This document shows positions 1-30,473 of a DNA stretch of 30,473 bases, piece after piece. A model generated the notes under the pieces. It made no database searches and was not told the DNA's origin. It was given only the letters and a program-made list of their open reading frames with translations. The stretch is from the IMG/VR virus record IMGVR_UViG_3300024344_000081, positions 1 through 30,473 of that record, one strand, 5' to 3'. Each line of letters begins with the position of its first letter. Within the stretch, counting starts at the first letter, position 1. The stretch comes from a virus. The position numbers and the translations under genes were made by a program.

Positions 1-415
1 GATAGGTAAAGGTGCCCAAACTGCATTTATTAGTGGTGGTAATGGTCCTACTTACTCAGGTAATAACAGTGCAAATTTTGGAACAACTTCAGACAGACGC
101 ATTAAGAAAAACATTGTTGATAATAATATTGGCTTAGATGCTATTAATAAAATTCAAGTTAGAAACTTTGAATACAGAACACCAGATGAAATAGAAGAGT
201 TATCTCCAGATTGTGCTATTCTTCAAGAAGGAGTACAGGTAGGTGCAATAGCACAAGAAATGCAAAAAGTATTGCCAGAATGTGTAACTCAAGAAAGTAC
301 AGGTGCATATACTGTTCAACAAGATGCTATGGTCTGGGCGTTAGTAAATGCAATCAAAGAACTATCAGAAAAGAACGATGCTCTTGAGGCTCGAATTAAA
401 GAATTAGAAGGTTAA
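1..415 (+). CDS. Tail fibre/spike C-terminus with peptidase S74 intramolecular chaperone (5' partial)
   Basis: The reading frame is open from base 2 and stops at 413-415, so only the last 137 residues are present. The motif TTSDRRIKKNI (Ser codon at 89-91) is the signature of the S74 intramolecular chaperone found at the C-terminus of phage tail fibres and endosialidases. In that family the domain trimerises the fibre and then cuts itself off just before the Ser, using a Ser/Lys dyad; both residues are present here. The later VGAIAQEMQKVLPE segment and the C-terminal heptad-like helix (ALVNAIKELSEKNDALEARIKELEG) also fit the family. The receptor-binding part lies upstream of the window. The next gene starts 2 nt after the stop, so both are probably on one late transcript. 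The domain call is secure; the kind of fibre is not known. Confidence 0.88.
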   Translation, partial: IGKGAQTAFISGGNGPTYSGNNSANFGTTSDRRIKKNIVDNNIGLDAINKIQVRNFEYRTPDEIEELSPDCAILQEGVQVGAIAQEMQKVLPECVTQESTGAYTVQQDAMVWALVNAIKELSEKNDALEARIKELEG

Positions 416-417
416 AT

Positions 418-1053
418 ATGGAGTTAATACCACGCCATTTTCCCAACGTAGGAGTTGTCGAAGGACAACTTCCTGAAGGTGTTGTGGCTAACCTATGGTC
501 TATGATTGAAGAGGCAAGGGAAGAGCCAGATGACATGAAGCCTGAACTTGCAGGTAACATCAGCTCCTCTATACGCCTTGATGGCGGCTCACCATTGCTT
601 GAAGAATTTATGAGTGAGTTACTTCCTTCTTTTATTGATAAACATGTTGAGTCTTATGGCTCCCCTTGGCGAGTTGTTATGAAAGAAGGTAAAAGTCTTA
701 ATTTAAATAGTTTCTGGGTAAACTTCCAGAAGAAGCACGAGTTTAATCCACCACATGATCACGGTGGAGTCTATAGTTTTGTTATATGGATGCAAATACC
801 TACATCCTACGCAGAACAGCGCAAACTACCTGTATGCGCTAATTCAAATGCAGATAATCACATATCTAACTTTGCGTTTAGTTATACAAATACATTGGGT
901 AAAATATCTACATTTGCGTACAATATGGAAAAAGAAGCAGAAGGTTACATGGTTATGTTTCCCTCGCAGATGACCCACCAAGTTTTTCCGTTTTATGAAA
1001 GTGATGAAGAAAGAATATCAATATCAGGTAATATTACTATAAAGGAAGAATAA
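418..1053 (+). CDS. Putative 2-oxoglutarate/Fe(II)-dependent oxygenase-like protein
   Basis: This 211-aa protein resembles the phage 2OG-Fe(II) oxygenase family common in marine and cyanophage structural modules. The family-like core starts at about residue 99 (FWVNFQKKHEFNPPHDHGG). His113-Asp114-His115 is the likely proximal iron motif and His187 (MTHQVFPF) the distal ligand. Arg199 in ERISISGNI would bind 2-oxoglutarate. Such enzymes hydroxylate an unknown substrate, either a virion protein or a metabolite. The ATG follows the tail-fibre stop by 2 nt, and its upstream AGAAGG acts as ribosome site. The position directly behind the fibre suggests it may modify a virion protein, which is inference. 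The family call is fairly secure; the substrate is unknown. Confidence 0.75.
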   Translation: MELIPRHFPNVGVVEGQLPEGVVANLWSMIEEAREEPDDMKPELAGNISSSIRLDGGSPLLEEFMSELLPSFIDKHVESYGSPWRVVMKEGKSLNLNSFWVNFQKKHEFNPPHDHGGVYSFVIWMQIPTSYAEQRKLPVCANSNADNHISNFAFSYTNTLGKISTFAYNMEKEAEGYMVMFPSQMTHQVFPFYESDEERISISGNITIKEE

Positions 1054-1054
1054 A

Positions 1055-1324
1055 ATGGCAAGAGAATCAGATCAAATTGCACAAGATTACTCAGCAATGT
1101 TGGGCAGTGTAAGTGTTATCACTGAAGTTATAGCGACACACGACAAAGGTGGTTCAGCAACAAGTGACGACTTCTCTGGTGAGATGACGACAGCAGAAAA
1201 GAAAGAGCGTGTCGCTAGAAGTAAAAGTTACTTAGATCACATGAAAGCATTAGACGATTGGGGCAGTGAAGATATGACTCCAGTGACAAATGCGATTAAT
1301 GCAGCTACGACATTTATAGGATAA
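1055..1324 (+). CDS. Small phage protein, first copy of a tandem paralogous pair
   Basis: This 89-aa, acidic, probably helical protein follows an AAAGGAAGAA ribosome site and starts 1 nt after the previous stop. Its C-terminal third (HMKALDDWGSEDMTPVTNAI) is nearly the same as in the next gene, and both share the order 'QDYSAM..I..I..VIA' near the N-terminus, so the pair arose by tandem duplication. I do not recognise a fold. Similar short proteins ending in 'TNAINAG' occur, as I recall, beside tail genes in marine phage contigs. A virion-associated role is inferred only from position between the fibre and the tail hub-like gene. Confidence 0.7.
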   Translation: MARESDQIAQDYSAMLGSVSVITEVIATHDKGGSATSDDFSGEMTTAEKKERVARSKSYLDHMKALDDWGSEDMTPVTNAINAATTFIG

Positions 1325-1337
1325 AAGGAGAAAATAA

Positions 1338-1637
1338 ATGGACGCTTTAATATCATCTGACGATCATAATGCAGATGGCACACGCAAAAATGCCAAATTA
1401 GCAGAGGATTACGCAGCAATGGGTCATTCAATAGACCTTATTAATGCTGTTATTGCTGGTAACGCTATGGCTAACAAACCAGATAGACCACCGATAGTAG
1501 CAAAAGAAAGACAAGACTGTGTAGACAGAAACGTAGCACACCTTGAAGACATGAAAGCTATGACTGATTGGGGTAGCGAAGATATGACTGCAACTACCAA
1601 TGCGATTAATGCAGGAAAAGGTTACACCGCGTCTTAG
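1338..1637 (+). CDS. Small phage protein, second copy of the tandem paralogous pair
   Basis: This 99-aa protein has an AAAGGAG ribosome site 8 nt before the ATG. It is a paralogue of the upstream gene: DMKAMTDWGSEDMTATTNAI matches the upstream HMKALDDWGSEDMTPVTNAI, and 16 nt (1289-1304 and 1599-1614) are identical at DNA level. It differs by an N-terminal extension of about 15 residues (MDALISSDDHNADGT) and by a different central loop. No membrane segment or catalytic motif is visible. The function is unknown; both copies keep the WGSEDM core, which suggests that this segment is the functional or binding surface. Confidence 0.7.
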   Translation: MDALISSDDHNADGTRKNAKLAEDYAAMGHSIDLINAVIAGNAMANKPDRPPIVAKERQDCVDRNVAHLEDMKAMTDWGSEDMTATTNAINAGKGYTAS

Positions 1638-1662
1638 AGGGTTTTTATGAAAGTATTAAATA

Positions 1663-3555
1663 ATGCCGTTAACAAAGCTACAGTTTAAACCGGGTATAAA
1701 TCGAGATGTAACCTCTTATTCTAATGAAGGCGGTTGGGTCGATAGCGATAAAATACGTTTTAGGTTTGGGTTTCCTGAAAAAATAGGGGGTTGGGTAAAA
1801 TACTCTTCGTCAACTTTTTTAGGAACTTGTAGGGCTTTACATGCTTGGGTTACTTTAAACGGCACTAGATACCTTGGGTTAGGTACTCATTTAAAATATT
1901 ATATAGAAATAGGTCAATCTTATTTTGACGTAACACCAATTAGAAAAACAAGCACAAACTCAATTACGTTTGCAAAATCTGCAACAGGTTCCCCTCTTAT
2001 TAATGTAACAGATAGTAGTCACGGAGCCGTTGCTAATGATTTTGTTACAATTTCTGGTGCGGTTAGTCTTGGTGGTGTAATTACTGCGGATGTTTTAAAT
2101 CAAGAATATCAAATAACTTCTATAACAAGTGAAAACGTTTATGTCATTTCAGCTAAAGATACTTCTGGTACTACGGTAAATGCAAATTCCAGCGACACGG
2201 GTAATGGGGGGAGCGGTGTTGATGGCTCGTATCAAATAAATGTTGGTTTAGATACCGAAGTGGGCGGAACTGGTTGGGGTGCAGGGACATGGGGAAGAAG
2301 CACATGGGGATCAGGGACAGATGTAGGCGTTACTACTGAATTACGATTATGGAGTCACGACAATTACGGAGAGGATTTACTTATAAACCCAAGAGATGGG
2401 GGCATATATTATTGGGATTCTTCCGCAGGAACTTCAACGAGAGCCGTTGAAATAGGAAGTGTTTCAGGAGCATCAGATACTCCTACCATAGCTAAACAGG
2501 TAATGGTTTCGGACAATAACCGTCATGTCATTGCTTTTGGAGCAAACACTATTAACACAACTGTTCAAGACCCCTTATTAATAAGATTTTCTGACCAAGA
2601 GAATTATTTGGATTGGACTCCAGTAGCAACTAATTCGGCAGGAGATTTACGAATTGGTTCAGGATCTAACTTTGTAAGAGCCCTTGAAACAAAACGCGAA
2701 ATATTAATTTGGACAAATAGCTCGTTGCATTCTATGTCTTTTTTAGGGGCTCCCTTTACATTTGGCATCCAGCCGTTGTCTTCTGGCATTACGATTATGG
2801 GCCCTAATGCAGTCGCAGCCGTTAATGACATTGTTTTTTGGATGGGTAAAGACAACTTTTATATGTATGATGGACAAACAAAACAATTACCTTGTTCGGT
2901 TAAAGAAGAAGTATTTTTTAACTTTAATGAGGGCCAAGAAGAAAAAGTTTATGCGGGTGTTAATTCTGAATTTAGCGAAATTACTTGGTTTTATTGTTCT
3001 GACGACAACTCTGTGGCTAATGGTGGTACAGGAGAGAACAATAAGTATGTTAGTTTTAATTATGGAGAAAACGTCTGGTATTACGGAACTTTATCTCGCA
3101 CGGCGTTTATGGACCGCGGCCTACGGACCTATCCGACTGCAACAGCGTCAAATTATGTTTACAGCCATGAGGTGGGATACGATGATGACGGGTCTGCAAT
3201 GACCACTTCTTTGGAGTCAAGTCCTATAGACGTAGGTGATGGAGAAAAATTTGTATCTATAAATCGAATTATTCCTGATTTTACATTTAATGGTTCTACG
3301 GATTCTTCTCCAACTGTTGATATGACAATGAGTATGCAAGATTTTCCCGGATCATCTTATTCGCAAACATCTACAGATACTACTGAACTTACTGCAAGCT
3401 CTACAACAACAGTTCCTTTTGAGCAATTTACGCAAAAAGCAGATATTAGGTTACGGGGCAGGTCTTTTGCATTGAAAGTTTCGTCAACAGGAGCGGGAGT
3501 GCGTTGGCGATTAGGTAGCCCTAGAATAAACTTGAGAGAAGATGGACGACGATAA
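1663..3555 (+). CDS. Putative tail hub / head-tail stabilisation protein (P22 gp10-like)
   Basis: This 630-aa, beta-rich protein starts with MPLTKLQFKPGINRDVTSYS, continues with EGGWVDSDKIRFRFGFPEKI and ends in RLRGRSFALKVSSTG...RLGSPRINLRE. Repeated short beta strands with W, G and Y (for example FWMGKDNFYMYDG near residue 400) suggest a propeller-like hub. The layout recalls the P22 gp10 stabilisation proteins that sit between portal and tail needle in short-tailed phages. Residues about 100-200 (Thr/Ser/Asn-rich, 'ITSITSENVYVISAKDTSG') look like an inserted beta-sandwich domain. The frame has a stop at 1657-1659, so 1663 is the first usable ATG; the nearest ribosome site (AGAGGG, 1636-1641) lies better for an ATG at 1647 in another frame. 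The structural role is likely; the exact homology is from memory. Confidence 0.6.
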   Translation: MPLTKLQFKPGINRDVTSYSNEGGWVDSDKIRFRFGFPEKIGGWVKYSSSTFLGTCRALHAWVTLNGTRYLGLGTHLKYYIEIGQSYFDVTPIRKTSTNSITFAKSATGSPLINVTDSSHGAVANDFVTISGAVSLGGVITADVLNQEYQITSITSENVYVISAKDTSGTTVNANSSDTGNGGSGVDGSYQINVGLDTEVGGTGWGAGTWGRSTWGSGTDVGVTTELRLWSHDNYGEDLLINPRDGGIYYWDSSAGTSTRAVEIGSVSGASDTPTIAKQVMVSDNNRHVIAFGANTINTTVQDPLLIRFSDQENYLDWTPVATNSAGDLRIGSGSNFVRALETKREILIWTNSSLHSMSFLGAPFTFGIQPLSSGITIMGPNAVAAVNDIVFWMGKDNFYMYDGQTKQLPCSVKEEVFFNFNEGQEEKVYAGVNSEFSEITWFYCSDDNSVANGGTGENNKYVSFNYGENVWYYGTLSRTAFMDRGLRTYPTATASNYVYSHEVGYDDDGSAMTTSLESSPIDVGDGEKFVSINRIIPDFTFNGSTDSSPTVDMTMSMQDFPGSSYSQTSTDTTELTASSTTTVPFEQFTQKADIRLRGRSFALKVSSTGAGVRWRLGSPRINLREDGRR

Positions 3556-3878
3556 TGGCTGGTAAAGTAACTCCTTTTCCAAAATTACCTACGCCTCCTA
3601 TAGAGATAAATGAGCGCTATTTAACTGATTTAGTTAGAAGTTTGGAAACAATTATATCTCAACTTCAAAACCCCGGCCCACAAAGAGGGACAACTCAAAC
3701 GCTTACAAATCTACAAGAAGGGAACGATGTTGGTTTAGAAAAAGGCACTCTTTGGGTAAGTACTTGCTCAAATAATGATGACGATGGCTATGTTAGAATA
3801 GCTTTATTAAATTTAAGTGCATGTTCTGGAGTATCAGGAACAAGCACATTAGGAAGTGTAACGGTATCGATTTCCTAA
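3555..3878 (+). CDS. Small virion-module protein of unknown function
   Basis: The ATG overlaps the stop of the hub-like gene by 1 nt (TAATG), a sign of translational coupling. The 107-aa product has a proline-rich start (PFPKLPTPPIEI), a helix (RYLTDLVRSLETIISQLQ) and a Gly/Ser/Thr-rich beta tail (LEKGTLWVSTCSNNDDDGYV ending GSVTVSIS). Helix followed by beta strands suits a small virion decoration or tail accessory protein, but I see no motif that names it. Coupling to the hub-like gene suggests a partner in the same structure. Confidence 0.65.
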   Translation: MAGKVTPFPKLPTPPIEINERYLTDLVRSLETIISQLQNPGPQRGTTQTLTNLQEGNDVGLEKGTLWVSTCSNNDDDGYVRIALLNLSACSGVSGTSTLGSVTVSIS

Positions 3879-3954
3879 GAAAATGTTGAAGACTACTAGA
3901 TTATGTATTAAAAAAGACGTACAATGAAAAAAATTAGCCTCTACGGAGAATAAT

Positions 3955-5295
3955 ATGGCGGCAGAAGCTCTTACGGAAGACAATATACCAAAAGGCGGAA
4001 TAGCGGGTTTTATAATGCCCGATGAAGATTTTGCTTTTTTGGAAGCAGAAAATGCGCGTAAGGAGCTTGGATCTTCTGGAATAGCTGAATTTAGCAGTAT
4101 TGCTCGACGCATGGCATCTTACGGTCGTTTTGGGGATGATACTGTTGCCCACGTTCAAACAGGTGAAATTGTTGTTCCGCGTAGATTAATAGAAAAAAGT
4201 CCTGAGTTAAAAGAATCAATTTTTCAACACCTTAGAGATCAAGGTGTTTTAGAACCTGAAAGATATGTTGTAGGCTCCTCAGACAACTCCATTAACCCTG
4301 AAACAGGGTTGATGGAGTTTGGTTTTTTCAGCGATATTTTTAATGGTGTTAAGAAAACCCTTAAAAAAATATCTGGGTTTGTGCTTCCTGCGGTAGGTTC
4401 TATGATTTTTGGCCCAGTTTGGGGCGCGGCGCTTGGTACTGGTGTCGCTACTTTATTACAAGGTGGAGATGTTAAGGATGCGTTAAAAGCGGGTTTGGGC
4501 GCTGGAGTAATTGGCGGAGCCGCTTCTTTTGCGGGTGGAGCTATGAAAGGTGGCGTTGGCGGAGGAATGAGTGCATTACGAAGTGCCGCTAATCCAGCAA
4601 ATGTACGACTTGGACTAAGTAATGTAGGTGATTTAGTTCAAGGCAAAGGAAGCTTTTCAGACACCTTTGGTAATATAACTGGTCAATACAGTGATATGGG
4701 GGGTCTTGAATCTCAAGGCGGCGAAACTGGTGGTTTTTTTAGTAAAGTAAAAAACGCTATTATTCCAAAAGATGATGTTACTTTAGAAGAAGTTTTAAAA
4801 ATAAAATTTCCAAATACTGAATTATCAGAAATTACCGCTCCTCAACTTAAAATTGCGGAGTCTATTGTCGAGTCGAGTAGGCCAAGTCTTTTCAAAAAAT
4901 ACGGACCTTTAGCAGGAGCGGGATTAGCTGCCACATATTTAGCAGGCGGTTTTGATGTTAAAGAAGAAGACGATATTGATCAGGAAACGGGGCAAGATTT
5001 AATAGACGCAAACAGAGAAAAATACATTGTACAAGGGTTAAATCCCTACCGTGTACCAATTTATGCCGCTAAAGGTGGCGCAATGGGTGATGTTTTTCCT
5101 AGACGAACAGGTGGAATAATGCCAAACGAGGGTATTCCTAATAAAGACAGCGTAAAGGCTTTAGTTATGCCCGGAGAATTTATTTTAACAACAGACGCAG
5201 TTAAAGGCGCAGGGGGCGGTGATTTAAACAGAGGTATTAATAACTTGTACGGCGTTATGCGTAATCTTGAAAGTATCGGAAGGAGCGCTTCGTAA
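3955..5295 (+). CDS. Putative internal virion (ejection) protein
   Basis: This 446-aa protein has an acidic, helical N-terminal part with GDDTVAHVQTGEIVVP (residues about 60-75). A long Gly/Ala-rich hydrophobic stretch follows at about residues 138-190 (FVLPAVGSMIFGPVWGAALG and following), which could insert in a membrane. The C-terminus carries DSVKALVMPGEFILTTDAVKG then GINNLYGVMRNLE, a motif I recall from internal proteins of marine podophages. The ATG is preceded by CGGAGAATAAT. Membrane-active segments are expected of proteins ejected with the genome to form the channel across the cell envelope. The gene heads a run of coupled genes (it overlaps the next by 1 nt). Role inferred from position and composition. 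Confidence 0.6.
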   Translation: MAAEALTEDNIPKGGIAGFIMPDEDFAFLEAENARKELGSSGIAEFSSIARRMASYGRFGDDTVAHVQTGEIVVPRRLIEKSPELKESIFQHLRDQGVLEPERYVVGSSDNSINPETGLMEFGFFSDIFNGVKKTLKKISGFVLPAVGSMIFGPVWGAALGTGVATLLQGGDVKDALKAGLGAGVIGGAASFAGGAMKGGVGGGMSALRSAANPANVRLGLSNVGDLVQGKGSFSDTFGNITGQYSDMGGLESQGGETGGFFSKVKNAIIPKDDVTLEEVLKIKFPNTELSEITAPQLKIAESIVESSRPSLFKKYGPLAGAGLAATYLAGGFDVKEEDDIDQETGQDLIDANREKYIVQGLNPYRVPIYAAKGGAMGDVFPRRTGGIMPNEGIPNKDSVKALVMPGEFILTTDAVKGAGGGDLNRGINNLYGVMRNLESIGRSAS

Positions 5296-6230
5296 TGGCT
5301 ACCGAAACACTTATTCAAAGAGAAGCCCCAGAGGTAGAAGCCTATAAGCTGGGTCTTTTAGAGTCTGCAAAAGGTTTAGCAGACGTACCTTTAAATTTAC
5401 CACAACAACAAATTGCAGGAATGTCTGGCCTACAAACAGAAGCCCTACAAAGAGCGCAAGCAGGTTTGGGCTCGTATCAACCTTATTTGACCCAAGCAGG
5501 ATATACTATGGGGGATGCGGGAACAGCCTTTGGACAAGGGGTTGCGGGGCTTACTGGAGTAGCCGATGCCTACGACCCAACAAGCTACACAGCTTACATG
5601 AATCCTTTTGAAGATGCCGCAGTACAGCAAGCTCTGGCTGATATTCAAAGAGCAGGAGATATTAGAGCATTAAGTTTAGACGATGCCGCAGTAAAAGCAG
5701 GTGCTTTTGGCGGTTCGCGGTCTGGGGTTCAACGAGCAGAATTAGATAGAAATGTATTAGGTGAACAGGCAAGAACCGCCGCAGGATTGAGGCAGGCAGG
5801 CTATGAAAGCGCGGCTCAACGCGCTCAAGCCGCTTTTGAAGCGCAAAAACAACGCGCTATTTCTGGATCTCAACTGTATGGTCAGTTGGGTCAGGGCATC
5901 GGTCAATTAGGTGGACAAATGGCTTCATTAGGTCAATTAGGCCAGCAACTTGGTCAGCAAGATGCTAGTTTTGGTTTTGATATGGGTAAATTCCAGCAAG
6001 CTCAACAGCAAGCTGAGTTAGAAGCTTTACGCGCCAATCAATTACAACAAATGTACGAACCATACCAAAGGATATCGTATCTCTCTGATATTTACAGAGG
6101 TGCGCCATCTACTCAATCAACTATTACGCAAACATCTGCACCATCGGTGTCTCCAGCGCAATCCTTTTTAGGGTTGGGCATAGCAGGACTAAGTGCAGCA
6201 GCAGGAGCCAAAACAGCGGGGTTATTTTAA
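5295..6230 (+). CDS. Putative internal virion protein, Ala/Gln-rich
   Basis: This 311-aa protein overlaps its neighbours by 1 nt on both sides (TAATG). The N-terminal half carries YMNPFEDAAVQQALADIQRA and then AGAFGGSRSGVQRAELDRNV, a segment I recall as conserved in podovirus-like internal proteins. Residues about 165-265 are extremely rich in Gln, Ala, Leu and Gly (QLGQGIGQLGGQMASLGQLG) and should form long helices. A hydrophobic Gly/Ala C-terminus (FLGLGIAGLSAAAGAKTAG) could be membrane-active. It is probably one of the core or ejection proteins, comparable in size and position with T7 gp14, though no sequence relation to gp14 is claimed. Confidence 0.6.
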   Translation: MATETLIQREAPEVEAYKLGLLESAKGLADVPLNLPQQQIAGMSGLQTEALQRAQAGLGSYQPYLTQAGYTMGDAGTAFGQGVAGLTGVADAYDPTSYTAYMNPFEDAAVQQALADIQRAGDIRALSLDDAAVKAGAFGGSRSGVQRAELDRNVLGEQARTAAGLRQAGYESAAQRAQAAFEAQKQRAISGSQLYGQLGQGIGQLGGQMASLGQLGQQLGQQDASFGFDMGKFQQAQQQAELEALRANQLQQMYEPYQRISYLSDIYRGAPSTQSTITQTSAPSVSPAQSFLGLGIAGLSAAAGAKTAGLF

Positions 6231-9200
6231 TGAATAGAGCAATTTTAGATAGACAAATGTTTGCAGGAGGCGGGGCAGCTTTTCCTGATTTAAGTGGTGA
6301 TGGCAGAATTACGCAAAAAGATATCTTAATGGGTAAAGGCGTAATTCCTATGGCAGGCGGTGGAAACCCTATGGCCCGCGGCGAACAGATTAAATACTAT
6401 GAAAATGGTGGCGGACCTGAAACTTTGGTTCGAGGTATTTTAGGAAGTATCTTGGAATCAGCTGGATCTGGAGCCCTTGATAATTTAGGAAAAGGGGCTG
6501 TAGAAAATTTAATATCGCAAGCTGTAAAGTTGGGCGGACTAGGCGCTGGAGAAACAATGGCGGTTATTCTTAACAACCAATATGGTGCAAGAGAAAAAGA
6601 TACTACAGGCGCTTTTTTAGAAATTCAACGGCAGATGCAAGAACAACAAGCAGACATGGGTCTAGAAGCCGCGAGCCCTATGGTAGGCGCCACTCCTCCC
6701 ACAAGAGCTATTAAACCCGGGGGACGTATGGGAGGAATCCCCATGGCAGAAGGCGGAATGGTCGAAGAAGGTGTTGGATCTCTCATGGCTCAAGAAACAA
6801 TGCCAAGTCCCGAAGCCGCTATGGAAGACGCTGTTATGGGTGCGGCAGAAGGTATTGGCGCACTCGACGCCGCTCAAGACTACGAACAAGCAATTAATTC
6901 TGTTCGTGGGGATCAAATGCCAATAGAAGCACGCTACGAAGAATTAGCTAGTTTTGTTGGTCCAGAAGACGCGGCCCAAACACCAGAGTCCGTGTTAGCA
7001 CTTGTTCAACCTGTTTTAGAAATGGCAGAAATAGACCAAGGCATTGGTTCTATTGCTCCTGAAGCTATGGGTGGAGACGCCCCCATGACGCCTGAAATGG
7101 CGGGAGGTATAATGTCTAACGTGCCCGAAGCGGTTCCGATGGAGGGACCTCCTGAAAATTTTAACCAAGGCGGGGTGGCTCGCCTTAAAAATGACCAAAT
7201 AAGGTATTACGCTGACGGCGGACCAGTTTTTAATTTCCGAAAAGGCGGAGATCCTGCGGATGCGGAACTGAGAGCGGAGCTAGATAAAAGACTTGGGTTG
7301 TTTCAAGAATTAGGTTTAGGAAGCGAATCAGACCGTGCAAGAGCTTTAGAAAACCAACGAAGGGCGTCAAAAAGTGGAATGCTGTTTGATATAGCCGATG
7401 CAGCGTTACGGTTTGCGGGCACACCTGTAAGACCGGGAATGAGTGTAGCATCTACTGCGGCGGAAAGTTTGGCGGCAAGCAAATTGTTTCCTAGAATAAG
7501 TCAACGAGCCGACGCAATAACAGATTTTGAGCAAAAACAATTGTCTGATAAGCGCACATTAAACCTTGCTGCATTAACGCAATCGGAAACTTCTTTAGCA
7601 GCAAAAAAAGCGTCAGAAGCTTCTTTAGCAAAAGAAAAATTAAACAACGCCGCAGAACTTCTTCAATTAAGAGAAAAATTAAGTGCGGAAGAAAAAGCCG
7701 CTAAAACGGGGCAAAAATATGCATTAGAATTAGCTAGGGAAAAAGGTCGATTAGCACAAGCTTTAGAAGATATTAAAGGGGATAATTCAGACAGAGCTAT
7801 TACTTTAAGGGCTAAATTAGAAGCTGAAATAGAAAAAACAAAAAATGATTGGCGTGTAAATGCGGTTCAAACTGATTTTGATAACAGTAAAAAATTGTTG
7901 GGCCTTAAAACAACAGAAGATTTAGTGATTGTAGAACAAAATTTTGAGAATTCGTTAAAAACGTTAGATCAACAACTTAAAAATGATTTAACAAAAATAG
8001 ATGCAGGTCAAAAAAATGAACTTGAAAGAATGAAAGTTAAAGACGAGTATGACCTTAATAAATTAAACCTTACTCAACAGAATAATTTAGCTCTTAATGA
8101 GCAACGGGCAGGTCTGGAAACAATTGCCCGTAAAGATGCACAAGCGTTCACTGCAAAAGAAAATGTGTTACGAAGAGCTTTTGAAAAAGCTGCGGCAGGA
8201 GATGAAGCGACTTTAAAACTAAGATTACAACAACGAGGTTTTGATGCAAATAAAGATGCCGCCGCTTATGATGCGGCACTTCGCAAAGAATTATCACAAA
8301 TGGGTATTTCTGCGGACATTGATGCTGCAAAGTTTGAAGCTGACCTTAGAAGAGAATTAAAAGAAATGGACTTTTCACAAGCTGAAATAGACCGTGAAAT
8401 AAATAAAGTCCAACAAGCTTTTGAAAACGAAATTACAACAGAAAAATTAACTTTAGAAAAAGCGAAACAGGTTCTAGATGAAAACTATAAAATGCGTTCA
8501 ATAGCTTTAGATGAAGAATTAGCCGCAATGCCTGACTTTATGTTTGAGCAAATAGACGATGGTAACGAAACAATACTTATGAAGATTAATAAAAAAACTG
8601 GGGATTCTTCAGAAGTTTTAAGAACAAAAATAGCTCAAGAACCAGATTATCGAAATATTACATTTAAAGGTAGAACTACTCCTGTTGATATAAGTACGGA
8701 AGCAGGCAAAAAATTAGCAGACAGTGTTGCCGCAGCAGTAGCGTCAGGTGATACTACCGCTAAAATAGAAAAAATTGGAACAACTCGTCAAGTAAATCCA
8801 AAAGCTTATTTTAGTGAGAATACGAAAGAAGTGCTTATGTCATATGACAGGGGCAACACTTTTGTTAGACCTGATGGAACCATTGTTTCACAAGCTGATA
8901 TGACAGGAACGGTGTTTCCGTTAAGTGACGAAAAAACATACGAAATTCATAGAAATTCCCGAATAAGCGCTAGGGCTTTAGAAAAATTAGGAGAAATAGA
9001 TTCAATACGTCTTAGCGGAATAGATACATCTTTGAAAGAGGCTGGTTTAAAAGCACTTTCTGACGACGATAAAAGAACATATTTAGAAGTTTCTAAGAAT
9101 ATTAGAAAAGGTACAGGAGTTTTAAGCAAATTTGCTGCCCTTATTAACGGAATAGTTGGTCAAATTCCGGGAATAGGTAAGTTTTCTTCAGAATTATTTA

Positions 9201-9604
9201 AAGACAATACGGAAGCTCGCCAATATGTAAGAACGGCTAGAATAACGCTTAGAGCGGCGTTAGTTAATTCACCAAGGTTCCCTGTAACAGAGTTACAACA
9301 AACAGAAGAACTGTTAGCAGACGAGAAAAATTGGATTGTTAACCCTTATTCTGAAGTAGGAAGAATGGAAGATTTGGCACGAGTTCTTCAGAGTAAAAAA
9401 GCTACGTTATTAAAAATGGTTGCTGAAGGTCTGCAAGATCAAACTATGACTAGTGCTGCTCGCACAAAAATTATGGAAATTGAATTAGCAGAAAAATACT
9501 TGAGCCCGTTATTAGAGATAAGTAGAGCATCAGGTGCTTCTGAGGTTACTTCAGGATACACTGAAGAAGAATTAGAAGCTATGCGAAATGTTATTCAGCA
9601 ATAG
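6230..9604 (+). CDS. Large internal virion protein with N-terminal EF-hand-like loop and long coiled coil
   Basis: This 1124-aa protein begins MNRAILDRQMFAGGGAAFPD and then has a calcium-loop pattern, DLSGDGRITQKD (residues 20-31), with Asp/Ser/Asp and a closing Asp in the EF-hand positions 1, 3, 5 and 12. Residues about 30-340 are Gly/Met/Glu-rich and low in complexity, with the paired motifs QIKYYENGG (about 53) and QIRYYADGG (about 320). Residues about 400-770 are almost pure charged helix (Lys/Glu/Ala/Leu) and should form a very long coiled coil. The C-terminal 300 residues look globular. Size and place suit an ejectosome component such as the T7 gp15/gp16 class, by analogy only. It couples to the gene before by TAATG. 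Confidence 0.65.
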   Translation: MNRAILDRQMFAGGGAAFPDLSGDGRITQKDILMGKGVIPMAGGGNPMARGEQIKYYENGGGPETLVRGILGSILESAGSGALDNLGKGAVENLISQAVKLGGLGAGETMAVILNNQYGAREKDTTGAFLEIQRQMQEQQADMGLEAASPMVGATPPTRAIKPGGRMGGIPMAEGGMVEEGVGSLMAQETMPSPEAAMEDAVMGAAEGIGALDAAQDYEQAINSVRGDQMPIEARYEELASFVGPEDAAQTPESVLALVQPVLEMAEIDQGIGSIAPEAMGGDAPMTPEMAGGIMSNVPEAVPMEGPPENFNQGGVARLKNDQIRYYADGGPVFNFRKGGDPADAELRAELDKRLGLFQELGLGSESDRARALENQRRASKSGMLFDIADAALRFAGTPVRPGMSVASTAAESLAASKLFPRISQRADAITDFEQKQLSDKRTLNLAALTQSETSLAAKKASEASLAKEKLNNAAELLQLREKLSAEEKAAKTGQKYALELAREKGRLAQALEDIKGDNSDRAITLRAKLEAEIEKTKNDWRVNAVQTDFDNSKKLLGLKTTEDLVIVEQNFENSLKTLDQQLKNDLTKIDAGQKNELERMKVKDEYDLNKLNLTQQNNLALNEQRAGLETIARKDAQAFTAKENVLRRAFEKAAAGDEATLKLRLQQRGFDANKDAAAYDAALRKELSQMGISADIDAAKFEADLRRELKEMDFSQAEIDREINKVQQAFENEITTEKLTLEKAKQVLDENYKMRSIALDEELAAMPDFMFEQIDDGNETILMKINKKTGDSSEVLRTKIAQEPDYRNITFKGRTTPVDISTEAGKKLADSVAAAVASGDTTAKIEKIGTTRQVNPKAYFSENTKEVLMSYDRGNTFVRPDGTIVSQADMTGTVFPLSDEKTYEIHRNSRISARALEKLGEIDSIRLSGIDTSLKEAGLKALSDDDKRTYLEVSKNIRKGTGVLSKFAALINGIVGQIPGIGKFSSELFKDNTEARQYVRTARITLRAALVNSPRFPVTELQQTEELLADEKNWIVNPYSEVGRMEDLARVLQSKKATLLKMVAEGLQDQTMTSAARTKIMEIELAEKYLSPLLEISRASGASEVTSGYTEEELEAMRNVIQQ

Positions 9605-9613
9605 GTATATAAA

Positions 9614-12600
9614 ATGGTAGAACAAATTGAAAAAGAAGATCTTTATGAAATTGTAGATGACCCTGCTGTTTTTAATACGGAGCCTATTAAAGTAGAGCCT
9701 GTTGTTATTTCAAGTAGAGGTATGAGCGACTTTATAAAAATGTTTGGCACAGGAAAAGAACAGATAATAGATGGTCGTAGAACCTTTACGCCAACCAGTT
9801 CAATTCTTGCAAGACAAGTAGCGGGAGAATTAAATCAAAGATATCCTAGTTTAATTACATATCAAGGTTTGTTGGACGGAACTGCGCCGTACTTTGACAC
9901 AGATCCTATAGCTAAAAACAAAGAAGTTCAAACAAGAGGGCTTACTGACGATCAAATTTTAACACTTTTTTCAGTAGATGAACTGGGAAGACCTTTAGCT
10001 GGAAAAGAACTTAATACTTACATCGAAGGATTTAAAAGACAAATTGCTCCATCTACCGTTGGACTTGCCGCGGCGGTAAAAGGGGCTAAACTAGGCGCTA
10101 AAGCTCCGGGGGCTCCTCAAATAAAAGCGTTAAGTGCTATAGGTTTAGGCGCGTTAGGTCTTATTGGCGGAGAAACTGCTACAAAAAAATTTCAAGTAGC
10201 TCTTGGAGACGTTCTTTCTGATTATCCAAAATTAGTTGGTTTTTTTGGTTTAGGAACAGAACGTGTTTATACGCCCGGTCAGAAAGCAAAATACGAAGCA
10301 GGAAAAACAGCGGCTTCTTTTACGCCTTATGTAGTACCTAAATTTTATTTATCTAAAAATGTAGATTTGGGTGGAGCAACTTTAGCGCATAATATTTTAA
10401 AAAACGCTACTCGAATTGCGGACAAGATTAAAGCAGGTAAAAAAGTTACTGAGGCTGAACTTAAAACCCAAGGCGTCAAAGAATTACTAGGCGGAAAATA
10501 CACTTTATTTTCACCCTTTAAGAAAAAAACAAAAAATCCTGTACCTTTGTCTTTAAGATTAGTAGGTGCAATGGAAAGAATGTTGTCTAATTACGGAACT
10601 TTTTCTAGAACAAACCCTATTTTTGCGGGAGTTATAGAGGGTACGTCTGCTTTGGGCGCTACTCTTATGGCAGAGCGGGCCGAAACAGCATTTCCTGAAA
10701 GAGCTGGTCCAAGACTTGGTGCAGAATTAATTGGCGCGGCAGCTCCAAGTGTTCTTTTGCCAAGATTAGGTAGTTATTATATTCCAGCTATAGGAAGAGC
10801 GGTAAGAGATTCTACTTATACGCCTTTTAAAGAAGGTGGTTTACCTAAAGTTTGGTCGGATAATCTTGAACAGGTAAAAAAACTAGGTGGTGTTTTAAAA
10901 GGAAAAAGTGAAAAAAGAACATCTAAAAATATTTACAAGCAACTACTTAAACCAGAAAATTTTCCTGACGGAAAAGTTCCTACGCAAGAAGAATTTTTAA
11001 AAATTTTTGGCGAAGATGGTTTATTAGAAGCAAAAACTATAGCTCAAAGAGAAAAAATTTTAGGAAGACCAATGACTGCTCTTGAAAAAGAACAGTTTAA
11101 AAATAGAATTAACTGGACTGTCGCAGATTCGGTTACGGGTACTAAATATGAGTCTATTATTGTTGCTTTACAAGCAGCCGCTGAAGCAACTAGCCCAAAA
11201 CTTGCCTTACAAAGACAAGGGCAACAAGCCTTGGCAAACGACAATTATATAACAGTTATTCAAAAACTTGTAGAGACAGGAGATCCTAGTTTAATAAGAA
11301 TTGCAGCAGAAATGAGTTTTGATAGCTTTGAAACAGGTCATGCCGCTAAAATTGAGGATGCTGTTAACGAAGTTTTGATAGCTTTTGAAAAAGTAAAAGG
11401 AACAGATCCAAGCACTAATCAAGAGCTTGGTATTAAATTGTATGAAACAATAAACAATCTTTTAAAGAAAGCTAGGAGAACAGAAGAAAATATATGGCGG
11501 GTCTTAGATAACGTTGAATTAACTGAGTTTAGAAATACAAAAGGAGAACTTATTAGCCAGCCTAATTTTATTACTGCGTGGGAAGAAGCTTTGCCTAGAG
11601 TAAAAGAAGCTTCAAATTATGCTACTAATCAATTAAAACCAATAAATGATTTTGTAGAAAGAAATAGCAAAGAATTGGAAGAAGGCACGGCTTCTATTTC
11701 CTTACAAGACCTTAGAGAAATGCGTTCTTTGGCTTTAGATATATCTAGAGATCAAAACACACGACTTCAAATACAACGATTAGCGGGTATTTTTGCAGAA
11801 AGTTTATATGATGACATGTCTTCTTTGCCACAAGGTTCACTTTTTAGTTATGATGCCGCAGTTGCTTACAGTAGAGCGCTAAATGATACTTTTACAAGAA
11901 CTTTTAGCGGACCTCTTAATATGAAAAACAGGGGGACAGGTGCTTTGCGGATTCCTCCTGAAATAAGGGGTGCAAGATTGATGACAGGAACGTCTGATAC
12001 AGCTTTATTAAGACAATCTGAGTTAGAACATGTTGCTGAATTTGCAAGAGCCCAAAATTTAGAAGGCTTTGAAGACGATATAATTACGTTAAATAGTGTA
12101 AGAGATGGCTTGTTAAGAAACATGTTAACAAAAAACGTTTTAAAGTTGAAAACAAAAGAGATAAATCAAACTGCTTTAAACCAGTGGTTAGAAGATCCTG
12201 TTAACCGAGAGTTTTTATCTTTACCTGTCTTCCAATCTTTAAAAGACGATTTAAGTAACGCAGACATGGCACAAAGTCTTTTGGTAAATTTACAAAAAAG
12301 AAAAAACGATGAGCTTAAAACTTTAAAAAAGAATACAACTTTTTTAAATTTTCTTCCTCAAAGTAAGTTACCTGATGGTGTTAGAGGAAAAGAATCTCCA
12401 GCAAAAATTGTAGGAATTGCAATTGAAGACGATTTTCCTATAAATAGTTTAAACAACATTCTTGCTTTTGTTAACGGAGGTAAAACTCGAACAGTGGCTG
12501 GAGTTGAAATAACTGGCCTTCCCGACTTAAATAGGGCAGATAGGGTAGTGGCACGAGACGCTATAAAAAGTGCAATACTAGAACATTCTTTTTTAAAATC

Positions 12601-13462
12601 GGATATAAACAGCGGGGCTTTTAGTCCAACCGTAATGTATCAAAGTATTTTTGATCCTATGAAAAACACAGGTTTAAGAAGACCGGGAAAAAATATTGGA
12701 GGTGTTTCTTTGTCCGATTGGATGACGACAAACAAAATAATTTCCCCTAAAGAATTAAAAAACATAAAAAACATGTTAGGAGACATGGTAAAATATGAAG
12801 CTATGGATCAAGCAGGTAAACTTACCGACGAAATTTTAGGTGCGGATACGAATGCCGCATTAGATTTATACATAAGATTAGCTGGTTCTAAATTAGGTGC
12901 TACCGCGGCAGGTACACTAGGAGCAGGTGCAGACAGTCTTATTGTACGATCAGCGGGTGTTCGTTTTTTACAAACTATTTTACAAGACATGCCAAAAAGT
13001 ATGGATATGGCGTTTGCGGGAAAATTATTTCAAGACCCTGAATTGATGGCTTCTATGGTTCGAGCCGCAGGAGCAAATAATGCATCCGCTAAACAAAAAA
13101 AATCTATTGGATCTCGTTTTGTTGATTTACTTACTGTTTACGGTTTTAGAGAAAGTTTTCCTTTATTAGGTTCAAAAAGCAGAGAAGCTGTTGAAAACAT
13201 AGTAGAACCTACTATTGAAAATTTAATGGAAACTTTTACTGGCGAAGGCGCCGAAAAAAACAACGATAAATCTAGTTCTGTTGTTCTACCAAATCAAAAC
13301 GAGCTTAGAACAAGTTTCTTACAGCGACAGTCGGATGGTTTCCCTCCCACCACTAATCTGACAAGTCCTGCTTCTGGTCCCGGTCAAGTAGACCGGGCCA
13401 GATATGTCGCGTTGTTTCCAGAAGACAGGGATTTAATAGGAATAGAAAGTTTAATGACATGA
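9614..13462 (+). CDS. Very large internal virion protein
   Basis: At 1282 aa this is the longest gene in the window. It starts 9 nt after the previous stop. The N-terminal 140 residues are globular. A small-residue hydrophobic region follows at about 155-200 (IKALSAIGLGALGLIGG), which could contact a membrane, and further Ala/Gly-rich stretches occur near 340-395. Most of the rest is helical and rich in Lys, Leu and Asn. I searched by eye for a lysozyme or lytic transglycosylase signature of the kind found in T7 gp16 and saw none that I trust. Role as ejection protein is inferred from length, order and coupling with its neighbours. The C-terminus (FPEDRDLIGIESLMT) overlaps the next gene by 4 nt. 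Confidence 0.6.
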   Translation: MVEQIEKEDLYEIVDDPAVFNTEPIKVEPVVISSRGMSDFIKMFGTGKEQIIDGRRTFTPTSSILARQVAGELNQRYPSLITYQGLLDGTAPYFDTDPIAKNKEVQTRGLTDDQILTLFSVDELGRPLAGKELNTYIEGFKRQIAPSTVGLAAAVKGAKLGAKAPGAPQIKALSAIGLGALGLIGGETATKKFQVALGDVLSDYPKLVGFFGLGTERVYTPGQKAKYEAGKTAASFTPYVVPKFYLSKNVDLGGATLAHNILKNATRIADKIKAGKKVTEAELKTQGVKELLGGKYTLFSPFKKKTKNPVPLSLRLVGAMERMLSNYGTFSRTNPIFAGVIEGTSALGATLMAERAETAFPERAGPRLGAELIGAAAPSVLLPRLGSYYIPAIGRAVRDSTYTPFKEGGLPKVWSDNLEQVKKLGGVLKGKSEKRTSKNIYKQLLKPENFPDGKVPTQEEFLKIFGEDGLLEAKTIAQREKILGRPMTALEKEQFKNRINWTVADSVTGTKYESIIVALQAAAEATSPKLALQRQGQQALANDNYITVIQKLVETGDPSLIRIAAEMSFDSFETGHAAKIEDAVNEVLIAFEKVKGTDPSTNQELGIKLYETINNLLKKARRTEENIWRVLDNVELTEFRNTKGELISQPNFITAWEEALPRVKEASNYATNQLKPINDFVERNSKELEEGTASISLQDLREMRSLALDISRDQNTRLQIQRLAGIFAESLYDDMSSLPQGSLFSYDAAVAYSRALNDTFTRTFSGPLNMKNRGTGALRIPPEIRGARLMTGTSDTALLRQSELEHVAEFARAQNLEGFEDDIITLNSVRDGLLRNMLTKNVLKLKTKEINQTALNQWLEDPVNREFLSLPVFQSLKDDLSNADMAQSLLVNLQKRKNDELKTLKKNTTFLNFLPQSKLPDGVRGKESPAKIVGIAIEDDFPINSLNNILAFVNGGKTRTVAGVEITGLPDLNRADRVVARDAIKSAILEHSFLKSDINSGAFSPTVMYQSIFDPMKNTGLRRPGKNIGGVSLSDWMTTNKIISPKELKNIKNMLGDMVKYEAMDQAGKLTDEILGADTNAALDLYIRLAGSKLGATAAGTLGAGADSLIVRSAGVRFLQTILQDMPKSMDMAFAGKLFQDPELMASMVRAAGANNASAKQKKSIGSRFVDLLTVYGFRESFPLLGSKSREAVENIVEPTIENLMETFTGEGAEKNNDKSSSVVLPNQNELRTSFLQRQSDGFPPTTNLTSPASGPGQVDRARYVALFPEDRDLIGIESLMT

Positions 13463-14766
13463 TGAGTTATAAAAAAAATAAAATGAGTGTTCCTCGACAA
13501 ACGGTTATTAACGATCAACCACACATGCTTGCCTATATAAATCCTCAAGAAGCAATGATGCTAAAGAGTATGGGCGGAGCAGGAAAACCGGGTCCCGGCG
13601 GCGTACCTGCGTTTTATTATGGATTTGATTTTGGTGAAGCAGGGCGTGGTAAAGACGACAACAGTCGCGATGGTGGTGACGCACCACAAAATTTTGGTTA
13701 TGGAGATCAAACAGTGTCTGTCGATAATGATCAAGGCCCTAGTCAAGCAGACATAGACGCAGCAAACGCAGCAAACGCAGCAAAAGCGGCAATTGTTCGA
13801 GAACAGCAAGAGGCCGCAGCTCTTGTTGATGCACAGAACCAAGACGAAATTGATGCGCGAAGAGAAGCTCGAAAAAGATCAGGAATAGAAGCTTTAAATA
13901 GAAAAAATATAGCTACAGATCCCGAAGCATTGACGGCTAAAAAAATAACAGAGTTTTATAAAAATCCGATGGCTCGTCCAAAAAAAGGTATTTTTTCAGA
14001 ACTTGTAACAGGTTCAATACCGGGACAAATTTTTCAAAATATCTTTAATCAAAAAAATATTATGAGAAATAAATTACAACAGCAAGGTAATTACAGCGCT
14101 GATGGAGGTTTTGGTATTGGTTCGTTAATGAACAAGATGTTTAATACAAAAGCTGAAAGACAAATTGCCATTAGAGATCAAGGTGGAAATGTAATAGGCG
14201 TCGTTGGCTTTAATGAAAAAGGTACGCCTGTAAGTCATACAGGACAATTAGCTGGATTTATGGATGCTGTAGATTATACGGATCAAGGTAAAGGTAAAAT
14301 TTCTCAAGGTGAATTAGTTGATTTTGGTCAAGACAATGAATTTGGCCTTGGTTTAGGACCAGAAAGTTTTACCTCTTCTGACGAAGGAGTTGATCAAAAC
14401 TTACTTGCAGTTAGAAAAACAGATCCTTGCCCCGAAGGGTTTGTTTTAGATCCAGTAACAAATACATGTGTTCCAATTAGTGACACCATTTTTCCTCAAC
14501 CTTCGCCACCTGAATTATTACAACCTGAACCTGCTCCACCACCTGTTGTAGAACCCAATACAACAACGCAAATGGCTAATGTTTTAGTGCCCACAAACTA
14601 TCCTTTATTAGGAACACCTGTATCACCTGTATCACCGTCCGTAGATCCTTTTACACGGCCCACGGTTCTCTTTAATCAAGGCGGCGTTGCAAGCTTGAAC
14701 GACGTTGCACGAAACATGTCACGCGGCCCACGGGGCATTGCAGGATATGAAACGTATATGAGGTAG
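13459..14766 (+). CDS. Virion-module protein with Ala-rich helix, Cys-pair and C-terminal NQGGVA motif
   Basis: The ATG overlaps the previous stop (ATGA). The 435-aa product has a Gly-rich start, an Ala/Asn/Gln helix (IDAANAANAAKAAIVREQQE, about residues 95-135), a basic central domain and a Pro-rich linker (about 345-375). A short two-cysteine motif, DPCPEGFVLDPVTNTCVPI, lies just before the linker; the two Cys could form a disulphide or small loop fold. The C-terminus FNQGGVASLNDVARNMSRGP repeats the FNQGGVA motif found inside the 1124-aa protein. The shared motif argues that both are assembled into the same structure or processed in the same way. Function not known. Confidence 0.6.
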   Translation: MMSYKKNKMSVPRQTVINDQPHMLAYINPQEAMMLKSMGGAGKPGPGGVPAFYYGFDFGEAGRGKDDNSRDGGDAPQNFGYGDQTVSVDNDQGPSQADIDAANAANAAKAAIVREQQEAAALVDAQNQDEIDARREARKRSGIEALNRKNIATDPEALTAKKITEFYKNPMARPKKGIFSELVTGSIPGQIFQNIFNQKNIMRNKLQQQGNYSADGGFGIGSLMNKMFNTKAERQIAIRDQGGNVIGVVGFNEKGTPVSHTGQLAGFMDAVDYTDQGKGKISQGELVDFGQDNEFGLGLGPESFTSSDEGVDQNLLAVRKTDPCPEGFVLDPVTNTCVPISDTIFPQPSPPELLQPEPAPPPVVEPNTTTQMANVLVPTNYPLLGTPVSPVSPSVDPFTRPTVLFNQGGVASLNDVARNMSRGPRGIAGYETYMR

Positions 14767-14769
14767 CAT

Positions 14770-15105
14770 ATGGCAGACAACCGCCCTTTATTTTTAGCTT
14801 CAGAACAAATGTATTCCCCTAGTAATGTAAAAATAAATTTAGATCCTCCAATTCCTAAAATACCTGCAACAACTCAAACTCAAGCTCCTGTAGCGGCAGA
14901 ATTAAATATAACAATGCCTGTAGATCCAATTGATGAAACTCCGTACAGTGATATGATGCGTTTTAAAAGTGATTTAATTTCAAAAGCTATGCGATTGTTG
15001 GGTCCACAAAGGGCTACCGCAGAAACATATCGGATGTTGTCGGAGGCGCCACTTGGAGACGTTATGGAACTTGTAGATCGATTAACACCTAAGTCAGCCA
15101 AGTAG
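14770..15105 (+). CDS. Last gene of the virion module, unknown function
   Basis: This 111-aa protein starts 3 nt after the preceding stop. It has a proline-rich N-terminal half (LDPPIPKIPATTQTQAP) and a helical C-terminal half (YSDMMRFKSDLISKAMRLLG, then YRMLSEAPLGDVMELVDRL). No motif gives a function. Its 3' end overlaps the 3' end of the minus-strand helicase gene by 17 nt, so transcription of the two converges here with no clear bidirectional terminator in the overlap. Confidence 0.6.
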   Translation: MADNRPLFLASEQMYSPSNVKINLDPPIPKIPATTQTQAPVAAELNITMPVDPIDETPYSDMMRFKSDLISKAMRLLGPQRATAETYRMLSEAPLGDVMELVDRLTPKSAK

Positions 15106-16549
15106 CCGCCTCTTCTCCTAAAACTTGACCCGCTAACCCTACTTTTTTGCGTAAGGCGCTCAATACTTTCTCATCTATGGTGCGTGGCGATACCAAATCA
15201 ACATATGTAACAGACTTTTTCTGTCCAATACGATGCGCTCGATCTTCGCTTTGCAGTCTTATTTCTAAATCATACGAATTAGAAAAGTAGATAACAGTGT
15301 TAGCTTGATGCAAAGTTATGCCAAAACCACCCGTTTTAGGTTGACCTACAAAAAATCTTAGCTCACTATTCGCGTCTTGAAACTTATCAACAATCTCTTG
15401 ACGTTCTTTTTGTGGTGTTCCTCCAAAGTAAGTTGCGACCGAATCGGGCCCGAAACGGTCGCGCAGGGCCTGTGCGATCCGTTGAATGTCATAAGTGTAT
15501 GACGCCCAAATTATCGCCTTCCCTGAAATCTCGTCTACCACGGACATAAGACCAGATAGACGGTTGTTTGGTATTGGTTGAATTTCTCCATCGTCAGGTT
15601 GGAAAAACCCACAGCAAATTTGTTGTAGTCGCATGATTTGTGTAAGCACACTTTCGGTAGTTGCAAGCTCACCGTTTTCCAGTTGGGCAAGCGCCAATTT
15701 CTTCATCTGAGTGTACACAGTCAACTGTTCGTCCGTCAGTTCTATCTGACGGCGCGTATAGACCTTCTCTGGTAGGTCTAAGCATTCTTCTTTTAGGATA
15801 CGGTTACTAAACGCTAATAGCTTCTCATTAAGCTCGTCTAAGCGTCTGTAGCCTACAATCTCTTGAAAGCTTCGATTGCCCATTGTTCGGCTCTGAACCA
15901 TTGCATACCTACCTTGAAAAGCAAAATAGCTGTTAAACCCTAACGCACGGGGCGACAGGAAGAAACATTGGCTAAATAAATCCATCGGAGACTTTGTAAC
16001 AGGCGACCCTGTTAGTATCCGACGGTACAACGATACGTTCCGTAGCTCCATAATATTTTTTGTTCGAGCGGCCTTACGGTTCTTAATTGTAGTGCTTTCA
16101 TCAACAACGACCATATTGTCGGGGTTCTTTAGTAAAAACTCATACGCCGCTTTAGTACCTTTGCTTGTAGAGAAAGCTTCGACATTCATTACAAAAAATT
16201 TTAAATCATTTGTCTTATGCAATGTGATGTGGTTTAATTCTTCAGCAAACTTTTTGGAGGAGGAGGGCGTCCATCTACACACTATTCTAGCAATTCTATC
16301 TGGCAGATGATTAGGTATCTCACCTAAAATCCAATTATCGTACACACCTTTTGGTGCAATGATAAGGACCGCATTAATTTTATTGCATTCATACAGCACC
16401 GCAATATTATCTATAGCAACCTTACTTTTACCAGTGCCCATTTCCATCAAATAAGCATAAAAAACCTCTGCCCAAGAATCTTCTAAAACTTTTTTTTGAT
16501 GCTCATAAGGCTTTGTTTTGTAAAGGTAACCATTGAATTTATCTGACAT
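15089..16549 (-). CDS. SNF2-type superfamily 2 helicase/ATPase
   Basis: This 486-aa protein carries the full set of SF2 Snf2-like motifs. They are a YEHQ start (Gln18), Walker A MGTGKS (residues 37-42), Ia APKGVYDNW (65-73), motif II Asp-Glu-Ser-Thr (150-153, in the DEAH position), motif III LTGSPV (179-184), and C-terminal GGFGITLHQANTVI plus EDRAHRIGQ (motifs V and VI). Such enzymes translocate on double-stranded DNA and remodel protein-DNA complexes; phage copies are thought to help replication, recombination or defence evasion. It is the only confident minus-strand gene and separates the virion and replication modules. A promoter pattern (TTGCCT-17 nt-TATAAG) lies 36 nt upstream of the start. 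AGGA is 10 nt before the ATG. The last 17 nt overlap the neighbouring + strand gene. Confidence 0.9.
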   Translation of the reverse strand: MSDKFNGYLYKTKPYEHQKKVLEDSWAEVFYAYLMEMGTGKSKVAIDNIAVLYECNKINAVLIIAPKGVYDNWILGEIPNHLPDRIARIVCRWTPSSSKKFAEELNHITLHKTNDLKFFVMNVEAFSTSKGTKAAYEFLLKNPDNMVVVDESTTIKNRKAARTKNIMELRNVSLYRRILTGSPVTKSPMDLFSQCFFLSPRALGFNSYFAFQGRYAMVQSRTMGNRSFQEIVGYRRLDELNEKLLAFSNRILKEECLDLPEKVYTRRQIELTDEQLTVYTQMKKLALAQLENGELATTESVLTQIMRLQQICCGFFQPDDGEIQPIPNNRLSGLMSVVDEISGKAIIWASYTYDIQRIAQALRDRFGPDSVATYFGGTPQKERQEIVDKFQDANSELRFFVGQPKTGGFGITLHQANTVIYFSNSYDLEIRLQSEDRAHRIGQKKSVTYVDLVSPRTIDEKVLSALRKKVGLAGQVLGEEAATWLT

Positions 16550-16574
16550 AATACGATTTTCCTAGTTAATACTG

Positions 16575-16603
16575 TTGACAATACCTTATAGAAAGGTTTA
16601 AAA
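16575..16603 (+). promoter_or_regulatory. Candidate sigma-70-like promoter for the replication module
   Basis: A perfect TTGACA (16575-16580) is followed at 16-17 nt by TTTAAA/TTAAAA as a weak -10. The start would fall near 16610, giving a leader of about 40 nt with a small hairpin (AAGCAC at 16612-16617 with GTGCTT at 16625-16630) and the GAGAGG ribosome site before the gene at 16650. It is interleaved with a minus-strand promoter. Confidence 0.5.
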
Positions 16604-16613
16604 GGAAAGGCAA
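16585..16613 (-). promoter_or_regulatory. Candidate minus-strand promoter for the SNF2-type helicase
   Basis: Read on the minus strand, TTGCCT (16613-16608) is spaced 17 nt from TATAAG (16590-16585), matching the consensus at 4/6 and 5/6. The start would be near 16578, giving a leader of about 29 nt to the helicase ATG. The element overlaps the + strand promoter over most of its length, so the two should not be used at once. Confidence 0.45.
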
Positions 16614-16649
16614 GCACTAAAAACGTGCTTTAATCAAGAGAGGTAAAAC

Positions 16650-17231
16650 ATGAATGATAATGTACTAAAAATGATGGAGGATGACTTCGAGAAGACCGAA
16701 GCCACTTCTATCGAAAAGGTAGACCAGAAAGGTCTAAAAACTGTAGCAGAAATTGCGAGAATGATTATGGCTCAAGAGGCAAAACTAGCCGATCTTGAGC
16801 AACAAGCAAAAGATGCTAAAAAAGAATTGCTTCAACTGACTGATAACGAACTGCCGAATATGTTAGCAGAAATTGGTTTAAGCAAAATGACACTAGATGA
16901 TGGGTCAGAGGTTACTGTGAAACAAACCTATGGTGCCTCAATTCTAGTGGCTAATCGTCCTAAAGCTTATGAATGGCTACGCGAGCATGGTTACGACGAC
17001 ATAATAAAGAATGTTGTGTCATGCCAGTTTGGTCGTGGAGAAGACGAAAAGGCACTCGCATTTAAAGCGGTTGCAGAGAACGAGGGTTATCCGGCTGACC
17101 AAAAGACGGACATTCACAGCGGCACGTTACGCGCTTTTGTTAAAGAGCGTTGTGAAGCAGGGGATGATTTTCCAATGGAACTGTTTGGGGCCTACATTGG
17201 GCAACGAGCTATTATAAAGAGGAGTAAGTAA
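16650..17231 (+). CDS. Replication-module protein with coiled coil, unknown function
   Basis: This 193-aa protein is the first gene of the replication module, with GAGAGG 8 nt before its ATG. Residues about 30-75 form a heptad-like helix (IMAQEAKLADLEQQAKDAKK). A small beta-type segment follows (LSKMTLDDGSEVTVKQTYGA, about 80-100). The C-terminal half is mixed (AYEWLREHGYDDIIKNVVSC and FVKERCEAGDDFPMELFGAY). The pattern of coiled coil, 'LDDGSEV' hairpin and C-terminal domain is one I recall in uncharacterised phage genes next to SSB-like proteins. The next gene begins at the base after its stop. A DNA- or replisome-binding role is inferred only from context. Confidence 0.65.
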   Translation: MNDNVLKMMEDDFEKTEATSIEKVDQKGLKTVAEIARMIMAQEAKLADLEQQAKDAKKELLQLTDNELPNMLAEIGLSKMTLDDGSEVTVKQTYGASILVANRPKAYEWLREHGYDDIIKNVVSCQFGRGEDEKALAFKAVAENEGYPADQKTDIHSGTLRAFVKERCEAGDDFPMELFGAYIGQRAIIKRSK

Positions 17232-18032
17232 ATGGCAAAAGAAGTAGCTAATAAAAAAGGTGGAGACGTTCAGGCGTTTGATCCATCTATGTTCGAGGCC
17301 GATGCGGGTAAAGGAATGGAAGGAATGGGTCAGGAAGATCTGGCGCTACCCTTTCTCAAAGTCCTGTCTGGTAATGATGCCGTTTTGGATACGCATGAAA
17401 CTGCGCGGAAAGGCGATATCTATAATACTGTAAGCGGAGACGTTTATGTTGGGAAAGAAGGTATTCGAGTTATACCATGTGCTTATCAACGACGGTTTAT
17501 AGAGTGGATGCCCAGAGGCCAAGGAAGTGGCGCTCCAAAAAATATCTTTGAGCCTAACGAACCAAGACCTGAGACTAAAAAACTCTTTGAAACTACAAAT
17601 GATCCAAAGGATCGAGACGACTACAAAGACTATGTTGTAGATGGCGATGGTTCATACATTGAAGAAACACATCAACATTTTGTTGTTATCCTAAAAGAGG
17701 ACGGTAGTTCTGAAACAGCGTTGATTGCTATGAAGTCTACTCAACTCAAAAAAAGTAGAAAATGGAACTCTATGATTTCCTCCACAACGATGGTCGGTGC
17801 TAACGGACCTTTCTCGCCACCACGTTTCAGTCACATTTATGTGTTGAAAACAATTGGTGAGGAAAACTCCAAAGGCAGTTGGCATGGTTGGGAAATGTCG
17901 AAAGAGGGGCCGATTTCAGATGCGGCTCTGTACGCGCAATGTAAAACTTTTTCAGAAAGTATATTGAGCGGTGATGTTGTCGTAAAGCATAGCAACGATG
18001 AGGTTGCCGACAGTAAAGACATTCCATTTTAA
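17232..18032 (+). CDS. Putative single-stranded DNA-binding protein
   Basis: This 266-aa protein has an early segment ALPFLKVLSGNDAVLDTH and KGDIYNTVSGDVYVGKEGIR, a beta-rich core with aromatic residues (FIEWMPRG, HQHFVVILKEDG) and an acidic, disordered tail ending in SKDIPF. The last four residues DIPF equal the tip by which E. coli SSB (ending DDDIPF) binds partner proteins. Together with location directly before the primase this makes an SSB-like role likely. A classical OB-fold cannot be proved by eye. The start lies directly after the preceding stop, so expression is coupled. A strong UUCG hairpin follows 5 nt after the stop and may protect or end part of the transcript. Confidence 0.6.
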   Translation: MAKEVANKKGGDVQAFDPSMFEADAGKGMEGMGQEDLALPFLKVLSGNDAVLDTHETARKGDIYNTVSGDVYVGKEGIRVIPCAYQRRFIEWMPRGQGSGAPKNIFEPNEPRPETKKLFETTNDPKDRDDYKDYVVDGDGSYIEETHQHFVVILKEDGSSETALIAMKSTQLKKSRKWNSMISSTTMVGANGPFSPPRFSHIYVLKTIGEENSKGSWHGWEMSKEGPISDAALYAQCKTFSESILSGDVVVKHSNDEVADSKDIPF

Positions 18033-18037
18033 TCTAC

Positions 18038-18061
18038 ACGGCGGTGCTTCGGCATCGCCGT
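18038..18061 (+). other. Strong UUCG-capped hairpin between SSB-like and primase genes
   Basis: Arms 18038-18047 and 18052-18061 pair over 10 bp (one G-T wobble) around a TTCG tetraloop. No U-run follows directly; a T6 run lies 17 nt further on, next to the primase ATG. It looks like an mRNA stabilising or processing hairpin, or a weak terminator giving more SSB-like protein than primase. Confidence 0.75.
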
Positions 18062-18083
18062 CCACTAACCTTTAGGATTTTTT

Positions 18084-19619
18084 ATGTCAGTTGAAAAATT
18101 TAGTCGTATCTTTGATGGCCTAAAAGAAGCCTACGGTACGTTTAGGATTGAAAAAAAACAGTCAAATGGCAAGAATGCAGGCAAAGCGGCAATCCTCCGC
18201 GAACCAAGGACCAAAGCACTTTGGGAAGGACATCTATCAGGAGATGGCGTTTCTGTAGGGATTATACCTATTAATGAGGACAACAACTCAAAATGGGGTT
18301 GTATAGATGTAGATCAGTACCCGTTAGATCATACGAACTTAGTTAAGAAGATTAGAGCGTTAAAACTACCCCTCATTGTATGTAGATCAAAGTCGGGTGG
18401 AGCGCACTGTTTTTTGTTTACAAAGGATTGGATTGAAGCCCGTGATATGCAAGCGGCCCTTCAACACATGTCTGCCGCACTAGGGTATGGCGGATCAGAA
18501 GTATTTCCAAAGCAGATAAAATTACACTTAGATCGTGGAGATGTGGGTAACTTTTTAAATTTACCATACTACAACGCAGAGGATGGCTTGCGCTACGCAT
18601 TCAAAGATGATGGTACAAGCGCCACCCTTGAAGAGTTTTACGAGCTTTATGAAACGCATGTACAAACCTTGGAAGAAGTGCAGAAGCTTCAAGTTACGGA
18701 GGTGCAAGAGACAGACCTTTTAAAGGATGGTCCACCTTGTTTGCAGATTTTGTGCAGATCAAAGATTAGTGAAGGCGGTCGCAACAACGGCCTATTCAAC
18801 ATAGGTGTGTATCTTCGCAAAGCTTTTCCAGATAGTTGGGAAAACGAGATCTTACAATATAATATGAACTATCTTGATCCACCTCTACCGTTGGCAGAAG
18901 TTAACATTGTAGCCAAACAACTTGATCGAAAAGACTATATTTATAAATGCACAGATGCTCCAATAAATGCACATTGTAACAAGGATTTGTGCAGAACTCG
19001 CAAATTTGGTGTGGGAGCCGCTGTACAGGGTGTTACAGTGGCAAACTTGCGTAAGTATAACAGTACCCCTCCTGTCTGGTTTATGGACGTGCAGGGCGAG
19101 CCCCTTGAGTTAGATACAGATGCGCTTCTTAATCAGACCGTGTTTCAAAAAGCATGTATGGAGCAGTTGAACTTTATACCACGCACGGTTGCCAAGCCTG
19201 CTTGGGAAGGACGTATTTCTGCGTTAATGACGGAGATGAAAGACAATGAAAGTGCTATCATCGAAGTATCGCAAGACGCCAGTACGTCTGGTCAGTTCTT
19301 TGACTATCTCGAAGAGTTCTGTCGTTTTTTACAGCAAGCGCAAGACAAAGAAGAGATCTTACTCCGCCGCCCATGGACCGACGAGGAAGAGTCTATAACC
19401 TACTTTAGGTTAAGAGATTTTGAAGCGCATTTAAGAAAGAACAAGTTTTTTGAATATAAATCGCATAAGATAGCTCAACGCTTGCGCGACATAAATGGTG
19501 AAAGTGTTGTGCTTAAAATAAAAGGACGGGCCGTCCGTGTCTGGAAGATACCTTCGTTTGATAGATCAGACATAGATATCTCGCCGCCAAAGTTTAAATC
19601 AAAGGAGGAACCGTTCTAA
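18084..19619 (+). CDS. Archaeo-eukaryotic-type (PrimPol-like) DNA primase
   Basis: This 511-aa protein has the AEP active-site pattern. Gly72-Cys-Ile-Asp75-Val-Asp77 supplies the two metal-binding acids. SKSGGAHCF (residues 102-110) holds the conserved His and nucleotide-binding residues. EVFPKQIKL (139-147) and GNFLNLPYYN (155-164) match later family motifs. A Cys/His cluster (Cys289, His297, Cys298, Cys303 followed by RTRKFG) resembles the zinc-binding region seen after the primase core in other phage primases. The C-terminal 200 residues have no helicase motifs. The enzyme should make primers, perhaps DNA, for the family A polymerase encoded downstream. Ribosome site AGGA lies 9 nt upstream of the ATG. 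It overlaps the next gene by 1 nt. Confidence 0.82.
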   Translation: MSVEKFSRIFDGLKEAYGTFRIEKKQSNGKNAGKAAILREPRTKALWEGHLSGDGVSVGIIPINEDNNSKWGCIDVDQYPLDHTNLVKKIRALKLPLIVCRSKSGGAHCFLFTKDWIEARDMQAALQHMSAALGYGGSEVFPKQIKLHLDRGDVGNFLNLPYYNAEDGLRYAFKDDGTSATLEEFYELYETHVQTLEEVQKLQVTEVQETDLLKDGPPCLQILCRSKISEGGRNNGLFNIGVYLRKAFPDSWENEILQYNMNYLDPPLPLAEVNIVAKQLDRKDYIYKCTDAPINAHCNKDLCRTRKFGVGAAVQGVTVANLRKYNSTPPVWFMDVQGEPLELDTDALLNQTVFQKACMEQLNFIPRTVAKPAWEGRISALMTEMKDNESAIIEVSQDASTSGQFFDYLEEFCRFLQQAQDKEEILLRRPWTDEEESITYFRLRDFEAHLRKNKFFEYKSHKIAQRLRDINGESVVLKIKGRAVRVWKIPSFDRSDIDISPPKFKSKEEPF

Positions 19620-19861
19620 TGTTAATAGCAGATGGCTTTGATAAAGCCTTTATAGGGGTGGGTCACAGATCGGGGTGTCACGACGTTGCGGTCTACGATT
19701 ATGATAAGTGCGCTCGTATCTTAATGAAACGGGATAAAATGAGTATTGAAGATGCGTATGAGTTCTTAGATTTCAACGTTGTTGGTGCATGGGTGGGGGA
19801 ACAAACGCCTATATTTTTAGAAAAAAGAAAATTAAAGGAGATAAGAGAACATGGAGAATGA
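19619..19861 (+). CDS. Small conserved phage protein of unknown function
   Basis: This 80-aa acidic protein starts on the primase stop (TAATG) and has an AAGGAGG ribosome site 10 nt upstream inside the primase gene. It reads FDKAFIGVGHRSGCHDVAVY, then YDYDKCARILMKRDKMS and FNVVGAWVGEQTPIFL. I recall this pattern in many phage replication modules but know no function for it. The mixed alpha/beta sequence suggests a compact single domain. It overlaps the next gene by 11 nt. Confidence 0.7.
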   Translation: MLIADGFDKAFIGVGHRSGCHDVAVYDYDKCARILMKRDKMSIEDAYEFLDFNVVGAWVGEQTPIFLEKRKLKEIREHGE

Positions 19862-20144
19862 CGACAAAGATATGGAGATACAAAGGCTTCGAGAGTTGCT
19901 TGAACTCCAAAACAAAGTTCTGTCGCAAGATGTGGGTGATCACAAGGCGTGGACAATTGAACGGCGTAACTTAGAAATCTTCCGATTGCGGAAGCAACAA
20001 TACCTAAAGTTGCAAGCCATTGGAGATCGCTTTGATTTAAGTAAAGAGCGCGTCAGGATTATTGTAAAAAATATGGAAGATAAGGGATACGATGTTCAGA
20101 ATTTTCGGCCCTCCGGGCACGGGGAAAACAACGAAGCTTCTTGA
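19851..20144 (+). CDS. Sigma-70 region 4-like helix-turn-helix protein
   Basis: This 97-aa protein has a charged N-terminal helix (IQRLRELLELQNKVLSQD) and then the pattern RRNLEIFRLRKQQYLKLQAI followed by GDRFDLSKERVRIIVKNME (residues 39-75). The LxxIGxxFxLSxERVRxI core is that of the DNA-binding HTH of sigma factor region 4. No region 2 is present, so it cannot be a full sigma factor; it may bind promoters or the host polymerase and redirect transcription. Lying in the replication operon, it could switch early to late genes, which is inference. Its last 17 codons overlap the start of the helicase gene, so its tail is read from DNA that encodes the helicase Walker A motif. Confidence 0.72.
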   Translation: MENDDKDMEIQRLRELLELQNKVLSQDVGDHKAWTIERRNLEIFRLRKQQYLKLQAIGDRFDLSKERVRIIVKNMEDKGYDVQNFRPSGHGENNEAS

Positions 20145-21606
20145 CATGGTAGACCAGAACTTATCGGCGGGCGTTGCTCCGACGAATATTGCATTTCTGG
20201 CCTTTACACGCAAAGCGGCAAACGAAGCAAAAGAACGGGCGTCGGCACGGTTTAACCTCGATCCGCAAAAAGACCTGTTCTACTTTAGAACGTTGCATTC
20301 CCTTGCCTTAACACTAACCGACATCCGCGCCGAACAGGTTTTACAAAACGAGCATTATAAAGAGTTGGGGGATGCTATTGGCGTAAGCTTTGGTGTAAAT
20401 AAGCGTAGCGGTATGGAGGATATGCCCGAAATGAACCGATCTAGCGATCCTGTGCTATCTCTCATAAGCCTCGCTACCCTCCGAAAAGTACCCCTGCGCG
20501 AGCAATATAACGAAAGTCGCATTGACGTTGATTGGAATACCGTTGCCTACATTGCTGAAGCTCTCAAGAATTACAAAGAAGAGTTCAACATGTATGACTT
20601 CACAGACATGCTAAAGCTCTTTGCGGAGACAGGTGACGCCTGTTGCCCCCACTTTGCAGTAACTTTCTTAGACGAAGCGCAAGACCTATCCCCCCTCCAA
20701 TGGGATATTGCACATATGCTCGATAAAAAATCTGAGCGAATGTACTGTGCAGGAGATGATGACCAAGCGATTTATAGATGGGCAGGTGCAAACGTCGATC
20801 ATTTCATTAATTTAAATGGTTCGTCCGAAACCCTATCGCAATCCTACCGTGTACCCACAAACGTTTGGGGCATAGCGCAAGGCATTGCCAAACGTATTCA
20901 TCGACGTTTTCCTAAAGATTATAAGCCCCGTGAGGAAAGCGGTATGGTGAAACGAATATCTACTTTATCAGAACTAAACATGGCCCACGGCACATGGCTC
21001 ATTCTGGCACAAGCAGGTTATCAATTACAAGAAGTGGCAACCGAGTTAAAATCATCGGGCAGATTATTTAACTTTAGAGGCCACCGTAGTGTTTCCGAGC
21101 GCGTCAGTATCGCGGTCAACGGGTGGGAGCAAGTGAGATCGGGAAAATCCGTGCTTGGAAACGCTGTTAAATCAATTTATTCGTTTATGTCTACAAAAGA
21201 TCGTATCGCCAGAGGTTTTAAAAGATTGTCTGGGCTTGATGAAGATAACTTCTACACCTTTAAGGATCTTGTTGAGGATCACGGGCTTCTGGCAACAAAA
21301 GAAATGATCTGGCACGAAGCGATGGATAAAATGCCAGAAAGAGATAGAGCCTATATCGTGGCAATGCTTCGGCGCGGAGAAAAGTTTAACGGCGTTCCCC
21401 GCATCAACGTGTCCACGATCCACGGCTCTAAAGGCGGGGAGGCAGATAATGTTGTGCTGTTTACAGATCTGTCTCCTGCCGCCGACGAATCCATGCGGAT
21501 TGATGGTGACGATGTCCACCGAACCTTCTATGTTGGTGTTACTCGCACGAAAGAAAATTTATTTATCGTTGAACCCGAAGATATATCAAGGAGTTATCAT
21601 CTATGA
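20092..21606 (+). CDS. UvrD/Rep-type superfamily 1A DNA helicase
   Basis: This 504-aa protein has all SF1A motifs. Walker A GPPGTGKTT is at residues 6-14, Ia AFTRKAANEAKERA at 37-50, motif II LDEAQD at 193-198 and motif III GDDDQAIYRWAGA at 221-233. Motif IV is around SQSYRVP, V is STIHGSKGGEADNVVLF and VI is RTFYVGVTRTKENLFIV near the end. It should be a 3'-to-5' helicase that opens DNA for the phage polymerase. It is about 200 residues shorter than E. coli UvrD, so accessory subdomains are reduced. The start at 20092 leaves just the first beta strand (FRIF) before Walker A, so a later start is not possible. This forces a 53-nt overlap with the HTH gene. The stop overlaps the next ATG (ATGA). 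Confidence 0.9.
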   Translation: MFRIFGPPGTGKTTKLLDMVDQNLSAGVAPTNIAFLAFTRKAANEAKERASARFNLDPQKDLFYFRTLHSLALTLTDIRAEQVLQNEHYKELGDAIGVSFGVNKRSGMEDMPEMNRSSDPVLSLISLATLRKVPLREQYNESRIDVDWNTVAYIAEALKNYKEEFNMYDFTDMLKLFAETGDACCPHFAVTFLDEAQDLSPLQWDIAHMLDKKSERMYCAGDDDQAIYRWAGANVDHFINLNGSSETLSQSYRVPTNVWGIAQGIAKRIHRRFPKDYKPREESGMVKRISTLSELNMAHGTWLILAQAGYQLQEVATELKSSGRLFNFRGHRSVSERVSIAVNGWEQVRSGKSVLGNAVKSIYSFMSTKDRIARGFKRLSGLDEDNFYTFKDLVEDHGLLATKEMIWHEAMDKMPERDRAYIVAMLRRGEKFNGVPRINVSTIHGSKGGEADNVVLFTDLSPAADESMRIDGDDVHRTFYVGVTRTKENLFIVEPEDISRSYHL

Positions 21607-21965
21607 AACGAGAAGAAATACTACAAAAAGCGGAAAAACTTATTAACGGACCACGGGCCAAGGACTACGGCGATGCTTACGAAAACCATGCAAGAATTGC
21701 TGACGGGTGGAATGTCATTGTAAACGGAGCTATGTTAAGTCATGGTTATTTAACGCCTGCCCACGTTATTTTAATGATGGATTGGCTTAAAACAAGTCGT
21801 CTTGTAGAAACAATAGACCACGAGGATTCTTGGATCGACAAAGCAGGATATACGGCACTGGGGGCAGAGTTTGTTAGTCGAGACGCTCGTCCTGTAAAAA
21901 AAATTATTGAGGAAATAAAAAAAGATGGCAAGCTTACAAATGGCGCTCTTCGTTCCAAAAAGTGA
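21603..21965 (+). CDS. Small phage protein, DUF6378-like
   Basis: This 120-aa protein begins MKREEILQKAEKLINGPRAK and has DYGDAYENHARIADGWNVIV followed by LTPAHVILMMDWLKTSRLVE and HEDSWIDKAGYTALG. The 'R.KDYGD...N..RIA..W' then 'D..IDK.GY' pattern is, as I recall, that of the DUF6378 family, helical proteins sometimes compared with MazG-type nucleotide hydrolases. No proof of enzyme activity is visible. Its place between helicase and polymerase suits a nucleotide or replication role. It shares ATGA with the helicase stop and overlaps the polymerase gene by 41 nt. Confidence 0.65.
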   Translation: MKREEILQKAEKLINGPRAKDYGDAYENHARIADGWNVIVNGAMLSHGYLTPAHVILMMDWLKTSRLVETIDHEDSWIDKAGYTALGAEFVSRDARPVKKIIEEIKKDGKLTNGALRSKK

Positions 21966-23838
21966 ATGGGTTCCACCCGCAGAACTACCCGATATCTTTA
22001 ATGCTAAGAAAATAGCCATCGATGTAGAAACAAAAGATCCAAACCTTAAAACTAACGGTCCGGGATGGGCAACGGGTGACGGGGAAGTGATTGGATATGC
22101 TGTAGCAACCGAAGACTGGTCTGGTTACCTACCTATCAGGCATGTCGGTGGCGGAAACTTAGACGAGCGGATCGTCAATAAGTGGCTTAAAAAGGTGTTT
22201 GAATGCCCCGCAGATAAAATCATGCACAACGCTCAGTACGATGCAGGGTGGATTAAACGTATGGGCTTTACTCTTAACGGGCGCATTGTTGATACGATGG
22301 TTGTTGCATCGCTCTTGGACGAAAACAGATTTAGTTACAGTCTAAATGCCTTGGCCTACGACCTACTCAATAAAACTAAATCAGAAAAAGGTTTAAAAGA
22401 AGCCGCAATATCGTTTGGTGTTGACCCAAAATCAGAGATGTACAAGCTTCCAAGCCAGTTTGTGGGCCCCTATGCTCAAGCGGATGCCGAACTGACTTTG
22501 GAACTATGGAATTATTTTTCGATGCAAATCGGAATACAGGATTTGTGGTCGGTTGTTAATTTGGAATTGGATTTACTGCCCTGTTTGGTGGATATGACAT
22601 GGCGCGGAGTGCGTGTTGACCAAGACAAAGTAGAAATTACTAGAGATAGTCTGTTAAAAAGAGAACAACAATTGCATTTGGACATTAAAAAAATGGTCGG
22701 AAGTGAGGTTGAGATCTGGGCGGCCCAATCGTTGCAAAAAGCTTTTGATAAACTAGACATATCATACCCTCGTACAGAGAAGGGAGCGCCTAGTTTTACA
22801 AAAAGTTTCCTCACAGACAACAAACACCCTCTCGCGCAAGCTATTGTACAAGCAAGAAGTCTCAATAAAACCTCTGGTACGTTTATCAATACTATTATGA
22901 AGCATTGTAGATCAGATGGTCGTATACATTCTCATATAAATCAGATCAGAAGTGACGACGGGGGTACTATTTCTGGGAGGATTTCAATGAATAATCCGAA
23001 TCTACAGCAAATTCCTGCGCGTGACCCCGAAATGGGGCCTTTAATACGTTCGCTCTTTTTACCTGAAGAAGGGGAGAAGTGGGCTTCAATAGATTTCTCG
23101 CAACAAGAACCGCGGATCTTGGTTCATTACGCTTACGTTTACGGAAAGAGTAGAGCAATTCCGTTGGAAGGAGTACAAGAGTTTGTGGATAACTACCGTA
23201 ACGACCCAAGCACAGATTTCCACACGCTAGTGGCTGAGATGGCGAATATCCCTCGAAAACAAGCCAAGACAATAAATCTGGGAATTATGTACGGTATGGG
23301 TGTGAACAAATTGTCTGATCAGATGGATATAGATTTAGACGAAGCTCGTGCGTTAATAAAAAAATACCACAACCGCGTTCCATTTGTAAAAGGACTGATG
23401 AACGGCGTTATAAATAGATTGAATGACAAAGCATCTTCAGGCTCAATCCGATCTTTAATGGGCCGAAAGTGTAGGTTTGACACATGGGAACCAACCTCTT
23501 TTGCGATGCACAAAGCTTTACCCTACAAAGAAGCTGTAAAAGAACATGGTGAAACGACAGCTTTAAGACGCGCCTACACATACAAAGCTCTCAATCGCCT
23601 TATTCAAGCCTCCGCCGCCGACATGACAAAGAAAGCAATGGTGGATATATACAAATCGGGCCGAACACCACTGATCCAGATCCACGACGAGATGGCAATG
23701 TCGATAAAAGATGAGGCTGAGGCGAGAGAAGTACGCGATATTATGGTAAACGCACTACCCTTAGAAATACCCAACAAATGTGACATCGACTACGGTTTAA
23801 GTTGGGGCGAAGCAGAAGAACTGAAGGAGGATACATGA
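21925..23838 (+). CDS. polA: Family A DNA polymerase with 3'-5' exonuclease
   Basis: This 637-aa replicative polymerase lacks the 5' nuclease domain. Exonuclease motifs are Asp33-x-Glu35 (IDVET), HNAQYDAGWI (residues 101-110) and YAQADAELT (183-191). Polymerase motif A is ASIDFSQQEPRI (Asp390, Glu395). Motif B is RKQAKTINLGIMYG (444-457), with Arg444 and Lys448 conserved. Motif C is IHDEM (His587, Asp588, Glu589). At the position equal to E. coli Pol I Phe762 this enzyme has Leu452 (codon 23278-23280). That variant is used in viral ecology to separate polymerase types and is reported to slow synthesis and raise fidelity. The start at 21925 has GAGG about 11 nt upstream; Met6 is an alternative. 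Its stop overlaps the next ATG. Confidence 0.93.
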   Translation: MASLQMALFVPKSEWVPPAELPDIFNAKKIAIDVETKDPNLKTNGPGWATGDGEVIGYAVATEDWSGYLPIRHVGGGNLDERIVNKWLKKVFECPADKIMHNAQYDAGWIKRMGFTLNGRIVDTMVVASLLDENRFSYSLNALAYDLLNKTKSEKGLKEAAISFGVDPKSEMYKLPSQFVGPYAQADAELTLELWNYFSMQIGIQDLWSVVNLELDLLPCLVDMTWRGVRVDQDKVEITRDSLLKREQQLHLDIKKMVGSEVEIWAAQSLQKAFDKLDISYPRTEKGAPSFTKSFLTDNKHPLAQAIVQARSLNKTSGTFINTIMKHCRSDGRIHSHINQIRSDDGGTISGRISMNNPNLQQIPARDPEMGPLIRSLFLPEEGEKWASIDFSQQEPRILVHYAYVYGKSRAIPLEGVQEFVDNYRNDPSTDFHTLVAEMANIPRKQAKTINLGIMYGMGVNKLSDQMDIDLDEARALIKKYHNRVPFVKGLMNGVINRLNDKASSGSIRSLMGRKCRFDTWEPTSFAMHKALPYKEAVKEHGETTALRRAYTYKALNRLIQASAADMTKKAMVDIYKSGRTPLIQIHDEMAMSIKDEAEAREVRDIMVNALPLEIPNKCDIDYGLSWGEAEELKEDT

Positions 23839-24005
23839 ACGGACTGATGGTAATAAAAAAACAAAATAAACTTTGGGCAGACTTTTTAAGAAAAGAAATC
23901 GATTTTTTATGTAATCGAATTGATAATAAAAAAGCAGGTCAGGGTCATCTTTATACAACAATAAAAGTTTTAGAAAATCGTGTTAAAGAACTCGAAAAAG
24001 AATAA
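23835..24005 (+). CDS. Small helical protein coupled to polymerase
   Basis: I place the start at 23835 (56 aa, MNGLMVIKKQNKLWADFLRK), because a strong AAGGAGG lies 6 nt before it and ATGA overlaps the polymerase stop. A longer reading from 23802 inside the polymerase gene has no ribosome site. The product is basic, with heptad-like helices (FLRKEIDFLCNRIDNKK and TTIKVLENRVKELEKE), and probably dimerises. It may be a polymerase accessory factor by position, but nothing in the sequence proves it. Confidence 0.6.
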   Translation: MNGLMVIKKQNKLWADFLRKEIDFLCNRIDNKKAGQGHLYTTIKVLENRVKELEKE

Positions 24006-24009
24006 AAGC

Positions 24010-24038
24010 TTGTACATTACTATATAATCTTATATACT
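24010..24038 (+). promoter_or_regulatory. Candidate promoter of the RHH/zinc-ribbon genes
   Basis: TTGTAC (24010-24015) lies 17 nt before TATACT (24033-24038). A TATAAT (24023-24028) sits between them. The start would be near 24045, and GGAG (24056-24059) precedes the RHH gene. The AT-rich half-symmetrical block 24021-24038 could be an operator for the RHH protein itself. Confidence 0.4.
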
Positions 24039-24065
24039 CTTACAAATTAGCAGATGGAGCGCACG

Positions 24066-24233
24066 ATGGATACGACAAAATGGAAAAGTATACTTGTTCC
24101 TGTGGACATTTACAAAGAAATAAAAGATTTGAGCCAAGCAGAAGGCCGAACTATTTCTGGTCAGCTTAGAATTATCCACGAAACTTTTAAAAAAGTAAAT
24201 CCACCCGTTCGCAACGTTTATGTCGAAGATTGA
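24066..24233 (+). CDS. Ribbon-helix-helix (Arc/CopG-like) DNA-binding protein
   Basis: This 55-aa gene has GGAG 6 nt before its ATG. The product reads MDTTKWKSILVPVDIYKEIK then DLSQAEGRTISGQLRIIHET. A short beta strand (KSILVPV), a helix (DIYKEIKDLSQAEG) and a second helix opening with Thr-Ile-Ser (RTISGQLRIIHETFKK) are the ribbon-helix-helix pattern of small dimeric repressors. It likely binds an operator near its own promoter and may govern the downstream zinc-ribbon, small RNA and Mom-like genes. Its end overlaps the next start by 14 nt. Confidence 0.72.
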   Translation: MDTTKWKSILVPVDIYKEIKDLSQAEGRTISGQLRIIHETFKKVNPPVRNVYVED

Positions 24234-24396
24234 TTTTGATCCTGATGACGTTATGTGTAAAGCACTAAACGATGACCAATGCCCACGGTGTTACCATTTT
24301 TTAAAAAGAGTTGATACAAAAGACAGCTATCAACAAAAAAGAGTGTGTTTAATCTGTAATTTTGAAATTTTGGACACTTTATCGGTTTTACCATAA
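24220..24396 (+). CDS. Small zinc-ribbon protein (Com-like in position and type)
   Basis: This 58-aa gene overlaps the RHH gene by 14 nt. The product has two Cys pairs, CPRC (21-24) and CLIC (43-46), 18 residues apart, flanked by basic residues (HFLKRVDTK, QQKRV): a zinc ribbon. In phage Mu a zinc-binding protein of about the same size, Com, lies just before mom and lifts a translational block on mom mRNA. Here a Mom-like gene lies 181 nt downstream. Sequence relation to Com beyond the Cys pairs is not evident, so Com-like is a hypothesis from layout. Alternatives are a transcription elongation or promoter factor. No strong ribosome site precedes the ATG, so translation may be coupled to the RHH gene. 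Confidence 0.65.
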   Translation: MSKIDFDPDDVMCKALNDDQCPRCYHFLKRVDTKDSYQQKRVCLICNFEILDTLSVLP

Positions 24397-24402
24397 AAGG
24401 GG

Positions 24403-24429
24403 TTGCAATCCCATAAAATCTGATATACT
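24403..24429 (+). promoter_or_regulatory. Extended -10 promoter for a small RNA
   Basis: TGATATACT (24421-24429) is a complete extended -10 (TGn plus TATACT, 5/6), with TTGCAA (24403-24408) 15 nt before the hexamer. Transcription should start at one of the G residues 24435-24437, directly in front of three hairpins. It begins 7 nt after the zinc-ribbon stop. Confidence 0.6.
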
Positions 24430-24434
24430 GTAAT

Positions 24435-24538
24435 GGGTAGCGTACTGACGACGCTTAACTTTTTTGTCAAAGTTATACTGATAATATCGACTCCTAAATT
24501 CAAACCCTCATCTTAGTAAAATAAGGTGGGGGTTTTTT
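24435..24538 (+). ncRNA. Putative free-standing small RNA, about 100 nt, three hairpins
   Basis: Between promoter and terminator there is no gene-like ORF with a ribosome site. Hairpin 1 pairs AGCGT (24439-24443) with ACGCT (24451-24455). Hairpin 2 follows at once, pairing TAACTTT (24456-24462) with AAAGTTA (24469-24475). A single-stranded stretch of 26 nt leads to hairpin 3, the terminator. Own promoter, stacked stems and own terminator are what a small regulatory RNA gene looks like. It may instead be an attenuated leader of the Mom-like gene 40 nt downstream. The target is unknown. Confidence 0.55.
24502..24538 (+). terminator. Rho-independent terminator upstream of the Mom-like gene
   Basis: Arms 24505-24515 and 24522-24532 pair over 11 bp with two G-T wobbles. 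They can be lengthened by AAA (24502-24504) with the following T residues. The loop is 6 nt and the stem is followed by T6 (24533-24538). It should end the small RNA and read-through from the zinc-ribbon gene. Confidence 0.8.
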
Positions 24539-24542
24539 ACTG

Positions 24543-24577
24543 TTGACACAGTTGAAAAAAACCTTTACTGTTATAGT
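24543..24577 (+). promoter_or_regulatory. Candidate promoter abutting the Mom-like start (possibly leaderless)
   Basis: A perfect TTGACA begins exactly 35 nt before the A of the ATG at 24578. A -10 at TTTACT (24564-24569) would start the RNA at or next to that ATG, giving a leaderless mRNA. A second reading uses the extended -10 TGTTATAGT (24569-24577), which would start inside the gene and favour a GTG at 24626. No Shine-Dalgarno sequence precedes 24578. Confidence 0.45.
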
Positions 24578-25222
24578 ATGCAAAAATCAAAAGAATACCG
24601 CCAAATAAAAAAGAACGATCTTTCTGTGCGTCCAATTACACGCCGATCTGCATTGCCATTTATCATTGACAGGCATTATATGCACAGAGTTCCACCTATT
24701 AGTGAAGCTTTTGGTTTATTCAATAGTGATAAGATGATTGGCATAGTGACTTATGGAATTAGCGCATCCACTACTTTAAGACGCGGGGTTTGTGGGGATG
24801 AGCAGGCTTCTAACGTCTATGAGTTGACACGACTTTGGACTGAAGATGATGCCCCGCATAATGCAGAAAGTTTTTTAATAGCCGCATCAATTAAAATGCT
24901 CGACAAAGAAATTATTGTGACCTTTGCAGAGATAGATGCGGGGCATGTTGGAACAATTTACCAAGCGGCAAATTTCTTTTACTGTGGGCTGTCAGCTAAG
25001 TTTAAAGATCCTAAAGTTAAAGGATTAGAACACCAACATCATACAACTTACGCCCGTGGCATGAATATGGCGCAAATCCGCGAAAAGTATGGCGCAGAGA
25101 ATGTTTACTATGTCGATAGACCTCGCAAGCACCGATATGTCTTTTTTAACGCAAAGAAAAAAAGACGAAAAGATTTAATCAAGGCTTTAAAGTATCAAGT
25201 TTTGCCTTATCCAAAACAATGA
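24578..25222 (+). CDS. Mom-like DNA hypermodification protein (GNAT-type fold)
   Basis: This 214-aa protein resembles the phage Mu Mom family, which puts a methylcarbamoyl group on adenines so that restriction enzymes no longer cut the phage DNA. The matching stretches are YELTRLW (81-87), Asn95-AESFLIAASIKML (96-108) and TFAEIDAGHVGTIYQAANFF (115-134) followed by YCG. Mu Mom has the same order of 'LxRLxV..N.ASFLLxxSMxLI' and 'VTYADxxxGHTGxIYxATNWxYVG'. The C-terminus (VDRPRKHRYVFFNAKKKRRK) is basic. Residues before about 15 carry no motif, so a start at the GTG 24626 is possible. It has its own promoter pattern and lies behind a terminator, so it is set apart from the replication operon. The modified base made here cannot be read from sequence. 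Confidence 0.72.
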   Translation: MQKSKEYRQIKKNDLSVRPITRRSALPFIIDRHYMHRVPPISEAFGLFNSDKMIGIVTYGISASTTLRRGVCGDEQASNVYELTRLWTEDDAPHNAESFLIAASIKMLDKEIIVTFAEIDAGHVGTIYQAANFFYCGLSAKFKDPKVKGLEHQHHTTYARGMNMAQIREKYGAENVYYVDRPRKHRYVFFNAKKKRRKDLIKALKYQVLPYPKQ

Positions 25223-25243
25223 CAAAGGAGGAGTTATTAGAAA

Positions 25244-25588
25244 ATGAGTAATTATGACATAAAGCCAACCGTGTTGGCATTTGACGAAAAAACAGGGATG
25301 TATACACAGGTTGAACGTGTAATTACAAACCAACAACAAGCCGACCAGTTCTATCTGGAACTGTCCGATAAAATTTCACCAGAAAACATCCATGAGGATG
25401 GTCAAATTACGCTACATGAGGCGGATGCAAAATATCTTGCAATACTAAAAACCATTTTAAAATTAAATAAACGTTTTACGCCGCCCGAAGAACTTCGTGA
25501 GTGTTCCGATGACCCCGACGCTTTCTTTGATACCAAAAATGTAATTGCAAATAATTTTACACATGGAAGGGAGTTATCTTATGACTAA
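25244..25588 (+). CDS. Small phage protein of unknown function
   Basis: This 114-aa acidic protein has an AGGAGG ribosome site 12 nt before its ATG, a rather long spacing. The start codon lies inside a 10-codon ORF in another frame that begins at the Mom-like stop (ATGA at 25219), which may couple the two genes. The sequence has an N-terminal beta part (VLAFDEKTGMYTQVERVITN), a helix (QQQADQFYLELSDKI) and another helix (EADAKYLAILKTILKLNKR). I recognise no family. It overlaps the next gene by 8 nt and heads the accessory gene string. Confidence 0.55.
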   Translation: MSNYDIKPTVLAFDEKTGMYTQVERVITNQQQADQFYLELSDKISPENIHEDGQITLHEADAKYLAILKTILKLNKRFTPPEELRECSDDPDAFFDTKNVIANNFTHGRELSYD

Positions 25589-26450
25589 CATTTGTCAAGC
25601 GATTGAAGAAGAGTTGATATGTATAAAACTGGCTGAAGATAATGGTCAAGATATGCTTTTGGGTTATGGATCAAATTATGGATCAGGTATGAATTTGGCT
25701 AAATGGCGCGATATTCTTTTACACCCTGAGACAATGAGAATAGAAGTGTCCCAAGAGTTTGCACGGACGTGTGTAGAGCTTTTACGCAACGCTGTAGATG
25801 AGGGAACAATAGATCAAACTTATAAAGTTAAACACCCAGTAGTAATGTATATTAATGACATAACAAATGACGGCACAGAACATTTATCAGATGGTGTATT
25901 TATTCTTAATTATTCTGGTGGGCATAAAGCGTGGGTTAAGGATATAACCCGTATTTCTAAGGTCGCAAATAGAGAAGTTGGTGTTTCAATACCTTTGTCA
26001 GAAAAAGATACTTATAATCCCGAAATAATAAAAAAAATGGGTGCGAATATAAATGAAATACGAAAATGGCTAAATGTCGCCAACACAGACCTTGCCGCTG
26101 TTCTATATGTTATGAGCCAACCTAATTTTGTAACTCAAACAACTGTGGGTTCTAGCAATGTTCGTAAAAAATTAGAAAAGAAAAAGGGCATACCAAAAGA
26201 AAGATGGAGCCGCATACAATGGAACGTAGGTGAACACGTTCAAAGAGAAGTCCGTGAAACGATGGGCGAAGAACATTGCACCGCACTACATCGAGTGCGC
26301 GGTTTTTATCGAAAAGCAAAGTCACATTACAATAACGTCACAAAAATTGACGGAAAATGGTTCCAATGGATTGAACCCTTTTGGCGTGGGCATCCTGCGT
26401 TTGGGATCGTTAAAAGTTCTTATGCACCAAAAATAGAGGAGAAAATATAA
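25581..26450 (+). CDS. Conserved phage protein of unknown function (289 aa)
   Basis: I choose the ATG at 25581 (MTNICQAIEEELICIKLAED), which has GGGAG 7 nt upstream and overlaps the previous stop; a longer reading from 25545 lacks a ribosome site. The N-terminal half is mixed alpha/beta (HPVVMYINDITNDG, GVFILNYSGGHKAWVK). The C-terminal part HRVRGFYRKAKSHYNNVTKI then WFQWIEPFWRGHPAFGIVKS is a basic, Trp-rich module I recall at the end of many uncharacterised phage proteins (often 'H.VRGH.R....G....W..PHWRG'). It may bind nucleic acid. Function unknown. It overlaps the next gene by 1 nt. Confidence 0.6.
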   Translation: MTNICQAIEEELICIKLAEDNGQDMLLGYGSNYGSGMNLAKWRDILLHPETMRIEVSQEFARTCVELLRNAVDEGTIDQTYKVKHPVVMYINDITNDGTEHLSDGVFILNYSGGHKAWVKDITRISKVANREVGVSIPLSEKDTYNPEIIKKMGANINEIRKWLNVANTDLAAVLYVMSQPNFVTQTTVGSSNVRKKLEKKKGIPKERWSRIQWNVGEHVQREVRETMGEEHCTALHRVRGFYRKAKSHYNNVTKIDGKWFQWIEPFWRGHPAFGIVKSSYAPKIEEKI

Positions 26451-26881
26451 TGGGATTAGATATGTATTTGAGTGGAAGTCATTTTAATGCAACTTTAATT
26501 AAAAAGGAGGATGGTTCATTTGAAGAAAAAGATCGCCCTCTTCTTGAGGATAAATACCCTATTGAGTCCCACGATATTTTATTGGGATACTGGAGAAAGC
26601 ATCCTGATCTTCATGGAATGATTGTGGAGACATTTGCCGATAGCGTAGATGAGTGTCAAAAAATTCCTCTGACTAAGGATCAATTACAGGTAATTATCGA
26701 CGCGGTTAAATCTGATAATTTGGTCAAAGATCACAATGGTTTCTTTTTTGGTAACTCTACAGAAAATGGTAGCTATTCAAAAGAAAGCAAAGACGAGACT
26801 ATTAAAAATTTTGAGTTAGCGATGGAGTTTCTTGAGGAAGATGAACATTGGCGCGATGTTTGGTATCGAGCGTCGTGGTAA
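26450..26881 (+). CDS. GLDMYL-type small phage/bacterial protein
   Basis: This 143-aa protein starts on the stop of the gene before (TAATG). It opens with MGLDMYLSGSHF and has ILLGYWRKHPDLHGMIVETF followed by SVDECQKIPLTKDQLQVIID. The 'GLDMYL ... GYWRK...H' pattern is one I recall from phage and bacterial proteins, sometimes misnamed as phosphoglycerate kinase. No catalytic motif is certain. C-terminal FELAMEFLEEDEHWRDVWYR suggests a compact helical end. Function unknown. Confidence 0.65.
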   Translation: MGLDMYLSGSHFNATLIKKEDGSFEEKDRPLLEDKYPIESHDILLGYWRKHPDLHGMIVETFADSVDECQKIPLTKDQLQVIIDAVKSDNLVKDHNGFFFGNSTENGSYSKESKDETIKNFELAMEFLEEDEHWRDVWYRASW

Positions 26882-26905
26882 AATTTAAATTGAAAGGAAA
26901 AGACT

Positions 26906-27151
26906 ATGTCTAAATATTCTCAAAAATTAATTGATAAAGCGCATGATCTTGCGTTTCGAGGCGAGCTTTCAAACAAAGCTATCGCTAAAAAACTGAAGCT
27001 CACCCTTAATCAGTTGCGTTATATTATTTACGAAAAACACGACAGTGGCGCGTGGATTAAAGAAATGGAGGCTCTAAAAATACCAAGGAAAAAAGAGCCT
27101 ACGATTACGGAAAGTTTCTTGGACTTTTTTATTGCGGAGGATTTCAGATAA
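26906..27151 (+). CDS. Small helix-turn-helix protein (first paralogue)
   Basis: This 81-aa protein follows an AAAGGAAAAG ribosome site. MSKYSQKLIDKAHDLAFRGE then LSNKAIAKKLKLTLNQLRYI makes a helix-turn-helix (residues about 22-42: 'LSNKAIAKKLKLTLNQLRYI'), similar to recombinase or sigma-type HTHs. The C-terminal tail is Lys/Pro-rich, then acidic and aromatic (ITESFLDFFIAEDF). Its first 43 residues align without gaps with the frameshifted product encoded at 28015-28319. It is probably a DNA-binding regulator. It overlaps the following gene by 1 nt. Confidence 0.65.
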   Translation: MSKYSQKLIDKAHDLAFRGELSNKAIAKKLKLTLNQLRYIIYEKHDSGAWIKEMEALKIPRKKEPTITESFLDFFIAEDFR

Positions 27152-27639
27152 TGGAATTAGAATTAAAAAATATCAAGCACAGTAAATGGGCAAGTCAGGA
27201 AACCCCTTGTTACCAAGCAATTTTATATGTCGATGGTAAACCATTTGCCTACGTTGGAAATGACGGGCATGGCGGTTCAGATCATTTTAACCATGACCCA
27301 CGGTTCAGAGATCTTTCACGGTGGAAAGCGATCTACAACGACTTGAAAGTTTTTTGTGCGGATAAATTCCGATGGACTATGGGAGATGGATGGGTTGAAG
27401 GTAGTATTGAAATTGCGTGTAATGAGTTATTAACCGATCATTTAATTCGCAAGGATTTTAAAAAGTGTTTGCAGAAACCTTGTTTCGTGGAGGGTGATAA
27501 AATTGTTTATTATAATATTTCCTCAAAAACTCCTGATATTTTTAACAGGATTAGAGAACAGGTAAAAAATCCAAAGTTGAGATTTTTAAATGAAATGCCA
27601 GAAGATTTAGCGTTTAAAAAATATAAGGAGGTGGCGTAA
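27151..27639 (+). CDS. Conserved phage protein of unknown function (162 aa)
   Basis: The ATG sits on the preceding stop (TAATG), with GCGGAGG 8 nt upstream. The product starts with a beta-type domain (MELELKNIKHSKWASQETPC, AILYVDGKPFAYVGNDGHGG) containing a conserved-looking GNDGHGGSDHF loop rich in Gly, Asp and His. Such a loop could hold a metal, though that is speculation. A helical half follows (RWKAIYNDLKVFCADKFR, SIEIACNELLTDHLIRKDFK). I recall similar 'DGHGG' proteins in other phages, without known role. Confidence 0.6.
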   Translation: MELELKNIKHSKWASQETPCYQAILYVDGKPFAYVGNDGHGGSDHFNHDPRFRDLSRWKAIYNDLKVFCADKFRWTMGDGWVEGSIEIACNELLTDHLIRKDFKKCLQKPCFVEGDKIVYYNISSKTPDIFNRIREQVKNPKLRFLNEMPEDLAFKKYKEVA

Positions 27640-27872
27640 TGGACTATGAATTAAGAATATCTAAAAATTGGCAATCGTCCAAATCTGATATATCCCTCGA
27701 TATTGATTTAATATCGTGGGAGAAAAACGGTAGTGGAATGAAAATGAGCCGCGGCTCTGGTGTCAATAAAAAAGAGGCCAAATGCATTGTGGAAAAACAA
27801 CAACGCCTCTATGGTGCGTATATAAAATATGCCACACCCGATGTAGAAAAGTTTTATCAAGGAGGTGACTAA
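27639..27872 (+). CDS. Small phage protein of unknown function (77 aa)
   Basis: TAATG couples it to the gene before, and AAGGAGG stands just upstream (27626-27632). The sequence has alternating beta strands (SDISLDIDLISWEKNGSGMK) and a basic helix (NKKEAKCIVEKQQRLYGAYI). A single small alpha/beta domain is likely. No family recognised. Confidence 0.55.
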   Translation: MDYELRISKNWQSSKSDISLDIDLISWEKNGSGMKMSRGSGVNKKEAKCIVEKQQRLYGAYIKYATPDVEKFYQGGD

Positions 27873-28015
27873 TGTCAGAGTATAAAATATTGCCCCGTTC
27901 TGAAGTGGAAAAACTTGTTGAGGAATGGATTGACGATAAAAAAATTTATGCAACTTACGGCAAAGATGATGAAGGTTTGTTTCAAGTTAACTTTATTGTA
28001 AAGGAGAGTAACTAA
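27872..28015 (+). CDS. Very small phage protein (47 aa)
   Basis: This ORF is short, but it has a full AAGGAGG (27859-27865) 6 nt before the ATG and TAATG overlaps with both neighbours, so it is very likely translated. The product MSEYKILPRSEVEKLVEEWI continues DDKKIYATYGKDDEGLFQVN and ends FIVKESN. It looks like one helix followed by two or three beta strands. Function unknown. Confidence 0.6.
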   Translation: MSEYKILPRSEVEKLVEEWIDDKKIYATYGKDDEGLFQVNFIVKESN

Positions 28016-28319
28016 TGCCAAAGCATTCAAAAAAACCATCAATAAGGTTCGCAAATTAAATCTAGATCCAACGCTTACATCCAAAGAAATAGCGCGAAAA
28101 TGTAAGCTATCTCTAGGTCAAGTTAATTACATTCTCTATCAACTCGAAGAACTAGAGCATAGCGCGAAAGAAGATGTGTCGGAGTTCGTAAAAGAAATCC
28201 CCGTCCAAAAAATGTCGCTCAAAACTTACTTCGATAAAAAGGACGCACCTGAACCCGTCGAACCACCTACCGTAGGTGGTAGACTATCCCGCTTCTTTAA
28301 GAAGTTTCTGGGCGGGTAA
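28015..28319 (+). CDS. HTH protein, second paralogue, needing a -1 frameshift at A7
   Basis: The ATG at 28015 has AGGAG (28002-28006) and TAATG coupling, but its frame stops at 28057 after 14 codons. The -1 frame is open from there to 28317 and has no start codon of its own. A slip back by one base on A AAA AAA (28029-28035) joins the two into 101 residues: MPKHSKKTINKVRKLNLDPT then LTSKEIARKCKLSLGQVNYI. This matches the HTH protein at 26906 from residue 1 (MSKYSQKLIDKA..., LSNKAIAKKLKLTLNQLRYI). Either the phage uses programmed frameshifting, the gene has lost one A, or the assembly has. The C-terminus is Pro-rich then basic (RLSRFFKKFLGG). Confidence 0.65.
28262..28280. repeat. Perfect 19-bp palindrome inside the frameshifted HTH gene
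   Basis: ACCACCTAC (28262-28270) and GTAGGTGGT (28272-28280) are exact inverted repeats around one base. It could be a protein-binding site or an mRNA stem near the end of the gene; the codons it covers read as a Pro-Pro-Thr-Val-Gly-Gly linker, so protein constraint alone does not explain it well. Confidence 0.7.
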
Positions 28320-28348
28320 AATAGTCCACGGATCACGGATCAAAGATC

Positions 28349-28371
28349 GCGGCCCACGGGCCGCTTTTTTT
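28349..28371 (+). terminator. Rho-independent terminator closing the accessory operon
   Basis: GCGGCC (28349-28354) pairs with GGCCGC (28359-28364) around a 4-nt loop, followed by T7 (28365-28371). It lies 30 nt after the HTH stop. Two tandem ACGGATC copies stand just before it (28328-28341). Confidence 0.85.
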
Positions 28372-28403
28372 GTTTTTGATTTTAGGTGCGACATTCTGTC
28401 CTA

Positions 28404-28432
28404 TTTACTAAGTTGACTTTATAATATATATT
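28404..28432 (+). promoter_or_regulatory. Candidate promoter of the papain-like gene
   Basis: TTTACT (28404-28409, 4/6) and TATATT (28427-28432, 5/6) are spaced by 17 nt, directly after the terminator. The RNA would start near 28439 and have a leader of about 147 nt. Confidence 0.45.
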
Positions 28433-28438
28433 AGTTTT

Positions 28439-28585
28439 AGGGCAAACGATCAGCCCGACGCTCTTTGACATCGTTAGTAGGCTTTCTGATAGGAAGTTGT
28501 TCGTCAGGCAACATCCTTTAAGGCGACGAGACAATTCTGTCTTGAAACCGATGACCAGACTTCTTTTAATTTAGGAGGACATTTT
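28439..28585 (+). promoter_or_regulatory. Long, structured 5' leader
   Basis: The leader is unusually long for this genome. Stems seen by eye are AACGAT (28445-28450) with ATCGTT (28470-28475), CTTTC (28482-28486) with GGAAG (28492-28496), GTTG (28496-28499) with CAAC (28509-28512), and AGACA (28529-28533) with TGTCT (28538-28542). A full AGGAGG (28573-28578) stands before the ATG. It may be a regulatory leader or hold a processed RNA; no known riboswitch is recognised. Confidence 0.4.
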
Positions 28586-29026
28586 ATGTCTAAATTTGTT
28601 TATAATGACGGCGGTCGAGAGGCCGCAGGCTACAAAGGCACAGCAGGCGACTGCGTTTGTCGTGCTGTAGCTATTGCCGCAGAACTTCCTTACCAAGAGG
28701 TTTATGACCGGCTGGCAGAAGGAAACGCCGCGCAACGTAAATCGAAGCGCAACAAAGGCAAGCAATCACGATCCGCTCGCAACGGTATTTATACTACGCG
28801 TAAATGGTTCAAAGATTACATGCTTGAGCTTGGGTTTGTCTGGACACCAACAATGACTATCGGGTCAGGGTGTAAAGTTCACCTTAGAGCCGACGAACTA
28901 CCGTCTGGTCGTTTGGTTTGCAATGTGTCTCGTCATCAAGTCGCAATAATCGACGGTGTTATCAACGACACTTACGATTGTAGTCGAGAAGGCACGCGGT
29001 GCGTGTACGGCTATTGGCGACGATAA
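28586..29026 (+). CDS. Papain-like cysteine peptidase-fold phage protein
   Basis: This 146-aa protein starts MSKFVYNDGGREAAGYKGTA and has GDCVCRAVAIAAELPYQEVY, a Lys/Arg-rich insert (RKSKRNKGKQSRSARNG, 51-67), and LVCNVSRHQVAIIDGVINDT. Cys23 in GDCVCRA, His117 in SRHQVAIIDG and Asp123 or Asp128 are placed like a papain-type triad. Such small proteins are common in phages, and their targets are not known. The basic insert could bind nucleic acid. It forms its own transcription unit: terminator and promoter before, UUCG terminator after. That suggests timing separate from its neighbours. Confidence 0.65.
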   Translation: MSKFVYNDGGREAAGYKGTAGDCVCRAVAIAAELPYQEVYDRLAEGNAAQRKSKRNKGKQSRSARNGIYTTRKWFKDYMLELGFVWTPTMTIGSGCKVHLRADELPSGRLVCNVSRHQVAIIDGVINDTYDCSREGTRCVYGYWRR

Positions 29027-29061
29027 GTATATCGAAACTGTGCCTTTAATCTAATAATTAG

Positions 29062-29087
29062 AGGGGAGCTTCGGCTCCCCTTTTTTT
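29062..29087 (+). terminator. Strong UUCG rho-independent terminator
   Basis: GGGGAGC (29063-29069) pairs with GCTCCCC (29074-29080) around a TTCG tetraloop, followed by T7 (29081-29087). It ends the papain-like gene unit. Confidence 0.92.
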
Positions 29088-29101
29088 GTTTAAAACACAA
29101 A

Positions 29102-29335
29102 GTTACTTATATAGGATCTGAGAGAAAAAATATTTTATTTTTATTTTAAATAGGTGTTATTGGTGTAACTGATGTAACTTACTATATAAACAAGGTTTCA
29201 AGTTAGGTTACAATTTTAATTCAAGTTACAAATTTAATGTAACAACAGTTCTTATTTGGCAAAAGTGCCTTAGTGTGATCTGAAAAGTTTTTTAAAAAAA
29301 ATTATTTTTTGACAGTATATAAGTAATTACGTTAC
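29102..29335. repeat. GTTAC(A) iteron-like repeats in an AT-rich, gene-free region
   Basis: The 284-nt gap 29088-29371 has no gene. It carries GTTAC at 29102, 29207, 29225 and 29331, and its complement GTAAC at 29165, 29174 and 29239. Six of the seven read GTTACA on their own strand, often followed by AT-rich bases. Runs of A and T (29127-29150, 29288-29310) flank them. Spaced short repeats beside easily melted DNA are the usual make-up of a replication origin or a multi-site operator. Confidence 0.6.
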
Positions 29336-29338
29336 AAA
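29309..29338 (+). promoter_or_regulatory. Candidate promoter for the terminase small subunit
   Basis: A perfect TTGACA (29309-29314) precedes TACAAA (29333-29338, 4/6) by 18 nt. The -10 overlaps the last GTTACA repeat, so a repeat-binding protein would cover the promoter. Confidence 0.4.
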
Positions 29339-29371
29339 CCAATTAACTAAGATTAACATTGGAGAACAAAA

Positions 29372-30001
29372 TTGCCTAAACGTTTGAAAAAATCTGATCC
29401 GTTGCCGCCTCAAAAAAAACCGAATGGAAGGCCACCAGTGTCTGTCAGAACTCCACTAACACGAAAGCAAGAATTGTTTGTAAAAGAAATTGTCAGTAAA
29501 GATGGTCAGATTACTTTGCGCGAGGCGGCGATTAACGCAGGGTTTGCAAAAGGTAGCGCCCACAGCCGCGCTTATGAAATGACGAACCCTCACATCTGTC
29601 CCCATGTGGTGGCTGAAATTAAACGATATAGAAACGAACTTGATGAGAAATTCGGGGTTACTTATCAAAGGCATCTGAGGGATCTTCAAGTCATTCGGGA
29701 TGAAGCTTTAGAAAACGGGGCATACAGTGCCGCAGTTCAAGCTGAAAAAGCTAGAGGGCTTGCCCAAGGTGATATCTATATTAATAAATCGGAAATTAGG
29801 CACGGTAGTATTGACAGTATGACAAAAGAAGAAGTTCAAAAAGCATTGCAAGAACTGAAAGAACAATATGAACCATCCAATATTATCGATATAACACCTG
29901 ATGTTGAAGATACACACAACAGCACAGAAGCCAGAGAGCCTGTTCTATCAACAACTAAAAGCGGGAGCAAAAAAGCTCCAGAGAAAGCTTCTATTCACTA
30001 G
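29372..30001 (+). CDS. terS: Terminase small subunit
   Basis: This 209-aa protein starts at TTG (29372) with GGAG 7 nt upstream; no ATG is near. A Pro/Lys-rich head is followed by LTRKQELFVKEIVSKDGQIT, LREAAINAGFAKGSAHSRAY and EMTNP (residues about 29-72). That is the Terminase_2-type N-terminal pattern with a DNA-binding helix-turn-helix. A long charged helical part follows (residues 85-130), which should oligomerise. The small subunit recognises the packaging site and hands DNA to the large subunit, which must lie outside the window. The disordered C-terminal tail (about residue 177 on) overlaps the next gene by 101 nt in another frame. GTTACA repeats upstream may lie near the packaging site. 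Confidence 0.8.
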   Translation: MPKRLKKSDPLPPQKKPNGRPPVSVRTPLTRKQELFVKEIVSKDGQITLREAAINAGFAKGSAHSRAYEMTNPHICPHVVAEIKRYRNELDEKFGVTYQRHLRDLQVIRDEALENGAYSAAVQAEKARGLAQGDIYINKSEIRHGSIDSMTKEEVQKALQELKEQYEPSNIIDITPDVEDTHNSTEAREPVLSTTKSGSKKAPEKASIH

Positions 30002-30320
30002 ACTTGAATCTTGGGCAACACTTGGAGTTCCAGATCTGTTATTGGCTGATGAGCAAGGCAGGTTCGGGATGGTCGAATTAAAGTATACTACAAGTAATAC
30101 GGTAGGCCTCAGACCTCATCAGGTGGCTTGGCTGACGAAACATTCTCACACCAGTTCTTGGATATTAGTTAAACAGTCTAAAAAAACTGTTGATACGTTA
30201 TTTGTGTTTAAAGCTTCCGATGCTTTGAATTTAAAGACGGGCGGTTTGAAGTCCGTAAGCCCTGTTTATTCTTGTAAAGCGCCTTTCGATTGGCAAAAAG
30301 TTTTTACAACTATCTGTTGA
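29901..30320 (+). CDS. VRR-NUC-like PD-(D/E)xK nuclease
   Basis: This 139-aa protein shows the VRR-NUC or Holliday-resolvase-like pattern: an N-terminal helix (PESLFYQQLKAG), TRLESWATLGVPDLLL (Pro44-Asp45), MVELKYT (Glu59, Lys61) and RPHQVAWLTK (Gln74). Asp45, Glu59 and Lys61 would bind the metal and cut DNA. Small VRR-NUC proteins of phages may resolve branched DNA before packaging or take part in end formation, which suits the place beside the terminase. The N-terminal helix seems part of the fold, so the ATG at 29901 is favoured even though this gives a 101-nt overlap with the terminase gene. No strong ribosome site is seen before it. Confidence 0.75.
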   Translation: MLKIHTTAQKPESLFYQQLKAGAKKLQRKLLFTRLESWATLGVPDLLLADEQGRFGMVELKYTTSNTVGLRPHQVAWLTKHSHTSSWILVKQSKKTVDTLFVFKASDALNLKTGGLKSVSPVYSCKAPFDWQKVFTTIC

Positions 30321-30345
30321 CGTTATTTAAGATATCCCATATTAT
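30317..30345 (+). promoter_or_regulatory. Strong sigma-70-like promoter pointing out of the window
   Basis: TTGACG (30317-30322, 5/6) and TATTAT (30340-30345, 5/6) are spaced by 17 nt. It overlaps the nuclease stop codon. The RNA would start near 30352 and serve genes beyond the right end. Confidence 0.6.
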
Positions 30346-30395
30346 TCTAGATGTCATAAACATTTAGAGAGTGAGATGAAAGATGAGTAAAAGAA

Positions 30396-30473
30396 ATGTG
30401 GTCTGATAACCTTAAAATATTTTTAATACAGATGTTTGGACATGAGATAAAAACTAAGTCGAATTTTAAACGG
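30396..30473 (+). CDS. Possible start of a gene cut by the window end
   Basis: The ATG at 30396 opens a frame that runs to the last base (26 codons: MWSDNLKIFLIQMFGHEIKT and six more). It lies 44 nt behind the expected start of the promoter at 30317. The ribosome site is weak (AAAAGAA). The fragment is too short to name. Confidence 0.25.
   Translation, partial: MWSDNLKIFLIQMFGHEIKTKSNFKR

Follow-up and report, generated by a model that had tools for sequence, protein, structure and literature searches.

A virus record of 30,473 bases (IMG/VR IMGVR_UViG_3300024344_000081), called the window in the following, carries between a small Zn-ribbon-like gene and a mom-like DNA-modification gene a stretch at 24403–24538 that an earlier note had read as a phage small RNA gene. 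This raises the question whether the stretch encodes a free RNA or the leader of the next mRNA, and on which mRNAs such an RNA would act. Comparison of related phage genomes suggests that 24403–24538 is probably the gene of a free, untranslated, trans-acting phage small RNA (sRNA) that represses translation of phage mRNA by pairing with Shine-Dalgarno (SD) sequences.

Architecture of the unit and its neighbourhood

The window polymerase has phage DSL-LC04 and Pelagibacter phages as its closest cultivated relatives (48–53% identity). The window further encodes a UvrD-like helicase and has a mom-like gene, and a tRNA search found none. In the 3′ direction of the polymerase gene follow a 56-aa ORF, a 59-aa ribbon-helix-helix (RHH) gene, a 58-aa Zn-ribbon-like gene, the sRNA unit and the mom-like gene. 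The features of this region are:

21925–23838: family-A DNA polymerase gene
24054–24233, plus strand: gene of the 59-aa RHH protein (RHH_5, E=2.7e-4, under the Pfam cut-off)
24220–24396, plus strand: gene of the 58-aa Zn-ribbon-like protein (CxxC...CxxC), directly 5′ of the sRNA unit
24403–24429, plus strand: sRNA promoter with -35 TTGCAA (24403–24408) and extended -10 TGATATACT (24421–24429), from the sequence and its relatives
24436–24538, plus strand: predicted small RNA of about 103 nt, its start placed from the -10 spacing and its end from the terminator
24439–24455, plus strand: predicted hairpin 1, AGCGU-ACUGACG-ACGCU, loop ACUGACG
24456–24475, plus strand: predicted hairpin 2, UAACUUU-UUUGUC-AAAGUUA, loop UUUGUC
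24491–24500, plus strand: seed CUCCUAAAUU, an unpaired linker, complement of AAUUUAGGAG
24502–24538, plus strand: intrinsic terminator with a 14-pair stem (24502–24535) and T6 (24533–24538)
24543–24571, plus strand: promoter of the mom-like gene, TTGACA-17-TACTGT, a layout shared by two related contigs (L104, L105)
24578–25222: mom-like DNA-modification gene (Pfam Mom 1.6e-44; phrog_1384)

The 15-nt spacer of the sRNA promoter contains CCCATA, and its extended -10 element reads TG-A-TATACT. The promoter, the back-to-back stems and the T6 terminator that the earlier note had listed are all present at these positions. Its statement that the unit holds no gene-like ORF stands as well: a 27-codon frame from 24433 begins upstream of the predicted transcript start and lacks conservation in relatives, and a peptide encoded in the unit was rejected on this ground. 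With a promoter and a terminator of its own and no ORF, the stretch has the predicted make-up of an independent transcription unit. The whole unit folds with z = -4.3 compared to shuffled sequence because of its terminator; hairpins 1 and 2 alone do not exceed shuffled sequence in stability (z = -0.7). A promoter scan found 25 promoters with 25.2 expected, i.e., no excess, using a spacer range of 16–18 nt that is blind to the 15-nt spacer of the sRNA promoter. As single-sequence statistics are weak except for the terminator, the case for the unit depends on comparison, and the element stands above chance because it is conserved in relatives.

The same gap in related phages

Four more contigs with the homologous gap (L102, L103, L104, L105), which together with the window form type A, were found by a search with the Zn-ribbon protein. 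The 27-nt promoter block is nearly identical in all four, TTAACTTTTTTGTCAAA in hairpin 2 is unchanged, ACTCCTAA is also kept and the linker core ACUCCUAA is invariant in type A. The stem of the terminator is kept across relatives and subgroups while its sequence differs. In hairpin 1 the loop core CUGACG is invariant in the five sequences, and a U-A pair is replaced by G-C on both sides of the stem in two of the five; this compensatory change was matched by 52 of 500 shuffles and taken alone is only suggestive. The earlier note had named homologous gaps keeping neither stems nor promoter as evidence against an RNA gene; in the comparison both are kept. A mere promoter-terminator cassette that separates two operons and yields a short functionless transcript would agree with the chance-level stability of hairpins 1 and 2. 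We regard this reading as highly improbable in view of the invariant loop and linker sequences, the compensatory change in hairpin 1 and the co-variation of seeds and SDs described below.

The comparison also bears on the possibility that the unit is a cis-acting leader or attenuator, i.e., that the RNA forms the beginning of the downstream mRNA, with the terminator governing read-through into the next gene. In the window, L104 and L105 a separate promoter for the downstream gene lies between terminator and ATG, and in types A and C (the other types are introduced below) the next gene has its own promoter beyond a strong terminator. The downstream genes differ among the type-A relatives while the unit stays, with mom present in the window only, L105 carries two complete units in tandem, and the seeds match SDs of distant genes. 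Several B-type phages without an evident second promoter between terminator and next ORF, and some weak U-tracts, fit the leader reading, which is nevertheless quite unlikely. The comparison thus supports the proposal of a free RNA of about 100 nt instead of a mere leader, by the conserved unit, the separate downstream promoter, the exchanged downstream genes and the L105 tandem.

As the unit is conserved while the downstream genes are swapped, it appears to be an independent RNA gene separate from DNA modification. The link to DNA modification drawn in the earlier note was not borne out: mom is absent next to the unit in the relatives, and the RNA shows no notable match to the start region of mom. 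The unit is assigned to the polymerase/RHH/Zn-ribbon block and not to the mom gene. The ORF downstream of the unit in L103, L104 and L105 is not mom and has only the first 20 nt, ATGCAAAAATCAAAAGAATA, in common with the window mom gene, so that mom in the window looks like a recent replacement. The position of the mom-like gene's promoter puts the transcript start near the ATG at 24578, which suggests a leaderless mRNA. The unit was also considered as a mom leader, which was rejected as the gaps upstream of mom genes in other phages are unrelated in each, and mom as a target of the seed gave no match of note.

Like in the Com-mom system of phage Mu, a small Zn-finger-type ORF lies upstream of the mom gene in the window. 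Unlike in Com-mom, L103, L104 and L105 have the Zn-ribbon gene but no mom at this place, i.e., the gene is not tied to mom as com would be, and in the window an sRNA gene with terminator separates the two genes. The four cysteines of the Zn-ribbon-like protein are invariant in an alignment of five relatives; Pfam and PHROGs searches gave no match, and no match to the Com family was found. Its gene, placed between the RHH gene and the sRNA, is present in type A and many B phages, and the protein is possibly an RNA-binding partner.

Several smaller observations concern this region. An extra unit in L105 (near 4174–4270, the first of its pair) and L112 has the same promoter, a different RNA, UUCUCCUUUUU, and a GACGGTG-type terminator; it is a possible paralogous small RNA. 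The promoter of the RHH gene (window 24010–24050; L102–L105) contains a near-palindrome, CTATATAATCCTATATAG in L102. An ATC[CG]CATA box, common to the sRNA promoters and target promoters of the family, is a candidate RHH operator.

A family of units and its complementarity to Shine-Dalgarno sites

For a survey of the family about 80 polymerase loci and about 80 RHH loci were fetched. In many uncultivated marine phages, units composed of promoter, hairpin, exposed CUCC-containing seed and terminator follow the RHH gene, which is the constant neighbour of the unit in all types; in other phage groups with an RHH gene no recognisable unit was seen. B-type units consist of a hairpin, CUCCGUAG and a terminator with the loop UUGCCC; C-type units have a GUGCUCCGUAGGCAC hairpin with the seed in its loop, a strong terminator and a next gene with its own promoter; the F type (L166) exposes GUUCUCCAAACAAUU in a loop and the G type has a ACAUUCUCCAAUGU hairpin. 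By this architecture the window RNA would be the type-A member of a family that several groups of uncultivated marine phages encode behind the RHH regulator gene. In G-type units (L238, L256, L264, L268, L271 and others) the terminator loop has a conserved AUGUCCUGA, and the owner phages carry TTGGAGAATG start sites.

No unit, neither of the window nor of its relatives, matched Rfam at gathering scores. An identity with NsiR1 was rejected (score 23, cut-off 39), the match covering little beyond the terminator. DNA similarity searches against cultivated phages gave only chance matches for the window element (E about 0.6), no match for B- and C-type units and one short match, inside a coding gene, for the G-type region. 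The B-type terminator loop has four scattered matches in bacterial genomes. In open-licence papers no description of the sRNA family was found.

Since CUCC alone fits any SD, the letters flanking it were tested. CTAC, the complement of GUAG, precedes GGAG at 21 of 202 non-redundant GGAG start sites in B/C phages and at 1 of 272 elsewhere. In a comparison over all types, from which antisense copies of the units were removed, CTACGGAG, the complement of the seed CUCCGUAG, occurs in 30 of 235 SD sites in B/C phages and 1 of 378 elsewhere (p=2e-12), the complement TTGGAGAAC in 3 of 5 in F phages and 3 of 608 elsewhere (p=5e-6), the complement TTGGAGAATG in 10 of 111 in G phages and none of 502 elsewhere (p=3e-8), and seed-matching SDs are not generally enriched in type A (2/47 vs 10/566, p=0.23). 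The Fisher p-values of this comparison are too small, as related phages share genes and are not independent samples. Even so, three different seed sequences each fit the SDs of their own genomes, and in types B, C, F and G the seeds match several phage genes. The comparison shows seed and SD varying in step from one related phage to another. A CTCCCGTAT RNA was sought in phages with TTATACGGGAG leaders and none was found. Conserved, predicted unpaired seeds are complementary to the translation starts of separate genes, strongly so for B/C, F and G, and for type A with a single gene matched over 10 nt.

The type-A match lies 4 kb from the unit in a gene with the following features:

28404–28432, plus strand: likely promoter of the target mRNA, TTTACT-17-TATATT, read from sequence only
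28439–28585, plus strand: leader with boxA-like CGCTCTTTGACA (28459–28470), loop UCGUCAG (28501–28507) and SD AATTTAGGAG (28568–28577)
28586–29026, plus strand: predicted target gene, 146 aa (phrog_3754, E=1.4e-11)

The seed CUCCUAAAUU is a 10-nt complement of the SD AAUUUAGGAG (28568–28577) of this gene; only one more 10-nt complement of its start region exists in the 30 kb, TCCTAAATTA, which is on the minus strand and lacks a terminator. The predicted pairing is of moderate strength (RNAduplex -13.1 kcal/mol), and some further genes of the window are predicted to pair more strongly with this linker, down to -15.8. The type-A case is one gene, and no other type-A contig extends to it. The same 146-aa gene has a matching SD in three seed types, over 10 nt in A, 9–12 nt in B and at 14 of 15 positions in F. 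In B-type homologs the SD (TCA)ACTACGGAGG is complementary over 9–12 nt to CUCCGUAGU(UGA), and in the F-type L166, 14 of 15 positions of the start region AATTGATTGGAGAAC are complementary to GUUCUCCAAACAAUU. Cross-pairings between types reach 4–7 nt, except for 9 nt between hairpin 2 of the window and the boxA-like element in two B leaders. Where a contig has no recognised unit, the homolog of the 146-aa gene has a different SD. The RNA gene and its predicted target gene thus co-vary. In the 146-aa protein Cys23, His117 and Asp128 are invariant in the alignment, suggestive of a cysteine-peptidase-like triad; a PDB search with its confident AlphaFold2 model gave no significant match.

Next to the seed, the loops offer additional complementarity. 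In B-type RNAs the terminator loop UUGCCC is seen in 24 of 26 folds, closed by varying stems. A hairpin with the complementary loop GGGCAA occurs in 25 of 47 YTAYGGAG leaders of B-type phages and in 8 of 160 others (p=7e-13), and the order of seed and loop contacts is antiparallel-compatible; no enrichment of this contact was seen in C-type and type-A phages. In the window, CUGACGA of hairpin 1 (24445–24451) is the complement of UCGUCAG, the predicted loop in the 28586 leader, and UGUCAAAG of hairpin 2 (24465–24472) is an 8-nt complement of the boxA-like CUUUGACA in that leader. When leaders were dinucleotide-shuffled, 0.05% came up to the three complementary runs of 10, 8 and 7 nt combined (p=0.0005), and the 28586 leader scores highest among the window gene leaders tested. 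The runs of 8 and 7 nt are no more than suggestive as contacts, and in type A the two loop contacts do not follow a simple antiparallel order. The boxA-like element at 28459–28470 has similar counterparts in B-type leaders such as that of L169 (near 3890), which suggests an antitermination site heading the operon of the 146-aa gene.

These data can be set against the reading of a free sRNA aimed mainly at host mRNAs, host sRNAs or the ribosome, with the matches to phage SDs as a by-product of the anti-SD-like CUCC core. All types share CUCC, which would make contact with many SDs, and the target search covered phage genes only. Against this, the letters outside CUCC fit the SDs of the owner phage and not those of other phages, and B-type RNAs have their second contact in leaders of the same genes; we consider the host-directed reading unlikely. 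Alternatively, the RNA might activate, e.g., by opening the 28586 leader or by acting on the boxA-like antitermination site. Activation would fit the prediction that the SD of 28586 is held in a weak stem, and also the complementarity of the RNA to the boxA-like element. The longest pairing, however, includes the SD itself, and pairing there normally blocks initiation; an activating role is very unlikely.

Proposed mode of action and relation to known systems

In the repression that we favour, the RNA would be transcribed from its own promoter and end at its terminator, and its unpaired linker CUCCUAAAUU would pair with the SD AAUUUAGGAG of the 146-aa gene, with the hairpin loops probably adding contacts to the 28586 leader. 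The pairing would keep the 30S subunit off and translation would be repressed. One phage regulator may time both sRNA and targets, an idea that comes from the constant RHH neighbour and the shared ATC[CG]CATA box. The broader proposal is a widespread sRNA family behind an RHH repressor gene that silences genes of its own phage via their ribosome-binding sites, in B types with an additional UUGCCC/GGGCAA loop-loop contact, and in which seeds and SDs co-evolve so that each group would have a private code; we hold the chances for and against it to be even.

The c4 antisense RNA of P1/P7 is a short, untranslated RNA that pairs with the ribosome-binding region of a phage mRNA, with its complementary stretches in loops, and controls the antirepressor (ant) mRNA (PMC12197685). 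The window RNA is likewise phage-encoded, short and untranslated, with predicted pairing at the ribosome-binding region via exposed stretches. Unlike c4, the window unit has its own promoter and terminator, at a distance of 4 kb from the predicted target gene, and types B, C, F and G match several genes. In the window and its relatives the c4 family gave no Rfam match at gathering scores and was absent among the weak matches. Nothing marks the 146-aa phrog_3754 protein as an antirepressor. The sar and OOP RNAs are encoded antisense to their target; the window RNA, unlike these, is encoded away from its target and would pair over short stretches. Both sar (P22) and OOP (lambda) are phage antisense RNAs that reduce how strongly a regulatory gene of the phage is expressed, sar by hindering initiation of ant translation (PMC12197685). 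By its predicted mode, the window RNA would resemble c4 and sar; by family model it is not a member.

PreS (lambda) and VpdS (VP882) are stand-alone phage sRNA genes acting in trans, both bind Hfq, and PreS acts on host dnaN (PMC12197685). The window unit is similarly a stand-alone sRNA gene predicted to act in trans; unlike those of PreS, its predicted targets are phage genes. A U-rich terminator tail alone is no evidence for Hfq dependence.

Most of the phage sRNAs in one review (PMC12197685) belong to temperate phages or prophages of cultivated bacteria. If the proposal is true, an sRNA family from uncultivated marine phages with a fixed genome place and predictable phage targets would be added, together with a natural record of seed/target co-evolution and a virus-made RNA switch over the virus's own protein production. 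Private Shine-Dalgarno codes would furthermore be a route to finding other phage sRNAs. Another gap type was seen in L021 (2733–2930) and L022 (2236–2860), with an RNA that contains UUUAUUGUCC, complementary to GGACAAUAAA just before a nearby gene start.
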